NCBI GenBank assembly: GCA_022822005.1
Contig: JAJECO010000044.1
Span: 62,001-126,000 of the forward strand
Direction of reading: 5' to 3'
DNA from: Candidatus Poribacteria bacterium
Lineage (GTDB): Bacteria > Poribacteria > WGA-4E > PCPOR2b
DNA: 64,000 nt
Shown here one piece after another: positions 1 to 64,000 of the stretch. Position 1 is the first letter of the stretch, and each line of letters begins with the position of its first letter. Under the pieces are notes generated by a model, which made no database searches, was not told the origin of the DNA, and worked only from the letters and a program-made list of their open reading frames with translations. The position numbers were made by a program, and so were the translations under genes.

Positions 1-605
<605 letters not shown>

Positions 606-881
606 TTCACCCATTCAGGGACTTGCGTAAGTATATCCGACCTACAAACAATTTGCCCCATGCCAAAAAAGCGGCGTGGATCTTAATCTAATTTTGATCC
701 AGTTGTTCCGATGTCCCGATGTTGTTGATTCATGCCAATGGCCCAACGTCATGGATTCGGAATTCGCTTGGTAGATGGGGCTTACAGCTGCTCAGACCAA
801 GGCGAAAGAATCATACTACTTGAGTTGGTATTTAACTTTTAATGCTGATTGCCAACGGTTAATACATAAGGGAGAACAGCC
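606..881 (+). other. rpoB-rpoC intergenic region, no gene seen
   Basis: This 276 bp spacer is long for rpoB-rpoC. I see no coding sequence with a ribosome site in either direction. It holds a weak inverted repeat at 677-701 (TGGATC and GATCCA around 13 nt) and the sequence GGACTTGCGTA at 619-629, similar to short motifs at 20751, 24993 and 41461. No T-rich terminator is visible, so read-through from rpoB into rpoC is expected. Confidence 0.5.
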
Positions 882-3800
882 ATGTCAGATCAAATTCAGG
901 AACAGATGACACAGTCGGGAACTCCGAACAATTTTGACGCGATTTCAATCCGAATTGCTTCACCAGAACACATTAAGGAATGGTCGAAAAATACAGCATG
1001 TCACCAACGGACTAGTGGCTGCACAACAGGTAACTGTGCATGTGGTGAAGTCCGGAAGCCTGAAACAATCAACTACCGTACATTTCGCCCCGAACGAGAT
1101 GGATTGTTCTGCGAGGCGATTTTTGGACCGCAAAAAGACTGGGAATGCGGATGCGGTAAGTACAAACGGATTAAACATAAAGGGGTAATATGTGACCGAT
1201 GTGGTGTTGAGGTCACCCAACAGAAGGTGCGTCGTGAACGGATGGGGTATATCGAATTAGCCGCGCCGGTATCGCATATCTGGTTCTTCAAAGGACTGCC
1301 CTCCCGGATAGGACTGTTTTTGGATCTTCCATTCCGTGATATTGAACGCGTTATCTATTTTGAGTCGTACATTGTATTAGAGATTAATGACCCAGATTGT
1401 GGCTTAGAGGCAAAACAGCTCCTAACAGAGGAAGAGTATACGGAATACCAAGATAAATTTCCCGACGGTTTCCGTGCAGGCATGGGGGCAGATGCAATCC
1501 GCGAATTGCTGGAGCAGATTGATTTAGACCACGAAATGGAAACCCTGCGGGCAGAACTCGACGCAACCGCGAGCAAGCAGAAATCTCGGAAGCTGTCCAA
1601 GCGGCTAAAGTTGGTCATGGGTTTCAAAAAGTCGGGGAATCTGCCACATTGGATGATTCTTACAGTAATTCCAGTAATTCCGCCAGACCTGCGTCCGTTG
1701 GTCGCTCTTGATGGTGGACGGTTTGCTACCAGCGATTTGAACGATCTATATCGGCGCGTAATCAATCGGAATAACCGGCTGAAGCGCCTCATGGAGCTTC
1801 GCGCACCAGAGGTGATCATCCGCAATGAGAAGCGAATGCTTCAAGAAGCGGTAGATGCCTTGCTGGACAATGGTCGTCATGGTCGCATGGTGCGAGGACC
1901 GGGCAATCGTCCACTGAAGTCCCTTTCCGATATGCTCAAAGGGAAACCGGGACGTTTTCGTCAAAACTTGCTCGGCAAACGTGTAGACTATTCGGGGCGG
2001 ACAGTGATTGTGGTTGGACCCGAGCTTCAGTTGCACCAGTGTGGTTTGCCGAAGAAGATGGCGCTGGAACTATTTAAGCCTTTCATCATTCATAAGCTAC
2101 AGGCGAAAGGTTATGCCCACACTATCAAGCGAGCGAAAAATATGGCAGAGCAAGTTTCGCCAGAAGTGTGGGAAGTGTTGGAAGAGGTAATTGATGAGCA
2201 TCCGGTGCTCCTGAACCGCGCTCCGACACTCCATAGGCTCGGAATTCAAGCGTTCCAACCCGTGCTTGTGGAAGGAAAAGCGATTCGAGTGAATCCGCTT
2301 GTGTGTGAGGCATTTAATGCTGATTTTGATGGAGATCAGATGGCGGTGCACGTACCGTTGAGTGTTGAGGCACAGGTTGAAGCGAAGCTACTAATGATGG
2401 CTACGCGGAACCTTCTCAAACCGGCACATGGTGGGGCTATTGCGGTGCCAAACCGAGACGTCGCAATGGGGGTTAGCTTCCTCACGAAGGCAGTTCCTGA
2501 AGAGGAGTGGGAGAGCGTGTGCCAGGTCTCGACCCCACGAAGCTATCAGGATACGGAGGAGATTATCCTCGCCCACGAGTGCGGCGCACTTGGGCTGCAT
2601 GATCCGGTGAAACTCCACTTTGATGGGGCAGCGGAGCCGATTGTAACAACGGTGGGACGGGTAATCTTTAATCAGGCTATCCCGGATTCACTGTCGTTCG
2701 CTGATCCTGAAACGCAGCAAATGCTGCCGTACGTCAACCAAGAAATGGGGTCCCGTGATCTTTCAAATTTGGTGTCTCGTGCTTTTGAAGAGTTGGGCAA
2801 TCGCCAAACTGTAGGCTTTATAGATGACCTAAAGCGACTGGGCTTTCATTATGCAACGCTCGGTGGTATTTCTATTGCCATGCAGGACATGATCATCCCG
2901 GCGCAAAAGGCTGATTTGATCAGGGAAGCACGGAATGAGGTAGAGCAGATCGAAGAAGACTTCCAAAGAGGCGACATGGGCATGAGCGAGGGTGAGCGGT
3001 ACAACAAAATTATTGACATCTGGCATCGACTGATTGACCAGATCGAAACTGCCCTGTTTGACGGTTTGGAAGAGGGACGCGATGATGAGATCGAAGGATT
3101 CAATCCCGTTCATATCATGGTGGACTCAGGCGCGATTTCTCGAAGTAAGCGGGATTCCATTCGCCAGCTAGCGGGCTTGCGCGGTTTGATGGCAAAGCCG
3201 TCGGGTGAGATTATCGAACAGCCAATCGAATCCTGTTTCCACGAAGGATTGTCGGTACTTGAATACTTTATCTCGACACACGGTGCGCGGAAAGGTCTTG
3301 CCGACACCGCGATTAAGACAGCCAGTAGTGGTTACTTGACGCGCAAGTTGGTTGATGTTGCGCAGGATGTGATGATAACAACTGAGGACTGCGGAACTCT
3401 CGGAGGTATTACCAAGACTCCGGATGAAGAAGAGGAAAGTCCACTTTCAGAACGGATTTTCGGGCGCACAGCCGCGGATGACATTATTGACTTGAGCACG
3501 GGTGAGGTGATAGTAGCGAAGGATGAGTTGATTACCCAACACACCGCGAATCAAGTCGAGGCAGTTGGTATACCTGAAGTCCGCGTACGGTCTGTGTTGA
3601 CATGCGAAGCCCGGTATGGCGCTTGTGCAAAATGTTACGGCACCGATTTGACGAGCGGTCATCTGGTAGATGTTGGTGAAGCTATCGGTATTATCGCAGC
3701 GCAATCGATCGGAGAGCCGGGGACGCAGTTGACGATGCGGACGTTCCACACGGGCGGTACTGTCAGTGGCGGTGGCTCTCAATCGAAAATTGAGGCTCGG

Positions 3801-5144
3801 CATGACGGGACGGTTCAGTATTACAACGTTAGATTTATTGAGCGCCCGGTTGAAGTGGAATCGACGTCGGAACCTCAATCCGCCAAGACAGAAACGGAAA
3901 GGGTTGTCCTTTCTCGGAATGCGCAGATCCGAATCGTTGATGTGAACGGATATACAGTGGAGCGGCATACTGCTGATGTCGGCGCACGATTGTACGTCGA
4001 AGATGGTCAGGCAGTGACCAAAGGGAATCCCCAAAATGACGAGCAGCCAACACCGCTGCTTGAGTGGGATCCATACCAAGTGCCGATTCTGACGGAACAT
4101 GCCGGACACGTCGTCTTCAAGAATATTGTTGAAGACAAAACGATGCGCGAGACAAAAACCACCGGTTCAGCGGAGCAGGTGATTATCGAACACAGAGGCG
4201 AGGATCAGCCACAAATTGAGATTTGTGATGATGGCGGCGAAGTCTTGGTCAGCTATCAAATGCCAACAGGGGCACACCTTTCGGTTACAGATAGCGAGCA
4301 GGTAGAACAGGGAGCTGTCTTGGCACGACTGCCGCGTGAAAAAGGGCAGAGCCGAGACATTGTGACAGGGTTACCACGGGTCACGGAGCTTTTTGAGGCG
4401 CGACGACCCAAGGACACCGCTGTCATCTCCAAGATTGAAGGGCAAGTTGAAGTGGAAAGTGCTAGCCGTGGTGTGCGTGTCCTGCGTGTGGTGGACGGAG
4501 ACTATCAGGAAAGCCATCGGATTCCACAGGGCAAGCACCTCATTGTGCAGGATAATGATAGGGTTGATGCTGGGGAACGACTAACGGATGGACCGATTAA
4601 TCCGCACGATATCCTTGAGGTGAAAGGGGAAGAGGCGGTCCAAAACTACTTGGTCAACGAGGTACAGGATGTGTACAGAACCCAGGGCGAGCGCATCAAC
4701 GACAAGCACATTGAGGTAATTGTGCGGCAGATGTTGAATAAGGTAAAAATCGAGAATCCAGGTAATACGGACTTTCTCGAAGAAGAGGAAGTAGACCGCG
4801 CAATATTCAATCGAGCGAATAGCCAAGTTGTTGAAAACGGCGGGCAGCCTGCAACGGCTGAATCGGTTCTACAAGGAATCACAAAGGCGTCCTTATCCAC
4901 GGAAAGCTTCATCTCTGCGGCTTCTTTCCAGCAGACAACCAATGTGCTGACGCGAGCGTCGGTCATCGGCAAACAAGATCGGCTCGTTGGTCTGAAGGAA
5001 AATGTCATTATGGGACATCTTATCCCTGCCGGAACCGGGGTGTCTAAGTTCCGGAGGATCCGCGCCTTTCCCAAGGGCGAAGCACAGCTTGAATCCGTTG
5101 AAGATTCACCGGAACCTGAGGTTGAGGAACCGGCAGCAGATTAA
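882..5144 (+). CDS. rpoC: RNA polymerase beta' subunit
   Basis: Largest subunit of bacterial RNA polymerase, carrying the catalytic centre. The protein is 1420 residues. The Mg-binding motif NADFDGD lies at residues 479-485, the N-terminal zinc ribbon has the CGCG and CDRC pairs, and the second zinc site includes the cysteines in [11 protein letters not shown]. The bridge helix/trigger loop region [21 protein letters not shown] (split here: [21 protein letters not shown]) is intact. The start at 882 is preceded by GGGAGA. Unusually, about 18 extra residues (36-54) with cysteines at 40, 47, 52 and 54 sit between the conserved IKEWS and [13 protein letters not shown] blocks; these blocks are nearly adjacent in E. 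coli. Confidence 0.98.
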
Positions 5145-5183
5145 GCCTGAGCGGCGTTACGGCTTTGCGTGGTTTGCACTGGT

Positions 5184-5218
5184 GAGGAAGATGGAACGTT
5201 AAATGTTTCGTCTTCCTC
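5184..5218. terminator. Hairpin between convergent rpoC and HAD gene
   Basis: GAGGAAGA at 5184-5191 pairs with TCTTCCTC at 5211-5218, and the stem continues inward (GGAAC with GTTTC) to a 7 nt loop. No T tract follows on either strand, so this may be a factor-dependent terminator or an mRNA end-stabilising hairpin shared by the two convergent transcripts. Confidence 0.5.
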
Positions 5219-5237
5219 TCGCAACATACATGAATAC

Positions 5238-6077
5238 CTACTCGGCGATTGAGAGAAAGTTGTCCAATACCTTCCATGAGTCGACGAGCAGGATGGTTCC
5301 TTGATAATGCCGTGAGGAATCGAATCGCGTTCCCTCTTGGAGACGTTGCGTTGGGAGGCGAAACCGTTCAATCGTTTGCATTGCTATGCGGTTCTGTCCA
5401 ATCAGCACCCCTAAATCTGCGTCGAGGATAGCAAGAAAATCTGAGATCGAATCTCCAATGTACAGTGTCCGTGTTACTCCCCCGTTCCCAATTTTATCTG
5501 GGTTCGGGGGATTTTTTTTGCGTTCTCTGAACTCTCTCAGCTTATCCCGCGCCGAAACAACATGCAGATCGATGTCGCCAGTCGAGCGTCCCTCCGCATC
5601 ATAGGTCAAATTGTTGGTAATTATCTGATCGTATAATCCTTCTGTTGCCCCTTCTATCAGAGTCTGCGACCAATTAGCGGATAAAATCTCAACCGCAACG
5701 CCATCCCGACGGAGCCGGGACAACACCTCATCAACTCCCGGTTTCTTGACGACGTTCCGACCAACCGCTCTCAACTCCTCCCTTGTAACCCCTTCCAGAA
5801 AACCCTTCGTCATCACTCGTTGTATTGATACTGTTTCCAGTTGCTCAAAGGATTTTAGGAAATCGACAATTGAGTGCTGATGATCCTGCCACGCATCGCA
5901 TACCCGTTGATATCGTGTCAAAAACCATTGCACCATCTCTTGCCAAGCTGCGAGAAACTCTTCTTTCTCACCCCCGCGGTTGTCAGCGGCTGTATGCACA
6001 AGGGTGCTGATATTATCGCGTTCCGATATTGTTTCGTCAAAATCGGTGATAATTTTATCGATTGGGTAGTTTGGCAT
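5238..6077 (-). CDS. HAD-superfamily phosphatase
   Basis: A 279-residue haloacid-dehalogenase-superfamily hydrolase. Motif I is DFDET near residue 12 (nucleophile Asp and general-acid Asp in the DxDxT form). A Ser-containing motif II lies in EILSANWSQ, and motif IV is GDSISDFLAI. The helical cap between motifs I and II and the overall length suggest the phosphoserine-phosphatase/MtnX-like branch, so a small phosphorylated metabolite is the likely substrate; I cannot name it. It faces rpoC and shares a hairpin with it. Its upstream neighbour on the same strand is a 2-hydroxyacid dehydrogenase about 30 bp away, so the two may be co-transcribed. No strong ribosome site is visible before this start. 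Confidence 0.8.
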   Translation of the reverse strand: MPNYPIDKIITDFDETISERDNISTLVHTAADNRGGEKEEFLAAWQEMVQWFLTRYQRVCDAWQDHQHSIVDFLKSFEQLETVSIQRVMTKGFLEGVTREELRAVGRNVVKKPGVDEVLSRLRRDGVAVEILSANWSQTLIEGATEGLYDQIITNNLTYDAEGRSTGDIDLHVVSARDKLREFRERKKNPPNPDKIGNGGVTRTLYIGDSISDFLAILDADLGVLIGQNRIAMQTIERFRLPTQRLQEGTRFDSSRHYQGTILLVDSWKVLDNFLSIAE

Positions 6078-6106
6078 ACGGTGTTGCTCGTCGCTCGCAT
6101 TATTTA

Positions 6107-7126
6107 CTACGGCTTAAATTGTACCACTAATTTCTCCGCCCATGCCTGGTTGGCATCGATGGTCCGTCCGGCGTTATGGGGCGTATGAACGACGTTATGG
6201 CGTCCCAGGAGTGGGTCGTCTAACGGAAGTGGCTCGACATCCCAGACATCGGCGGCAAGACTCAGTTCGTCAGCAAGAACCCGCCTTCGCACTGCCTCCA
6301 TATCACAAATTCCGGCACGTGTTGCCAAAACCACCAAGCAACCTTTCGGCAGCGCATTGATATGCTCTGCGGTGACGATGCCCCGCGTTGATTCTAACAA
6401 AGGCACCATCGGTGCGAAGATTTCAGCGTCTTTGACCAATTCAGAAAGGTGCCACTCCTTCCGAGAACCTGCGCGGTGGAAACAGGGTTCGCTGGCATAC
6501 GGATCCCAGACCGCTACATCCGCGCCCAACATACTTACGAAGCTGGCGTAGCGGCTGCTAATGTTTCCTGCACCAACAACCCGTATCCGTTTCCCGGCGA
6601 TTGTGCCGCTGGTGAAGTTTGGGTCGTCGCCAAATTGATGTCCACGTCCACCGGGGGTGCCCATGCCGTTGGGTGCTTCGTAGTCCCAAGGGACTAAACT
6701 GCTGAGGATTGCACGGTGTAGTTGTGGGATCCGACGCAATCCGCACAGCGTCAATGCAAGTGCGTATTCCGAAACAGTTTGTCCCCAGAATCCCTCGGTC
6801 GGATGGTTATAAACCGTAATTCCTGCCCCCTGGATATGTTCCTGAATCGGCCCCTCCGATATGTTACTACCGTAACTTCCTTGGAAGGTTGCTTCCTCTA
6901 ACCCTGTGAAACGCTGAAGGCACTCCAGCGTCACGGGCACACTAAGACACGCCAGTCGTTTGACTTCGACGGGGTGTGAAGCAATCTCGCCGATGCTTCG
7001 TTCGTCGCTGGGGTCAAGACGTATAAATTCAACGTCTCCCTGTACCTGCCATAGTGTGTGGAAGTGATCCGCTGCATACGGCCAAACACCGTCAAAGCGG
7101 GGATGGACTGCGATTAAACTGCTCAT
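6107..7126 (-). CDS. D-2-hydroxyacid dehydrogenase family protein
   Basis: A 339-residue NAD-dependent dehydrogenase of the D-isomer-specific 2-hydroxyacid family. The Rossmann motif is VVGAGNIS, lacking the third glycine of GxGxxG. The catalytic region includes ATRAGICDMEAV and the C-terminal HTPHNAGRT, whose His is the expected acid/base residue. Substrate cannot be read from sequence; members act on phosphoglycerate, glyoxylate/hydroxypyruvate, lactate or erythronate-4-phosphate. AAAGGAG lies just before the ATG. It lies immediately upstream of the HAD phosphatase on the same strand, compatible with a small two-gene unit. Confidence 0.85.
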   Translation of the reverse strand: MSSLIAVHPRFDGVWPYAADHFHTLWQVQGDVEFIRLDPSDERSIGEIASHPVEVKRLACLSVPVTLECLQRFTGLEEATFQGSYGSNISEGPIQEHIQGAGITVYNHPTEGFWGQTVSEYALALTLCGLRRIPQLHRAILSSLVPWDYEAPNGMGTPGGRGHQFGDDPNFTSGTIAGKRIRVVGAGNISSRYASFVSMLGADVAVWDPYASEPCFHRAGSRKEWHLSELVKDAEIFAPMVPLLESTRGIVTAEHINALPKGCLVVLATRAGICDMEAVRRRVLADELSLAADVWDVEPLPLDDPLLGRHNVVHTPHNAGRTIDANQAWAEKLVVQFKP

Positions 7127-7244
7127 TGTTTAAGCTCCTTTCTGATGATAATTTTTGCTAACACTTTCTTCGCTGTGATTCGCTATCCTTTCTTGCGAGG
7201 AAAGTTAATGTTGTCTATATCTGGTATGTAGGAGTCCTTGTGAA

Positions 7245-8303
7245 TCAAACGCCCGTAAGTAGCTTAATATAAGTGCGAGCGACTTTTAAATCTTCCAACC
7301 CTTCCTCTGAAGTGCAAGGTGGATTGCCTTCTCCCTTAATGGCGGTTACGAAGTTGATCGCTTGTTGGCGCATGGCGTGTACTGAGGGGAGTTGTGGTAT
7401 AGCGGTTTCCGGGGTGATACCCTCGCCGGGATCACGCAATATCTCGACCCGACCGGGACGATTACTCGCTAACGGTGCTGGCAATTCAATTTTCACATAA
7501 CCGCGCTCAAAACATACAAGCGCAGATTCCTGCCAATCAATCGTTGTGTTGTAGGGAGACATTTCGATGGTGCAGGCGACCCCGTTCTCGCTCCGCCCTG
7601 CCAACAGGACACCAGAAGGGTCCGCATACGTGACACTGTAGAGTTCACCAAGCAGATAACGCATCAGGTTAATCTGATGGATGTAGTAGTTGACAAAACC
7701 GTTATACTGGTTGCGAACCTCGTCGTTCATGTCAGCGGCGGGGGGATCCGACGCCAGTGCGGGCGGTGGAGAATCATCCCGGATGAGGTCGTTAAAACCG
7801 CCCGCCACCCAGTCTCCGGAGGGCATTAGGATGCGAACATAGGTCATCCGTCCAAGCTCACCCGATGCTTTGAGGCGTTCGATTTCTGCCTTTGCGTACA
7901 TCGATGCCGGATCGCTACGCTTGTGATAGCCGATCATATGCCAGGTCCCGCTGGCTCTCATGGCATCCACGATTTTCTCACCCGACTCGATGGAAGCGGC
8001 AAGCGGTTTTTCAGTAAAGACTGGAACCCCTGCTTTGAGGAGTTCAGGCACAAGTATCCCGTAGCGACCGAAAGGTTGGGCGGCTACGATACCATCCAGC
8101 GCCTCATTTTGCAACATCTCTTCGTGTGTGGGGTAGCTGTTTGGGACACCGTAACGGGCAGCGACCATTCGACGCAGGGACTCGCGTATCTCAGCGATCG
8201 CAACTACCTGACAGATATCCAGATTCGCATAGTTTTTCAGGTGGGCGCATTGTCCCATATTGCCGACACCGACGAATCCAATCCTGACTTTCTGCTCCGG
8301 CAT
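7245..8303 (-). CDS. Gfo/Idh/MocA family oxidoreductase
   Basis: An NAD(P)-dependent dehydrogenase of the glucose-fructose/inositol oxidoreductase family, 352 residues from the preferred ATG at 8303. A longer reading to 8336 exists, but AGAAAGGAAG sits just upstream of 8303 and the Rossmann strand (VRIGFVGVGNMG) starts a few residues later. TEKPLA in the first third is the conserved EKP motif holding the catalytic lysine and nucleotide contacts. Members oxidise or reduce sugars, inositols or related polyols; this one's substrate is unknown. It is divergent from the Ldh_2-family dehydrogenase at 8498. Confidence 0.88.
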   Translation of the reverse strand: MPEQKVRIGFVGVGNMGQCAHLKNYANLDICQVVAIAEIRESLRRMVAARYGVPNSYPTHEEMLQNEALDGIVAAQPFGRYGILVPELLKAGVPVFTEKPLAASIESGEKIVDAMRASGTWHMIGYHKRSDPASMYAKAEIERLKASGELGRMTYVRILMPSGDWVAGGFNDLIRDDSPPPALASDPPAADMNDEVRNQYNGFVNYYIHQINLMRYLLGELYSVTYADPSGVLLAGRSENGVACTIEMSPYNTTIDWQESALVCFERGYVKIELPAPLASNRPGRVEILRDPGEGITPETAIPQLPSVHAMRQQAINFVTAIKGEGNPPCTSEEGLEDLKVARTYIKLLTGV

Positions 8304-8385
8304 ATTATGCTTCCTTTCTGAGTCATATCTTATCAAATTTGCCGGAGGCGGTCAATCGCAAAGTGGCATCCGTCCTCTGTCGATA

Positions 8386-8414
8386 TTGACAAGTTTTCTC
8401 AAGATCCTTATAAT
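8386..8414 (+). promoter_or_regulatory. Consensus sigma-70 promoter for the 8498 gene
   Basis: TTGACA at 8386-8391 and TATAAT at 8409-8414, separated by exactly 17 bp. Both hexamers match consensus perfectly. Transcription would start near 8421, giving a leader of about 77 nt before the dehydrogenase ATG at 8498. Confidence 0.8.
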
Positions 8415-8497
8415 GAATATCTATGTGACAGAACAGACGCTGGAAATCATCTAACAGTTGTTAATTCACAATTGATAATAGCCAGAGGAGATCGTTA

Positions 8498-9556
8498 ATG
8501 CCAGTTTTCACAGCGGAGGTATTGGCACAAACATGCCTGAAAGTTTTCGGTGCCATGGGTATCTCTGACGCAGAGTCTGAAGTTGTGACACGCTCCATGA
8601 TTGACGCCAATCTGGTAGGTCATGACTCACACGGCATCATTCATTTGCCAAAGTATGTTCTCGAAATCGAGGAATCCCTAATTCAACCGGGGGCACCAAT
8701 CGAGGTTAAGCGCGAATCCCCTTCGATGGCAGCGCTTGATGGAAATTGGGGATTTGGGCCCGTAATCGCGACACATGCGATGAAATTGGCAGTTGAAAAG
8801 GCAAAGGCAACCGATGTTAGTACGGTTACTATATCTCGTTCCAATGAGACTGGTCGGTTGGGAGGGTATGTACTGATTGCGGCGGCAGAGAATATGATCG
8901 GGATCTTGACCGTGAACGACCATGGCGGCGGTCAAAATGTCGCGCCTTATGGCGGGATCGAAGGACGCCTTTCGACCAATCCGCTGGCTTGTGCTATTCC
9001 GGTTGAAGGAAAAGAACCTATCCTTTTGGACATGTCCACAAGCGTTGTCGCAGCGGGAAAGGTGCGGGTGCAGCGGCATCGGAACGAACCCGCTCCAGAG
9101 GGATGGCTTATTGATTCCGCGGGAAATCCCACAACCGATGTCGAAGATTTTTATGGAACTCCGCCCGGTGCCCTGCTTCCGTTTGGAGGGATCGCCGCAC
9201 AAAAGGGATTCGGACTCAGCATCGTTGTTGATATCCTCTCAGGTGCTTTGAGCGGTGCGGGCTGCACTTCACAAGAGGGCTCAAGGGTGGGCAATGGCGT
9301 GTTCATCACAGTCATCAACATCCCCAGTTTTGTAGATCTTTCAGATTTCAATGCCGAGGTCAATCGCTTCATTGACTACATCAAGTCTTCCAGACACTCA
9401 CCCGGCGTTGAAGCGATTCGTGTTCCGGGCGAACGGGGCAAGGTTGAGCAGGAGAAACGGGAACGGGAGGGGATCTTTGTCGAAGAAAGCACGTGGGAGC
9501 AGATTCGGGAGGTTATGCAGAAATATCAGCTCTCAGTTCCCGATCCATTGAGATAG
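8498..9556 (+). CDS. Malate/L-lactate dehydrogenase family (Ldh_2) oxidoreductase
   Basis: A 352-residue NAD(P)-dependent oxidoreductase of the Ldh_2 family (malate, L-lactate, ureidoglycolate, 2,3-diketogulonate and sulfolactate dehydrogenases), distinct from classical Rossmann dehydrogenases. Family signatures: GHDSHGI near residue 47 (catalytic His region), SNETGRLGGY, LSTNPLACAIPV, LDMSTSVVAAGKV and GFGLSIVVDILSGAL. The start follows AGAGGAG. A perfect sigma-70 promoter lies upstream, so the gene appears strongly expressed and monocistronic. Which 2-hydroxyacid is used cannot be decided here. A second, divergent Ldh_2 member is at 45521. Confidence 0.88.
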   Translation: MPVFTAEVLAQTCLKVFGAMGISDAESEVVTRSMIDANLVGHDSHGIIHLPKYVLEIEESLIQPGAPIEVKRESPSMAALDGNWGFGPVIATHAMKLAVEKAKATDVSTVTISRSNETGRLGGYVLIAAAENMIGILTVNDHGGGQNVAPYGGIEGRLSTNPLACAIPVEGKEPILLDMSTSVVAAGKVRVQRHRNEPAPEGWLIDSAGNPTTDVEDFYGTPPGALLPFGGIAAQKGFGLSIVVDILSGALSGAGCTSQEGSRVGNGVFITVINIPSFVDLSDFNAEVNRFIDYIKSSRHSPGVEAIRVPGERGKVEQEKREREGIFVEESTWEQIREVMQKYQLSVPDPLR

Positions 9557-9624
9557 TTGGTTTCGATTACAGGTCTGGTTGGATTTTTCGCTTGCGCTTC
9601 AGCCTACGGAAAGTCCCGTGATAG

Positions 9625-10578
9625 TCAATTCATAACCGCTTGCTGATACCACTCCCAAAACTGACGCAACCCCGCTTTGAGGGAGATTTGCGGGTTATAG
9701 CCTAACAAGCGACGCGCTTTGGCTATATCTGCGAAGGTAATCTTCGGCTCGCTGAGTGGGGCGGGCGGCGTTGACAAAATCGCTTTGTGACCGACCAACC
9801 CTTCGATGATTTCTACCAAATCTGTCATGATAACCGGTTCACCGCGTCCGAGGTTGATAAGTTCGTACCCCAACGGCTTATCGATCGCAGCAATCACACC
9901 GTCGATGATATCATCAATGTAGGTCCAATCACGCTTCATTTGTCCCCCGTCGAATAGGACAATTTCCCGCCGATTAACAATGCTATCTGTAACGATAAAT
10001 GGCATCATATCTGGGCGTCCGCGTGAACCGTAGACGTTGAAGAAACGCAACGCGGTGAAGTTCAATCCGTGTAGATGATGATAGGTATAACCCATCAACT
10101 CAACGGCTCTTTTGCTCGCAGGGTAGGGTGCGAGGGGTTGATTACAGGGATCTGTCTCAACAAAAGGCAGGTGTTTCGTATTTCCGTACACGGATGAGGT
10201 GGACGCAAAGACAAAGTTTTCGACACCGATCTCACGAGCGGCTTCCAGCAGATTGATAGACCCACGGATGTTGACATCAGTATAGAGCTTAGCACGTCCG
10301 ATAGAGTAGCGCACGGCACCGTAGGCAGCCAAATGAACAACCGCTTCTGGTCGATGTTCTGCGAAAAGCCGATCGATAGCTTCCGCATCGCGGATGTCAG
10401 TCTTGGACAAGATACAGCAGGGATGATTGCGTAATTGATGGAGGTTTTCCCGTTTGCGTTCTGGGTCGTAATAATCGTTGAAGGTGTCTAAAGCGATCGT
10501 CGTATCGCCACGCGCCAACAACCTCTCACAGAGATGTGAACCGATGAAGCCCGCAGCGCCGGTGATGAGAACTTTCAA
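9625..10578 (-). CDS. NAD-dependent sugar-nucleotide epimerase, UDP-glucuronate 4-epimerase-like
   Basis: A 317-residue extended short-chain dehydrogenase/reductase acting on nucleotide sugars. GAAGFIGSH at residues 7-15 binds NAD; the catalytic YPASK (YxxxK) and upstream STSSVYG Ser motif are present. The N-terminal block ALDTFNDYYDPERKR and the length resemble UDP-glucuronate 4-epimerases, which make UDP-galacturonate for surface polysaccharide; UDP-glucose 4-epimerase is the alternative. The start codon is TTG (10576-10578 on the minus strand) with GAAAGGAA upstream; no in-frame ATG fits better. It stands alone, convergent with the Ldh_2 gene. Confidence 0.85.
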   Translation of the reverse strand: MKVLITGAAGFIGSHLCERLLARGDTTIALDTFNDYYDPERKRENLHQLRNHPCCILSKTDIRDAEAIDRLFAEHRPEAVVHLAAYGAVRYSIGRAKLYTDVNIRGSINLLEAAREIGVENFVFASTSSVYGNTKHLPFVETDPCNQPLAPYPASKRAVELMGYTYHHLHGLNFTALRFFNVYGSRGRPDMMPFIVTDSIVNRREIVLFDGGQMKRDWTYIDDIIDGVIAAIDKPLGYELINLGRGEPVIMTDLVEIIEGLVGHKAILSTPPAPLSEPKITFADIAKARRLLGYNPQISLKAGLRQFWEWYQQAVMN

Positions 10579-10738
10579 GATATGCGTTCCTTTCTTTCAG
10601 TCCCTTGTTCGGGGGGTGACTGACATGTAGACGAGCTAGGCTTTCCGTCCCTTTTTATCGTCCAAAGGGCATGATGGTTCGTGAACGACGCTATGCTATC
10701 ATACAGGTGTTGGGTTGGTCAAGGAGGGCAAGTTGCAA

Positions 10739-11181
10739 ATGCAAGTTAGATTTGTGTGTTTCGTTATTATCTTTTTCGGTGCGTTGGTTCTGATTGCAGG
10801 GTGTAGTGGGAAGGATATCACGGAGCCCGAGGCAGAAATGCCTGAACCCGAGGAAGAGATAGATGAACCTGAAGACCCTTGTCTGCAACAAGGGCCGCCG
10901 AATACTGGCCAACTTACTGTTACACCTGCCCCCGGCGGTGTAATTTCTTCAAGCCAGGAGTTCACGTTGATTGTCGATACGTTTCCTACAGAGGTTATAG
11001 AGGTTACTGCCAATGGGATATCAGCTACAGCCACGGAGGCTGATGGGATTGGTAGAGTCTGGGTTGTTTCACTGATCTTAGAGCCAGAGACTCAGGGTTT
11101 TCTGTTGAATGGACAGAAAGCGATGGCTGCACTGGGGCTATAGCCATGGGTACCTACACGGTTGCCGCCGATGAAGACTAA
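10739..11181 (+). pseudogene. Lipoprotein gene with an apparent 1-nt frameshift
   Basis: A short lipoprotein: hydrophobic signal followed by lipobox LIAGC, then an acidic Pro/Glu-rich stretch and an Ig-like segment (TPAPGGVISSSQEFTL). AAGGAGGG precedes the start; TTG at 10733 is an alternative. As sequenced the frame stops at 11143 with a low-complexity tail. Shifting frame in the run TTTT near 11098-11101 continues the protein as FSVEWTESDGC then TGAIAMGTYTVAADED and stops at 11181. That tail reads as a natural domain end and contains the usual Gly/Thr/Tyr pattern. One missing T would explain it, either a true mutation or a sequence error. Function unknown; outer-membrane or periplasmic lipoprotein. 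Confidence 0.6.
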
Positions 11182-11369
11182 GTTAAATGTAGGCGCGTAT
11201 TGCATTAACTACACAGGAAAAATTTTGCTTTTTTTCGCTAAGTGTGCTACTTTAAGGCTTATCTGTGCCAGTGTGCGAAAATCCCGGGAGACAGCAATAT
11301 AATGAACGAGAATCTTGAGTTTGCTAAATATATCCCGGACTCGTGGCGCAAAGGACACAAGGGGACTCC

Positions 11370-13130
11370 ATGAGAACAGGGCAAGCTGCCATAAGACTCC
11401 TGCGTTATCGGCCTGGGCTTTTTCTGCTTACGATACTGTTTCGGGGGCTGGATGACCTTGTTCCGTTTCTGACAGGGTTGGTCATGAAGGCGTTCTTCGA
11501 TGCCCTCACAGGCGACGCGCAGGCAGGATTCACCCCGTGGACTTTGGTGGCACTGTTCATCGCTGTCGAAATTGGCGACCGCATTACGTTGTTTGGATCC
11601 GCGATCGTTTGGCCCCGCTGGTGGTACGCAGTAGAATCACTGCTTCGCAAAAACTTGATGTCCGCCCTGCTTAAGGTACGAACGCCGCGCCGCATCTCAA
11701 GTGCCTCCGGCGAAGTAACCAACCGTTTTCGCGACGATGTGGGAACCGTTGTCAGATACTTGGAGCGGTACATTCACCTCTGGGGCAACCTCATCTTTGC
11801 CGCGCTTGCTATCGTCTGGATGGTACGGATAAACGTCATGATCACGCTCATTACGGTCATCCCATCTATCCTCGTTGTAATCATCATTGATGCGGCAAGG
11901 AAATTCATCCACAAATATCGATCCGCGCAACGGATTGCTACGGCGCAGGCGACAAACTTCATCAATGAAATGTTCCAAGCGGTATTGGCGATCAAAGTTG
12001 CAACGATGGAGTCAAATGTCATCTCGCACTTCCGCCGGCTTAACGATGCGCGACGAAAATCCACGCTGATAGACAACCTGTTTGAACAACTCCTGCGCTC
12101 AATCAATTTTAATCTTGGGAATGTGGCAACGGGTGTGATTCTCATACTTGTTGCGGAACGGATGAAGTCGGGCGACTTTACCGTTGGAGATATCGCGCTC
12201 TTCATGACCTATGTGGGTGAAGTTGCCAGAAGCGGATCGCTCTTGGGAACAGTGATGACCCACCATGCCCGCGCAGAGATTTCCTTCGATCGGATGGAGC
12301 GCGTCATTGATGAGAGGTCACCAAGCGTCCTCGCTCAACATAGTCCGGTCTACCTCCGGGGCGAGCTGCCCACCATTCCGGTTCCTATCAAGACAGAATC
12401 CGACCAACTCCACGAACTGACAATCGAAGGGCTGACCTACCGCTACGATGGATCAGAGAATGGAATTCACGAAATTGATTTACAGATACCCGCGGGTGCA
12501 TTCGTTGTCATTACTGGGCGGATTGGGTCTGGTAAATCGACCCTGCTGCGAACCCTTCTCGGTGTTCTGCCAAAAGAGGCTGGAGAGATTCGATGGAATG
12601 GGGAGATGGTGAATGACTCCAAGGCATTCTTCGTGCCACCTCGTTGCGCCTATACCCCGCAAGTCCCGCAACTTTTCAGCGAACCGCTCAAGGACAATAT
12701 CCTCATGGGATTGCCAGATGATCCGGAGGCGCTCGATCAGGCGATCCGATTGGGCGTGATGGAGGAAGATCTCCCAACGCTCGAAGATGGATTGGATACG
12801 GTGGTCGGTCCACGAGGCGTCAAGCTATCGGGAGGGCAGATACAACGCGCCGCCGCGACACGGATGTTTGTCCGTCCTGCGGAACTTTTTGTCTTTGATG
12901 ATCTATCTTCCGCACTGGATGTGGAGACAGAAGGTGTGCTGTGGGATCGCGTCTTCGAAACACAGCGTTCAACCTGTCTCGTTGTTTCCCACCGCCGTCC
13001 AGCACTCCGCCGGGCGGACAAGATTATCGTCCTGAAGGACGGGCGGATTGAGGGTGTAGGCACACTGGACACCCTCTTGGCTTCCTGTGAAGAGATGCAA
13101 CGGTTGTGGCAGGGAGATGTCGACGCGTAA
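11370..13130 (+). CDS. ABC transporter, fused permease and ATPase (exporter half-transporter)
   Basis: A type IV ABC exporter half-transporter of 586 residues. The N-terminal half has about six hydrophobic segments; the C-terminal half is the nucleotide-binding domain with Walker [10 protein letters not shown], signature [14 protein letters not shown] and Walker [13 protein letters not shown], and a switch His in VVSHRR. The preferred start is ATG 11370 with AAGGGGAC upstream; an earlier GTG at 11343 lacks a ribosome site. It would function as a homodimer, or with a partner not seen here. Substrate is unknown (lipid, peptide or drug). The stop is only 3 bp from the convergent PhyH-HEAT gene. 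Confidence 0.88.
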
Positions 13131-13133
13131 TTG

Positions 13134-14585
13134 TCAGTAAGGATTCTCTGCCGTGGTGATAGGACACCATCGAGAGGTCAACAGGTCGTCCCATAGAGCG
13201 TTTTGTGCTTCGGGCGTTCCGATCTGTCGTAGCACCGTAGCCGAATAGAAACGGACATACCGGTCCTCATCGTTTAACCTTCCCGCCAATGTTGGCACAA
13301 TACCGTCTGCTGATTGACCAATCTTTGCGAGTGCCATCACCGCATTAAGTCGAACAAGCATCTCTGAGTCGTTTGAGCCCCCCATCAATGCGGGTACAAT
13401 CTCATCGGGGGGCGCCGCAACCGTTCCTAACGCTTCCGCTGCATTTCGACGGACCCACGAATTCTCGTCACGTAGCCCCTGAATCAACCCCGGCACGGCT
13501 TCCTCTGCCAACGATCCTAAGTTGCCCAACGTGTCTGCCGCTGCTGCACGGGTGGGCCAAGACGCGTCCCCTAACGCCGAAATCAGTGTCGGTACACTGG
13601 ACTGTCCTACCTCTGTCAGTGCCTGAGAGGAATACAGATCCGCTGGGTTTCCGCCCTGTGGATTTGCTGCCGTGTGTGCGACATTTTTCTCCGCCAAAGC
13701 TTCAGCCTCAGCCCGTAAGGACTGCATGAGTTCCGGTACAACGGATTCGCCCATCCCGCCCAGCGCATAAGCGGCATTCAGACGGACGCTCTCATCGGTG
13801 TCTTGGAGCGCAGCTGTCAGCTTTGATACAGACCCGTTTGTATCGGATGCGCCTTGCCCTGACCTATCACCGCTTTGGGAGAGCCAGTCCCAGACGTGTC
13901 TCGATAACGCCGGATGTTCATCGCCATCCAGGGGTCCCCAGTTTGTATGTCCGTTGCTCAATAAGGGTTGGGAGGGTTCACTCATCCGTGTGAACTGAAA
14001 CTTTAGCATGTAGCGTTTCTTGTCGCTACGGTTCGCAGTCGCTCGGTGCCACGAATCAAAATTGACGATTGTTACTGTTCCTGCTTTTCCACAGAGTGCC
14101 TGCTCCCGCTCAATGCTCTGTGTCGGATTCGTGTCGGAGAGCGTGTTGTAGTACTGTCTTCTGGGCAGGATTCCTGTTGGTCCCATGTCTTCCGTAACAT
14201 CTTGCGGGTAGTAGAAAGCCATCACCCACCGGAAGCGGTGATGCCGCACCTTTTGATCGAAGATATAGTCATCCTTATGCCAAGTCTGTCCGTCACCCCC
14301 CGGCGTGTTGAGGTGGCAGTAGCGGTGGGGGTGCATCAGGTAATCTGGACCCAGCAGACTACTCAATGCGCCGCAAACCTTCGGGTGCTCGAAAACCCGC
14401 TGAATATCAGGGATTCGGGGTAGCAGATTGTTTCCCGGATTGCCTTCCTTCGCGAGCATCTCCTCAATTTGCTGATAGATGTCCCCGTGAAGGTCGGTCG
14501 GAAAATCTGTTTGGATTTGGATATACCCGTTGACAATAAAATCCCGGATCTCTTCGCCGCTAAGGAGATACGCTTTATCTACCAT
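13134..14585 (-). CDS. PhyH-type dioxygenase fused to HEAT repeats
   Basis: A 483-residue two-part protein. Residues 1 to about 250 form a phytanoyl-CoA-dioxygenase-like domain (Fe(II)/2-oxoglutarate family), with the iron ligands in WHKDD (His103, Asp105) and a distal His in SWHRAT followed by basic residues that would hold 2-oxoglutarate. Residues from about 255 onward are HEAT-like repeats, each with a core like VRLNAAYALGGMG, WPTRAAAADTLGNLG, VRRNAAEALGTV, VRLNAVMALAKIG and VRFYSATVLRQIG. HEAT solenoids bind proteins, so the fusion suggests an oxygenase directed to a protein partner or scaffold; that is inference. It is the last gene of a minus-strand series starting at 21999. Confidence 0.85.
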   Translation of the reverse strand: MVDKAYLLSGEEIRDFIVNGYIQIQTDFPTDLHGDIYQQIEEMLAKEGNPGNNLLPRIPDIQRVFEHPKVCGALSSLLGPDYLMHPHRYCHLNTPGGDGQTWHKDDYIFDQKVRHHRFRWVMAFYYPQDVTEDMGPTGILPRRQYYNTLSDTNPTQSIEREQALCGKAGTVTIVNFDSWHRATANRSDKKRYMLKFQFTRMSEPSQPLLSNGHTNWGPLDGDEHPALSRHVWDWLSQSGDRSGQGASDTNGSVSKLTAALQDTDESVRLNAAYALGGMGESVVPELMQSLRAEAEALAEKNVAHTAANPQGGNPADLYSSQALTEVGQSSVPTLISALGDASWPTRAAAADTLGNLGSLAEEAVPGLIQGLRDENSWVRRNAAEALGTVAAPPDEIVPALMGGSNDSEMLVRLNAVMALAKIGQSADGIVPTLAGRLNDEDRYVRFYSATVLRQIGTPEAQNALWDDLLTSRWCPITTAENPY

Positions 14586-14614
14586 TTCCTTTTTTCCTTT
14601 CGGTATGGGGCCGC

Positions 14615-15283
14615 TTATTTCCCTTGTGAAAGGCTTGTGAGTTCGGATTCGTTCAGATACGGCTGAATCTTTTCCGCAAAATCAGCGACGGTCTCATCGA
14701 CTGTCGCTGTAGAAGTGTCTAACGTTATCTTATTTCTGATCGACGAGTTTTGGTGCGCTTCCTCAAATTTTTGCAGCACATCTGGGATGTCCCCTTCAGG
14801 CACAACAGGGTATTTATGGGGATTTTCGTTCATCCGCTTGGCGATGACTTCGGGGGAGGCTTTTACTAAAACGAGCACCGTCTCAGGCGCGAAATTCAGG
14901 ATACGCTTTTCAAGGCTTTGTGCAACTGTTTCCCGATCACCCAGCCCGCCCGGTGCCCCGTAACCGTAGTACAACTGTCCGTATATCCCCTCTTCGATAT
15001 GGACACCGATTCCGAGGAAATCCTCGCCCGACGCAGACTGGGCGGGCGTGTGATAGTAGAGGTTGTGCCGCATGATAACCTCTGTCAATCGTGGGCTGAG
15101 TGCGTCGAACTGTGCGATTTCTTCCTCAGTGAGTTCAGGACCGTGGGGCTTGGTATCCGGCAGCTTGAAGTGATCGTGGATAAGTGTAAATTCCTTATCC
15201 ATCGTCTCTTTGGTCCATTCGTTGATTGCGTGTGCCAATGTTGTTGTGCCACTGTATTCACAGCCGATCAGAATAAGTCTCAT
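14615..15283 (-). CDS. P-loop kinase-like protein with variant Walker A
   Basis: A 222-residue protein beginning with a P-loop-like motif, IGCEYSGTTTLA, after the first beta strand. The position normally occupied by Lys in GxxxxGK[ST] is Thr. The rest (a predicted helical lid containing AKRMNENPHKYPV, and VLVLVKASPEVIAKRM resembling the nucleoside/shikimate kinase LID region) supports the nucleoside/nucleotide-kinase-like P-loop fold. Loss of the lysine could mean altered nucleotide binding, non-catalytic binding, or a different donor. GGAGGAAC precedes the start. It sits about 30 bp upstream of the PhyH-HEAT gene and is probably co-transcribed. I do not recognise a named function. Confidence 0.6.
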   Translation of the reverse strand: MRLILIGCEYSGTTTLAHAINEWTKETMDKEFTLIHDHFKLPDTKPHGPELTEEEIAQFDALSPRLTEVIMRHNLYYHTPAQSASGEDFLGIGVHIEEGIYGQLYYGYGAPGGLGDRETVAQSLEKRILNFAPETVLVLVKASPEVIAKRMNENPHKYPVVPEGDIPDVLQKFEEAHQNSSIRNKITLDTSTATVDETVADFAEKIQPYLNESELTSLSQGK

Positions 15284-15365
15284 CTTGTTCCTCCATGGGT
15301 TTTCGGGTGGATGTTTCAGACAACGCTTTTATCAAAGGCAGCAGAGCCTTCTGTTCGGTTTTACC

Positions 15366-16361
15366 TCATGACGAATTTTGTGCCTGTTGTTCTCTGTAAG
15401 CTGCACTGGCAGCGTTCAAAGTCTCAATCGCTGCGTCGGGCAATACAATCTGTGTGCCGTCGAAATTGTCCTCGACATGTTCAGGACTTTCCGCCCCCGC
15501 CAATACGCTTGTCACCTCCGGATGGGTCAGCACCCAAGCGACACAAACCGTCCCGCGAGGCACACGCAGGTCTTGAGCCACCTCGTCCAGTACGTCTATC
15601 AACGTCGCCAACGGTGTGCTTGGATCGATATCGCGTCCCGGTACAAGGTGTCCGGTGTCCAGCGGGCTGAAAGCGAGGAGCCCCAGCCCGGATTGCCGCA
15701 ACACAGGAAACATCTCTCCCTCCATTTGCTGCACACGGGATTCGCCTGTATCGGTCAAGGATTCTCCAGCGATATTGTAATAATCTTCGGTGCCTGCGAT
15801 GGGGGCTTTGTCGGTTGTTCGGGCAAGCTCGGCGTACTCGCTCACCTGCGCGGTACTATGGTTGGAGACACCCCAGTGTCGGATCTTTCCTGATTGTACC
15901 AGCGCGTCCATCGAATCAACAATCTCTGCTGCGGGCGTAACCTTGTCCGGCTGATGGAGCAGGTAGAGATCGATATAGTCGGTCTGTAGACGTTTGAGGC
16001 TGCCTTCTGCCTGTTCAAAAAGGAAATCTCGGGTGAAACGCGCCGGTTCTCCCGGACTACTCTCTTTTTTTGGAGCGTATGACGCAGCGACCTTGGTGCA
16101 GATGATCACCTGATCGCGCCTGCCTACAACGGCTTTGCCCAAGGTTTCTTCTGCCCCGCCCCAGCCGTAGGCGTTCGATGAATCGAAGAAGTTCACACCC
16201 ACGTCAATACAGTGTTGCAGTACGCGCAGCCCCATTGAATTATCCGCTGCCCGTGGCATATTCCGAAATGCGGTCCCCTGACAGACTTGGGAGACATACA
16301 GATCGGTCTGCCCGAAACGTACCAGATGTGAGGGGCGCTCCTTGTCTGATTTTTCTGCCAT
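15366..16361 (-). CDS. Aldo/keto reductase
   Basis: A 331-residue NADPH-dependent aldo/keto reductase with a (beta/alpha)8 barrel. The catalytic tetrad is visible: Asp in VNFFDSSNAYG, Tyr in the same motif, Lys in ICTKVAAS and His in YLLHQPD. The C-terminal part has the cofactor-binding region ending in VLAGAESPEHVEDN. The sequence resembles the YhdN/L-glyceraldehyde-3-phosphate-reductase-like AKR branch and plant voltage-channel beta-subunit homologues; substrate is unknown. AAAGGGATG lies before the ATG. It lies within the eight-gene minus-strand cluster. Confidence 0.88.
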   Translation of the reverse strand: MAEKSDKERPSHLVRFGQTDLYVSQVCQGTAFRNMPRAADNSMGLRVLQHCIDVGVNFFDSSNAYGWGGAEETLGKAVVGRRDQVIICTKVAASYAPKKESSPGEPARFTRDFLFEQAEGSLKRLQTDYIDLYLLHQPDKVTPAAEIVDSMDALVQSGKIRHWGVSNHSTAQVSEYAELARTTDKAPIAGTEDYYNIAGESLTDTGESRVQQMEGEMFPVLRQSGLGLLAFSPLDTGHLVPGRDIDPSTPLATLIDVLDEVAQDLRVPRGTVCVAWVLTHPEVTSVLAGAESPEHVEDNFDGTQIVLPDAAIETLNAASAAYREQQAQNSS

Positions 16362-16395
16362 TTGTTCATCCCTTTCGTGCGAATTCCGTTATCGT

Positions 16396-16788
16396 TCAAT
16401 CTTTTTTCAGATCCATTATCACACCATTGGAACGCTCATAACCGTGGCGCTCATAAAACGGAACAACCCCCTCCCCGCAACGCAGAAAGACCTCCTCTAC
16501 CTCCGCCAACCGCTCGGTTATCCGTTGCATCAATTCGGAACCGATGCCTGTTCCACGTTTCGATTCTGCTACAACTACATCGTCGATCAGAGCCCGGTAG
16601 ATGCCGTCAGTTATCACTCGGACAAAGCCGACAAGACGGTCGCCTTCCCATGCCCCCAAGGTGAGGGGCGTCCCGTCGAGCATTGTTTGGATGCCCTCAA
16701 CACTTCTCCGATTTGCCCATCCTGTCTGCCGGAGTAGGTCCTGCAACTGTTGTAATTCGATCTCTCTATCAAAGGAATAGTCCACCAT
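16396..16788 (-). CDS. GNAT family N-acetyltransferase
   Basis: A 130-residue GCN5-related acetyltransferase. The acetyl-CoA-binding loop is SKRGTGIGSELMQRI (R-G-x-G-I-G-x-x-L), preceded by the central strand ALIDDVVVAES and followed by FYERHGYERSNG, the typical C-terminal motif. ATG at 16788 is preferred because AGAGAGG lies 6 to 7 nt upstream; a longer frame to 16854 lacks support and would overlap the next gene. The acetyl acceptor is unknown. It lies between a ceramidase-like protein and an aldo/keto reductase in the minus-strand cluster. Confidence 0.85.
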   Translation of the reverse strand: MVDYSFDREIELQQLQDLLRQTGWANRRSVEGIQTMLDGTPLTLGAWEGDRLVGFVRVITDGIYRALIDDVVVAESKRGTGIGSELMQRITERLAEVEEVFLRCGEGVVPFYERHGYERSNGVIMDLKKD

Positions 16789-16811
16789 ACTGAAACCTCT
16801 CTGAGTCTTTC

Positions 16812-18113
16812 TTAGGTTGAGCTCTGTTGTAGCTGCTGGAGCATACGGAGGCATTCATCGACCATCCGCTCGCCGGTGCCTTCCTCCGCATAACTGTGCA
16901 GCCCCATCCACGTTTGATAGCCGCCGAGTGTGTGCGCTTCCATATCGGGTAGATAGCCCATCCAGTCGTTGGCGAGCGAGACGACGTAGGTGTGCTGAAA
17001 CGGTGAGCGTTCCTTGAGTTCAACGCCTAAGCTGGTAAACAGTTCGCCCGGCATACCGACAACCGCGACTTCGCCGATAACCATTGCTTGGAGTGTGGTT
17101 TGGCGCTCTTGTCCTTGCCGGGGCGCAAGGGTTTGGCGCATGTTTCGGAACACATTGATGGTGCTATCCGCACCGTCCGGCACACGCTTACGGCAGTACG
17201 AGGACACCTTTTCATCCTCTACGTCTTCGTCAAACGTCCGCACTTTGAAGGTAAAGGGGCGTTGGATGGATGCCAATTTGTCAACGGGCATCGGCTTTGC
17301 CTGTTCCATAGCGTTAGTGATTACCCCTTTGAGCCGCTTAACCGCTTCGGGCGGTGGCACCTCGGTGACGTTGTGTGTTGAGCCAAACGCGCCCGGCAGA
17401 AAGCATACACTGCCGCCCAACTCGGCTTCCAATTCTTGTGATGTCAAGCCGTAGAAACTGGGGGAACGGACATCCCCGCTGCAAGTTCCAATCGTATGGG
17501 TGGAGTGGTTGTATATCAGTGCTTGGAGTTGACCGTCAGCGTCGCGGAAGGCGAAGACCGGCAGCTCCGGGTCGAAGGGACCGGTAGGGCGCACGGCGTC
17601 TGTACCGGGTCCCACCCACCAGATTGTACCGTCAGCGAGCAACAGACGGCTATTTCCACCGATGCTGTTTTCTGCGCCTTGGTGAAAGTAGAAATGGGAT
17701 TCGTTGTCGCTTAAGTTTGCATCCGCCTGCTGGACAGTTTTGATAATCCCTTCGCGTAGACGTTGGCAAAACAGTTCGTCGCGACCATAGCCGTGCACGA
17801 CGATGGTACTCGGTGCGTGATGCGTGTGCGTGGCACTGATTAGGATATTAGGGCGCGAAATGTCGGTTGTCCTTTCGATCTCGGAGACCACGGCATCAAC
17901 GTCGTCGCGTTCTACAACGATAACGTCGCAAACGACAATAGCAAGTTTGGGGGCAGGCGGTCTTTCAATCACGATGGCAACTGCTCGCAGTTCGCCCTCT
18001 TGCCCCTTCACATGCTTCGGCAGGATGCTACCTGCGACGACCATTGAATCGTCAGCCTGAAGATTCACACTTCCCGTTCCCACACGCAATCCAGCGACTG
18101 TCGTTGATTCCAT
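16812..18113 (-). CDS. Neutral/alkaline ceramidase-like protein
   Basis: A 433-residue protein related to the N-terminal domain of neutral/alkaline non-lysosomal ceramidases, zinc amidases. The opening VGTGSVNLQA, the SATHTHHAPS motif (zinc-binding His pair) and a later NHSTHTIG match that domain. The Ig-like C-terminal domain of full-length ceramidases (about 650 or more residues) is absent. No signal peptide is visible, so it is likely cytoplasmic. The short cytoplasmic versions are common in bacteria rich in PhyH and Gfo/Idh genes and may hydrolyse amide bonds in substrates other than ceramide. GGAGGGAA precedes the start. It belongs to the minus-strand cluster. Confidence 0.75.
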   Translation of the reverse strand: MESTTVAGLRVGTGSVNLQADDSMVVAGSILPKHVKGQEGELRAVAIVIERPPAPKLAIVVCDVIVVERDDVDAVVSEIERTTDISRPNILISATHTHHAPSTIVVHGYGRDELFCQRLREGIIKTVQQADANLSDNESHFYFHQGAENSIGGNSRLLLADGTIWWVGPGTDAVRPTGPFDPELPVFAFRDADGQLQALIYNHSTHTIGTCSGDVRSPSFYGLTSQELEAELGGSVCFLPGAFGSTHNVTEVPPPEAVKRLKGVITNAMEQAKPMPVDKLASIQRPFTFKVRTFDEDVEDEKVSSYCRKRVPDGADSTINVFRNMRQTLAPRQGQERQTTLQAMVIGEVAVVGMPGELFTSLGVELKERSPFQHTYVVSLANDWMGYLPDMEAHTLGGYQTWMGLHSYAEEGTGERMVDECLRMLQQLQQSST

Positions 18114-18145
18114 CAGGTTCCCTCCAAGAGTTGTTCGCTAGGGCG

Positions 18146-19762
18146 CTAATAGTCGATCGGTTCTCGTCCAAAGTGGCGATGGAGTCGGTATCGGATGTCA
18201 CAATCGACATCGTAGACATCAAAAGGGTTCTCAATATTCGGGTCTCGCTTCATCAGTGTGATGTGCACCGTGTTATGTTCCGGCTTCGGATAATGCGCGG
18301 GTGGCAGTTGGTATTTATACACCTGTCCGTAGGGACCTACAGCTCCGGTACTTATCAGGCGGTAGTTCAGATCCTCTATATCCAGAATAGAATCCGGCAG
18401 CGGTTGACCGTTCAACTCAATTCGGAGATCGTTCAGCGAAGGTTCAATCCCTATTATCCGTATCCGTAGTTGAACCGATTCAACCCTTCCTAACCCCTCC
18501 CATTTTTCTAACTCGTCACTTGTCCGTAGTAGGACCTCGACCGGTTCCCCTTCAACCAATGTCTGGGGTAGCGTGGGTGCTACGCCGGGTGCCCAGCCTA
18601 CACCTTTGGTCACACCCTGTGTCTCGGAGCGGACGCGGTAAAGCTTGTCGGCTGTCGCCAACATGTCGGGGTGCCCCAGCAGCCGCAGGGTCTGATACTC
18701 GTTGTGCGTCCAGGGCCAACCGTTGGGCGTCCAGTGGGCGTCCCCTATCCCGAAACCGTCCGCGCCTTGGGCATACGCATTCGCAGCAGCAGCCCAGATC
18801 ATCGGTGGGGTGGCGTACTGCTTCAGTTGCCTGCCGAGCACGTTTTGGAAGGATGAAAGCACCCTGCATTGGGTGCCATTGGTTAAAGCTACCGCGCCTG
18901 AAAGATCGGGATCCTGATCGACCGGTCCCTGTGTGAGACCGGGTTGACAGATGAGACCGTCCACCAATCCCTCCGAGACCCAAAGCGGAACGTCATACCC
19001 AAGGGCTTTCCAAGCGTCTGGATGCGCCGGAATACGGACATAGATGCGTTTGCGACGTCCCTGATCCGCTTCAGCGTTCCGAGCGACTGCACGAAGGTCG
19101 CGGATCCATTGGGTCATAATCGGTGCGAGTTCATCGACCTCGTCGAACCTGCAAAACGGGACGAAATCGGTCATGTTCAGTTCTATCCCATCGATTGAGT
19201 AGCGCGTGAGTAGTTCCTCGGAAACCCGGAACTGTTGCTCCCGAACCTCCGGGTGCAGAAAGCTGAACCGCGTCGTCGATGCGTCCGATGCCCGTGGATC
19301 GTCTTCCTCTCCCACCTGAAACTCTGGATGCTCGTACACAAAGTCGGACTTCCGACCCAATCCACCGTCAGTCGCTCTATCGCCGCCGGAGAGGGTGACC
19401 GGGTTGCTCGGAATAAACCAGATCCCTTTTTCGTGGCAGCGATCGCAGAGCAGCTTCAACGGATCGTAGCCATCGGCGATCAGTTGATGAATATTTCGAC
19501 CAGCACGATACCAGACCGTGTGCGTCCATTTGACGACGTTATCGCCCCACTTCTGCGCGACACGGCTGTCATACATGGTCACACCCCCTTCAAGCACGGC
19601 GAAGTATATGAGGGTGTCCACGCCGCTGTCTGCCAGTTGGTCTACGTTGAAGGTGAAATCCCCGGGTTCGAGGGGCGGTTCAAATTGGTAGAGGCTCGCA
19701 GCGTGCCGTCCGTCGTCGAACATGAAAACGCGGGGTTCGTCCAAGGCGTGTCTACGGTTCAT
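18146..19762 (-). CDS. Glycosidase-like TIM-barrel protein, function unknown
   Basis: A 538-residue protein with features of a family-10-like glycosyl hydrolase barrel: an early strand with DTLIYFAVLEGG, HEKGIWFIPSNPV, a nucleophile-like strand in SIDGIELNMTDFVPF, GRRKRIYVRIPAHP and the late strand ADGFGIGDAHW. The C-terminal 150 residues look like a beta-rich accessory domain. Acidic residues in IELNMTD and the Asp in GIGDAHW are candidate catalytic positions. There is no signal peptide. AAAGG precedes the ATG. Placement beside the ceramidase-like gene and PhyH suggests catabolism of a glycoconjugate, an inference from context only. Confidence 0.55.
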   Translation of the reverse strand: MNRRHALDEPRVFMFDDGRHAASLYQFEPPLEPGDFTFNVDQLADSGVDTLIYFAVLEGGVTMYDSRVAQKWGDNVVKWTHTVWYRAGRNIHQLIADGYDPLKLLCDRCHEKGIWFIPSNPVTLSGGDRATDGGLGRKSDFVYEHPEFQVGEEDDPRASDASTTRFSFLHPEVREQQFRVSEELLTRYSIDGIELNMTDFVPFCRFDEVDELAPIMTQWIRDLRAVARNAEADQGRRKRIYVRIPAHPDAWKALGYDVPLWVSEGLVDGLICQPGLTQGPVDQDPDLSGAVALTNGTQCRVLSSFQNVLGRQLKQYATPPMIWAAAANAYAQGADGFGIGDAHWTPNGWPWTHNEYQTLRLLGHPDMLATADKLYRVRSETQGVTKGVGWAPGVAPTLPQTLVEGEPVEVLLRTSDELEKWEGLGRVESVQLRIRIIGIEPSLNDLRIELNGQPLPDSILDIEDLNYRLISTGAVGPYGQVYKYQLPPAHYPKPEHNTVHITLMKRDPNIENPFDVYDVDCDIRYRLHRHFGREPIDY

Positions 19763-19902
19763 AGCGGTGTGCCTTTCCGGTAGGTATATTCAATAGTGGA
19801 TTCTAAAAACAGATAGATACTTTGGCTCCCCATGTTTGGTAGGCGCTGTTTCCAACTGCGCCGGTACAGAGTGTCCAATTAATTCTAAACTTTACTAAAA
19901 AT

Positions 19903-20679
19903 TTATCCAGATGGGGGATCAAAGGCTGCCAAGTATGCTCGCGTCGTCTTGTTAAGGTTGCCGTAAAACCCGCGCACCTCCGGATCCGGGTCGTGACGCG
20001 AGAACCGCGGCGGGATCACAGAGCAGTCGCTCAAATACGGGCGAGAACGATGTCCATAGTAGGCTTGAACCGTTTTCCGCTCTCGTTGTGTGACGCGGAC
20101 CGTTGCCGTATGCGGAACGGCGATATTGAAAAGCACGACGGTGCCTGCCGGTCCGTGAATATCAACAGTCCCCTTACGCTCAACGTTTTCCGCTATCTCC
20201 ACAATCGGCTCCTCGACGGATTCAGGCGAGAGGGAGAAGCAGTGCGTCCCCTCATCGACATCGGTGAGGTAGACCATCAGTTGCATGTAGTCCATACGAA
20301 GCGGATGGTCCTCCCAATGCGGACGATCCCGATGAAACCGTTGATGGGGTTCGTCACTGTACGCTCCCATGTGGCGTAGGCAGATTTCGGCGAAACAGAC
20401 AGGTCCTCCCATCAGAAATTCAATCGCTGGTAGAATCTTGGGGTGGCGAAGTAGACGATCAAATTCCGGCGAGGTGACTAACGCATTGCAGTTTCGCATC
20501 TGATTGGAGAAAGGATGCCAGCAATTTGGACTGCCAAACTCCTTGCGGTCACGATCGAAAAGTTCACGGAAATATATTACTTCGTCGGACGTGAGCGTGT
20601 CCTTGAGGATCACATAACCGTGCTGGCGGAAATGTGGAAGGAGTGCTTGGAGGTCATTTGTCGTTTGGGGGTCGGTCAT
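19903..20679 (-). CDS. PhyH family Fe(II)/2-oxoglutarate dioxygenase
   Basis: A 258-residue phytanoyl-CoA-dioxygenase-family protein. The facial triad is His116-Arg-Asp118 in FHRDRP and a distal His in IAVPHTATVRV, with Arg after it for 2-oxoglutarate. The N-terminal FRQHGYVILKD is the usual PhyH opening. Bacterial members hydroxylate small molecules such as ectoine, mitomycin-type products or lipid acyl chains; the substrate here is unknown. GAGAGGAAG precedes the start. The stop codon region overlaps a degenerate copy of a dispersed repeat found also at 20851 and 61312. Confidence 0.88.
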   Translation of the reverse strand: MTDPQTTNDLQALLPHFRQHGYVILKDTLTSDEVIYFRELFDRDRKEFGSPNCWHPFSNQMRNCNALVTSPEFDRLLRHPKILPAIEFLMGGPVCFAEICLRHMGAYSDEPHQRFHRDRPHWEDHPLRMDYMQLMVYLTDVDEGTHCFSLSPESVEEPIVEIAENVERKGTVDIHGPAGTVVLFNIAVPHTATVRVTQRERKTVQAYYGHRSRPYLSDCSVIPPRFSRHDPDPEVRGFYGNLNKTTRAYLAAFDPPSG

Positions 20680-20850
20680 TCGTTCTTCCTCTCTGAAACG
20701 GTGTATAAAGAGCTGTCTTTCGCAAATTATGGTGGATTAGAGAAATAATAGGACTTACGCAGTTGGTTCATAAGTCCCCCTGACAATGGTTTCCCCCCTG
20801 ATAAGTCCCGATCCATCTTTCCCCCTGACAAGGGGGGCTAGGGGGGTTGG

Positions 20851-20911
20851 GGATTTAGGGGGTTGGCTGTGCCCTGAGAGTGTCCAAGTAACTCTAAAAT
20901 CTACCATAAAT
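20851..20911 (+). repeat. Dispersed repeat, copy A
   Basis: This 61 bp segment begins GGATTTAGGGGGTTGGCTGTG (20851-20871) and ends TCTACCATAAAT (20900-20911). The same two ends with identical spacing recur at 61312-61372. It is preceded by CCCCCTGACAAGGGGG-type inverted repeats (20821-20840). The core recurs on the opposite strand at 48658-48677, and the distal half resembles 19869-19905. The repeat end overlaps the stop codon of the alcohol dehydrogenase gene. Confidence 0.7.
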
Positions 20912-21999
20912 CACTCGTGCATCATCACCTGTGCTGGGTTGATAGCCCCGTATTTCCCTTTGTTTGCGGTGATCTCGAAGGCTTTGGGGACGGATTCTAT
21001 GCCGGACAAAACATGCTTGATAGTCGGTTTCAGCCGAATCCGGCCGGAGGCGACCAACCGAACCGTGTGCTCCAAATGTGCCAGTGTGCTGATATCTGGG
21101 AACAGGCATCTGAGGCTTCGTTCCCGTAGCGCATCAACATCAAGTTCCATCGGATGGCCGAACCAAGAAACGATATTTAATTTCCCTCCGGATCGAACAG
21201 CTGCGATCGCTTGTGTGAGTGTCTGCGTCCCGGACAAGCCCTGCTTCGGACTTCCGCCCGCACATTCAAAAACGACATCGGCACCGTTCCCGTCCGTCAA
21301 CGTCTGAATGACCTCAACCGGATCATCTTGACTCGCATCAATGCTGTGGTCAGCGCCCAATTCCACAGAGACTTGGCACGCCTCCTCTCGGACATCTACG
21401 GTGATCAACTGCCCCGCACCGCTCGCACGGGCGACCTGCATACACTCAAGCCCCATACTGCCCTGACCGAAGATGGCGACGGTATCCCCAATACGTATCT
21501 CCGCTGTATCCACCGCTGCAAGGCTGTCGGAAAGCGACTGCAAACATGCCGCCTCGCTGTCAGAGATTCGGTCATCCACCTTTGTCAAGGCAATTTCGGG
21601 CAGGACGGCGAACTCGGAGAAGCAGCCGGGCAATTGGAAACCGATAATCGGACCCCGCCGGCAGTCGTTTCCGCGTTCTGATAGGCAGAGGGAGCATTCG
21701 CCACAGGGGAGTTTGGCGCGGGCTGCCACACGGTCTCCCGGACGAAATTGGGAGTTCGTATCCGATTCTACGATTCGGGCGCAGAACTCGTGTCCAAACA
21801 GTCGTATCGGTGCCTCGGTCTCCAAGCGATACTTAATCTGCTCATAAGCGAGGGTCGGAATCCCGTAAGCCAGTTGCGCTTCGGTGACGGAGGGTTGCAC
21901 ACAGAGAATCTCTGCGATCACATGCCCCTCACGCCGCACTGGGTCAGGCACCTCGTCCAACCGCATATCGTTAAATCCATAAAAACGCCACGCTTTCAT
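20911..21999 (-). CDS. Zinc-dependent alcohol dehydrogenase (MDR family)
   Basis: A 362-residue medium-chain dehydrogenase. The structural zinc site is CGECSLCLSERGNDC (four Cys), the catalytic zinc His/Glu pair is in FGHEFCARIV, and the NAD(P) motif is GQGSMG around residue 180. A catalytic Cys is not in the usual early position: the region reads LCVQPSV, which could supply it. Likely substrate is a polyol or sugar alcohol (threonine dehydrogenase/sorbitol dehydrogenase-like). CGGAGA precedes the ATG. It is the first gene of the minus-strand cluster running to 13134. Confidence 0.85.
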   Translation of the reverse strand: MKAWRFYGFNDMRLDEVPDPVRREGHVIAEILCVQPSVTEAQLAYGIPTLAYEQIKYRLETEAPIRLFGHEFCARIVESDTNSQFRPGDRVAARAKLPCGECSLCLSERGNDCRRGPIIGFQLPGCFSEFAVLPEIALTKVDDRISDSEAACLQSLSDSLAAVDTAEIRIGDTVAIFGQGSMGLECMQVARASGAGQLITVDVREEACQVSVELGADHSIDASQDDPVEVIQTLTDGNGADVVFECAGGSPKQGLSGTQTLTQAIAAVRSGGKLNIVSWFGHPMELDVDALRERSLRCLFPDISTLAHLEHTVRLVASGRIRLKPTIKHVLSGIESVPKAFEITANKGKYGAINPAQVMMHE

Positions 22000-22027
22000 C
22001 TAGTTCTCCGATTACCGGGTAATTTGA

Positions 22028-22108
22028 GTTGATTTGTGTTATGTGTTTAATTAGATGTGTTAATTCTCAATCCCATCTGATATTTGATGTGGGATAACAT
22101 AAATCAAC
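22028..22108. repeat. 81-bp imperfect palindrome
   Basis: Outer arms of 15 bp (22028-22042 and 22094-22108, one mismatch) read GTTGATTTGTGTTAT and ATAACATAAATCAAC. A second inverted repeat, TCCCATC with GATGTGGGA, lies inside at about 22071-22094. It occupies the gap between the alcohol dehydrogenase gene and the AT-richer island. It could be a remnant of a small mobile element or a regulatory structure. Confidence 0.5.
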
Positions 22109-22197
22109 CGGCAAAGATTTCAAACCCTTCCTTAGCCCGTGACACTGAACAAGGACACAGTTGATTTGGTCCATGATGGGCTTTGAAAGGAAAAGGA

Positions 22198-22467
22198 TTA
22201 GGATAGCTTTTTCACTTTTTTAGGTCTTCTAATGGTTTCAACCACTGCCGTTGATTTACGATGTTCAGCTTCTTTGCGAGGTATAAACCTACCTGTCTTA
22301 GCATCCCGTCCTACCTTAAAGGTAGTCATGTGGCACGTTTGTCCTATTGAAGATGTTGTTGGTCCACCACGCCTACCAAGGATAACCTTCTCTACCACCC
22401 GCTTAACCTCGTTTCTTTTGAGTTTCCCCTGTTTGGGCGGGTATTTGATGGTTCTTCCTCTTGCCAT
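22198..22467 (-). CDS. Small basic protein, function unknown
   Basis: An 89-residue, Lys/Arg-rich protein. An ideal AAGGAGGT ribosome site lies before the ATG, which argues strongly for a real gene. The C-terminal part, VGRDAKTGRFIPRKEAEHRK followed by STAVVETIRR, is a motif I recall from many small uncharacterised proteins of plasmids and accessory regions; some are carried by other genes as C-terminal tails. A lone CH pair (residues 45-46) is present. It is the last gene of the minus-strand island operon after the NCPFD protein, separated by about 30 bp. Nucleic-acid binding is plausible from charge, not shown. Confidence 0.65.
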   Translation of the reverse strand: MARGRTIKYPPKQGKLKRNEVKRVVEKVILGRRGGPTTSSIGQTCHMTTFKVGRDAKTGRFIPRKEAEHRKSTAVVETIRRPKKVKKLS

Positions 22468-22496
22468 CTTGATTACCTCCTTATATCATGTTTTAA

Positions 22497-23120
22497 TCAG
22501 CGATCCGTTTGAGTTTTCAACCATTCTGCAAGCATAAAAGTGTAATCATTAAAAATAAGTTCTTCAACTTCTAACTGAAACGGTCGGGCCAGTTCAGGCA
22601 GATCCCCCATAAACTCTTGATAATGTCCCCAAATAACGCTTCCGCTTGGAATTGTCTGACGTCTTGATGCAGTGCGAAGCCAATTCCGTATGACTGTTAC
22701 AATTTCTTCAGGGTTGTTGTTATGAGCCTGAATATCTTGCCCGGCAATATCCGAGATAAATTGTTGATACCGATACTGTTCTTTGTCTAATATGAGACAA
22801 TTTTTCCTCTCCTGCCCATTTATACCAAACTTCTTTGCTCCAAGAAAAACCCCCAGTTCCAAAGGCATATTAAATCGAGGGAAACCTGAGGACTCGTCTA
22901 ATTCCGTTCTTGATATGTCGTGAATGCCATAACGGCATGCCGCGATGATCTCATAAATTTTGTCGATCCGAACTTGGCTTGCGTCCTCCTCTTCAAGAGC
23001 ACAACGGGCGATAAAACCGCAATCATATACCGTAAACACCATTGCATCAAACAACTGTTTATAAGCCAAGTCAAATGGACAATTGAGAAAAACATTGTCA
23101 TTATAGCGGGATGATTGCAT
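22497..23120 (-). CDS. NCPFD-motif protein, possible TIR/deoxyribosyltransferase-like fold
   Basis: A 207-residue protein opening with VFLNCPFD (residues 10-17), then DKIYEIIAACRYGIHDISR, FNMPLELGVFLGAKKFG and FISDIAGQDIQAH. The order of hydrophobic strand, Asp/Ser/Arg motif and then a Glu in MPLELG before a hydrophobic-Gly helix resembles nucleoside 2-deoxyribosyltransferase and TIR-type folds, where that Glu is catalytic. This is pattern-based inference; no family name is certain. If correct, it would act on a nucleotide such as NAD. TAGGAAACC precedes the ATG. It lies in the XRE/ImmA operon, a setting typical of defence or addiction modules. Confidence 0.6.
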   Translation of the reverse strand: MQSSRYNDNVFLNCPFDLAYKQLFDAMVFTVYDCGFIARCALEEEDASQVRIDKIYEIIAACRYGIHDISRTELDESSGFPRFNMPLELGVFLGAKKFGINGQERKNCLILDKEQYRYQQFISDIAGQDIQAHNNNPEEIVTVIRNWLRTASRRQTIPSGSVIWGHYQEFMGDLPELARPFQLEVEELIFNDYTFMLAEWLKTQTDR

Positions 23121-23146
23121 GGTTTCCTAAATCAGTTTCGATCACT

Positions 23147-23332
23147 CTATTGTTTTGTCAAAGCTGAATTCAGTCTTCTGAACAGAGAAATCAGATAATC
23201 AATCGTAAAGTTCTTCAATTGACTATTTCTCAGTGCTGTCATTTCCGAGCGACTTATTCCCAAAAAATCCGCAGCGTCCTTTTGAATGATTCCCTGATTG
23301 GCAATCAAGTAATTGATCTTATATACTAGTTC
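23147..23332 (-). pseudogene. Truncated XRE/HigA2-like helix-turn-helix gene
   Basis: The minus strand from 23332 to 23147 encodes about 61 residues without an ATG, containing KINYLIANQGIIQKDAADFLGI and SRSEMTALRNSQLKNFTIDYL (adjacent segments). This is the HTH core and second helix pattern of HigA2/XRE antitoxin-type regulators. An in-frame TAG at 23333-23335 and absence of the usual N-terminal 30 to 40 residues indicate truncation, though initiation at a TTG inside (YLIAN region) is possible. It sits between the ImmA peptidase stop and the NCPFD gene on the same strand. Confidence 0.6.
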
Positions 23333-23352
23333 CTAGAATAACCATCTACTAT

Positions 23353-24192
23353 CTACAACCATTCATCTTCGTCTTCGTTCTCCAATGCTTCATTAGTAAA
23401 CAGAACAGTCAATGTTTTACCATAACTGCCCAAGCCAACAACGTCTTCGTTCATTTCCACTGCCGGTGCCCCTTCAAACCAATCATCAAGAGTCGTTATG
23501 CTCTCGGCTACACGACTCGAAGTGATGTTATTTATGTCACTATTGAAATCATAAGTTTTGCTCGACTTTGGGATTAAATCTCCCTTCTTTATCCACCCAA
23601 TGCCCTTAAGTTCCTTTATTGCTTCTGACATGAAACAATAATGGATTCTATCGTTTTTGCTGATAATTATAGCCACCGGGTCTTCGGCATATGTGGCAAA
23701 GCGAATTCCCGTTGCAGTAATGGAAGTTTTGAAGGTCTCAGCCAATGAATTAATGGCACCAAATCCTTCTCCAGCTCGACGTGTTTCCCTCAGAAACAAT
23801 CGTGATGGCATTAATAGCGACGCAGCAAAATGGTCTGCCTCTAATTCAAACGGATCTGCTGATACGAAATTGCTCTGTGAGTAGTGTAGTTTCCTATTAA
23901 TGAAAAGGGTATCCACATGCCCGGGTAAGAAATAATGACCAAGTTCGTGGGCAACAGTAAACCGTATGAATCCTTCATTTTTTATGTGGGTAGCGTACAT
24001 AATGCCAAAACTATCATCCACTTTAAGCAAGCATCCAGATACACCCGCCGTATCAAATTCTTTCGATTTCACCATAATCTCACGATCTTCTGCAATAACA
24101 AACGGATCGATAGGTAGAACATTTTTGCCCAACTCATCAAGAAGTCGCTCTGCTCGGTTGCCAGCCATCTTATATCTAGGATCTAAACTCAT
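23353..24192 (-). CDS. ImmA/IrrE family metallo-endopeptidase
   Basis: A 279-residue zinc peptidase of the ImmA/IrrE (COG2856) family. The active-site motif is HELGH at residues 82-86 (FTVAHELGHYFLPGH), with a downstream acidic ligand in ELEADHFAASLLMP. Family members cleave or inactivate a partner XRE repressor (ImmA with ImmR in ICEBs1; IrrE with DdrO in Deinococcus). The XRE gene lies 8 bp upstream on the same strand, the classical arrangement. About 100 C-terminal residues after the peptidase domain are poorly conserved and may sense the inducing signal. Confidence 0.88.
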   Translation of the reverse strand: MSLDPRYKMAGNRAERLLDELGKNVLPIDPFVIAEDREIMVKSKEFDTAGVSGCLLKVDDSFGIMYATHIKNEGFIRFTVAHELGHYFLPGHVDTLFINRKLHYSQSNFVSADPFELEADHFAASLLMPSRLFLRETRRAGEGFGAINSLAETFKTSITATGIRFATYAEDPVAIIISKNDRIHYCFMSEAIKELKGIGWIKKGDLIPKSSKTYDFNSDINNITSSRVAESITTLDDWFEGAPAVEMNEDVVGLGSYGKTLTVLFTNEALENEDEDEWL

Positions 24193-24200
24193 AGACAGAT

Positions 24201-24539
24201 TTAAGAACCCCCTTTCTTGTTTTTTGTGGCAAGTATTTCCGCAAAATCCGCTAACGCTTCCAGATCTGCCTCAGACATTTCACCCGCATTACGAAAAAGC
24301 TTGTCTATATTAGGTCCAGATGACACCGGATCTTCGGCGCGTCCAATAAGATAGTCCGTTGTAACATTCAGCGTATCTGCAAGTCGTCTCAGATTGTCAA
24401 ATGAAGGTGCTCGTCGCCCTGTTTCGAAATGGGATACCGCTGCAGCCTGCAATCCGGCACGTTCAGCCAATTCTGATTGTTTAAGATTACGGCGCTCTCG
24501 CGCCTTACGTAACCGGATGGAGAAAATTTTACTTGACAT
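24201..24539 (-). CDS. XRE family repressor
   Basis: A 112-residue Cro/CI-type regulator. The HTH domain spans about residues 10-66 (LRKARERRNLKQSELAERAG, then VSHFETGRRAPSFDNLRRLA). The C-terminal part has an Asp/Glu-rich helix (MSEADLEALADFAEIL), likely the dimerisation or protease-recognition segment. It is co-transcribed with the ImmA peptidase. Several palindromes lie just in front of its start and cover the divergent promoter, so it probably represses itself and the GIY-YIG gene. Confidence 0.9.
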   Translation of the reverse strand: MSSKIFSIRLRKARERRNLKQSELAERAGLQAAAVSHFETGRRAPSFDNLRRLADTLNVTTDYLIGRAEDPVSSGPNIDKLFRNAGEMSEADLEALADFAEILATKNKKGGS

Positions 24540-24598
24540 TGTGAATACCTTAAAGTATTATATTGATATACTAATTCGTATAGTGGTGTTGCTATACG
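24533..24598. promoter_or_regulatory. Divergent promoter with palindromic operators
   Basis: Plus strand: TTGACA at 24533-24538, 17 bp, then TATTAT at 24556-24561, a near-consensus promoter for the GIY-YIG gene. Minus strand: TATAAT at 24557-24562 reads toward the XRE gene. Inverted repeats: AATAC/GTATT at 24544-24559, AGTAT/ATACT at 24554-24572 and CGTATAG/CTATACG at 24577-24598. They share a GTAT/ATAC core, as expected for sites of one dimeric repressor. Confidence 0.7.
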
Positions 24599-24662
24599 AT
24601 AACGTTGAATTTTACACTACACTCCTAGCATATGCAAGGAATTTTAAAGAAAGGGAGTTCAA

Positions 24663-24971
24663 ATGATTACTATTGCCAATTACCGCTTTGAAGGACCTTA
24701 CAAAACAACCACTAGTTTAAGAGATAGCGCAGGAATCTACGTGATTCTTGATTATCGCTTGAACAGAAAATGGTATTTACTTGACGTAGGCGAGTCGGCT
24801 AAAATCAAGACACGGATTGAGAATCATGAGCGACAACTTTGTTGGAAACGAAATAGACAAGGAAATATTGGGGTTGCTATCCTATATACACCAAGATGGT
24901 CAGCGGATCAGCGACGTTCGCTAGAATCGAAAATTCGTCGAGAATACCAACCACCCTGTGGTGACAGATAA
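24663..24971 (+). CDS. GIY-YIG-like nuclease-fold protein
   Basis: A 102-residue protein with the GIY-YIG layout: GIY at residues 24-26 (SAGIYVILD), YLLDVG at 38-43 standing for YIG, Arg51 and His55 in KTRIENHERQL, and Glu78 in SLESKIRREY. These match the catalytic Tyr, Arg and metal-binding Glu of GIY-YIG endonucleases. It is a minimal single-domain version with the extra CGDR end. AAGGGAG precedes the ATG. It is transcribed divergently from the XRE/ImmA operon through the shared operator region, so it is likely under repressor control. Confidence 0.65.
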   Translation: MITIANYRFEGPYKTTTSLRDSAGIYVILDYRLNRKWYLLDVGESAKIKTRIENHERQLCWKRNRQGNIGVAILYTPRWSADQRRSLESKIRREYQPPCGDR

Positions 24972-25003
24972 GACCTCAACTAAAATCAAAAAACTTACGC
25001 TTG

Positions 25004-25039
25004 GGGGAATTCAGCGAGATCCGCTTTCCTGAATTCCCC
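25004..25039. repeat. Perfect inverted repeat between GIY-YIG and DUF5677-like genes
   Basis: GGGGAATTCAG at 25004-25014 and CTGAATTCCCC at 25029-25039 form an 11 bp stem with a 14 nt loop. It lacks a T tract, and may attenuate or stabilise the transcript between the two genes. Confidence 0.55.
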
Positions 25040-25058
25040 TACTCGAAAGGGAAAACTT

Positions 25059-25925
25059 ATGGAAGAAATCCACAATATTATAGAAAAATACGATGAGTCG
25101 TATGTCAATGATTTTCTTAATTCCCTAGATGATCTAGGATCTTACGCTGGGACATTTTACAAAGATGTCGCGGAAATCTACGACGCGATCACTAGAATAA
25201 AAAATCCCGAACGGAATCCTAACGGTTTCTCTCTGGATGACGCACCGATCCTTGGTCTTCTGATTAGGATATGGAAACTGCTGAAGCAAATCATAAGGTT
25301 CTACGAGGAAAACAATGCTGAATTCATCAGTATCCTCGAGCGTCCATTGATCGAAGCTGCTGTTGTTTCTTCCTATTTGCTGCAGAACAACTCCAATGTC
25401 CTCCGCGACTACAGATTGTGTTCTTACAAGAACAGACTACGAATACTACGTAACTACAGAAAGGGATCTGCTTTTTTTCAGACCAAAGCGGGCAATCGGT
25501 TACTTCGGTCTATAAAAGCAAAAATGCGTTTCGAGGGTCTAACCGAGAATAGCTTTTCCTTTCAGAAGGAAAATAAATGGAAGCTGCAAGGCAAAACCTT
25601 CTATGAAATATTTGATACGGTCGTTGACGAGCAGCTCTATGCATCTACTTACGGTATGATGTCTGAATCCATACACGGGTCTTGGAACGACTCAATGGAC
25701 CACTGTCTAATTCAAAACGACGACGGGACATTCTCGACATATCCCTTTTTTCAACCAGCGGATATGCGATATATTTCGCCAATCCTCATATTCTGCAACG
25801 ATCCTTACAAACGTTGGCTTTCTCGAATTGATGCTCACGACCCATTCCTTTTTGATGTTCTTGATTGGGTAGCGCGTTTCAACACTATTCTGTTTGAGAA
25901 GTTTAGTCGAATCTACGATGAGTAG
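25059..25925 (+). CDS. DUF5677-like protein
   Basis: A 288-residue helical protein. The central block ILERPLIEAAVVSSYLL, then YRLCSYKNRLRILR and SESIHGSWND resembles the DUF5677 group, in which conserved Arg, Glu and His residues line a helical bundle. Function is unknown. These genes are frequent in accessory and defence-type regions. Ribosome site AAAGGGAAAA lies before the ATG. It follows the GIY-YIG gene on the same strand after 87 bp that contain a hairpin. Base composition is AT-rich like the rest of this island. Confidence 0.55.
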   Translation: MEEIHNIIEKYDESYVNDFLNSLDDLGSYAGTFYKDVAEIYDAITRIKNPERNPNGFSLDDAPILGLLIRIWKLLKQIIRFYEENNAEFISILERPLIEAAVVSSYLLQNNSNVLRDYRLCSYKNRLRILRNYRKGSAFFQTKAGNRLLRSIKAKMRFEGLTENSFSFQKENKWKLQGKTFYEIFDTVVDEQLYASTYGMMSESIHGSWNDSMDHCLIQNDDGTFSTYPFFQPADMRYISPILIFCNDPYKRWLSRIDAHDPFLFDVLDWVARFNTILFEKFSRIYDE

Positions 25926-26219
25926 TCGTGTCACACCTAACAGTACAATGCAACAGAACGCCCAAAGCACCCTTCATTTGCTGTGGGTGATTGCTGATTG
26001 TGGGCGTTGGACCACAGTAAAATGATAGACTCAACTTGGCGTTCTCTGAAAACAGTGGTAAGAGAAAGCCGAAGTCATAGCATAGGACTCTTTATGAAAG
26101 CATCAATTGCTGAAGGAGAGGGTAGCTATCAAAATTCCTTGCTTTCATTCAGCTATCACATATCTCTTGGAGAGAATATACAGCGTACTAGTTCACAAAT
26201 TCAACTTATAGTCGTTGAA
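25926..26219 (+). other. Island boundary region, no convincing gene
   Basis: These 294 bp separate the AT-rich island from the oxidoreductase operon. A plus-strand frame at 25998-26342 has no ribosome site and overlaps the supported minus-strand small gene, so I do not call it. A short inverted repeat (TTCAAC and GTTGAA near 26200) is present. No tRNA, attachment-site duplication or transposase was seen. Confidence 0.4.
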
Positions 26220-26459
26220 CTATGCTATAGGTGTGCCCCCAATCGGATCAAAACAGTCGCGAGACCGATTGCAGTTCTCTGGCGAAACAAATCGGTCATC
26301 CGGTCCAACCACCGTCATCGTGCAGTTGCACCAGTAGTTTGAGAACGGATTGGTCTCGACAAGATTTTTCAGATTCCCGCCGGGGGTATAGAGCGCCTTG
26401 GTACATAGGTTTTGACATATCGGTTTAGTCAAGAGGGAAGGACCTTTTTCTGATTGCAT
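26220..26459 (-). CDS. Small cysteine-rich protein after an oxidoreductase operon
   Basis: A 79-residue protein with six cysteines: Cys15, 19, 44, 46, 63 and 69, the middle pair in WCNC. AAAAGGAG lies 8 nt before the ATG. It is 36 bp downstream of the FAD subunit gene on the same strand, so it is probably the fourth gene of the molybdenum oxidoreductase operon. The cysteines suggest a metal or Fe-S site or disulfides. No signal peptide is visible. I do not recognise the family. PaoABC operons elsewhere end with the maturation protein PaoD, but this short protein does not resemble it. Confidence 0.7.
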   Translation of the reverse strand: MQSEKGPSLLTKPICQNLCTKALYTPGGNLKNLVETNPFSNYWCNCTMTVVGPDDRFVSPENCNRSRDCFDPIGGTPIA

Positions 26460-26495
26460 GTTCGTTCTCCTTTTCCGAAATAGATTCGGCTATCT

Positions 26496-27470
26496 TTAGG
26501 CGAGGCGCATCGCAGCGCGACTGACAATGTTCTGGGTGAGCGTGACCTTATAGCCGTTATCGGTCATCGGTTCTGCATTCGCCACCGCCGCCTCGCCAGC
26601 CTGCTTTGCAACCGCGTCTGTGATCCGTTTACCGTTCAACGCTGCTTCAGCTTCCACCGAGCGCCACGGGATAGGAGCGACGCCACCGAGAACAACGTTT
26701 GCCTTGCTGCAAGTCCCACCGCTCATCTCAAAGTGAGCGGCGACGCTCGACAGCGCAAAATCGAAAGAACCGCGTTCACGGACTTTGAGATAGGTGCTCT
26801 TTGTGCCCATCTTCGGTTGAGGGACGTGCACCTCGGTGAGAACCTCGTTCGGTTCAAGGACATTTTCGCGTTGCGGGTTGACGTCGGGCAGGACGAAGAA
26901 ATCCTCTAACGGCATCGTCCGCTCTCCGTTAGGTCCCACAATCTTGGCGGTAGCGCCAAGGGCAATTAACGCTGGTGCTGTATCAGAGGGATGGACAATA
27001 TAGACGGGACCTCCACCGAAGATTGCGTGGTATTTGTTCAACCCCTCGACCGCGTAGCAGGTATCGCCGCCCTTTTTCAGACAGATAATATCGGGATTGC
27101 GATAATACCAGCAGCGGGGACGCTGACACAGGTTGCCGCCGAGCGTGCCAACATTCCGGATCTGTGGCGATGCGACGGAGCCGGCAGCCTCCGCGAGAAC
27201 GGTGTAATGGTGTTGAATGGTCGGGTGCGCAGCGATGTCGGTGAGCGTTACGAGCGCACCGATGGCTAAGCCGGACGCATCCGCATTAATCTTGTCCAGA
27301 CCGGGGATCGACTTCAGGTTGACCACCTTCTTCGGCGTTTCGATGTACTCCTTCAGTTCGCCGAGAAGATCCGTGCCTCCCGCAATCATTTTCGTTTCGG
27401 TCCAATCGTCGCTCAATAGCGACGGGACCTGCTCGACATCTGCCGCGTTCACGTAAGCAAAATTTTCCAT
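26496..27470 (-). CDS. Aldehyde/xanthine oxidoreductase FAD subunit (YagS/PaoB-like)
   Basis: A 324-residue medium subunit of a molybdenum hydroxylase. The FAD motifs are MIAGGTDLL near residue 36 and IRNVGTLGGNL near 110. After that comes CQRPRC, then Cys residues in DIICLKKGGDTC, four cysteines in a YagS/4-hydroxybenzoyl-CoA-reductase-type insertion that binds an extra [4Fe-4S] cluster. ATG at 27470 is chosen because GAAGGAGA precedes it; a longer frame to 27611 overlaps the large-subunit gene. It works as part of a three-subunit enzyme with the genes at 27493 and 29617. Confidence 0.9.
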   Translation of the reverse strand: MENFAYVNAADVEQVPSLLSDDWTETKMIAGGTDLLGELKEYIETPKKVVNLKSIPGLDKINADASGLAIGALVTLTDIAAHPTIQHHYTVLAEAAGSVASPQIRNVGTLGGNLCQRPRCWYYRNPDIICLKKGGDTCYAVEGLNKYHAIFGGGPVYIVHPSDTAPALIALGATAKIVGPNGERTMPLEDFFVLPDVNPQRENVLEPNEVLTEVHVPQPKMGTKSTYLKVRERGSFDFALSSVAAHFEMSGGTCSKANVVLGGVAPIPWRSVEAEAALNGKRITDAVAKQAGEAAVANAEPMTDNGYKVTLTQNIVSRAAMRLA

Positions 27471-27492
27471 CTTTTCATCTCCTTCTCTTCTA

Positions 27493-29613
27493 CTAACCGA
27501 GGGCGTTGAGGACTTTGTCCGGTGTGATTGGGAGTTCCCGGATACGAACACCGATTGCGTTGTAGACAGCGTTCGCAATTGCGCCCGCTGTTGGGATGGT
27601 CGGTGGTTCACCGATTCCCGTTATCTTCCGGTCGGTATCGTATGCGATGGATACAATCTCAGGGATCTCCATCGTTCCGGGGACTTTGTAGTCCTCAAGG
27701 TTCGCGTTAATCATCTTGCCGGTCTGATCGTCCATGATACGCTCTTCAAGCAGCGCATAGCCCAATCCCATGATGACGGCACCGTTGATCTGGCTCTCGG
27801 TTGTCAAGCGGTTGACCACCAAACCGCAGTCTTGGACAGCGACAATCTTGATGACCTTGACAAGCCCCGTTTCCGTGTCAACTTCGACATCGGCAAACTG
27901 CACACCCGCGGTATCTCCGACGCGGAGGTTTTCGTCCCACTCGCCACCTTCTGAGATGGTTTCCATACCGAGATATCCTGTCGCCTCTTTCCACGAAATG
28001 CTCATCCTCAGATCTGACTCGGTACGAATCCGACCGCCTACAGCGCGTAAATTCCCCGGATCCGCTTCCACCATCGGTGCGATATGTGCAAAGAGTTTGC
28101 GTTTCGCTGCCATCGCTGCGGTCTTGATTACCGGTGCCACAGAGCCGATTGTCTGGCTACCCCCACTCCCGCGAGAGGGCAGTCCCGGTGCTGTGTCGCC
28201 AACCTTGACTGTGATGTCTTGGGGACGCAGCCCCAGCTCTTCCGCAACAATCATGGCGATAACCGTTCGGATACCGGTGCCGATATCCTGCGTACCGGTG
28301 GTCGCTTCGACGGCACCACTTGCGTGGATGGTTACACGGGCTTCTGTTCCCGGTCCACCGCCGCCGCCCCACAGTCCGCAACCCACACCGATACCGCGCT
28401 TCTTAACGCCTGTACCGGAGCCGGGGACTCTGTTGCGTCGGTGCCAGCCGATCTCCTGCGCGCCGAGCGTATATTCAGCCTGACGGATCCGGTCTCGCCG
28501 GGCGTCGCTGTCACCGTTTATACGGCGGAATTCGAGTGGATCTATGTTCAGCTTTTCAGCAAGTTCGTCCATTAACGAATCCATGGCGAAGGCGCCCTGT
28601 GGATGCCCCGGTGCACGCATGGCGCGCGCACTGCCTGCGTTGATTGCGACCGCAGACTTTTCAGTGCGATAATTTGGGACATGATAGACATACGGACCGG
28701 TGAAACCCGCCCCACTTCCGATACCGCCTGTGCCGTAGCCGCTCATGTCATAAGCGACGAACCGACCATCTTGCGCTGCGCCGGCACGGACCGTCTGCGT
28801 CATCGACGGACGATTGCCGCCAACAAGGTGCTCATCCTTACGGGTCAACATCAGCTTGACCGGTGCACCCGTTATTCGTGCGAGCTTCGCAACGGTGACC
28901 CCTTCCACGCCCGGACCGAACTTGCTGCCGAAGCCACCGCCCATGTGTTCGGTGATGACACGCACCTGATTTTCGGGTAGCTCGAAATGTCGAGCGAGAT
29001 TTTGGCGTGTACCAAAAACCGCCTGCGTCGAAGCCCAAACGGTCAGGTTATCCCCATCCCATTCAGCGACATTGCCATGGGTCTCCAAACAGACGTGGGT
29101 TTGGACCGGCGCGTGATAGGTCGCTTCTACCTCGACAGCGGCTTCAGCGAAACCCGCCTCAAGATCGCCACGTTCGTCGACCCGTGGTTCGCTCTGGTTG
29201 CCCTCCCAATCGTCACGGATTTGGGGCGCGCCCGCTTCTTTGGCATCTTCCATATCGACAACATAGTCCAGTTCATCATAGTCGACTTGGATGAGTCGAA
29301 GCGCGTCCCTTGCGATGTCGTCTGTGGTAGCGGCGACCGCAGCGATCTCCTGTCCTTCGAAGCGCACCCGTTTGCCCGGCTCAATCAGCGGGATAGCGGC
29401 TTTAACGCCGGGCAGTGCCTCCGCTGCGCTCAGGTCTATGTGGGTGATGGTCGCATGTGCAACCGATGATCGCAGGATATGACCGTAAAGCAGTCCGGGA
29501 CGATTGATATCAAACGTATACTTTGCTTTTCCAGTAGCCTTATCAGCGCCTGACAAACGCTGAACACGTTTACCGATTAAGCGCGAATTCTCTGGTCTTC
29601 CCCATGATGCCAT
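27493..29613 (-). CDS. Aldehyde/xanthine oxidoreductase molybdenum-binding subunit
   Basis: A 706-residue large subunit of the xanthine oxidase/aldehyde oxidase family, which binds the molybdopterin cofactor and substrate. It has the usual start GKRVQRLSGADKATGKAKY, the cofactor-contact segment ITEHMGGGFGSKFG, and the C-terminal part with AMRAPGHPQG and GIGEPPTIPTAGAIANA (Glu is the catalytic base in GEPP). Length and order are of the PaoC/YagR type. It is preceded by GGGAGG and starts 3 bp after the small subunit gene. Likely substrate: an aldehyde or N-heterocycle, not determined. Confidence 0.92.
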   Translation of the reverse strand: MASWGRPENSRLIGKRVQRLSGADKATGKAKYTFDINRPGLLYGHILRSSVAHATITHIDLSAAEALPGVKAAIPLIEPGKRVRFEGQEIAAVAATTDDIARDALRLIQVDYDELDYVVDMEDAKEAGAPQIRDDWEGNQSEPRVDERGDLEAGFAEAAVEVEATYHAPVQTHVCLETHGNVAEWDGDNLTVWASTQAVFGTRQNLARHFELPENQVRVITEHMGGGFGSKFGPGVEGVTVAKLARITGAPVKLMLTRKDEHLVGGNRPSMTQTVRAGAAQDGRFVAYDMSGYGTGGIGSGAGFTGPYVYHVPNYRTEKSAVAINAGSARAMRAPGHPQGAFAMDSLMDELAEKLNIDPLEFRRINGDSDARRDRIRQAEYTLGAQEIGWHRRNRVPGSGTGVKKRGIGVGCGLWGGGGGPGTEARVTIHASGAVEATTGTQDIGTGIRTVIAMIVAEELGLRPQDITVKVGDTAPGLPSRGSGGSQTIGSVAPVIKTAAMAAKRKLFAHIAPMVEADPGNLRAVGGRIRTESDLRMSISWKEATGYLGMETISEGGEWDENLRVGDTAGVQFADVEVDTETGLVKVIKIVAVQDCGLVVNRLTTESQINGAVIMGLGYALLEERIMDDQTGKMINANLEDYKVPGTMEIPEIVSIAYDTDRKITGIGEPPTIPTAGAIANAVYNAIGVRIRELPITPDKVLNALG

Positions 29614-29616
29614 TGT

Positions 29617-30267
29617 TTAGCCTCCCATCTTCCGCGAAGCCGTTTTGACCGCCTCAAAGATAAAGGGATAGGTCCCACAGCGACAGATATTGCCCGCCAA
29701 TCCCTCTTTAATTTCCTCATGGCTTGGGCTCGGATTCTGATCTAAAAACGATTTCGCCGCTACGACGAAGCCGGGTGTGCAGAAACCACACATCAGCGCA
29801 TCGTGCTGGACAAATGCCTCTTGGACCGGGTGTAACTGGTCACCGTCGGCAAGTCCTTCCACCGTGGTAATCTGCTTCCCCTGTGCGTCGAGAGCGAGGG
29901 TCATACAGGAATAAACTGCTTTTCCGTCAACCTGTACCGTACACCCACCACATTCGCCACGCTCACAGATCGGCTTTGCGCCGGTCAGATCCACGCGGTT
30001 GCCGCTGGTGTCGAAACCGTCTCTCAAGACGCTTAACAACGTGGTGCGCGATTCAACCTCAACTTCATAGGCTTTGTCGTTGATATCGAGCTTGATTTTG
30101 GCGCGGGTGATTTCTTCACCCATCTGGGCTTCTGCCGCTGTCTCCGCGTCGATCAAAACAGACGGTGCAACACTTGCAGCGACTGCGCCCGTGCCCACGC
30201 CTTTCAGGAAACTCCGCCGCGATATGGATGTCCCCTGCGTTTGGTCCTTCTCTTTCTCTTTTGACAT
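29617..30267 (-). CDS. Aldehyde/xanthine oxidoreductase 2Fe-2S subunit with TAT signal
   Basis: A 216-residue iron-sulfur subunit. The N-terminus has a twin-arginine signal (SRRSFLKGVG, residues 17-26, followed by an Ala-rich hydrophobic stretch), so the complete enzyme is exported folded to the periplasm, as for PaoABC. Plant-type [2Fe-2S] ligands are in CERGECGGC plus a later Cys; the second cluster ligands are in CGFCTPG and CRCGTY. AGGAGG precedes the ATG. It is the first gene of the operon; subunits follow in the order small, large, medium. Confidence 0.93.
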   Translation of the reverse strand: MSKEKEKDQTQGTSISRRSFLKGVGTGAVAASVAPSVLIDAETAAEAQMGEEITRAKIKLDINDKAYEVEVESRTTLLSVLRDGFDTSGNRVDLTGAKPICERGECGGCTVQVDGKAVYSCMTLALDAQGKQITTVEGLADGDQLHPVQEAFVQHDALMCGFCTPGFVVAAKSFLDQNPSPSHEEIKEGLAGNICRCGTYPFIFEAVKTASRKMGG

Positions 30268-30758
30268 GTCGTCCTCCTATTTTCTCGGTTGTTGACGACC
30301 GATGAGGCACTCCAGAAATTTTGGCTAAATGATGATAAAAATCTTGAACACAATCTATCATACTTCGGGGGTTCCGTCAAGCGAAAATTCCGCCTCAAGC
30401 TTTGCCCTGATACTGCGATCGGTAGTATCCAGTTACATAATTTTTGTGGGCCGATTTTCCAAGATCGACATCCCAGCCCTGAGATATGAATATAGACCTA
30501 CAGAATGAGACCAACTTACGGTTCCAGCAGGACAACAGGTGTATCGCACATAGACTGAGTTGGATGGGAACCCTGAAACCCAACGCTCACTTTTCCCAGC
30601 CTGTCCAGTCTGTCCCGATTCATCGGGCCTGCCCCGATCCTATCGGGGGATTTATCGGGGCATCACGTTTCACGCTCTCCTAATGTATACGGTTTGTCGG
30701 TTGAATGAACCAATGCGCTAATGCACCAATGAACTTTCTTTTCCAATTTTCTTTTCAC
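30268..30758 (+). other. Intergenic repeat-bearing region, no gene seen
   Basis: No ORF here has a ribosome site and protein-like composition. It holds a partial copy of the palindrome CGATTTT...AAATCG at 30451-30469 and a GC-rich block at 30611-30660 containing CGATTCATCGGGCCTG and CCCCGATCCTATCGGGGG. The same block occurs at 61249-61310. These look like members of a dispersed palindromic repeat family. Confidence 0.55.
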
Positions 30759-30787
30759 TTGACGCTAAAACTTGGGTGTGATAAACT
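30759..30787 (+). promoter_or_regulatory. Predicted sigma-70 promoter for the 30831 gene
   Basis: TTGACG at 30759-30764 and TAAACT at 30782-30787 with 17 bp spacing, 44 bp before the ATG of the DUF1326-like gene. Confidence 0.55.
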
Positions 30788-30830
30788 GCCTTGCAACTTT
30801 CACGTTCGATCTTTAGAAGGGAGTATAAAG

Positions 30831-31487
30831 ATGAAGACTAAGATTTTCAGCTTAACCGCTATTGCGTTCTTGCTGACTGTTATGAGTGCGCTGGCTACAC
30901 AACCCGAAACCGTGCAAGGCGAGTATTTGGAAGCCCGGTCCGTCAGCGTCTATGTCGGAGCATGCCACTATGGCGCTGAGTATGTCGAAGGGGGCAGGGA
31001 GGCAACCCTCGTTTGGAACATCCACCAAGGGACCTGGAACGGTGTCTCGTTAGAGGGACTGACCGTTGTCGCAGTGGTTACGGCGCAGAACAACCTCGCT
31101 ATCGATACCAGTACGCGTCGCAGCGTCCTGTATATCAACGAAAAAGCGACATCGGAACAGCGTGCCGCTTTGACTGATCTGATGGCGGCGAAACGCAGTG
31201 AGACTCTCGGTGAAATTGTTAGTACAGAGCGCGCGCCAATCACTTTCAGTAAGGAAGGTGTGGAATATGATCTGCGGGTTGGAGAAGCGCTAACCCTATC
31301 CGTTTCGCGCTATCCTTGCCAAAACTGCACGCAGCCACACCAGATCTGGTACAAGCCGCTGGAGCAACTTGATACCCCCATCGTCGGCAAATCGACCGTC
31401 TATCGCTATCAAGACAAAATCCTCTCCGTCACTTGGAATGATGGCGAAGACACAAACAACATTTTCGTTGGAAGTTTTGCAATGTAG
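30831..31487 (+). CDS. Secreted DUF1326-like protein
   Basis: A 218-residue protein with a signal peptide (KTKIFSLTAIAFLLTVMSALA). The mature part starts GEYLEARSVSVYVGACHYGAEY, split as GEYLEARSVS and VYVGACHYG, then WNIHQGTWNGVSLEGLTVVAVV, the pattern of DUF1326 proteins. A CQNC pair occurs near residue 180. Function is unknown. ATG 30831 is preferred over an upstream in-frame ATG at 30705 because GAAGGGAG lies directly ahead and the signal peptide starts there. It likely acts outside the cytoplasmic membrane. Confidence 0.7.
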   Translation: MKTKIFSLTAIAFLLTVMSALATQPETVQGEYLEARSVSVYVGACHYGAEYVEGGREATLVWNIHQGTWNGVSLEGLTVVAVVTAQNNLAIDTSTRRSVLYINEKATSEQRAALTDLMAAKRSETLGEIVSTERAPITFSKEGVEYDLRVGEALTLSVSRYPCQNCTQPHQIWYKPLEQLDTPIVGKSTVYRYQDKILSVTWNDGEDTNNIFVGSFAM

Positions 31488-31616
31488 ACTATTGGTGGGA
31501 GGCGGTATCTGTCAACCTCCCACCCTTCCTTTCCCGCCCAACCCATTCTTATCCTCAATATGCACTATCTCTTTATCTTTTCATAACCTCGGTTTAACAA
31601 CTCAAAGGAAATATCA

Positions 31617-32297
31617 ATGCTTGATAATAACGTATTTTTAGGTGAACTCACACGGAAGGAGCTGGGGGAAGCCATCTCCAGTGGCACGATTAAAGGGGCG
31701 ATCGTCCCAACGGGTGCCACCGAACAGCATCAAGACCATCTGGCGATGATCCACGATACCGTCAGTGTCACAGAAATAGCCAAGAGGGTTGCGACAAACT
31801 TTTATCCCCATGTGTTGGTGACGCCCACAGTTCCGATGTCGGTGTCGGAACACCACATGGAGCGCGGCGGTGCGCTGACGATACGACCGGATATCCATCT
31901 TGAATATGTCCACGATGTGTGCAATAGTCTGAAACGGTTGGGTGTCCCGAAAGTTATGGTGCTCAATGGGCACGGCGGCAACAAGCGAAATAATCTTGAG
32001 CCGGTCGCTCCCGACGTGATGAAGCGGATCGATGACTTGGGTGTCACGTATGTGACCTATTGGGAGACCGCCCCACAATCTTTCTATGAGGCGAATCTGG
32101 AACTGGAACGGAGCGCGGGTCACGCCGGCGAGTTTGAGACCTCATTTGCGATGGTCGTTTTTCCGGAACGCATCCGGCCGAATGAAGTCAACTACGACAA
32201 CGCAAAATTGGCTACCATTCCCAAAGGTGGTCAGATTCTCGACGCCGTTGTCGCAGGCGTTACTGAACGGGTTCAACAGATGCTTGATGGCGCGTAG
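31617..32297 (+). CDS. Creatininase family protein
   Basis: A 226-residue creatininase/mycofactocin-MftE-type amidohydrolase. Metal-binding signatures: PTGATEQHQDHLAM (Glu and His ligands), an Asp in HDTVSVTE, LNGHGGNKR and AGHAGEFETS. Members hydrolyse cyclic amides (creatinine) or trim peptides. The local genes here (sugar isomerase, PhyH, MlrC) suggest a catabolic role instead of creatine metabolism. It is followed after 54 bp by the TIM-barrel isomerase gene. The N-terminal LGELTRKELGEAI is typical. Confidence 0.88.
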   Translation: MLDNNVFLGELTRKELGEAISSGTIKGAIVPTGATEQHQDHLAMIHDTVSVTEIAKRVATNFYPHVLVTPTVPMSVSEHHMERGGALTIRPDIHLEYVHDVCNSLKRLGVPKVMVLNGHGGNKRNNLEPVAPDVMKRIDDLGVTYVTYWETAPQSFYEANLELERSAGHAGEFETSFAMVVFPERIRPNEVNYDNAKLATIPKGGQILDAVVAGVTERVQQMLDGA

Positions 32298-32351
32298 AGT
32301 ACGATCAAATCGTAGGGAACGCAGATTTGCGTTCCGCACAAGGAGGTTATA

Positions 32352-33233
32352 GTGGCGAGATATAGTTTAGCTTCAGGACTTTTCTTTCTTGACGCAGAGA
32401 GTACAGCGAGACATGACGTCGCAGCGGCACTTGAGTCGATCGCTGCCGCTGGTTTCAGCGAAACCGAGTTGATGGCTGAGGGCGATGAATGGCAGGCACC
32501 GGGTTCACATGATGCGGGCCCGTGTCGCGAGGCGTTGGAGCGATTTAACATTTTTCCGCACACCATACACACACCCATGTCGGGTGTGAACTTGGCAAGC
32601 TCGATTGAGGAGATTCGGCGCGACAGTGTTACCCGTATCGGGGATGCGATGCGGTTTCTCGGGGAGCTTGGTGGACGGGCTGCAATTGTGCACCCAACAG
32701 GCGCTACCACTCCTGAAGAACCGCCTTATACGCTAGAAAATGTCGGTGCAGCAGCGGAGCGTATCCACCGGTCTGTGAGTGAATTGGTTGCGGTTGCAGC
32801 GGAAACCGGGGTCCGTATTGCGTTAGAGAATCTGCCGAATACAAGCATCCCGTGTCGTCCGTTGAAGTCTATGGAGGAGTTACGCGCCTTCATCGCCGGC
32901 TTTCCGCCCGAACATGTGGGACTGTGCTTGGATACGGGGCACGCCTGCATCAGTGGATTTGACCCGGCGCAGCAGGCACGGGTCGCATCGGAAAGGCTTT
33001 GCGCGCTGCACATACAGGATGTCGATGGAAAGGACGACTGTCATTGGGTGCCGGGACACGGCGTTATTGACTGGTCTGCTTTAGGGGAAGCACTGACGGA
33101 CATCGGCTTTGATGGTGCCTGGACGATAGAGGCGTTGGCGGGACGCACAGAGGGTACAGCAGAACAGGTCGCTGCCGAGTGCACGGTGTTGTCCAAAGAT
33201 TGGGAAGCGGGCGGGATGTCGAATCCGGGATAG
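32352..33233 (+). CDS. Sugar phosphate isomerase/epimerase (xylose-isomerase-like TIM barrel)
   Basis: A 293-residue AP-endonuclease-2-type TIM barrel, the fold of inosose dehydratases and 3-dehydroshikimate or tagatose epimerases. Metal/substrate residues are likely in ALENLPN (Glu), LCLDTGHACISG (Asp, His), LHIQDVDGKDDCHWVPGHG (His, Asp) and TIEALAG (Glu). The start is GTG at 32352 with an ideal AAGGAGG upstream. It is one of the sugar/polyol enzymes in the 31-48 kb cluster and probably acts with the Gfo/Idh/MocA dehydrogenases. Confidence 0.85.
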   Translation: MARYSLASGLFFLDAESTARHDVAAALESIAAAGFSETELMAEGDEWQAPGSHDAGPCREALERFNIFPHTIHTPMSGVNLASSIEEIRRDSVTRIGDAMRFLGELGGRAAIVHPTGATTPEEPPYTLENVGAAAERIHRSVSELVAVAAETGVRIALENLPNTSIPCRPLKSMEELRAFIAGFPPEHVGLCLDTGHACISGFDPAQQARVASERLCALHIQDVDGKDDCHWVPGHGVIDWSALGEALTDIGFDGAWTIEALAGRTEGTAEQVAAECTVLSKDWEAGGMSNPG

Positions 33234-33257
33234 AAGTAATTTCACTGGGAGCGATAT

Positions 33258-35165
33258 ATGATTACGATCACAGCGACAACCCCGCTTACCGGACCACCCG
33301 CATGGGCGGTACTGGAGCGGCAGCTGTTTGATCTCATGGACCAATCGGTGTATCCATTCTTAGAGCGATACACCCATCCGGACGGCAGCCTAATCTGGAA
33401 CGGAAACATCGGCGGCAGCGAAGACGACTTCTACGAGAGCTTCTACAACTGGCCCCTGCTCTACCTTTTGGGCGGCGGGGACGATCTGTTAGAGTTGGGG
33501 GTGCGGGGCTGGAACGCTGTCACCCGGCAACTGACCCAAGCGGGACGGGTTCATAAGGAATACGCCCGGCGGGACGATCAGTTCCATCAAGCCGAGAGTG
33601 ACATCTATTTCTACCTGCTCTGTCTGGCTGACCCGAACCGTCCAGAACACCTTGAACGGGCGCGACGATTCGCTGGGCTTTATATGAACGAGGATCCCGA
33701 AGCGCTCAACTACGATCCGGCGCACAAGATCATCCGCTCTCCCTACAACGGTAGTGACGGTCCCGACCTGTCGGTGTCAGAAGGACGTTCCTACGGCTAT
33801 TCCCCCGGCATGGCGCGATACGGCTTGCCCCACTACGACATTCCCGGCATCACGCAAATTGAGGACCTAAAAGATCCAGCGTTAGCGCGGCGCATGGGTG
33901 AAGCGATGGAGCAGCGCATGAGTCGTGGGGATGTAGCCGCCAACCTCGCCGTTACCAGCTTGGTCACCAACGCCTACCTACTGACCGGCGACGAAAAATA
34001 TCGCGATTGGGTCTTAGAGTACACGGACGCTTGGATGGAACGTGCCCGCCAGAATGATGGACTGCTTCCGGACAATGTTGGTCTCTCCGGTCAGGTCGGC
34101 GAATACATTGAGGGGAACTGGTACGGCGGGCTCTACGGCTGGACGTGGCCCCACGGGTTTTACAATGTCCAGATGGCGGCACAAGTTGCGGGGTCTAACG
34201 CCTATCTCCTGACACAAGATAAGGGTTACTTAGATTTACCACGGATTCAGATGGATCGCATTGTGGAACGCGGCGAAGTCCGTGATGTCCGCGGGGAGCA
34301 CATGAGCCTCGGCGAACACTGGATTGGTCAGTTCTCAGCGTTGGGAGAACAACGCGAAACCTTCCTCGTTCCGTACCGCTACGGGGATGCCGGTTGGTTC
34401 GACTATCAGCCGATGTCGCCGATTTACCCGGTGTCACTCTGGAACCTTTCGATGGCGTCAGAGGATTGGGAACGGATTGAAGAAATTCGCCAAGCGAGTG
34501 GGTATGACTGGAACAGAGTGTTTTCCTTCCACACCAAAGAGGATGCGGGGCACGAGCAGCCGTGGGTCCGTTTCCTTGCAGGGGATAACCCGACCTATCC
34601 CGAAGAGATCTTACGTGCGAGTTACCGTCAGGTCTGCCGACGATTGAATCTCGTTCGCGGAGATGATGAGGCGACCACCCATCAAGATCCGCACCGCTGG
34701 CAGCACACCAACCCGGTGACAACGGAGGCGTTAATTCAACTGACGCTGGGTGCGCCGCAACTGATCTACAACGGTGGTCTTCTGATGTCCCGTCTTCGCT
34801 ACTTCGACCTCAGTCGAAAACGTCCCGGTCTACCCCAGGATACCGCCGCGCTCGTTGAAAGGCTCGAAGCGAATCGGACGGTGGTGCGGCTGGTCAATCT
34901 CAGTCCATTTGAGACCAGAGATATGTTGGTTCAGGGAGGATCGTTTGGCGAACATCGATTTACGGAGGTCCAGTACACCCACCGTACAAGCGAGTATCCG
35001 GGCGCGACTGAAGCCTACGCCGCGCCGCCTGTAACGGAAGATGCCCGATCTGTGTCCGTCGAGGGAAGCCACGTCCGAGTCGTTATGCCGCCTGCGACCG
35101 AAATTACACTCGACTTGGGTACTGCACCCTTTGTTAATGAGCCGTCCGCTGCTCTTCCTTGGTAG
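33258..35165 (+). CDS. Large alpha-toroid-like protein, possibly a glycosidase or lyase
   Basis: A 635-residue protein without a recognised family. It is rich in Trp/Tyr/Asp motifs such as WNGNIGGSEDDFYESFYNWP, a strongly helical central part with NLAVTSLVTNAYLLTGDEKYRDWVLEYTDAW-type helices (shown in part), and GLYGWTWPHGFYN. This suggests an (alpha/alpha)6 barrel as in unsaturated glucuronyl hydrolases or heparinase-type enzymes. The last 100 residues look like a beta-sheet domain. No signal peptide is visible. It starts 24 bp after the isomerase gene, so they are probably in one transcript. The proposed chemistry is inference. Confidence 0.5.
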   Translation: MITITATTPLTGPPAWAVLERQLFDLMDQSVYPFLERYTHPDGSLIWNGNIGGSEDDFYESFYNWPLLYLLGGGDDLLELGVRGWNAVTRQLTQAGRVHKEYARRDDQFHQAESDIYFYLLCLADPNRPEHLERARRFAGLYMNEDPEALNYDPAHKIIRSPYNGSDGPDLSVSEGRSYGYSPGMARYGLPHYDIPGITQIEDLKDPALARRMGEAMEQRMSRGDVAANLAVTSLVTNAYLLTGDEKYRDWVLEYTDAWMERARQNDGLLPDNVGLSGQVGEYIEGNWYGGLYGWTWPHGFYNVQMAAQVAGSNAYLLTQDKGYLDLPRIQMDRIVERGEVRDVRGEHMSLGEHWIGQFSALGEQRETFLVPYRYGDAGWFDYQPMSPIYPVSLWNLSMASEDWERIEEIRQASGYDWNRVFSFHTKEDAGHEQPWVRFLAGDNPTYPEEILRASYRQVCRRLNLVRGDDEATTHQDPHRWQHTNPVTTEALIQLTLGAPQLIYNGGLLMSRLRYFDLSRKRPGLPQDTAALVERLEANRTVVRLVNLSPFETRDMLVQGGSFGEHRFTEVQYTHRTSEYPGATEAYAAPPVTEDARSVSVEGSHVRVVMPPATEITLDLGTAPFVNEPSAALPW

Positions 35166-35231
35166 GGTAAGGAACACCTATACGACTATCACACTTTCCA
35201 GCGCAAACTATGAATATGGAGATGTATCGCT

Positions 35232-36107
35232 ATGCTAACACCATCGCAAATTGATGAGTTTCATCGCAACGGCTTCCTCAACGGGGGCCGCATCCTTACA
35301 AATGACGAGTTGAATGCACTGAGGTCGGATTTAGACGGCATGTTGGAGAAAGGTCCCGACGGCTTTACCGGCGACGAGCCGCAGCCGGTGTCGTTCCGCA
35401 ACATGTCCCGACGGGATGACGAACCCGCCGCCCTTGCTGTCTGGCAGATTGTCAATATCTGGGAAGCCTCCCCAGCTTTTGAGCGGCTGATCTACCACCC
35501 GTCCATTGTTAAGGGGATAAGTCAGTTGACGGACGCTCCCGATCTGATGGTTTGGCACGACCAGATCCAGTACAAGCCGCCCAATTACGGTGGAGCAACA
35601 CGGTGGCATCAAGATGCACCCCTATGGCCCATCATCCTCCCGATGACCCCCGTATCGGCGTGGATCGCCTTGGACGATGCCGACGAGGGGAACGGTTGTA
35701 TGTGGATGGTGCCCGGCAGCTACAAGTGGGGCGATCAGATGGAGTTTCTACGCACTCAACAACATCTCGAGGGGCGCGAAGAGTTCATGAACATCAATAC
35801 TGAAGGGTTTTCCCCGCCCGCCGACTCTGAAGTCAAAGATGTCGTCCCGCAGCCCCGACCCGTCAAGAGTGGCGAGGTATCGTTCCATCATTCGCTGACT
35901 TGGCACGGTTCGCCTTTCAACCGCTCGGATCGACCACGGCGCGCTATCGCTATCCACTACATGACCGGGGAGTCGCGTTTTGTGGCGAGCGGTCAGCATT
36001 TGATGAAACAGTTTGTAACGTTGGAGGACGGTGAACCGATGGCGGAGGCTGGCGAACATTTCCCGAGCGTCTGCCGAGATGGTGAACCTGTTGGAATGCC
36101 CGCGTAA
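35232..36107 (+). CDS. PhyH family Fe(II)/2-oxoglutarate dioxygenase
   Basis: A 291-residue PhyH protein with the iron ligands His126 and Asp128 in WHQDAPL and a distal His in FHHSLTWHGSPFNRS, followed by Arg residues for 2-oxoglutarate. The N-terminal IDEFHRNGFLNGG is the usual family opening. The acidic loop LDDADEGNGCMWMVPGS is highly typical of the class. GGAGATG precedes the start. It sits in a same-strand series between the alpha-toroid-like protein and the MlrC protein, 67 bp after the former. Confidence 0.9.
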   Translation: MLTPSQIDEFHRNGFLNGGRILTNDELNALRSDLDGMLEKGPDGFTGDEPQPVSFRNMSRRDDEPAALAVWQIVNIWEASPAFERLIYHPSIVKGISQLTDAPDLMVWHDQIQYKPPNYGGATRWHQDAPLWPIILPMTPVSAWIALDDADEGNGCMWMVPGSYKWGDQMEFLRTQQHLEGREEFMNINTEGFSPPADSEVKDVVPQPRPVKSGEVSFHHSLTWHGSPFNRSDRPRRAIAIHYMTGESRFVASGQHLMKQFVTLEDGEPMAEAGEHFPSVCRDGEPVGMPA

Positions 36108-36152
36108 GTTAGGGTGTTAGGAGTCAGTTGAGGCCATGACCGGAGAATCATC

Positions 36153-37652
36153 ATGAAAAGTAGACCGCGTGTCGCACTCGGATCGATCCTCACCGAATGC
36201 AACGAATTTGGCGGAGTGCCCATTGATATAGGGTGGTTTGAGCGTTATGAGCTATGTCGCGGGGATGAGATCCTGGAGGTTGACGCCGGCGTGGTGGGGG
36301 GGATGATGCAGGTGATGGGCGAATGCGGTGCGGAGGTCGTCCCACTGATTTATGCAAGCACTTGCCCCGGCGGTCCCTTGACCGCGGAATGTTATACGCA
36401 GCTCAAGACGGAACTGTTAGACCGTCTGCGCGCCTCCCTACCTGTTGACGGCGTGTTGTTGCCGCTGCACGGTGCGGCTGCGGTCGAAGACCTCGGCGAT
36501 CCGGAGGGCGATCTCATCAAAGCGGTGCGCGCAATCGTCGGGGATGCGATACCGATTGTTGTTACGCTCGATCTTCACGCGCATGTCACCGCCGACATGG
36601 TCCGCTTTGCCGATGGGCTGATCGCGTGGGAGACCTATCCCCACCGTGATACCTTCACCACCGGTGTACGTGGCGCACGGCTGCTCCGGGATACGCTCGC
36701 GGGACGCTGCCGTCCAACCATGGCGATGGCAAAGGTGCCGGTAATCACCAGCGCAATCCACGGCTCGACCGAAGGCGATGATCCTTTCGCCGATATTATG
36801 CGTGCCGCCAAAGGATACGAAGGTCATGATGGTGTCCTATCCACGAGTGCTTTCTTGGTTCATCCCTACTTGGATCAACCGGACATGGGCAGCGGTGCAT
36901 TGGTCATCACAGATAACGATATGGAGACGGCGACATCCCTTGCGCGACAGCTTGCGGAACAGTATTGGAATCGGCGGTTTGATCTTGAACCCGACATCCA
37001 TACCCCGGCGGATGCAATTGCTAAGGGATTGGAAGTCGATGGTGGTCCGGTGCTCTTGGTTGAAGCTGCGGATTGCTGTGGCGGCGGTGCAGCGGGCGAT
37101 AGTGTTGCCACATTGAGGGCGTTACTCGACGCAAGGGTGACAGCGCCTTCACTCGTGCCCGTGGCGGATCCGGAAGTCGCGGCTGCCTGCCATCGGGCTG
37201 GTGTCGGTCACGAGATTACCGTTACGTTGGGGCATCGACTGGACCCGCGTTGGGGCGAGCCGATGTCTGTGGCGGGGACCGTCACCCGGTTGAGTGACGG
37301 TCGGTTCCGCTATATCGGTGGAATTTGGGACGGAGTCGAGGGTAACATGGGACCATCGGCGGTGTTGACAATTGGCACAATTCAGGTGCTGGTCGCTACA
37401 CACGGCACCTATGATTGGGCGGATGAACAGTTCCGTTCTATGGGAATGCAGCCACCCGATGCCAAGTTCATCGTCGTGAAAAACCCGATGAACTACCGCC
37501 TCGCTTACGGTGAAATTGCCAAGGCTTCCTTTATCCTCGATACACCCGGCGCGACACCGGCGACATGCCGACACCTCCCATTCAAACGCCTAAAGCGACC
37601 CTACTTTCCACTTGACACGGAGATCCCTGGGCTCACACCAACTATCCTTTGA
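36153..37652 (+). CDS. MlrC (M81) family metallopeptidase-like protein
   Basis: A 499-residue protein of the microcystin LR degradation protein MlrC family. Signatures: ILTECNEFGG at residues 11-20 in place of the usual HETN motif, GVLLPLHGAA, DLHAHVTADM and ETYPHRDT, giving the zinc ligands; C-terminal DVTL-type second domain with HEITVTLGHRLDPRW. The family was named for a microcystin-fragment peptidase, but most members are uncharacterised and found in sugar or amino-acid catabolic clusters. The N-terminal His replaced by Leu-Thr is unusual. Confidence 0.85.
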   Translation: MKSRPRVALGSILTECNEFGGVPIDIGWFERYELCRGDEILEVDAGVVGGMMQVMGECGAEVVPLIYASTCPGGPLTAECYTQLKTELLDRLRASLPVDGVLLPLHGAAAVEDLGDPEGDLIKAVRAIVGDAIPIVVTLDLHAHVTADMVRFADGLIAWETYPHRDTFTTGVRGARLLRDTLAGRCRPTMAMAKVPVITSAIHGSTEGDDPFADIMRAAKGYEGHDGVLSTSAFLVHPYLDQPDMGSGALVITDNDMETATSLARQLAEQYWNRRFDLEPDIHTPADAIAKGLEVDGGPVLLVEAADCCGGGAAGDSVATLRALLDARVTAPSLVPVADPEVAAACHRAGVGHEITVTLGHRLDPRWGEPMSVAGTVTRLSDGRFRYIGGIWDGVEGNMGPSAVLTIGTIQVLVATHGTYDWADEQFRSMGMQPPDAKFIVVKNPMNYRLAYGEIAKASFILDTPGATPATCRHLPFKRLKRPYFPLDTEIPGLTPTIL

Positions 37653-37761
37653 AACTATCCGCCAATCTAAGCGAATCTGCACCGGTTTTTCACACGGCTT
37701 GGCGTAAAGTCGCGGATGAAATTACGAAAGATGCCAAAAATAGATTAGACAGGAGAACGAT

Positions 37762-38964
37762 ATGAACGACGGACGTTATCGAGCAGCCCTCATCGGTTTA
37801 GGGCGTATCGCGGATACCATTGATGACGAAGTGATAGGCGATGGCTGGCTCTTGCCGTTCAGCCACATGGGCAGTTACATGGATGTGCCGGAGGTGCAGG
37901 TGGTCGGAGCCGCTGACCTGTACGCGGAACAACGAGAGGCGTTTGGTGAACGCTGGACTATCCCGGACGGGCATCTTTACGAGAATTACGAGGAGATGCT
38001 TGAGCGCGAGAAGCCGGACATCGTAAGCATTTGCACCTCCGCCGCGCCGCGCGCAAAGATTACGCTCGACATCGTGCGTATGGTGCGTGAGAGACGGACA
38101 GATGTGAAGTGCATCTGGGTAGAAAAGCCGATGGCGACCTCTCTGGAAGAAGCTGACGCCATGGTCGAGGGCTGCCGTGAGGCGGGTATCATCCTTATGA
38201 TGAACGCAATGCGCGCCTCCGATGTATACTACCGCAGGGCACGGGCACTTATCGACGAAGGTGTGCTGGGCAAGATGCTGCAAATAACAGCTCACGGTGC
38301 GGGCAGTCTGTCGCACATGGGCGTCCACTGGCTCGGTGCGATGTGTGTGTTGGCAGGTGAGAACGAACGCGTCGCTTGGGTTGTCGGAGAGGTGGAGAGC
38401 GACGAAAAAGCTGCGGGCGATGCAGACCTTGCCGGTAATGCTTATCTGGCATTTGAAAACGGTGCCCGTGGGTTCTGCCGTATGCTGCCGAGCGCTGCGT
38501 CAACATGGACGCTCGACGCAATCGGTGAGCACGGCACAATTCACCTCCGCAACGGCAACGACGGCTATGAGTTTGAGCTATGGAAAATGGGAAAGGTCAC
38601 TGATGACGCGCCAGCCACACCGGTGCGACACATCTTCCCGCGTCCCCAACGGATCTGGAGTGCTGGTGTGGGGCAGGTCAAGGATGCTATCAACTGTATT
38701 GAAACAGGCAAAACGCCCAACTGCTCTGGCGATATGGGACGACATCTGTTGGAGCTTGCCATCGCCATCCGTGAATCGCACCGCCGGGGCAATGTGCGTG
38801 TAGACCTTCCACTCCCCGATCGTAGCCTATATATCCGTTCAGCAGAAACGCTGAGTGGGGACACGCCGCGGGCACTCGTCAATCCCATGCGTCGTCGACC
38901 AGCACATCTCATCTCTGATATAGCAAGACGTGAGGGAATTGGGAAGCGTCGACCTGTTTCGTAG
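37762..38964 (+). CDS. Gfo/Idh/MocA family oxidoreductase
   Basis: A 400-residue NAD(P)-dependent sugar dehydrogenase-type protein. Rossmann motif ALIGLGRIAD at the N-terminus; the EKP motif is in WVEKPMATSLEEADAM; the C-terminal half is the alpha/beta substrate domain ending in an Arg-rich tail. The start has AGGAGAACG upstream. This is one of four family members in the window (7245, 44340, 47387), each too divergent to be a recent duplicate. Substrate unknown. It follows MlrC by 109 bp in the same direction. Confidence 0.9.
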   Translation: MNDGRYRAALIGLGRIADTIDDEVIGDGWLLPFSHMGSYMDVPEVQVVGAADLYAEQREAFGERWTIPDGHLYENYEEMLEREKPDIVSICTSAAPRAKITLDIVRMVRERRTDVKCIWVEKPMATSLEEADAMVEGCREAGIILMMNAMRASDVYYRRARALIDEGVLGKMLQITAHGAGSLSHMGVHWLGAMCVLAGENERVAWVVGEVESDEKAAGDADLAGNAYLAFENGARGFCRMLPSAASTWTLDAIGEHGTIHLRNGNDGYEFELWKMGKVTDDAPATPVRHIFPRPQRIWSAGVGQVKDAINCIETGKTPNCSGDMGRHLLELAIAIRESHRRGNVRVDLPLPDRSLYIRSAETLSGDTPRALVNPMRRRPAHLISDIARREGIGKRRPVS

Positions 38965-39018
38965 TACAGATAATTGAGGTTATCAGACATAAACCCCTAC
39001 TAGAAAAAGGAAGCCGTT

Positions 39019-39252
39019 ATGACTTCAGAGGTTGTAACCAAGCAGGATTGGCTCGTTAGAGGCGTTCTTTCAGGTGATTATGTGCTAAACTTTATCGTCG
39101 ACGCTGTCAACGGCAGAGAGGCATTAGATGAAGCTGATAACGTGAAACATTTATTCCAAGTGCCAGATGATATAGATCAGAATAAGGAGGTCGGGTGGGA
39201 AGCCGTTCCGTTAGCTCGGAATATCCGACAAGTGCAGAGGAGATACCTTTGA
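39019..39252 (+). CDS. Small hypothetical protein coupled to a lipoprotein gene
   Basis: A 77-residue protein with AAAAAGGAAG before the ATG. No recognised domain; an amphipathic, acidic sequence. Its stop (TGA, 39250-39252) overlaps the TTG start of the lipoprotein gene at 39249, a TTGA coupling arrangement that supports both as genes. No signal peptide or membrane segment. Confidence 0.5.
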   Translation: MTSEVVTKQDWLVRGVLSGDYVLNFIVDAVNGREALDEADNVKHLFQVPDDIDQNKEVGWEAVPLARNIRQVQRRYL

Positions 39253-39725
39253 AAATCCTGATCCTGCTATCTACAATCGTATTTATCGGGTGTTCGGCAG
39301 TCCTATCGTCGCTCGATAGCGGCGGAACCGAACTGGTGTCTGGCGAGTTTTACGAAGAATCACTTCCCTCAACAACCACAGGCCCCGGCTTAGACCGAAT
39401 TGGGGCGGCACGACGCACCCATGGAATTGAAAATGGGACTGTCCCCAGTTTTCAATTCGCTCTCAACAGACCTCGCTTTATCCGATACTTTTATCTTGAT
39501 ACTCGCGGCGGTCCTGTTCGGAATCTGGATATTTTTATACGGCTCAGTGATGCCGAGACATGGAAATGGGTCAAGGAAATCAAATCGCCTGTTAACATGA
39601 CCACCCGCATTGACTTGAACCTCCGAACGTCCGAGATCCGGGTCATCCAGAAAACCCTATCGTTACGGCGGGAATCAGATGAAATGATCACAGGGTTCAG
39701 GGTCTACGCACAAAAAGAAAAATGA
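39249..39725 (+). CDS. Lipoprotein, function unknown
   Basis: A 158-residue protein read from a TTG start at 39249 (AGAGGAGA upstream). It begins with a hydrophobic signal ending in lipobox FIGC (KILILLSTIVFIGC), so it is a lipoprotein. The mature part has two beta-strand-rich stretches (RYFYLDTRGG, RIDLNLRTSEIRVIQKTL). A perfect 10 bp inverted repeat lies inside the coding region at 39424-39458. No known family recognised. Translation is probably coupled to the preceding small gene. Confidence 0.6.
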   Translation: MKILILLSTIVFIGCSAVLSSLDSGGTELVSGEFYEESLPSTTTGPGLDRIGAARRTHGIENGTVPSFQFALNRPRFIRYFYLDTRGGPVRNLDIFIRLSDAETWKWVKEIKSPVNMTTRIDLNLRTSEIRVIQKTLSLRRESDEMITGFRVYAQKEK

Positions 39726-39734
39726 GATCTCAAT

Positions 39735-39923
39735 ATGGCTATGTTCTACGATTGGAGAGATCGGACAGGTAAGGAGGGGTGGAAGCCTTTTCGGCAGCAG
39801 CTCAGAGAGCTGCACTCTCCTTTTTTCATCGGATTGGGAATCTTTTTGTTAGTTATTATGCTTATTGAGCTTGGAGTCTTTTTGCTACTTCGCCACGTTT
39901 GGTCGCTGATTTCAGTTCGATAA
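39735..39923 (+). CDS. Small single-span membrane protein
   Basis: A 62-residue protein with one clear transmembrane segment (FFIGLGIFLLVIMLIELGVFLLL, split as FFIGLGIFLLVIM and LIELGVFLLL). The N-terminal 25 residues are charged and cytoplasmic-like. The ribosome site is weak. It lies 9 bp after the lipoprotein gene on the same strand. Function unknown. Confidence 0.5.
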   Translation: MAMFYDWRDRTGKEGWKPFRQQLRELHSPFFIGLGIFLLVIMLIELGVFLLLRHVWSLISVR

Positions 39924-39981
39924 ACAAACACCGCGCAGAGACGACAAATGTCCTATAATGCAACTTTTGAGGAGAAACTAA

Positions 39982-41457
39982 ATGTCCGAATCCCAAACGG
40001 CAAAGCAGCCGAATCTTCTATTTATCATGCCCGATCAGCTGCGGGCGGATTTCCTGAGCTGCTACGGTGCCACTTTCATCCATACGCCCCATATTGACAG
40101 CATCGCGGACGAGGGGGTGCGTTATGAGCGTGCCTACTCTGCCTCACCGATATGTGTGCCCGCCAGAGCGTCGCTCCTAACAGGTCTCAACGCGATCAAA
40201 AACGGTGTGACCGATAACGGTCAGTGGTTAAGCCCTGATCTCGCTGCGTCCGGCATAAAAACCTGGCCCCAAACGCTGTCCGAGCAGGGCTACTACACCG
40301 CCGCCATCGGCAAGATGCACTTCTATCCGTGGGATATCAATCTGGGATTCCAATACCGAGTCGCCGCCGAAGACAAACGGTGGCTGGAGATTCGCGATGA
40401 CTACTATCACTTTCTGAAGGAGGGCGGTTACCGAAAACTCCACGGTAACGAACACCCCGGCTATCACGAAAACAGGGGTGCGATTATCAACAAGATTCCG
40501 TGGGGCTATTCGGTCGATCGGTTCGTGGGACAGGAGGCGTGCCGTTTCATCCGCAACTACGGCGATGAGAGCCCCTTTGCGATGATGGTCGGTTTCCCGG
40601 GACCGCACTGCCCGTATGACCCCAACGAAGAATTTTTGGAAGGCTTCGATCCCGCCGATATGCCCGATTCTATTCCGGCGGTGGAGGGCGATACCCCGAA
40701 GCTCCGTCAGCAAAATATCGAGGGCAACCGCGGACCGTGGAACGGCGTTGATTACACCGAATTTACGGAGGCGCACAAGAAGAAGATTCGCGCACATTAT
40801 GCGGGGTTGGTCAAACAGATCGACTACGAGATAGGACAGATCCTTGATTCTCTGCGCGAAAAAGAACTGTTGGACAACACGATCATCATCTTCTCCAGCG
40901 ATCACGGCGATTACCTCGGCGATCACGATTTCATCGGCAAGGGCACATTCTTTGAGTCCAGCATCCATGTGCCGTTGATGGTTCGGCTGCCCTGGACCAA
41001 CGAATCGAAGATGTGCAGGGATATAGTTGAGTTGGGCGATGTGACCGCAACAATGCTACATTTCGGTGGATGTGAGATCCCTGACTACATGGATTCCATA
41101 CCGTTGCCCGAACTCGACATCTCGCGCAAAAACCGGAGGGAGCGCGTTATCGGGATGGTCAGGGGTGGCTGGATGATTTATGATGGTCAGTGGAAACTGT
41201 GTAAACACGCGAGCGGCGAGGTGTTGCTGTTCAATCTATCGGAAGATCCAAACGAGCAACATAACCTGATGAAAGAGGGCCAATATCAGGAGGAGTATGC
41301 CAGATTGGATGCCGAACTGACGCGAGAGATTATGAATTCAATGGCGCTTTCTCATGAGAGCAAACGGGTATATTCTAAAGATCTTGCTGGTAATCCAGCG
41401 TTCGGGAAAGAAGATTGGCAGCGCCCCTATCCGAGAAATATCAAAAATGTTGACTAA
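39982..41457 (+). CDS. Sulfatase (formylglycine-dependent)
   Basis: A 491-residue arylsulfatase-family hydrolase. The catalytic motif CVPAR (Cys58-Arg62, in CVPARASLLTG) has the Cys that is matured to formylglycine. Metal-binding residues include Asp18 in IMPDQLRAD and DHGDYLGDHD near residue 310. There is no signal peptide, which is unusual for polysaccharide sulfatases and suggests a cytoplasmic substrate or another export route. GAGGAGA precedes the ATG. It could remove sulfate from host or dissolved sulfated glycans; the substrate class cannot be assigned. Confidence 0.9.
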   Translation: MSESQTAKQPNLLFIMPDQLRADFLSCYGATFIHTPHIDSIADEGVRYERAYSASPICVPARASLLTGLNAIKNGVTDNGQWLSPDLAASGIKTWPQTLSEQGYYTAAIGKMHFYPWDINLGFQYRVAAEDKRWLEIRDDYYHFLKEGGYRKLHGNEHPGYHENRGAIINKIPWGYSVDRFVGQEACRFIRNYGDESPFAMMVGFPGPHCPYDPNEEFLEGFDPADMPDSIPAVEGDTPKLRQQNIEGNRGPWNGVDYTEFTEAHKKKIRAHYAGLVKQIDYEIGQILDSLREKELLDNTIIIFSSDHGDYLGDHDFIGKGTFFESSIHVPLMVRLPWTNESKMCRDIVELGDVTATMLHFGGCEIPDYMDSIPLPELDISRKNRRERVIGMVRGGWMIYDGQWKLCKHASGEVLLFNLSEDPNEQHNLMKEGQYQEEYARLDAELTREIMNSMALSHESKRVYSKDLAGNPAFGKEDWQRPYPRNIKNVD

Positions 41458-41477
41458 GCAACTTGCGTGAAGGATAG

Positions 41478-41510
41478 AGAAACCGAGTTTTTGTCAAAAA
41501 CTCGGTTTCT
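41478..41510. terminator. Terminator-like hairpin after the sulfatase gene
   Basis: AGAAACCGAGTTTTT and AAAAACTCGGTTTCT form a perfect 15 bp stem with the 3 nt loop GTC. A T-rich stretch follows only after about 10 nt, so it may act as a weak intrinsic terminator in both directions. Confidence 0.55.
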
Positions 41511-41563
41511 GGTGGCTTGTTGATTTTGAATAATTAACCTACACATATAGAAGGAGATTTTCT

Positions 41564-42004
41564 ATGAAATACAATGTTTTGTTTTATGCACTGATCTTGA
41601 TGATCGGGACGGTGTTATGGCTGGGGTGCAGCGGAAAAACTGGCACAGAGGAGGGGATGGCAGAAGCCGAAAAGGCAGCCTCTGAAGAAGTTATGGGGCA
41701 GATCACAGCGATTGACAACCATGCCAACGTCGTTACCGATATTAAACCCGCTGCATTTACCGCGCTCGGATGGAAGCTGAAAGACACTGTCACAGTCGAA
41801 TTTGAGGATGGACAGAAGATCGACTGTCGATATGTTGAAAACTACGGTGATGTGCCGGTCGGAGATTATCTGGTACGTTTCGACATAGAGGAGAGTGTCC
41901 TAAAAATTGCCATTAACGAAGGGTATCTGGCAGAGACCTTAAAAATTAAGAGTCCCGGAAAAGTGGTGCTCCGCAAAATGCACATGCATAGTGGAGATCA
42001 ATAG
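41564..42004 (+). CDS. Lipoprotein with a SAM-hydroxide-adenosyltransferase C-terminal-like domain
   Basis: A 146-residue protein with a signal ending in lipobox LWLGC. The mature portion reads GQITAIDNHANVVTDI, then ENYGDVPVGDYLVRFD, LKIAINEGYLAE and PGKVVL, which matches the C-terminal beta-barrel domain of S-adenosylmethionine hydrolases/adenosyltransferases (DUF62). In that family the domain is joined to an N-terminal catalytic domain; here it stands alone on a lipoprotein. AGAAGGAGA precedes the ATG. What a membrane-anchored isolated domain of this kind binds is unknown. Confidence 0.55.
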   Translation: MKYNVLFYALILMIGTVLWLGCSGKTGTEEGMAEAEKAASEEVMGQITAIDNHANVVTDIKPAAFTALGWKLKDTVTVEFEDGQKIDCRYVENYGDVPVGDYLVRFDIEESVLKIAINEGYLAETLKIKSPGKVVLRKMHMHSGDQ

Positions 42005-42021
42005 CTGAAAGTGACGGACCC

Positions 42022-42411
42022 ATGGACACGAATCGACCGTTTGCTGCGGCACCCGCTGCAGGGACAGCGATGGAATTTCGAACCCCGGAAAATATCCCGC
42101 CCGAAGGGATACGACGCATTCCCGCGAATGCCTATGAGCCAGATCCGTGGATAGAACTGGCTTGGAATCTAAATCAGGGATGGGCGTGGCTGACGCTTTA
42201 CGTGACACCGGGCGATCTGCCGATCCAGCAGTGGCAACTAAAATTCTCAATCCCCGACATGTCCTATCCAGAAGGTGTCTCTGCAATTCGGAGCTTAATC
42301 CATCTGGCGCATTTGCTCCACTCGATGTATGTTGCCAATCCCAATGCGGCGGCATTCACCCCGCAGATAGCAGAGGCATTACAGAGCTTCCGTGAATTTC
42401 TGGATAGGTGA
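42022..42411 (+). CDS. Hypothetical protein
   Basis: A 129-residue protein in the same direction as its neighbours. It has a Pro-rich front half (RTPENIPPEG, DLPIQQW) and a helical second half (AIRSLIHLAHLLHSMYVA). No signal peptide, no known family. An internal Met at 42070 is an alternative start; neither start has a strong ribosome site. It lies 17 bp after the lipoprotein gene. Confidence 0.45.
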   Translation: MDTNRPFAAAPAAGTAMEFRTPENIPPEGIRRIPANAYEPDPWIELAWNLNQGWAWLTLYVTPGDLPIQQWQLKFSIPDMSYPEGVSAIRSLIHLAHLLHSMYVANPNAAAFTPQIAEALQSFREFLDR

Positions 42412-42459
42412 AACGGGTCTGGAAGCTATCACTGTTTCTGTTTCGAAAAAGGCAAGGAA

Positions 42460-43464
42460 ATGAAAATACGTACACTTGGTAAGACAGGACTCAATATCAG
42501 TGAACTTGGGCTCGGTTCCGCTTTCATGGCGGGTCAAGGGCAGGATGGTGCGGATCGTTGTGTGGATTATGCCGTTGACCACGGCGTGAACTATTTCGAC
42601 ACGGCTGCAAACTACGGTGACGGCAGGGATGAAACGATGCTGGGCGCCGCCTTGAAGGGAAAACGGGACAAGGTCATCCTTGCCACCAAGGTGGGATTTA
42701 TTAACCGCGAGCGCTATAGTCTGGATGCGCACCGCAGTGCCGACCAACTCATGGAGCAGTTCGAAGGTTCACTCAAGCGACTTCAGACCGATTACGTGGA
42801 CATCATTCAGATCCATGAGGCGGATTATATGAAGTGGTGGGATGATATCTCTGATGATGGAGATGCGGGGATTTGGGGTGCGCTCATTGAGGATGATAAA
42901 GAGTACGATTTCCCCGATGCACCGGCAATCAAATTTCTCGCAGACGCGAAGCGGAGTGGAAAGGCGCGTTTTATCGGGTTGACAGCCAAAAATGCGCGCG
43001 TGTTGGCGCGGATACTGAAAGCGGTCGATGTTGATTCTGTTATGACAGCGCATCAGTTCAATCCGGTGTTTAGGAATGCCGTTGAATTCCTGTTCCCGAC
43101 CGCCCAGGATTTAGACGTAGGGGTTGTGATTGGTGCACCGTTGATGAAAGGTTGGCTCGCTGTTCCCCAAAACGCTTGGCAGGAGAACCCGCCTGAGTGG
43201 ATGGACGATACCTTCAAGGCGTCCTATCTCAAGTTCCTTGATATCCATGCGGACACGGGGCTGCCTATGGCAGAGCTCTGTATCCGGTGGATGCTTTCAG
43301 AGCAGCGGCAACAGTCCGTCGTTGTTGGGTTCAGTAATATCGAGGAGGTCGAATTCAATATCTCTGCCGCCTCCCGTGGGGTACTCCCGGACGAACTCAA
43401 CGCTGCGATAGCGGAAATCGGGATTGTACATCCCCTCATCTATCAGGCGCGGACGAAGCTCTGA
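42460..43464 (+). CDS. Aldo/keto reductase
   Basis: A 334-residue member of the aldo/keto reductase superfamily. Catalytic residues: Asp and Tyr in NYFDTAANYGDG, Lys in ILATKVGF and His in IQIHEADY. The C-terminal cofactor segment SVVVGFSNIEEVEFN is present. It resembles the L-fucose/D-arabinose-dehydrogenase (galactose dehydrogenase)-type AKR branch. GGCAAGGAA precedes the ATG. It is 30 bp upstream of a PhyH gene, likely co-transcribed with it. Confidence 0.88.
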   Translation: MKIRTLGKTGLNISELGLGSAFMAGQGQDGADRCVDYAVDHGVNYFDTAANYGDGRDETMLGAALKGKRDKVILATKVGFINRERYSLDAHRSADQLMEQFEGSLKRLQTDYVDIIQIHEADYMKWWDDISDDGDAGIWGALIEDDKEYDFPDAPAIKFLADAKRSGKARFIGLTAKNARVLARILKAVDVDSVMTAHQFNPVFRNAVEFLFPTAQDLDVGVVIGAPLMKGWLAVPQNAWQENPPEWMDDTFKASYLKFLDIHADTGLPMAELCIRWMLSEQRQQSVVVGFSNIEEVEFNISAASRGVLPDELNAAIAEIGIVHPLIYQARTKL

Positions 43465-43494
43465 AGATACGAAAAGAATGAGGAGGATCACGCG

Positions 43495-44247
43495 ATGTCA
43501 GTGGATATTCAGGAGAAAGCGGAGGAGATCCTGATCGAGGGTTTCTGTATCCTGCGGGATCAGTTCCCCAAATCGGCTCTTGAGGCTTGCAACGAAGCCT
43601 TTGCGCCGATCCTGCGCGATTATGTTGCCGAGAACGCCGAGAATCCGAACCGCGGACCGTACAGGCACTACATCACGCTGCCCTTTGAGCCGCCGTTGTA
43701 TAGTCCCTACTTCTTCGACGACGATGCGGTTATCGCCATAGCGAGTCGGGTGCTGGGCGAGGATTTTGCAATTGATCAGTACGCCAGCGACACACCGCTC
43801 AAGGGGTCGGTCTATCAGGAGATTCATGGCGATGTCGGTCCGCTTTTCCATGAAAACCCCGATTTCCAGCATCCCCCTGCAATCCTTGCCGTGAACTTCC
43901 CTTTTATCGATGTCACGCCGGCGCACGGACCGTTTGAGGTCGCGCGCGGAACGCATCTCTTCCCAAAAGCGGAGGCGTTACGTCGGATCGAAGATGGTGA
44001 CATCCCGCTTGAACCGTTGTTGATGAATGCCGGCGATGTCCTCATCCGGGACCCGCGCTGCCTGCACCGAGGGACACCCAATCACACAGATACCCCGCGT
44101 CCTGTCGCAGTGTTTGCCTGTCTCCGTGGCTGGATGCAACGAGAAAGCCGGGAACGGAACCCGATGCCTGAATATGTTTGGACAGGGCTTTCGGAACGGG
44201 AGAAACGAGTGATGCGCAAGCTGCCGAGGGAATCGTCGACTTCGTAA
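43495..44247 (+). CDS. PhyH family Fe(II)/2-oxoglutarate dioxygenase
   Basis: A 250-residue PhyH-type protein. Iron ligands: His111 and Asp113 in EIHGDVGPLF and the distal His in CLHRGTPNHT, followed by RPVAVF with the 2-oxoglutarate Arg. The N-terminal part EILIEGFCILRDQFP is the usual beta strand and helix. AGGAGG precedes the ATG. It sits between the aldo/keto reductase and a Gfo/Idh/MocA gene; substrate unknown. It is the shortest of the four PhyH proteins in the window. Confidence 0.87.
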   Translation: MSVDIQEKAEEILIEGFCILRDQFPKSALEACNEAFAPILRDYVAENAENPNRGPYRHYITLPFEPPLYSPYFFDDDAVIAIASRVLGEDFAIDQYASDTPLKGSVYQEIHGDVGPLFHENPDFQHPPAILAVNFPFIDVTPAHGPFEVARGTHLFPKAEALRRIEDGDIPLEPLLMNAGDVLIRDPRCLHRGTPNHTDTPRPVAVFACLRGWMQRESRERNPMPEYVWTGLSEREKRVMRKLPRESSTS

Positions 44248-44339
44248 TAAAATCTCACACTATTTAGATTGTCGGGGGTTGTCCCGATAAAGATTCAGAG
44301 TTCATAATCCACTTATCTCAAATGGAAAGGAAACAGTAG

Positions 44340-45509
44340 ATGTCTCAAAAATATACTGCGGCGATTGTCGGTTGTGGCTCTATCGGCAATGCACACATGG
44401 ATGGCTACGGTTTGAACGACAATGTGGAAGTGGTGGCGGTTGCAGACCCCCTGTTAGTCGCCCGCGAGGAATACATGGAAAAATACGATATTCCGCAGGG
44501 CTACTCCACGGTTGAAGATATGCTGAAAAAAGCACAGCCAGATATCGTCAGCGTTTGCACATGGCATCCGCTGCACCCGGCGCCGACCATCGCGGCGGCT
44601 CAAGCCGGTGTCAAAGCCGTGATCTGCGAAAAACCGATGGCAACCAGCTTGGGCGCAGCAAACAGCATGGTCGATGCGTGCGAGGCGAGCGGTACTAAGT
44701 TGATAATCAGCCACCAGCGACGATTTACACCCGGTTGGGAGAAGGCACGTGAATTGATTGAACAGAAAGTGATCGGCGAACCGGTCTGGGTGAACTGCAA
44801 AATCGTGCAGGGCTTGCTCAACTGTGGCACACACGCGATCGACGGCTCACGCTTCGTTTTGGGCGATCCGCAAGCACAATGGGTGATGGGAGCGGCGGAA
44901 CGAAAAACGGATCGCTACGAAAGGGATACGCCGATTGAGGACAGCTGCATGGCATTGGTGCAGATGGAAGGTAATCTGCAGCTCTTTATACAGTCAGATT
45001 TATGCACGGAAGGTGCAGCGGCGGGCGGCTTCCTGATCCGAGGCACCGAGGGTATGTTAGATGTCAGCGAAGCAGGGGTCAAGCTGTTTAACGCCGATTC
45101 CAACGGTTGGGAACAGGTGCCCCTCCGCGTAGAAGCAGAGGAAATTCGACCAATCGGCGGGCACACCAACGCCGCACAGGTGCGCGAACTTATCGCTTGG
45201 ATCGAAGGCGGTCCTGAACACCGCGGATCCGGCAGAAAAGCGCGTGCAACCGTGGAGATCATGATGGCACTCTACGAATCCGCTCGACAGCACCACGTTG
45301 TCCACCTTCCTCTACAGGAGGAGGATTATCCGTTGGCGCTGATGGTAGATGAGGGCAGGTTGCCGGTCGAAGAGCCGGGCAGATATGATATCCGCGGATT
45401 TCTCAAACGGGATGCCATTGACGAGAAAGCCTATGCCGAACTGAAGAGTCAGGGCATGGGGCACCATCAAGTTATGAAAATACTAAACGAGAAAGAGCAA
45501 GACGGATAG
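44340..45509 (+). CDS. Gfo/Idh/MocA family oxidoreductase
   Basis: A 389-residue NAD(P)-dependent dehydrogenase. Rossmann motif AIVGCGSIGNAH; catalytic EKP in ICEKPMATSLGAAN; substrate domain with HQRRFTPGWEKARELI and the conserved His in LLNCGTHAIDGSRF. The C-terminal tail (about 60 residues after LPLQEEDYPL) is longer than usual. AGGAAACAG precedes the ATG. Gene neighbours (PhyH, Ldh_2, ureidoglycolate lyase) suggest a common catabolic route. Confidence 0.9.
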   Translation: MSQKYTAAIVGCGSIGNAHMDGYGLNDNVEVVAVADPLLVAREEYMEKYDIPQGYSTVEDMLKKAQPDIVSVCTWHPLHPAPTIAAAQAGVKAVICEKPMATSLGAANSMVDACEASGTKLIISHQRRFTPGWEKARELIEQKVIGEPVWVNCKIVQGLLNCGTHAIDGSRFVLGDPQAQWVMGAAERKTDRYERDTPIEDSCMALVQMEGNLQLFIQSDLCTEGAAAGGFLIRGTEGMLDVSEAGVKLFNADSNGWEQVPLRVEAEEIRPIGGHTNAAQVRELIAWIEGGPEHRGSGRKARATVEIMMALYESARQHHVVHLPLQEEDYPLALMVDEGRLPVEEPGRYDIRGFLKRDAIDEKAYAELKSQGMGHHQVMKILNEKEQDG

Positions 45510-45520
45510 GAGGAGATGCA

Positions 45521-46528
45521 ATGAATAGACCGCCCCAAGAATCCAAACGTATTTCGGAAACGCAGCTGCGCGACTTTGCCGGTGCCTGCTTCAAAGCTGC
45601 GGGTTTACGTGGGGATCACGCGGAGCAACTCGCCCAACTGTTGACCAACGGCGATCTGCGTGGCGTACACTCCCACGGCCTCCGACAGGTTCCCGGCTAC
45701 TGTGAGAGCCTGCGAGACGGATTGATTAATCCCAACCCCAACTGCCAGGTCCTTAAAGAGACCGCTACCTCCATTCTTGTTGATGGCGACGGTGGATTGG
45801 GTTACGCCCCGATGATGATGGCAACCGAGAGCGCTATTGATAAAGCGAAGGCAAACGGTGTGGCTGTCGGCGCGACCTGTCACATCGGACACTACGGCTC
45901 GGCGGGGCATTACGTCCGTCGGGCGATGGAGGAGGGGTGCACCGCCTTTTCTGTCCAGGGCGGTTCCAGTGAAATGGGGTCAGCCGATCCAGATAACCGT
46001 CCCCAATCTGCGTATTGGGGCAATCCCCCGCTCTGTTTTGGCTTGCCCGGTGGGGACGAACCCCCGCTTATCCCCGATATGGCGACGTGCATCCTCGCCG
46101 ACTACCAGCGCGGTGAGGAATTCGATGCCTTGCAGGAGGTAATTCCAGCTGCGTTCTTCAAGTCTATGGGCTATACCGGCGTCGCTCGGGGGCTCGGTGG
46201 ACCCTTTGTTGGGGCGGACAGTGCGCGAGCAAAAGCGGTAAGGGAGAAGTGGACCCGCGGACAGGCGGGTGGCATGATTGTGGTGATGGATATCGGGCTA
46301 TTCACCGATCCGGGGGAATTCCGCAACGGAGTCGATAACTTGGTGCGCGGTGTCCGAGAAACGATGGCTCCGTTACGGGGTTACGACGAGGCGACACTTC
46401 CCGGAACTCCTGAGACGCGCAGGGAACAAGAATACAGACGCAATGGTGCACCTATCAGCTCCGCGGATATCGAACGGCTCAATCAAACCGCTGAGGACTT
46501 TGGCTTGCCGCCGACAATGCGGTTGTAG
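45521..46528 (+). CDS. Malate/L-lactate dehydrogenase family (Ldh_2) oxidoreductase
   Basis: A 335-residue Ldh_2-type NAD(P)-dependent oxidoreductase. GVHSHGLRQVPGY near residue 49 contains the catalytic His; ATCHIGHYGSAGHYVRRAME, split here at HYGSAG, is the substrate-binding block. Family members oxidise malate, lactate, ureidoglycolate or sugar acids. It starts 11 bp after the Gfo/Idh/MocA gene, with GGAGGAG upstream, so both are in one operon. The nearby ureidoglycolate lyase gene makes ureidoglycolate dehydrogenase (AllD-like) a possible role, not proven. Confidence 0.85.
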   Translation: MNRPPQESKRISETQLRDFAGACFKAAGLRGDHAEQLAQLLTNGDLRGVHSHGLRQVPGYCESLRDGLINPNPNCQVLKETATSILVDGDGGLGYAPMMMATESAIDKAKANGVAVGATCHIGHYGSAGHYVRRAMEEGCTAFSVQGGSSEMGSADPDNRPQSAYWGNPPLCFGLPGGDEPPLIPDMATCILADYQRGEEFDALQEVIPAAFFKSMGYTGVARGLGGPFVGADSARAKAVREKWTRGQAGGMIVVMDIGLFTDPGEFRNGVDNLVRGVRETMAPLRGYDEATLPGTPETRREQEYRRNGAPISSADIERLNQTAEDFGLPPTMRL

Positions 46529-46631
46529 GGAGCAGTAGATATGTTGCTTTGAATTCCGATTCGAGTCTCCGCCGTGCTGTCCAACAATGAAGGTCACGCG
46601 TCAACCACGAAGCGAAGCGAAGGTGAAAAGG

Positions 46632-46730
46632 ATGTCGTGGAAACAGATTCTTTTGGTTGTCGTCATAGCGGCTGTGGTTTCTTTCCTCACAGCCGTAGCC
46701 GTTACATTTTTGATGTGGTATTCGATGTGA
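46632..46730 (+). CDS. Very small hydrophobic protein or leader peptide
   Basis: A 32-codon ORF, mostly hydrophobic (ILLVVVIAAVVSFLTAV, AVTFLMWYSM), with GAAGGTG 6 to 8 nt upstream. An in-frame ATG at 46587 would add 15 charged residues. It could be a single-span membrane microprotein. The next transcribed element is a terminator hairpin at 46799-46835 whose 5' arm CATCGAA could pair with TTCGATG at the end of this ORF, so a leader-peptide role is also conceivable. Confidence 0.4.
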   Translation: MSWKQILLVVVIAAVVSFLTAVAVTFLMWYSM

Positions 46731-46798
46731 AGGTGGGCGGGTAAGGACTCGTACGGAAGTGGTAGAGGTTTTTCCGTATTAGATTGTCCATTGCCGTC

Positions 46799-46835
46799 CG
46801 TCATCGAAAATAGATTCGATGGCGAGTCTTTTTTT
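46799..46835 (+). terminator. Intrinsic terminator upstream of the ureidoglycolate lyase gene
   Basis: A 10 bp stem (CGTCATCGAA with TTCGATGGCG, one G-U pair, 6 nt loop) followed after 4 nt by seven T. The lyase ribosome site AGGAGG begins only a few bases further on, so this is an attenuator-type placement or the end of the upstream transcript. Confidence 0.6.
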
Positions 46836-46851
46836 GAGGAGGATTAGAACC

Positions 46852-47373
46852 ATGTGGAAAAGTTTCAAAGTCAAAGTTGAACCTTTGATCCCCGAAACAT
46901 TCGCGCCATTCGGGGAGGTCATCGAAACGTTCGAGGAAGCCGAACCGGAGATAGCGAAGGGTGGGCTGAGATCGGCTGCATATCCCGTAACTGCGGATCT
47001 CTCTGAGGCATCAGCGAACGCCGAACTTGAAAAAACACCGCTCTCCGAAGGGCAACAGCGCGCCCACTTCGCCTTTCACACCGATGCGGGTCAGGCGTTC
47101 TATCCGAGCCTGCACCAGCCAACCGTGTTTCTGGTCGGTCCAATCAAGGACACCTTAGAGCCTGAAGATGTGCGCGCCTTCTATTCGGACGGGAGCACAG
47201 GCGTCTGTTTGGGGCTCAAGGTGTGGCATACCATGCCCATCTGCGTGGAAGGGGACGATGTCTACCAAACGGTTCGTGGGGACCAGGACTATCATGCCCA
47301 CTCGGTTGAAGTCGATTTTGATCTGGAGCAGGGACTGGCTATCGAACCGGATTTGGAGAACTATACCCCGTAG
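46852..47373 (+). CDS. Ureidoglycolate lyase (AllA-like)
   Basis: A 173-residue ureidoglycolate lyase/hydrolase-family protein. The cupin-like sequence has an AFHTDAGQAFYPSLHQP block, FLVGPI, VCLGLKVWHTMPI and HSVEVDFDL, the typical AllA order. AllA converts ureidoglycolate to glyoxylate and urea in purine/allantoin degradation. ATG 46852 is preferred: it has AGGAGG 9 nt upstream, while the upstream frame to 46819 overlaps the terminator. No other allantoin genes are in the window, so a related substrate is possible. Confidence 0.8.
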   Translation: MWKSFKVKVEPLIPETFAPFGEVIETFEEAEPEIAKGGLRSAAYPVTADLSEASANAELEKTPLSEGQQRAHFAFHTDAGQAFYPSLHQPTVFLVGPIKDTLEPEDVRAFYSDGSTGVCLGLKVWHTMPICVEGDDVYQTVRGDQDYHAHSVEVDFDLEQGLAIEPDLENYTP

Positions 47374-47386
47374 GTAGGGGGAAGAT

Positions 47387-48625
47387 ATGGACAAAATCAG
47401 ACTTGGATTGGTCGGCTGCGGCGGGATGGGAACGCGGCATCTGTACGGCTTGTGGGAATTGGTGCAGAGCCCTTTCTCTAACGTAGAGCTCTGCGCCGTA
47501 TGTGATATCCGCCGCGAGAATGCCGAACTCGCCGCGCAGGAAGCGGAGAAACTGATAGGCATCCGTCCAGAGATTTTCACGAACTTGGATGAGATGGCTC
47601 GCGCTGTGCCCGACCTTACCGCCGTAGATGTGGTAACGGATCCGTCGGTACACCATGACGTTGTGTGTCAAGCATTGGACTTGGGACTCCATGTGATGGT
47701 GGAAAAACCGATGGCGATCACGGTGAAGGCGTGCCGACAGATGATCGAAGCCGCAGAGCGAAACAACCGGCATCTGTCGGTGGCGGAGAACTTCCGACGA
47801 GATCCCTCCGCTCGGCTCGTCCACTATCTATTGCAGACAGGCGCAATCGGGCTGCCTTACATGGCGCTGTTCCATTCGCTGGGGCCGGGAAACGGGATCT
47901 TCATCACACCGTGGCGGCATATCAAAGAACGCGGCGGAGCACTCCTCGACATGGCGGTCCACTTTACCCACATGATCCGGTATCAGCTTGGGGACATAGC
48001 CGAAGTTTACGGGGATGTGCGGCTGGTTGAACCAGTACGGAAAAAGCCGGACAGCATCGGCGACACTTACACCTTCTACCAGAACCAGTTTCAGGCGATG
48101 GAATCGGAAGTGCCGGCGACGGCAGAGGATACGTCGTTAGCGATGTTCAGGATGGAGAACGGAGCGACCGTGAACTGGCTGGTCGGTCTTAGCGGGCACG
48201 GCGGCTGCGGCGGCGAGGTGATTTTCGGTAACGAGGGAAGCATCAACGGCTTTGGGACGCGCGGTGGTAGCATTAGTATGCAGCGGAGGGGCCAGGAAGC
48301 AAGGAATCAAGAGGAAATCTTAGCCTCTATAGATGGATTCTCCCTGGAGCCGTTAGCGGAATATCTCTTTCCGACGGGCATCTCTGCTGGAGATTCGGCG
48401 GTGGACTGGAAACTGATCGCACTCGAATATTATGAACTGGCGGAAGCGATTCTCAACGGACGGAAGATTGAGGTCGATGGGGGCTGTGGATTGAAGGATG
48501 TGGCAGCCCTCTACGCGATCTTTGAATCAGCCAGAGCCGGACGGGCGTTACGGATGAGCGAGGTAGAAAACTGCGAGGTCTATGCGTATCAGGCGGAAAT
48601 CGACGGAGCCCTCTCCCTGCAATAG
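47387..48625 (+). CDS. Gfo/Idh/MocA family oxidoreductase
   Basis: A 412-residue NAD(P)-dependent oxidoreductase. Rossmann motif GLVGCGGMGTRH; EKP motif in MVEKPMAITVKACRQM; the substrate domain has ENFRRDPSARLVHYLL and LLDMAVHFTHMIRYQLG with the conserved His residues. The start is 13 bp after the AllA-like gene with GGGGGAAG upstream. This is the fourth family member in the window and has the longest C-terminal region. Confidence 0.9.
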   Translation: MDKIRLGLVGCGGMGTRHLYGLWELVQSPFSNVELCAVCDIRRENAELAAQEAEKLIGIRPEIFTNLDEMARAVPDLTAVDVVTDPSVHHDVVCQALDLGLHVMVEKPMAITVKACRQMIEAAERNNRHLSVAENFRRDPSARLVHYLLQTGAIGLPYMALFHSLGPGNGIFITPWRHIKERGGALLDMAVHFTHMIRYQLGDIAEVYGDVRLVEPVRKKPDSIGDTYTFYQNQFQAMESEVPATAEDTSLAMFRMENGATVNWLVGLSGHGGCGGEVIFGNEGSINGFGTRGGSISMQRRGQEARNQEEILASIDGFSLEPLAEYLFPTGISAGDSAVDWKLIALEYYELAEAILNGRKIEVDGGCGLKDVAALYAIFESARAGRALRMSEVENCEVYAYQAEIDGALSLQ

Positions 48626-48657
48626 TGGTTGCATACCACTTAACGGGCATGCAATGT

Positions 48658-48677
48658 ACAGCCAACCCCCTAAATCC
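48658..48677 (-). repeat. Dispersed repeat, core copy on the minus strand
   Basis: On the minus strand this reads GGATTTAGGGGGTTGGCTGT, identical over 20 bp to the start of the repeats at 20851 and 61312. Only the core is present. It lies between a Gfo/Idh/MocA gene and the permease start. Confidence 0.65.
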
Positions 48678-48706
48678 CTCTTATCGGGGGGACTTTTCGA
48701 TGTGCC

Positions 48707-49642
48707 ATGATTGAATATATTCTTGAAGCAACGCTTCGCTACGCAACGCCACTCCTGCTTGTCGCCCTCGGAGAACTTATCGCTGAGCGTGCCGGGGTCA
48801 TCAATATCGGGTTGGAAGGGATGATGATTTTGGGAGCGTTCACCGGCTGGCTCGGTTCGTTCTACATCCAAGGTATGAACCCTGGGCTTGCGCCGTGGAT
48901 CGGTATCCTGTTCGGTGGCTTGAGCGGTGTGATCTTAGCGGGCATCTTTGGGACCTTAGTCCTCTGGCTGAAGACCGATCAGGTGGTGACAGGCACCGGT
49001 ATCAACCTATTGGCGTTCGGACTCGTCGAGGTATTGTACCGCCGCATCTTTGGTGCGACCGGGGACGCGCTGAAGGTGGCGATTGTTCAGCCCCTTCATA
49101 TTCCACTGTTGTCCTCTGTCCCGTTTATCGGTCCCATCCTATTTCAGCAAAATCTGCTCGTCTACATCACATTTCTCGCTGTCCCTGCCGTCTATTTCTA
49201 TCTGTTCCACACCCATCACGGTCTCGCTATCCAAGCCTGCGGTGAACACCCCAAGGCGGCGGATACGGTCGGCGTAAGTGTACTTTGGCTTCAGGCGAAA
49301 TGCGTCCTCTTTGGCGGGTTCATGGCGGGACTTGCTGGTGGGTATCTCTCGTTGGTGGACGTACCGTTCTTCAGCACGGAGATGACCGCTGGGCGCGGCT
49401 TTATCGCGCTCTCAATCGTGATCTTCGGAAAGTGGCACCCGGTCAAGGCGTGCGGTGCGGCACTACTGTTTGGACTTGCCAATGCCCTGCCCGACCGTCT
49501 ACAGGCGATCGCAGATCTCGGATTTATTCCCTACCAATTTTTCCTGATGCTGCCGTATGTTTTGACACTTCTTGTATTGGCTGGATTTGTCGGGCACGCC
49601 AGACCGCCCGCCGCGCTTGCCCTGCCTTATCGCAGAGAGTGA
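48707..49642 (+). CDS. ABC transporter permease, simple sugar/nucleoside type
   Basis: A 311-residue inner-membrane permease of the BPD_transp_2 family (YufQ/NupQ-like) with around eight hydrophobic segments. The opening PLLLVALGELIAERAGVINIG and LEGMMILGAFTGW blocks are highly typical of the second permease in nucleoside or simple-sugar ABC importers. Its usual partners, the first permease, the double ATPase and a BMP-family binding lipoprotein, are not in the window. It is followed by a convergent gene, so it is either the last gene of an operon or an orphan copy. Confidence 0.85.
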   Translation: MIEYILEATLRYATPLLLVALGELIAERAGVINIGLEGMMILGAFTGWLGSFYIQGMNPGLAPWIGILFGGLSGVILAGIFGTLVLWLKTDQVVTGTGINLLAFGLVEVLYRRIFGATGDALKVAIVQPLHIPLLSSVPFIGPILFQQNLLVYITFLAVPAVYFYLFHTHHGLAIQACGEHPKAADTVGVSVLWLQAKCVLFGGFMAGLAGGYLSLVDVPFFSTEMTAGRGFIALSIVIFGKWHPVKACGAALLFGLANALPDRLQAIADLGFIPYQFFLMLPYVLTLLVLAGFVGHARPPAALALPYRRE

Positions 49643-49669
49643 TACACGATGTAGCCGGGAACGGTCGTG

Positions 49670-51085
49670 TTACCACGTCTCCGGTTTGACCGCGCACGGC
49701 GCGATAATCGAATCGACCATTCCGTGCAGCACTTTCTTGTCTTCGGGGCAGACGGTCGCTTGAATCCCAGCGAGGCGGACCTTGTCACCGGTTGTGAAGT
49801 AGTAGGGACGAAGCAGTGCCCGCCCCGGCATCCTTTGAACTTCACCCTGTTCGAAATCGTAGTAGGTCATGGTGAGCCGTTCTGCTCGGTGGAACTTCTG
49901 CAGGACGTAGGGGGTTTGACCAAAACTGGTCAGGGCGTTCTCCACTGCGTCTTCCCAATCCTCGGTGGGAAGGTCATGTCCGATTGCGACCCCACGACTG
50001 CCCCACGCCAATTCGGAGAAGCCTGAGGGCTTGAGGACAAGCTCGCGTTGACGTTGTGAGACAGGGACGATCTGCCGCCAGTTTGTGACAGGCAGTCCAT
50101 CGATCTCAAGATCCGGAATGACGGCGTGCGGTGGTAATTCACGCGAATCGAGTAGCCATGTCTGTGGGATGACGTCTGGTAGGAATTGGTAGGTTTTCTT
50201 CCCAAGTTCTCTTTGCCAGAAGGGTTGGAGCGATGGGTGATGAAACAGGGCGAACATCAGTTTTTCCTCAAGGTATGTCTTGGGTGGCGGGGTCATCACC
50301 ACTGTTCGCCTTTTAGCACCGTAGAGCATCAGATCCACTTTGGGGATGTTTTTCAGATCAAACAGTTCAAAGAAACGGTAGAGGACATCGATCTGGATTT
50401 TTCCTTCTTCCGATTCAAGGAACAGCGCATCTTCGGTGAAGACTACGTCGCGGGGTTTAATGGTGTAGGTGCTCAAGCCTACCTCCCGCAGCGCGGATTC
50501 TAACCATTTCATCTCGTCCCAATAATCCGCAGATTCATCGGAAACAACGATTGCCACCGTTGGGTGTTCAACCTTTGCGATCGACCTGACCATCTCCGCA
50601 AAAGCGAGTTGCATCCCGTTGCTGCCGCCAATGAGATCGTAGTCCAGTTTGGCGTATTGGGCGGATAGACTACCTGTGAACCCCATACCGCCGGGAACGG
50701 AATCCAATTCGGTGATGGCAAACCCTTCGGGGGTCGGTAGGATGTCGGGACGAATAACCTGCGGCAGCTGACTCTTGAACCGATTCATCCGTCCGAGTTC
50801 CACCACAGACTCAGGTTTCCCCTGATCGAGGTATGCTGCAACCCAATCCGGCTGAATACCACGGACACTCTGCGAATAGAGTAGATTGCAGGCTTTGTAG
50901 AACTGCAACAAATGCGGTCCAAGCTCCTCAAGCCAATCCAAGTGTTCTTGAAGAATCCAAAACGGCTCCGGCGAAAGCCGCCAGGTTACGTTGCTATCGG
51001 GGTGAACTGTCTTCTTTTCACCGGCGAAGAGGCCCCCTTTGGGGATCTGACTGTTAATAAATAGGCACTTCTCTTCAGCGTTCAA
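49670..51085 (-). CDS. ATP-grasp-like protein, function unknown
   Basis: A 471-residue protein with a region like the ATP-grasp core: RELVLKPSGFSELAWGSRGVAIG, split as RELVLKPSG and SELAWGSRG, followed by YVLQKFHRAERLT. An acidic segment (ITELDSVPGG) and a Rossmann-like domain (VAIVVSDESADYW) precede it. The order resembles glutathionylspermidine-synthase-like ATP-grasp ligases, which join carboxylates and amines. A ligase is likely; substrates are unknown. It is divergent from the DUF4160 gene, and upstream lies a promoter-rich 196 bp interval. Confidence 0.5.
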   Translation of the reverse strand: MNAEEKCLFINSQIPKGGLFAGEKKTVHPDSNVTWRLSPEPFWILQEHLDWLEELGPHLLQFYKACNLLYSQSVRGIQPDWVAAYLDQGKPESVVELGRMNRFKSQLPQVIRPDILPTPEGFAITELDSVPGGMGFTGSLSAQYAKLDYDLIGGSNGMQLAFAEMVRSIAKVEHPTVAIVVSDESADYWDEMKWLESALREVGLSTYTIKPRDVVFTEDALFLESEEGKIQIDVLYRFFELFDLKNIPKVDLMLYGAKRRTVVMTPPPKTYLEEKLMFALFHHPSLQPFWQRELGKKTYQFLPDVIPQTWLLDSRELPPHAVIPDLEIDGLPVTNWRQIVPVSQRQRELVLKPSGFSELAWGSRGVAIGHDLPTEDWEDAVENALTSFGQTPYVLQKFHRAERLTMTYYDFEQGEVQRMPGRALLRPYYFTTGDKVRLAGIQATVCPEDKKVLHGMVDSIIAPCAVKPETW

Positions 51086-51218
51086 ACGACTGCTCCTTTG
51101 TCAGGATTGACGGATGCTCCAGGCACCTTAATCCTCAAATCCCGATTGAATCTGTCTCATTGACGTTCCAAAATATAACTATAACACCCCAAAAAGGGGT
51201 TGTCAACGAAAATTGCCC

Positions 51219-51248
51219 TTGACATCTTGTGCACAGGTTTGTTAAGAT
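51219..51248 (+). promoter_or_regulatory. Predicted promoter for the DUF4160/DUF2442 pair
   Basis: TTGACA at 51219-51224 and TAAGAT at 51243-51248 with 18 bp spacing, 33 bp before the ATG at 51282. An inverted repeat TGTCAA (51201-51206) with TTGACA overlaps the -35 box and could be an operator. Confidence 0.5.
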
Positions 51249-51281
51249 ATGAATGTTTGTTTTTAGACGAGGCTTTGAACG

Positions 51282-51518
51282 ATGCCAACTGTTCTAAGAG
51301 CCGGCCCGTATCGCATATACTTCTGGAGTCATGAACCTGACGAACCACCACATGTTCATGTTGATCGTGATGCCAATTCAGCCAAGTTTTGGCTTGGACC
51401 TGTTCGTTTCGCCCGCAATCTTAGTTTCAGCTCAGTAGAGCTTCGCAGAATAGAGCGGATAGTAGCTGAACATGAACCAGAACTTTTAGAGGCGTGGCAT
51501 GACTACTTCGGACGTTAA
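51282..51518 (+). CDS. DUF4160 family protein
   Basis: A 78-residue protein with the DUF4160 signature: GPYRIYFWSHEPDEPPHVHV and AKFWL near residue 35, followed by a helical end (RIERIVAEHEPELLEAWHDYF). The His residues in PPHVHV are conserved in the family. Function is not established. Its coding end overlaps the start of the DUF2442 gene by 20 bp, the usual pairing of these two families, which has been suggested to act as a toxin-antitoxin-like unit. Confidence 0.85.
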   Translation: MPTVLRAGPYRIYFWSHEPDEPPHVHVDRDANSAKFWLGPVRFARNLSFSSVELRRIERIVAEHEPELLEAWHDYFGR

Positions 51519-51783
51519 ACCAGGTGAAGGTGTCAAAGATGTACATGTCACTGAAGACACCTTGAGCGTTGACCTCATTGATGGACGTACTATTATCGTG
51601 CCGTTGGTATGGTATCCCAAACTCCTTCATGCAACGCCGGGGCAACGGGCAAATTGGCAGATATGCGGTGGTGGCTATGGGATTCATTGGCCAGATATTG
51701 ATGAAGATTTAAGCACGGAAGGTTTACTAAAAGGTGCTCCTGCACCGCGCGGTATCGCGCCAATAAATCAGGCGGCTGACTAA
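51499..51783 (+). CDS. DUF2442 family protein
   Basis: A 94-residue protein with the DUF2442 pattern: VHVTEDTLSVDLIDGRTIIVPLVWYPKLL and WQICGGGYGIHWPDIDEDLS (quoted in parts: DLIDGRTIIVPL, YGIHWPDIDEDLS). It partners the overlapping DUF4160 gene and is translated from a start inside it. Family function unknown; DUF2442 may bind the partner or nucleic acid. The Ala-Pro-rich C-terminal tail is variable in the family. Confidence 0.8.
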   Translation: MTTSDVKPGEGVKDVHVTEDTLSVDLIDGRTIIVPLVWYPKLLHATPGQRANWQICGGGYGIHWPDIDEDLSTEGLLKGAPAPRGIAPINQAAD

Positions 51784-51868
51784 TGTGACAGATGTTTTAA
51801 TGAAATCATACTCCAATCAGGTCAAGTGACTGGATACTTGGCTATTGATACACCTAAAAGAAATAACC

Positions 51869-51994
51869 ATGAAGAGCGTCTACCTACAGCCTTACATCGC
51901 AAATCAGACAACGCTGTACTTCTTTTATCTCTATCTCTTTTTGTTGTATTTGCGCTGCGATGGTGGGCGGGTAGACCCTGCATCGAAGATGTAG
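51869..51994 (+). CDS. Tyr/Phe-rich attenuator leader peptide
   Basis: A 41-codon ORF ahead of the DAHP synthase gene. It has six Tyr and three Phe codons; seven of the twelve codons 17-28 are Tyr or Phe (YFFYLYLFLLYL). The terminator hairpin lies 29 nt after its stop, and a sequence near its end (51958-51969) can pair with the terminator's 5' arm. Tyr and Phe are end products of the pathway that DAHP synthase starts, so the peptide fits a sensor of charged tRNA-Tyr and tRNA-Phe. No clear ribosome site precedes the ATG (AAAAG at 51856-51860 is the best candidate), which is the main weakness. Confidence 0.75.
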   Translation: MKSVYLQPYIANQTTLYFFYLYLFLLYLRCDGGRVDPASKM

Positions 51995-52065
51995 AGATTA
52001 TCCCACATTCGGTTATTCATTCACGCCCATCATCGAAAACAGGTTCGATGGTGGGCGTTTTTTTT
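51880..52065 (+). promoter_or_regulatory. Transcription attenuator of the DAHP synthase gene
   Basis: Four pairing segments in the trp-attenuator order. Segment 1: TCTACC (51879-51884) and CATCGC (51895-51900). Segment 2: GCGATG...GGTAGA (51957-51975), which contains CGATGGTGGGCG (51958-51969). Segment 3: CGCCCATCATCG (52024-52035). Segment 4: CGATGGTGGGCG (52046-52057) plus T tract. Segments 2 and 4 are identical over 12 bases, so segment 3 can pair with either, giving antiterminator or terminator. Segments 1 and 2 can pair as a protector. Confidence 0.75.
52023..52065 (+). terminator. Intrinsic terminator in the DAHP synthase leader
   Basis: A 15 bp stem (52023-52037 with 52044-52058, one G-U pair, 6 nt loop) followed by eight consecutive T at 52058-52065. 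It lies 24 bp before the ATG of the DAHP synthase gene, so it must be bypassed for expression. Confidence 0.9.
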
Positions 52066-52088
52066 GTCTATAGGAGGCAAGCTAAATA

Positions 52089-53153
52089 ATGCAGACTAAC
52101 GGTACGATTGACAGAAATGTCAAAGACTATCAGACCTTGATGAGTCCAAGGCAGTTGTTGACGGACCTTCCAAGAACAGATGCGATGACGCAGACGGTCC
52201 AACACGGCAGAGCAGCGGTTAGGAATATCTTGGACGGCACCGATTCACGGAAATTTGTCATTGTTGGACCCTGTTCCATCCATGACGCAGAGCTCGCCCA
52301 CGACTATGCGGCAAAATTGAAAGAGGTTTCAGACGCTGTTTCAGACCGCTTGGTTATTGTAGTCAGATCTTATTTTGAGAAACCGCGCACCAGTTTGGGT
52401 TGGAAAGGCTTAATCTACGACTCACATCTAAATGGAGCAGGGGACATCAAGGATGGCTTATATATCTGCAGAAGGATATTAATGGATAATCTTGAGATCG
52501 GATTGCCGTGCGCCACTGAGTATCTTGAAACCTTCACGCCGCAATATAACTCCGATCTGGTCTCTTGGGCAGCGATCGGTGCGCGGACGACTGAGTCGCC
52601 ACAACACAGACAACTCGCTTCGGGGTTATCAATGCCGGTTGGCTTCAAAAACAGCACTCAAGGCGATATCTCCGTTGCGGTCAATGCGATTCTATCCTCG
52701 AACGGCGAACACTCTTTTCTGGGGATTGATGGATACGGCGCTCCCTCCGTTGTGCGAACAACGGGCAATCCATACACCCATATCGTGATGAGGGGAAGCA
52801 ATACGGGCGCAAACTATGATTCACAAAGTGTCCAAGATGTCCAAGCGATGCTGACGGAGGAGGACCTGCCTCCGAACGTCGTTATAGATTGCAGCCACGG
52901 GAATTCGGAGAAAGATTACAGCAAGCAACCCATCGTTTTTGAGGAGATATTGAAACAGATTCGTGATGGGAATGATGGGATCGTGGGAATCATGCTGGAA
53001 TCAAATATTAACGCTGGGAGCCAGAAAATACCTTCTGACCTAACCGGGTTTGATAAGTCCACACTTGAGTACGGCGTTTCCGTCACTGACAGTTGTATTG
53101 ATTGGGAGACAACTGCTTCGCTGCTTAAGGAGGCGCATAAAAACCTCGCTTAG
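52089..53153 (+). CDS. aroF: 3-deoxy-D-arabino-heptulosonate-7-phosphate synthase, class I
   Basis: A 354-residue DAHP synthase of the AroF/AroG/AroH class (E. coli AroG 350). It condenses phosphoenolpyruvate and erythrose-4-phosphate, the first step of the shikimate pathway, in the cytoplasm. Motifs: GPCSIHD (Cys62 metal ligand), KPRTSLGWKGL, MRGSNTGANYD, DCSHGNS (His ligand), LESN with the metal Glu, and VTDSCIDWETT with the Asp ligand. Paralog type (Tyr-, Phe- or Trp-sensitive) cannot be assigned; the symbol is a class label. AGGAGG lies 11 nt before the ATG. An attenuator upstream points to regulation by Tyr/Phe. Confidence 0.93.
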   Translation: MQTNGTIDRNVKDYQTLMSPRQLLTDLPRTDAMTQTVQHGRAAVRNILDGTDSRKFVIVGPCSIHDAELAHDYAAKLKEVSDAVSDRLVIVVRSYFEKPRTSLGWKGLIYDSHLNGAGDIKDGLYICRRILMDNLEIGLPCATEYLETFTPQYNSDLVSWAAIGARTTESPQHRQLASGLSMPVGFKNSTQGDISVAVNAILSSNGEHSFLGIDGYGAPSVVRTTGNPYTHIVMRGSNTGANYDSQSVQDVQAMLTEEDLPPNVVIDCSHGNSEKDYSKQPIVFEEILKQIRDGNDGIVGIMLESNINAGSQKIPSDLTGFDKSTLEYGVSVTDSCIDWETTASLLKEAHKNLA

Positions 53154-53196
53154 GCGATTTGAAAGGCCATTCAAAAGGGGTACGGAGAATCTTCCT

Positions 53197-53946
53197 ATGG
53201 CATGGTACAAAACCTTCTATGATGAACATTACCTTAAGGAATATGCGAGTGGATTTACGCCTGAACGAGCCCAGAGAGAAGTGGGCTTCGTCAACAGGAC
53301 GCTGAATCTTCCCGAAGGTGCGCGGATCTTGGATCTTTGCTGCGGGCATGGAAGGCACACGGTTGAACTCGCAGCAGCGGGCTATTCGATGGTTGGACAG
53401 GATCTGTCAGCCACCTTCCTCGATCTTGCGAAAGATGCCGCTGCAGCGCGCGATCTTCAGATTCAGTTCGTCCGTGCCGATATGCGGGAGATTCCGTTTG
53501 AAGCTGAGTTTGATGCGGTCATCAATATGTTCACAGCTTTCGGCTACTTTGACGATGCGGAGAACCAGAAAGTCCTCAACGCCGTTGCGCGGGCGTTAAA
53601 GCCGGGGGGGAAGCTCCTCATTGACCTCCTCAACACCCTGCGGATCATCCGTGATTTTCTGCCTCAAAGTTGGGACGAACTCCCAGATGGGACGGCTACC
53701 CTTACTAAGCGAGATTATAATCTCCTGACAGGGAACATAGAAGAGTTTCGCACCTACATTGCTCCTGACGGGAGTAAGCGTGAAATTCACTTGGTCTGGC
53801 GATCGTATTTCTATACTGAGCTTGCAAAGATGCTTAACCGTGCAAGCCTTGCGCCGATTCAAGTGTTCGGTGGTTTTGATAGTAGTGAGTTCACGTGGGA
53901 CTCAAATCGGATGATTGTCTTGGCTGAAAAGCAGCGCGAAGCATAA
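53197..53946 (+). CDS. SAM-dependent methyltransferase
   Basis: A 249-residue class I methyltransferase. Motif I is LDLCCGHGRH (residues about 48-57), motif II VGQDLSATFLDLA with an acidic Asp, and RADMREIPF and VARALKPGGKLLIDLL as later motifs. The start at 53197 has GGAG upstream; a longer frame to 53050 overlaps DAHP synthase and is less likely. It begins 43 bp after the DAHP synthase stop and is probably in the same transcript. Substrate unknown. Confidence 0.85.
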   Translation: MAWYKTFYDEHYLKEYASGFTPERAQREVGFVNRTLNLPEGARILDLCCGHGRHTVELAAAGYSMVGQDLSATFLDLAKDAAAARDLQIQFVRADMREIPFEAEFDAVINMFTAFGYFDDAENQKVLNAVARALKPGGKLLIDLLNTLRIIRDFLPQSWDELPDGTATLTKRDYNLLTGNIEEFRTYIAPDGSKREIHLVWRSYFYTELAKMLNRASLAPIQVFGGFDSSEFTWDSNRMIVLAEKQREA

Positions 53947-54157
53947 GTACACCTAAAAGGAGCGGATCAGAGAGTTAAACGAAAATCCTCTATCACGTTT
54001 TACGTTTCACGCATCACGACACGCATCACGAAAGGAGGTGATGAAGGTGGGGTTGACGGCTACCGACGAACCGGATTTACGTGATACTGGAAACAATCTT
54101 ACATCGTTAGAGCAACAGAGTGAAGAGAGTACAATTACAAAAAAGGAGAATCACACT

Positions 54158-55693
54158 GTGTCTGAGAAAGTTTATATTTTTGATACAACCCTGCGAGATG
54201 CCGAGCAAACACCCGGTGCTGCGCTGAATCTTGAGGAAAAGCTGGAAATCGCGAAGCACCTCGCAAAACTGAAAGTCGATATTATCGAAGCCGGTTTCCC
54301 CGTCTCATCGCCCGGCGATTTCGATGCCGTAACGCGCATCTCTAATGAAGTAGAGGGTCCGGAAATTTGTGCACTTTCGCGCGTGGTTGAGAAGGATATC
54401 ACCGCGGCATGGGGAGCAATTAAGGACGCACAAAGGCCTCGTATTCACACGTTTGTCGGCACATCACCTATTCACCGGGAACGTATCACGCGGACATCGC
54501 CCGAAGAGACGCTGAAGATGGCGGTCGATGCGGTCGCCTACGCGAAAGAACTATCCGCTGGACACCCCGATGCAGCTATCGAATTTTCACCGATGGACGC
54601 CGGACGCACGGAGCCAAACTATCTTTATGAGGTGGTCGAGGCGACGATCGCAGCGGGAGCGACGATTGTCAACATCCCCGAAACGGTGGGCTGGACTGTA
54701 CCCGCTGAATTCGGGAAACTGATCGCAGATATCAAAGCGAATGTCCCAAACATTGGTCAAGCGATCATCAGTGTCCACTGCCATAACGACCTTGGATTCG
54801 CTGTTGCGAACAGTCTCGAAGCGATCGAAAACGGGGCAAGACAGATCGAATGCACAATCAATGGACTCGGTGAACGCGCTGGCAATACCTCGCTTGAAGA
54901 GGTCGTAATGGCCATCCAGACCCGTCGGGACTATTACAGCGACTACTATACCGACATCAATACGAAAGAAATCGTTCCGATTAGCCGTCGCGTCAGTCGG
55001 ACAATGGGAATACCCGTTCAACCGAACAAAGCAATCGTTGGTGAGAATGCTTTTGCACACAGTTCTGGCATCCATCAAGACGGTGTTATCAAGCAGCGAA
55101 ACACCTTTGAGATTATCGATCCGGCAGATGTCGGTTGGCAAGAGAGCCAGATTATCCTCAGTCCGCGGTCCGGACGTAACGCCCTCCGGCACCGCCTGGG
55201 TGCACTCGGCTATGAGGTGACTCAAGAGCAGCTCGAAAAGATTTACGAGCGATTCCTCAGTGTCGCCGATAAGAAGAAAGAGGTTCATGATGCCGACCTC
55301 GAAGCGATCATGAGAGACGAGGTCCGCTCGATCCCCGAAACCTTCCAATTGGAGTACATTCAGGTGGTCAGCGGAACGAGAATATCTTCGACAACGACCG
55401 TGGGTGTCCGTACCGAAACAGGCATCGTTGAAGAAGCATCCACCGGCGATGGACCTGTTGATGCAGCCTACAAAGCAATTGACCGGGTCGCCAAGATCCC
55501 TCTCTTGCTCACGGATTACAACATCAGGGCTGTAACCGAGGGGAGGGATGCCATCGGTGAGGTTACAATCAGGGTGCAGGACAACGGGCATGTGATTAAT
55601 GGGAATGGTGCAAGCACAGATATTATTGAAGCGAGCGCGAAAGCCTACATCGATGCCATTAACAAGGTTGTCCACCTGCGCTATGAAGAGTAG
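54158..55693 (+). CDS. leuA: 2-isopropylmalate synthase
   Basis: A 511-residue enzyme condensing acetyl-CoA and 2-oxoisovalerate, the first step of leucine biosynthesis. Catalytic motif [12 protein letters not shown] near the N-terminus (Gly replaced by Ala in the usual DGEQ), metal His motifs in [13 protein letters not shown], and the [11 protein letters not shown] block. [16 protein letters not shown] opens the C-terminal region with the regulatory domain ([20 protein letters not shown]). GTG 54158 (AAAAAAGGAG upstream) fits the E. coli length; an upstream GTG at 54038, behind AAAGGAGG, would add 40 residues not typical of the family. Confidence 0.93.
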
Positions 55694-55715
55694 CAAACAG
55701 GAGATCCATAAACAG

Positions 55716-55759
55716 AAAAGCCGTAGGGGCACAGTATATTGTGTCTCTACGGCTTTTTT
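55716..55759 (+). terminator. Intrinsic terminator of leuA
   Basis: An 18 bp stem (AAAAGCCGTAGGGGCACA with TGTGTCTCTACGGCTTTT, two G-U pairs) ending in a T run at 55754-55759. It lies 23 bp after the leuA stop and is symmetrical enough to act on minus-strand transcription too. Confidence 0.88.
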
Positions 55760-55760
55760 A

Positions 55761-55900
55761 AATTCTATGGATAGGGACTTCACGTAAGCATTTCCTGCCT
55801 TGCTATATCTAACCCCCGTTCTACTATCAGTGAATTGACCTGCCTCTTCCGCAGCCAAATTGAACTGACGGCTGCGAATTAGCTCGATACCCTTCCGCAT
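55761..55900 (-). pseudogene. Possible 5' remnant of a gene
   Basis: Minus-strand ATG at 55900 has a strong GGAGGAG 5 to 6 nt upstream, and the first 40 or so codons (MRKGIELIRSRQFNLAAEEA, then GQFTDSRTGVRYSKAGNAYV) read like protein. The frame then runs into the leuA terminator and through antisense leuA, which has no support as coding. A decayed or truncated gene start is the best reading. Confidence 0.3.
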
Positions 55901-56069
55901 TTTTCTCCTCCAGAAATCCTTTCCGTAAGGCGTTCGACTACATTGCCCCAGAGAATTTCTCAGAAAAAAATCGAACCTTTTACCCTATCGTTTGCCTAAT
56001 CATAACGAAAATCGATTTTCATAAACTTGCAGTAAACTCATTTCATTTTATTTTACGGAGGGATATATC
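55901..56069 (+). other. Upstream region of the 56070 gene
   Basis: Contains the perfect palindrome GAAAATCGATTTTC at 56007-56020, similar to the hairpins at 61186 and 61405, and a weak TTGCAG-type -35 followed by an AT-rich stretch before the ribosome site GGAGGG. No gene seen. Confidence 0.4.
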
Positions 56070-56687
56070 ATGTTTTTCACGTTGCAGAAACCCAACCCAT
56101 CAAACCCAAAATTGAATCGTTCATTCGTTGGTATACTTACCATCGGTTTGGTCTTGATAAGCGCTTACTTCATTTCGGCGCAAGAGGATACGCGCCCCGA
56201 TCGTTCCAGTCGAGAGCAGCGAGGGCGTGGAGAACGCGGCGAGAGAGGGAGAGGTCAATTTAATATCGCGGAGATAGTTGAGCGACAAACGCAACGCGCC
56301 ATCGAGAATCTGAACCTTTCCGATGAAGAAGGTGCTGTACTTGTGCCGAAAATCAAAGCCATAGCACAGCATCGCTTGGAGCAACGCCAAACGTTGCGAC
56401 CACTTACACAAACCCTGCGCACCTCAGTTGACGGCGAGGATAAAGCAGAAATTAAGTCCGCGCTCGACGCGCTTAAGGCACAGCAGAATAAACAGAAGAC
56501 GAAAGCCGAAGCGTTAGAGAAGGAATTGGTCGAACTATTAACCTTGCGCCAAGAAGCTCAGTTGACGATCGCTGGCATCGTCAACAGCGATGGGGGAGCT
56601 GGTGGATTTGGTGGTCGTCGGGGGCGCCTCGGTGGTGGAGATGGACGCCGTGGTGATAGGCCGGATAGACCACGCGGTAATCAATAG
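56070..56687 (+). CDS. Secreted Arg/Gly-rich protein with a helical core
   Basis: A 205-residue protein with a signal peptide (FVGILTIGLVLISAYFISAQ), a basic Arg/Glu/Gly-rich linker, a helical central part of about 90 residues (ERQTQRAIENLNLSDEE... through ALEKELVELLTLRQEAQLTI) and a Gly/Arg/Asp-rich tail. The core has the periplasmic Spy/CpxP-like length and charge pattern (LTxxQ-like), so a periplasmic chaperone-like function is possible. GGAGGG precedes the ATG. It is the first gene of a same-strand series ending in the secretin. Confidence 0.55.
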   Translation: MFFTLQKPNPSNPKLNRSFVGILTIGLVLISAYFISAQEDTRPDRSSREQRGRGERGERGRGQFNIAEIVERQTQRAIENLNLSDEEGAVLVPKIKAIAQHRLEQRQTLRPLTQTLRTSVDGEDKAEIKSALDALKAQQNKQKTKAEALEKELVELLTLRQEAQLTIAGIVNSDGGAGGFGGRRGRLGGGDGRRGDRPDRPRGNQ

Positions 56688-56805
56688 TAGGACGATTTAA
56701 GCGAGCGGCTAAGGGGCAGTGGCGACGATCCTGCCCTTTAGCCGCTTCTTTCTGAACGCGTTACAGACAAGCTGAATCTCGTAAACTCACAATGAGGAGA
56801 CAATT

Positions 56806-58086
56806 ATGACACAAAGATTTACTCTTTTGGCGAACACATTTTTATATATTACTATCATACCTATCATACTTCTGAGTAGCAATATAGTCGGGGCAGAAAA
56901 TCACGGAGCAGCGACTCAAACGGAATGGCACCAATGGCGAGGCGCGAATCGGGATGGGGTATCTCTCGAAACGGGGATCCTCAAGGCGTGGTCCAAGGCG
57001 GGCCCGAAAGAGTTGTGGCGGCTTCCGCTGGGTGATGGTTTTTCAGGGGTCTCAGTTGCGAACGGACGCGCTTATACCATGTTTGCCAAGGGCGAGGACG
57101 AGGTTGTCCTGTGTCTTGATGCGGAAACAGGGCAGGAGCTTTGGCGGTATCTTGACGATTGGTTTTACACGGAACGTCAGGGTGGAAACGGACCACGCTC
57201 CACACCGACGATTGATGGCGATACGGTTTACGTCCTGAGTGCCTTTGGGCGGCTCGTTGCACTCAACGCAAATACAGGAGAAGAGCTTTGGGCGCACGAT
57301 TTCACAAAGGCATTTTCGAGTTCAATGCCGCGCTGGGGTTTCTCGACATCACCTGTTGTTGAGGATCACCGTTTGCTCGTTGAGGTCGGTGGCGCAAACG
57401 ATAACGCTATTATTGCTTTTAACAAAGGGACCGGAGACCGTATTTGGGGGAGGGCGACTTCTCCTTCCAGCTACTCCTCCCCAATTCTTGTGACCGTCAA
57501 CGGTGTCCGACAGGCACTCTTTTTCGCACGGGATGAACTTCTCGCCGTTTCACCCGAAGATGGAAGTGTGTACTGGCGTTATCCGTGGTATGGTGGACGG
57601 AATAGTGACAATCGCGTAACGCCGGTCTTCATCTCACCTGATAAGATTTTTATTTCGTCTCGGAGTGGTGATGCCGGGATTGTCCTACGGATTATCGGGG
57701 CAGATGCCGATATGCGCGTCGAAGAGGTCTGGCGCAGCCATACGATGATTAATGGATTTTCCACAACCGTACTTTATGACGGTTACATCTACGGTTTCTC
57801 AAACACCATTTTTAAGTGTATCAACGCTGATACAGGTGAGGAGAAATGGAAGACCCGTGGGTTTGGTCAAGGCACGGTTATTTATGCAGATGGACACCTT
57901 ATTGTGCTTGGTGAAGATGGGAATCTCGCACTTGTTCAAGCGACCCCGGAGGCATATCGCGAAGTCGCGCAAACGCAAATCCTTTCTGGACGATGCTGGA
58001 CCGCCCCCACACTATCTGATGGCAAACTTTACTTACGAAACCACCAAGAGATAGTCTGCTTAGACTTAAGAGATCGCGGGGAATAG
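56806..58086 (+). CDS. PQQ-like beta-propeller protein (BamB-like)
   Basis: A 426-residue secreted protein with a signal peptide cleaved after IVGA. The rest is a repeat beta-propeller: WHQWRGANRDGVSLETG at the start, then blades with motifs such as LDAETGQELW, LNANTGEELW and INADTGEEKW, the Trp-containing signature of PQQ/BamB-type propellers. These act as protein-binding platforms, not as quinoproteins, unless PQQ ligands are present, which I do not see. GAGGAGA precedes the ATG. It is 3 bp upstream of the GspC-like gene, so both are probably co-expressed. Confidence 0.75.
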   Translation: MTQRFTLLANTFLYITIIPIILLSSNIVGAENHGAATQTEWHQWRGANRDGVSLETGILKAWSKAGPKELWRLPLGDGFSGVSVANGRAYTMFAKGEDEVVLCLDAETGQELWRYLDDWFYTERQGGNGPRSTPTIDGDTVYVLSAFGRLVALNANTGEELWAHDFTKAFSSSMPRWGFSTSPVVEDHRLLVEVGGANDNAIIAFNKGTGDRIWGRATSPSSYSSPILVTVNGVRQALFFARDELLAVSPEDGSVYWRYPWYGGRNSDNRVTPVFISPDKIFISSRSGDAGIVLRIIGADADMRVEEVWRSHTMINGFSTTVLYDGYIYGFSNTIFKCINADTGEEKWKTRGFGQGTVIYADGHLIVLGEDGNLALVQATPEAYREVAQTQILSGRCWTAPTLSDGKLYLRNHQEIVCLDLRDRGE

Positions 58087-58089
58087 TCG

Positions 58090-58770
58090 GTGAAAAATAT
58101 CATCGCCCTGTCAATTTTGAGTATTATCATTCTGGGGTTCATCATATATTTCGTTATCTCCCAAATGGGCAAGAGCGATACAGTCCTCAAATCGTTCCAA
58201 CTGCCACAAAAAGTGTCTTCATCGAAGTCCGCTTTCTCCCTACAAGAGCGGGCTTTTTCGTTCCACCGAGGTCCAGAGGATTACGAGGTTATCGCCGAAA
58301 ACAACATATTTCGACCGCTCGGTTGGAAAAGAGAGATCCAATCATCAGAAGAACCCGCCCCAACGGTCGCGCCTGAACCGATTCTCGAAATACCACCATC
58401 TCCGCCGACTTATACACTCGTGCTGACCGGGATTGCAAGAAGCGGTTCAGACTGGGTTGCCGTTGTCGAAGACCGGAAACGGGTTGAAGGAACATTTCTC
58501 CGGCGTGGTGAAACCCTGAAAGACGTGCGCGTACAAGATATTATGCCCGAACATATCACGCTAACTCGTGATGGAATAACCCTCCAACTTGCGTTGGGCG
58601 AGAGTATTGAATACGGGGTGGATGGACGGCTACGATTTGGCACCGCCGGTGTCGCGAAGATATCGAAACTTGCCAACGGAGCGAGTGCAGATGCGGATAG
58701 TGATGATGACAGTAGACAGAGCCTCATTGAACGGATGCGAGCGAGGAGACAGAGGGAATTAAATCAATGA
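58090..58770 (+). CDS. GspC/PilP-like periplasmic protein
   Basis: A 226-residue bitopic inner-membrane protein: an N-terminal transmembrane segment (IIALSILSIIILGFIIYFVIS), a Pro-rich linker, then a beta-rich domain with YTLVLTGIARSGSDWVAVVEDR and YTLVLTG-type homology-region features seen in type II secretion GspC and pilus PilP proteins. These bind the secretin N0 domain. The GTG start lies 3 bp after the propeller gene, and its stop overlaps the secretin ATG (ATGA), a strong sign of coupling. The Arg-rich C-terminus is unusual for GspC. Confidence 0.7.
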   Translation: MKNIIALSILSIIILGFIIYFVISQMGKSDTVLKSFQLPQKVSSSKSAFSLQERAFSFHRGPEDYEVIAENNIFRPLGWKREIQSSEEPAPTVAPEPILEIPPSPPTYTLVLTGIARSGSDWVAVVEDRKRVEGTFLRRGETLKDVRVQDIMPEHITLTRDGITLQLALGESIEYGVDGRLRFGTAGVAKISKLANGASADADSDDDSRQSLIERMRARRQRELNQ

Positions 58771-61169
58771 CACAATCTCTGAAATGGGTATTCCACATCA
58801 ATTATTCGCTGCTCTCTCTCCTTGCGGTATCTATTTTAGTAACGGGTGAAAGTGATATTGCGGAAGGGGAAACCGAGCCGAAACAGATCTCCATGCGGTT
58901 CAAAGATGCCTCGCTCGACCATATCTTGGAATTTTTCTCCGATGCAACGGGCTATACCATCGTCAAAGCAGCAGATCTGGATATGCGTGTGACCATCATT
59001 AGCCCCGACGACCTGCCGGTGGACGAGGCGTTTTCGGTGTTGAACACTACCTTGGCAATCAAAGGATATACCAGCATCGTTAATGGGCAAAGTGTAAAGA
59101 TCGTCCCGTTGGAGGAAGCGAAGCTTGAAGCGACGCCTATACAGGTTGGGAGCGATCCGGAAGGGATTAAATCTGAGGATACCATTGCCACGCAGGTGAT
59201 GCCACTCTCTTCGGCGGATGCGACCCAACTTGTCAAAGACCTCAAGGATTTTGTGCCACAGTACGGTGTGATGACCGCCTACGGTCGGAGCAATACATTG
59301 ATCATCACCGCATCCTCGGCGAACATCAAGCGGTTAGCTGAAATTGTGGAACAACTTGACATTTCAATGGCGGACCGGATCAAGCTTGAGGTGTTTTCGT
59401 TGCAATATGCGGATGCGACCAAGTTAGCCGAAGTGATCACCAAACTGTATGAGAAACCGACGGACACCGAAGCCGCAGCGGAACAGGAACGGCAGCAGCG
59501 GGGACGTCGTGGCGGGTTCGGCAATCGGGGTCAATTTGGTCGAGATGGCGGGGGAGGCGAGACCACAACTGAGGAAAGTAGCCCCACGGAGGGCGGTGCG
59601 CTACAGCTGCTCGGTGAAGTCAAAGCGGTCGCCGATGAGAACACCAACTCACTAATCGTATCCGCCAGCCAACCTAACCTCGCAATTATTCGTGGACTTG
59701 TTTCGGAGTTGGATACGCAACGCTTTTCTGAGCCAGAAACGCGCGTATTCTCCCTAAAATATGGCGATGCGACGGAGATTGCCAATGAACTCAACCAAGC
59801 CTTTTCGAGTGCCGCGCGCAATGTCTTTAACACTGGGTTAGGAGGCGGATTTGGCGGCGGCAGAGGTAGACGTTTTTTTGAGGAGCAGCAGAGAGCCAGT
59901 GAGCAGAGCGGAGCAGGCGTCCTCGGTCTGCCAGAATTGGTTGCAGTGCCGGATGCGCGAACCAATTCTGTGATGGTAACAACGACCGCAGAGCAGATGG
60001 ACGCTGTCGGCAAGCTTATAGAACAGCTCGACAGGGATATCGCGGACTTTGCCGAGGATACCCGGATTTTTACCCTTGAATACGCGGATGCAGCAAATGT
60101 TTCAGGAGTGCTCAACGAACTCCTCTCCACCGAACTCTTTGAGCGTCAAGCAGCGAATCGCACGAGCTTCGTTGGCGGCGGATTTGGTGGGTTTGGCGGC
60201 GGATTTGGCGGTGGCTTTGGTGGCGGAAGGTCAGCTGCCGGTGCATTAGGTTCCACTGCACAGACTGCGGATGCCGCACGTGGACTCACAGGCAATGTGA
60301 AAATCGTCGCCGATGAGGAGACAAACGCCCTGCTGATTACCACATTTGTCCGAAATTTCCCTGCCGTTGAAAAACTGGTCAAACAGCTCGATGTGTTACT
60401 CCCCCAAGTTCTTATTGAGGCACAGATTATTGAGGTGACGCTCGATGATGATAGTGCGTTCGGGGTCGAATGGATGTGGGAGCAGGGGACAACCCGCGAC
60501 GATAAAACCTATCAGCAGGAGGGAACGACCAATTTTGGACTGACCGATGAGATCTTCGGTCTGAAATACGGCATCCTCTCCAGCAAATTGGACACAATGC
60601 TTCACGCCCTGACGAAGGACACGAAGGTTAATATCCTCTCTACACCGCGGATCATGACTAAAAACAATCAGGAAGCGGTTATCAACGTCGGTCAAGCGGT
60701 GCCGTTCCTTGTCAGTACGCAGGAGACAGCGACCGGTGGCATCCTAACCAGCACAGACTTTCGGGATGTCGGTGTCATCCTGACCGTCACGCCACGGATC
60801 AATCGATCCGGAACGGTTTCTCTCGATGTGAACCAACAGATTAACAGCCTGGTTGAATTTACGCTGTTCGATGCCCCGATCATCTCCACACGCGAGGCGT
60901 CGGCGTTCGTAACGATCAAGGACAAGCAGACGATGGTGATCGGCGGGATGATTAAGGACGACAAGACAGAGACCGTCCACAAAATACCGGTGTTGGGAGA
61001 TATTCCGCTATTGGGCAAGCTGTTTCAGCGAAGGGACACGCGGGTTGAAAAGACGGAGTTGATGGTATTCATCACGCCGCATGTGGTCTACACGGATGCG
61101 GACGCGGATCGGGTGACAGCGGAGCAGAGAGAGAAATTGCATCTGCAGAACGGCAGAACGGGCAACTAG
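58767..61169 (+). CDS. Secretin (GspD/PilQ family)
   Basis: An 800-residue outer-membrane secretin. After a hydrophobic N-terminus there is an N0-like domain (ISMRFKDASLDHILEFF), then several N1/N2-type repeats (residues 140-560: each with a block such as FSLQYADATKLAEVI, then DENTNSLIVSA). Glycine-rich inserts (GGGFGGGRGRR, GGFGGGFGGGFGGG) separate them. The secretin core has LIEAQIIEVTLDDDSAFGVEW, PRIMTKNNQEAVINVGQAVPFL and the C-terminal GMIKDDKTETVHKIPVLGDIPLLGKLFQ. It forms the exit pore. No GspE, F, G or PilB/C genes are in the window. Confidence 0.92.
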   Translation: MTQSLKWVFHINYSLLSLLAVSILVTGESDIAEGETEPKQISMRFKDASLDHILEFFSDATGYTIVKAADLDMRVTIISPDDLPVDEAFSVLNTTLAIKGYTSIVNGQSVKIVPLEEAKLEATPIQVGSDPEGIKSEDTIATQVMPLSSADATQLVKDLKDFVPQYGVMTAYGRSNTLIITASSANIKRLAEIVEQLDISMADRIKLEVFSLQYADATKLAEVITKLYEKPTDTEAAAEQERQQRGRRGGFGNRGQFGRDGGGGETTTEESSPTEGGALQLLGEVKAVADENTNSLIVSASQPNLAIIRGLVSELDTQRFSEPETRVFSLKYGDATEIANELNQAFSSAARNVFNTGLGGGFGGGRGRRFFEEQQRASEQSGAGVLGLPELVAVPDARTNSVMVTTTAEQMDAVGKLIEQLDRDIADFAEDTRIFTLEYADAANVSGVLNELLSTELFERQAANRTSFVGGGFGGFGGGFGGGFGGGRSAAGALGSTAQTADAARGLTGNVKIVADEETNALLITTFVRNFPAVEKLVKQLDVLLPQVLIEAQIIEVTLDDDSAFGVEWMWEQGTTRDDKTYQQEGTTNFGLTDEIFGLKYGILSSKLDTMLHALTKDTKVNILSTPRIMTKNNQEAVINVGQAVPFLVSTQETATGGILTSTDFRDVGVILTVTPRINRSGTVSLDVNQQINSLVEFTLFDAPIISTREASAFVTIKDKQTMVIGGMIKDDKTETVHKIPVLGDIPLLGKLFQRRDTRVEKTELMVFITPHVVYTDADADRVTAEQREKLHLQNGRTGN

Positions 61170-61185
61170 GGCGTGTCGACATTAC

Positions 61186-61424
61186 GTCGATTTTGGAAAA
61201 TCGACCGAGAGGTTTTCAAAGTCCCCCTGACAAGTGGTACATCCCGCCTGTCCCGATTCATCGGAGATTCATCGGGCCTGCCCCGATCCTATCGGGGGAT
61301 TTATCAGGGGCGGATTTAGGGGGTTGGCTGTGTAGTGGGAATGTCTAAGTCATTGTAAGATCTACCATAAATTGTAGGTCGAGATTCACATCTCGACACC
61401 AAACGTCGATTTTGGAAAATCGAC
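61186..61424. repeat. Cluster of palindromic repeats
   Basis: Two copies of GTCGATTTTGGAAAATCGAC (61186-61205 and 61405-61424) flank this block. Inside are the GC-rich block at 61249-61310 (shared with 30611-30660), the 61 bp repeat at 61312-61372 (shared with 20851-20911) and the hairpin GTCGAGAT/ATCTCGAC at 61378-61397. No coding sequence is visible. It follows the secretin stop closely and may terminate or punctuate transcription, but lacks a T tract. Confidence 0.7.
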
Positions 61425-61439
61425 CTACTGAGCGATTCC

Positions 61440-61805
61440 TTAACCCCGCATGATGGATTCAACCTCTGGCAGCACCGCTTTGACTGCCGCCTGATCGACC
61501 CCTGCAGCGACCCCATCGTAGTTGGCAGTGCGGATCATCTCGACGAGGTTGTTGCCGAGCTGTTCCATCGTCCACCCAATCGAATCGGGGACGGTCGCTG
61601 TATCGAGGTGGTGTTGCTCGTTTCTGCCGGATGGATCGTAGTGGTAGTGTGGGTCCTTTCGGAAGCAGTCGAACCGAAGCAGTTGCACCGCTTCACCATC
61701 GACGTCGCCGTAGACGCGGACAGCGGGACCGCCGTCGCCGGTTATGGCCCGGTTATCAACGTGGAGTTCAACCCCACCGACTTGGAAAACTTTTTCCTGA
61801 CTCAT
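61440..61805 (-). CDS. Conserved small protein, function unknown
   Basis: A 121-residue protein with AAGGAGGG well placed before the ATG. The sequence has an aromatic/His-rich part, FDCFRKDPHYHYDPSGRNE, and an N-terminal beta-sheet pattern (KVFQVGGVELHVDNRAI). The His-Tyr-His motif could bind metal. No known domain recognised; it appears to be a cytoplasmic protein. Its stop abuts the palindrome cluster. Confidence 0.6.
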   Translation of the reverse strand: MSQEKVFQVGGVELHVDNRAITGDGGPAVRVYGDVDGEAVQLLRFDCFRKDPHYHYDPSGRNEQHHLDTATVPDSIGWTMEQLGNNLVEMIRTANYDGVAAGVDQAAVKAVLPEVESIMRG

Positions 61806-62007
61806 AGTAGAAATCCCTCCTTACCGTATCGGATAGATGACCGACATTATATCATCTTCTGTGAGATAACACAATCATCTAAATTTCTCTTGGCACGAAC
61901 CCCTTTTGGTGATAGAATAGCGCCTTGACCTTATATGACTATTGATTGCGGTATTTCGGCCCCCTTATCGCCCCACTGCGACTTCAACCAAACGGAGGTT
62001 ATCTGTT

Positions 62008-62883
62008 ATGTTAGCTATCGGTATTTTCGCGCCTTACGGAACGGATCATGACCGCAACATCGCTTTTTGTCACGATACCGATGTCCACCACATCGTCTTG
62101 AGTGCCGCTGGAATTGGCGGTGAAGGTTCCGCCGGTATCCCCTCAGCCGAGGCGCTGCAGGAGCTCGTCGATAAATACGCCGCTGCGGGCATCACCCTCG
62201 CTGCACTCACGCCCGAACGTATTCGTCAAGCCGCCTTCTCCAACCCTGACATCCAAAAGGAGGAGGTGGGGACCTTCAGCCGACTCATCGAAAATATGGG
62301 TGCCGCTGGCATCCCCTACGTTCACCTCTATCTCAACGTGGATCCCTTAAGCTCTGACGACGAGAGAGAGGGGCTCTGGGGCGGTTTGATCGAAGTTTAT
62401 AACCAGCTTACCGATGTCGCCGAAGCTGCGGGTGTCCGACTCTCGACCCACCATTTCCATGTGCCGGACCGCCTGCTCTGGAACTACGAAACGATGTCGC
62501 GCCTCCTAAACGAGGTGGATAGCCCCGCGAGTGGCGTTACATACTGCCAAGGGAAATCCCAGATGGCAGGCGATGATCTGGTGAAAGACATCCTGAACTA
62601 CCGCGATCAGATCTTTATGTTCCATATCCGCGACGTTGTGACCCAAGTTGAGGGGGACATCTCACCGGAGGTTGAAAAACGGCTGGCAGATATCGGCTAC
62701 CTCGAAGTTGCCTTCGGTACGGGTGAAGTCGATATGGTCGGTTCGATCCGTGCACTCAAGCAGATCAACTATCAGGGTCAGATCTATCCCGAACACTATC
62801 CCTCCATCGCCGGTGATTCCGCCGCCGGACTCGCTTGGACGATTGGCTACATCCGGGCTTTGGATGAGGCGGTCGAAGGTTGA
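62008..62883 (+). CDS. Mannonate dehydratase-like TIM-barrel protein
   Basis: A 291-residue TIM barrel resembling the UxuA/xylose-isomerase-like superfamily. Likely metal residues are in RLSTHHFHVP (His), GVTYCQGKSQM (the Cys region of UxuA), MFHIRDVV (His) and YPEHYPS (Glu/His). UxuA converts D-mannonate to 2-keto-3-deoxygluconate in uronate catabolism, but length is shorter than E. coli UxuA (394), so a related dehydratase/epimerase is possible. ATG 62008 is chosen for the GGAGGTT upstream; a longer frame to 61942 is less supported. Confidence 0.7.
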   Translation: MLAIGIFAPYGTDHDRNIAFCHDTDVHHIVLSAAGIGGEGSAGIPSAEALQELVDKYAAAGITLAALTPERIRQAAFSNPDIQKEEVGTFSRLIENMGAAGIPYVHLYLNVDPLSSDDEREGLWGGLIEVYNQLTDVAEAAGVRLSTHHFHVPDRLLWNYETMSRLLNEVDSPASGVTYCQGKSQMAGDDLVKDILNYRDQIFMFHIRDVVTQVEGDISPEVEKRLADIGYLEVAFGTGEVDMVGSIRALKQINYQGQIYPEHYPSIAGDSAAGLAWTIGYIRALDEAVEG

Positions 62884-62939
62884 GAGATTGACCTTCAGTT
62901 TGAACCGTAGAGAGCTGATTGACCGCACCGGGGACGCTT

Positions 62940-64000
62940 ATGGCAAAATATCCAAATATCGTATTGATGGGAATCGATTCCCTCCTCGCAACCCACATGA
63001 GTTGCTACGGCTACCACCGGTTCACAACGCCGCACATCGATCGGTTCGCTCAGGACGGGACGCTCTTTGAACGCACCTACAGCGCGCATGTCCCGACCAC
63101 CAGTGCCTATGCGTCAATGCTCACAGGTATGGATGTTTTCGGGACACAGGTGGTCGCACTCCGGCACAAGGGACCGCTCAGACCGGAGGTCAAAACCCTG
63201 CCCGAAATCCTTCGAGAGGTCGGCTATGAGACAACCTGTGTCGGTTTCAGCGGAAATCCCAGTTCGCGCGGATTCGATAACTATCTGAACTATTCAGGGT
63301 GGGGAAGTTGGGACGAAGGTCCCAGTCCGAAAGCACAGAATCTCAACGAGGTTACTATCCCTGAACTCGACCGCCTCGTGGAAGGGGCGAACCCTTTCCT
63401 CCTCTTCTTGCGGCACATGGACCCGCATTCCCCGTATCTCCCACCACCTCCCTACGAGCGGATGTTCTATCACGGCGACGAGTATGATCCGTCGAACAGG
63501 TCGATGGAGCCGGTAATGGATTTCAAGCCGTTCTGCGACTACTTTGCGAGGTGGATACCGCCCGGTGTTACGGACAAGGATTATATTATCGCCCAATATG
63601 ACGGTGCGATTGCCTATATGGACGCTTGCATCCAGACCATATTTAACGCCTTGAAGGCGCACGGGATCTTCGATGAAACCATCGTCATCGTCAATGGGGA
63701 TCACGGTGAGACGCTCTACGACCATGAATGCTGGTTTGACCACCATGGTATCTATGATGTCACCCTGCATGTGCCGTTGATTATCCGCTATCCCGGCAAA
63801 GTACCTGCTGGAAAACGGGTCAGCGGCTTTAATCAGCATAAAGCGCTGGTGCCAACTATCCTTGAATTAGCGGGGATCGAAACAGGTATCGCGTTCGATG
63901 GTAAGAGCTTGATGCGGTTGGTCAGGGGCGAGATCCCCTCCTACGAAAGCGAAATTTATATCACAGAATGCACCTGGATGCGGAAGCACGGTTGGCGCAC
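62940..64000 (+). CDS. Sulfatase/alkaline-phosphatase-fold protein with Thr nucleophile position (partial)
   Basis: The first 353 codons of a sulfatase-superfamily hydrolase; the gene runs off the window. Fold features: IVLMGIDSLLATHMSCYGY (Asp13 metal), TPHIDRFAQDG, and INGDHGET-like metal motif (VNGDHGETLYDHE) near residue 250. The catalytic position that is Cys/Ser in CxPxR is Thr: HVPTTSAYASMLTG, lined up with CVPARASLLTG of the sulfatase at 39982. Thr is the nucleophile in related phosphodiesterases and lipoteichoic-acid-synthase-type enzymes. A phosphodiesterase/phosphonate activity is therefore more likely than sulfatase. Start follows GGGGAC, a modest ribosome site. Confidence 0.75.
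   Translation, partial: MAKYPNIVLMGIDSLLATHMSCYGYHRFTTPHIDRFAQDGTLFERTYSAHVPTTSAYASMLTGMDVFGTQVVALRHKGPLRPEVKTLPEILREVGYETTCVGFSGNPSSRGFDNYLNYSGWGSWDEGPSPKAQNLNEVTIPELDRLVEGANPFLLFLRHMDPHSPYLPPPPYERMFYHGDEYDPSNRSMEPVMDFKPFCDYFARWIPPGVTDKDYIIAQYDGAIAYMDACIQTIFNALKAHGIFDETIVIVNGDHGETLYDHECWFDHHGIYDVTLHVPLIIRYPGKVPAGKRVSGFNQHKALVPTILELAGIETGIAFDGKSLMRLVRGEIPSYESEIYITECTWMRKHGWR

Follow-up and report, generated by a model that had tools for sequence, protein, structure and literature searches.

The question raised by this locus is how a DAHP synthase gene is controlled when a short open reading frame (ORF) rich in Tyr and Phe codons and an intrinsic terminator lie directly ahead of it. The locus was studied in a 64-kb window, i.e., the whole stretch of DNA that was analysed, and in related genomes. 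An earlier note on this DNA had claimed a trp-like attenuator plan with Tyr and Phe as the signals, and the comparative evidence supported it. With a probability of about 0.9, judged from sequence comparison and folding, the DAHP synthase gene would be controlled by a ribosome-mediated transcription attenuator of the trp/his/phe type. The features are collected in Table 1.

Table 1. Positions of the attenuator features, the regulated gene and a second element within the window.
Feature	Position	Strand	Basis
Leader ORF, putative sensor, 41 codons	51869..51994	+	Open frame, translation
Regulatory codon run, codons 17-27 (Tyr, Phe, Phe, Tyr, Leu, Tyr, Leu, Phe, Leu, Leu, Tyr)	51917..51949	+	Reading frame
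Segment 1, protector, partner of segment 2	51877..51902	+	Duplex energy; G002 pairs there with different bases
Segment 2, antiterminator strand, within the leader ORF, 12 bases identical to segment 4	51958..51969	+	Exact repeat; covariation with segment 3
Segment 3, shared strand, i.e., terminator 5' arm and antiterminator 3' arm	52023..52037	+	Folding, covariation
Segment 4, terminator 3' arm	52044..52058	+	Folding, covariation
Terminator U-tract, eight T	52058..52065	+	Sequence
Small hairpin containing most of the leader stop codon	51979..51993	+	Fold; kept in G000-G003 and G005, not in G006
Shine-Dalgarno AGGAGG of the DAHP synthase gene	52072..52077	+	Sequence
DAHP synthase, type I-alpha (aroFGH), regulated gene	52089..53153	+	TIGR00034 and PRK12755 above cut-off
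Second, weaker scaffold match before a ureidoglycolate-lyase-like gene (46852-47373)	46707..46836	+	45.7 bits

The leader ORF (51869-51994) translates as MKSVYLQPYIANQTTLYFFYLYLFLLYLRCDGGRVDPASKM, followed by the stop. Seven of the twelve codons 17-28 are Tyr or Phe codons, i.e., Y17, F18, F19, Y20, Y22, F24, and Y27. Leu codons are frequent in the run too, which counts against the attenuator reading. The 12-mer CGATGGTGGGCG has exactly two copies in the 64-kb window, one in the ORF (51958-51969) and one in the terminator 3' arm (52046-52057). The intrinsic terminator is a 15-pair stem (52023-52058) placed between the leader ORF and the gene, and 23 nt separate its T run from the ATG at 52089. 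The coordinates given before for the leader ORF, the Tyr/Phe run, the terminator, and the 12-base copies were all correct. The two weak points named in the earlier note, a poor leader ribosome site and a stop past segment 2, were real as well. No good Shine-Dalgarno and no clear promoter were seen in the window sequence upstream of the leader start at 51869, and the leader stop lies downstream of segment 2, with 22 nt in between. The locus combines the traits of an attenuator, i.e., a cognate codon run, an intrinsic terminator, an antiterminator that shares a strand with it, and a protector stem. The regulated gene encodes the only DAHP synthase found in the window's Poribacteria genome (G000, 97.8% complete), which gave one PF00793 match and no PF01474 match.

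The proposed mechanism follows the trp plan. When Tyr- and Phe-tRNA are charged, the ribosome would traverse the codon run and pass over segment 2. Segment 2 would then be covered or paired again with segment 1, the 3:4 stem would form, and transcription would end at 52065. When Tyr or Phe is scarce, the ribosome would stall in the run (51917-51949), which is located in the loop of the 1:2 protector stem, and this stem could not close. The emerging segments 2 and 3 would then pair, no terminator would form, and DAHP synthase would be made.

The RNA folding that had been suggested as a check was consistent with this plan. The 202-nt leader gave z = -5.0 against shuffles. Pairing of segment 2 with segment 3 reached -24.2 kcal/mol, a strength that was not reached in any of 20,000 dinucleotide shuffles of the sequence 5' of the terminator. 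The upstream protector claimed earlier was recovered as a duplex of 51877-51902 with segment 2 (-31.6 kcal/mol, p = 0.0005). The same 1:2 stem had p values of 0.004 in G002 and 0.05 in G001, and was not significant in G006.

The ribosome was also placed on given leader codons, and the masked leader was folded with segment 3 just out or with segment 4 out. In the state where segment 3 had just appeared, the predicted antiterminator probability was 0.75-1.0 for a ribosome at codons 12-20, and the protector and the antiterminator were about equal when the ribosome was absent. For a ribosome on codons 29-38, the predicted probability was about 0. With segment 4 exposed, full equilibrium favoured the terminator for almost every stall position within the Tyr/Phe run. 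Therefore, antitermination would have to rely on kinetic trapping, as it does in trp. A ribosome stalled at codons 22-23 favoured the protector, which is an unexplained weak spot of the simple mask model, and the antiterminator preference predicted for a ribosome at codons 40-41 is likewise unexplained by it.

Homologous leaders were compared as the earlier note had proposed, and the leader ORF was found to be retained in the relatives together with its Tyr/Phe run and the two pairings. The leader, codon run, segments 2-4, and U-tract were retained in G000-G003 and also in G006, a member of another genus with diverged flanks. In the G006 comparison, 26 of 52 positions between the segments were identical, versus 11/13, 14/15, and 13/15 in segments 2, 3, and 4. 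The ORF was open and conserved in all of these genomes, and indels inside it were multiples of three. This in-frame conservation stands alongside the weak Shine-Dalgarno. The peptide motif FLLYL was conserved between the genera of family f1. Both weak points are milder among the relatives: the G002 leader has AAGAGGATTATG, which bears on the weak Shine-Dalgarno, and most f3 family leaders have a stop codon that forms the final triplet of segment 2. In G005 (G005:C54, L003), a 30-nt in-frame deletion removed segment 2, and the leader run and terminator remain. This genome also has a second DAHP synthase, of type I-beta, without a leader. The loss of segment 2 beside a leaderless second enzyme makes a natural prediction that the G005 leader would be uninducible.

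A covariation test within the nearest relatives alone was uninformative, i.e., the window's genus and G006 showed one-sided changes only, hence the wider family was used, and from it the two-sided changes stem. A MAFFT alignment of 37 leaders (A7) was compared with 500 shuffles, with slid registers as the control. The terminator helix showed two-sided changes in 9 of 15 pairs with 90% paired, and the antiterminator helix in 9 of 16 pairs with 82% paired; the sequences were found via their similarity to segments 2-4 and are mutually related, and most of the two-sided change divides two large groups. None of the 500 shuffles was as good for either helix, whether by cells paired, two-sided cells, or covariation score, and slid registers scored far lower in both. 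Positions 51968, 52025, and 52056 changed together across the three segments, being C/G/C in 21 sequences and U/A/U in 15. The compensatory changes that had been proposed as a check are therefore present in both helices, 2:3 and 3:4.

The wider family was collected with two covariance models, neither of which contains the antiterminator pairing. R1 was made from five window-type (type I-alpha) leaders with only the terminator stem imposed. Its matches spread across the phylum. The 20 that were read showed leaders, nearly all of them rich in Tyr/Phe, before a DAHP synthase of another type, I-beta; one example ends in YLYLYLYLYGNDRW before its stop. R2 was built from 37 sequences. With R2, 57 of the 58 Poribacteria genomes having a PF00793 gene showed the element ahead of DAHP synthase, in the same orientation and 157-459 nt before the start of the PF00793 domain. 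The sole exception was G004, which is 88% complete. All 23 DAHP synthase leaders examined had Tyr/Phe in the leader frame.

These results bear on one alternative, i.e., a plain intrinsic terminator between genes beside a chance open frame, with no regulation. The terminator is strong on its own, and a few other Poribacteria sites (L240, L241, and L257) have terminators like it but no leader run. However, a plain terminator does not need the covariation of segment 2 with segment 3, nor would it account for the conserved ORF frame, the codon run that suits the gene, or the placement right before DAHP synthase in nearly every genome. This explanation is considered very unlikely.

The attenuator element precedes both DAHP synthase types, I-alpha and I-beta. 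In G008 (G008:C36; L162, L006), the order is leader, type I-beta, and type I-alpha in tandem, a possible intermediate of an enzyme swap. The simplest reading is that type I-alpha was inserted behind an attenuated type I-beta gene, and that type I-beta was later lost in the window's genus. From the tandem in one genome, the attenuator seems to have outlived the enzyme swap.

Outside Poribacteria, 19 of 75 DAHP synthase loci were preceded by an ORF in which ten codons encode six or more aromatic residues. Shuffles gave an expectation of 0.2 such loci, and the reverse strand had none. The 19 loci belong to Chloroflexota, Latescibacterota, and one deltaproteobacterial MAG. Most of these leaders have a terminator, and several have a segment-2 candidate right after the run. 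Inheritance of one leader with DAHP synthase across phyla was rejected, because the DAHP synthase tree requires at least seven gains or losses of the leader, counted on its starred branches, and the Poribacteria model recovered no DAHP synthase leader in Latescibacterota, where it gave weak matches at other genes. The Latescibacterota leaders thus look independent or too diverged to tell. In Chloroflexota (L017-L056, L075, L082, and L087), the Tyr/Phe leader start often lies, by eye, no more than about 10 nt from a sigma-70-like -10 box, an arrangement that would fit translation from leaderless transcripts. A similar scaffold with an Asn/Asp codon run, NNNDDNN, was seen at two Latescibacterota loci (L261 in G314 and L260 in G313). 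The weak match at L261 precedes a non-discriminating aspartate--tRNA(Asn) ligase (by NCBIfam, at L261 only), and its leader has ..NLNANNNDDNN...

The earlier note had described the attenuator at the DAHP synthase gene. The element is not confined to this one gene, as the same scaffold also serves tyrS, ileS, leuS, and citramalate synthase genes (named by NCBIfam) with other codon runs. For each run, the frame used was the one that begins at a start codon and stays open through segment 2. Counting residues in all frames was rejected, since the same ATT run can give Ile, Leu, or Tyr depending on the frame. By the open-frame rule, tyrS leaders had a Tyr run, ileS leaders an Ile run (11/11 of the f3 and 4/4 of the f1 members read), leuS leaders a Leu run (all five that were readable), and citramalate synthase leaders an Ile run. 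The forms of the run include YLYLYLYLY, SIIIIIAI, and LRLLGLLRL. When codon runs were permuted against gene labels over 31 loci, exceptions kept, none of 200,000 permutations was as good; the mechanical frame rule mis-picks some frames, and the 31 loci are not fully independent. The exceptions were the f5 ileS leaders L230 and L239, which are aromatic- and Leu-rich and not Ile-rich, the f4 leaders L231 and L232 without a clear run, and L187 and L188, which have a stop ahead of segment 2. The cases before hisS (L233) and argD (L249) are single and weak. At L249 (G008:C692), the scaffold match lies before an argD-type aminotransferase gene, and the leader ends in RVRRSRSG. In the window's own genome, matches were located before DAHP synthase, ileS (C87), and leuS (C85; terminator part only). 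The window element would belong to a family that spans Poribacteria and keeps the scaffold of segments 2, 3, and 4, with the codon run swapped to suit the gene.

Two peptide-based explanations are affected by this exchange. The leader could be a nascent-chain arrest peptide, in which a ligand, e.g., free tyrosine, and not a lack of charged tRNA, stalls the ribosome. Leaders of such length exist among arrest peptides in general, and FLLYL is kept between the f1 genera, but the varied cognate runs suggest codon reading, and across genes no conserved peptide motif was present. Such arrest is regarded as highly improbable. The leader could also be a functional small membrane peptide with the Tyr/Phe/Leu run as a transmembrane helix, since the run is hydrophobic and a leader-like ORF of the second window element (46632-46730) encodes a transmembrane-like peptide, MSWKQILLVVVIAAVVSFLTAVAVTFLMWYSM. 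However, the peptide varies with the downstream gene (Ile at ileS, Leu at leuS, Tyr at tyrS), its N-terminal half lacks conservation, and in segment 2 it is the RNA that is conserved, so that this role is scarcely believable. The second element (46707-46836) itself has a partly broken terminator stem, and its orthologue in G003 has decayed further; it is probably a degenerate or unrelated member.

An Rfam scan of the window region and of 36 related leader loci found no family at the gathering score, Phe_leader and Trp_leader included, and the T-box covariance model had no match at 50000-54500. Weak hits to BSnc140 and manA, both on the minus strand, were rejected as chance-level. T-boxes do occur in Poribacteria, one or two per genome, e.g., G000:C22:108041-108301 and G000:C13:59218-59502. 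Even with T-boxes in these genomes, the chance that the leader is a T-box or metabolite riboswitch reading tRNA or an aromatic compound directly is negligible, as nothing credible was found in the window or, at gathering score, at the related loci, and the conserved feature is a codon run that is putatively translated.

Beyond the single locus, it is considered likely that Poribacteria run a phylum-wide attenuation regulon from one duplicated scaffold. Its specificity would have been reset by exchange of the codon run (Tyr/Phe, Tyr, Ile, and Leu; possibly Arg; and Asn/Asp before the non-discriminating AspRS in Latescibacterota), as a ribosome-read counterpart of the T-box, and it would have been kept through the swap of DAHP synthase type. 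To our knowledge, the classical attenuator of each operon has been regarded as an invention of its own. A homologous scaffold whose runs can be exchanged has a big meaning here, as it forms a natural series: the switch stays constant, and its members differ in specificity, reading frame, and stop position. Because it is a natural series of one switch, the evolution of attenuator specificity becomes directly testable. A regulatory RNA would persist through replacement of the enzyme gene under its control, and amino-acid attenuation would be extended to an uncultured phylum of sponge-associated bacteria. The family also yields testable amino-acid assignments and a search model.

The earlier note had called control of DAHP synthase in this way undescribed in this lineage. 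In the literature, which was partially covered, no paper was found on Poribacteria attenuators or on a codon-swapping attenuator family, and a phylum-wide family of this kind appears undescribed. Attenuation of DAHP synthase as such was already known: in Corynebacterium glutamicum, AroR attenuates the aroF DAHP synthase gene (Neshat et al. 2014, as described in PMC11802643; also PMC4046766), and in Acholeplasma the uORFC-13-1 motif is a predicted uORF with Phe codons and a terminator before aroF (PMC8632094). The mechanism is therefore of a known kind. As far as these accounts of AroR go, it is alike in having a Phe-Tyr-Phe leader peptide before DAHP synthase and stalling-based transcription attenuation, which was studied there experimentally, and it differs in a far shorter aromatic run, another phylum, and a reported response to Phe but not Tyr. 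It is likened to the window leader by function alone, i.e., as an analogy. The uORFC-13-1 prediction is confined to Acholeplasma and environmental sequences, and its reuse at other genes is not reported (PMC8632094).

The trp, his, phe, and pheST attenuators of Enterobacteria share the segment plan of 1:2, 2:3, and 3:4 and the pathway-cognate codons. These enterobacterial leaders are not known to be related to one another, whereas Poribacteria reuse one homologous scaffold, and the stop in the window lies past segment 2. In bacilli, the hisS and hisZ genes share a similar His leader (Naville and Gautheret, PMC2965389). Both of those leaders have His codons, whereas the Poribacteria family changes its codon specificity between genes. 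The T-box (RF00230) is alike in logic, i.e., one scaffold, specificity determined by a codon, and use at both aminoacyl-tRNA synthetase and biosynthesis genes. However, the T-box binds tRNA directly, whereas the Poribacteria element, for which the T-box model gave no match, would be read by a translating ribosome.
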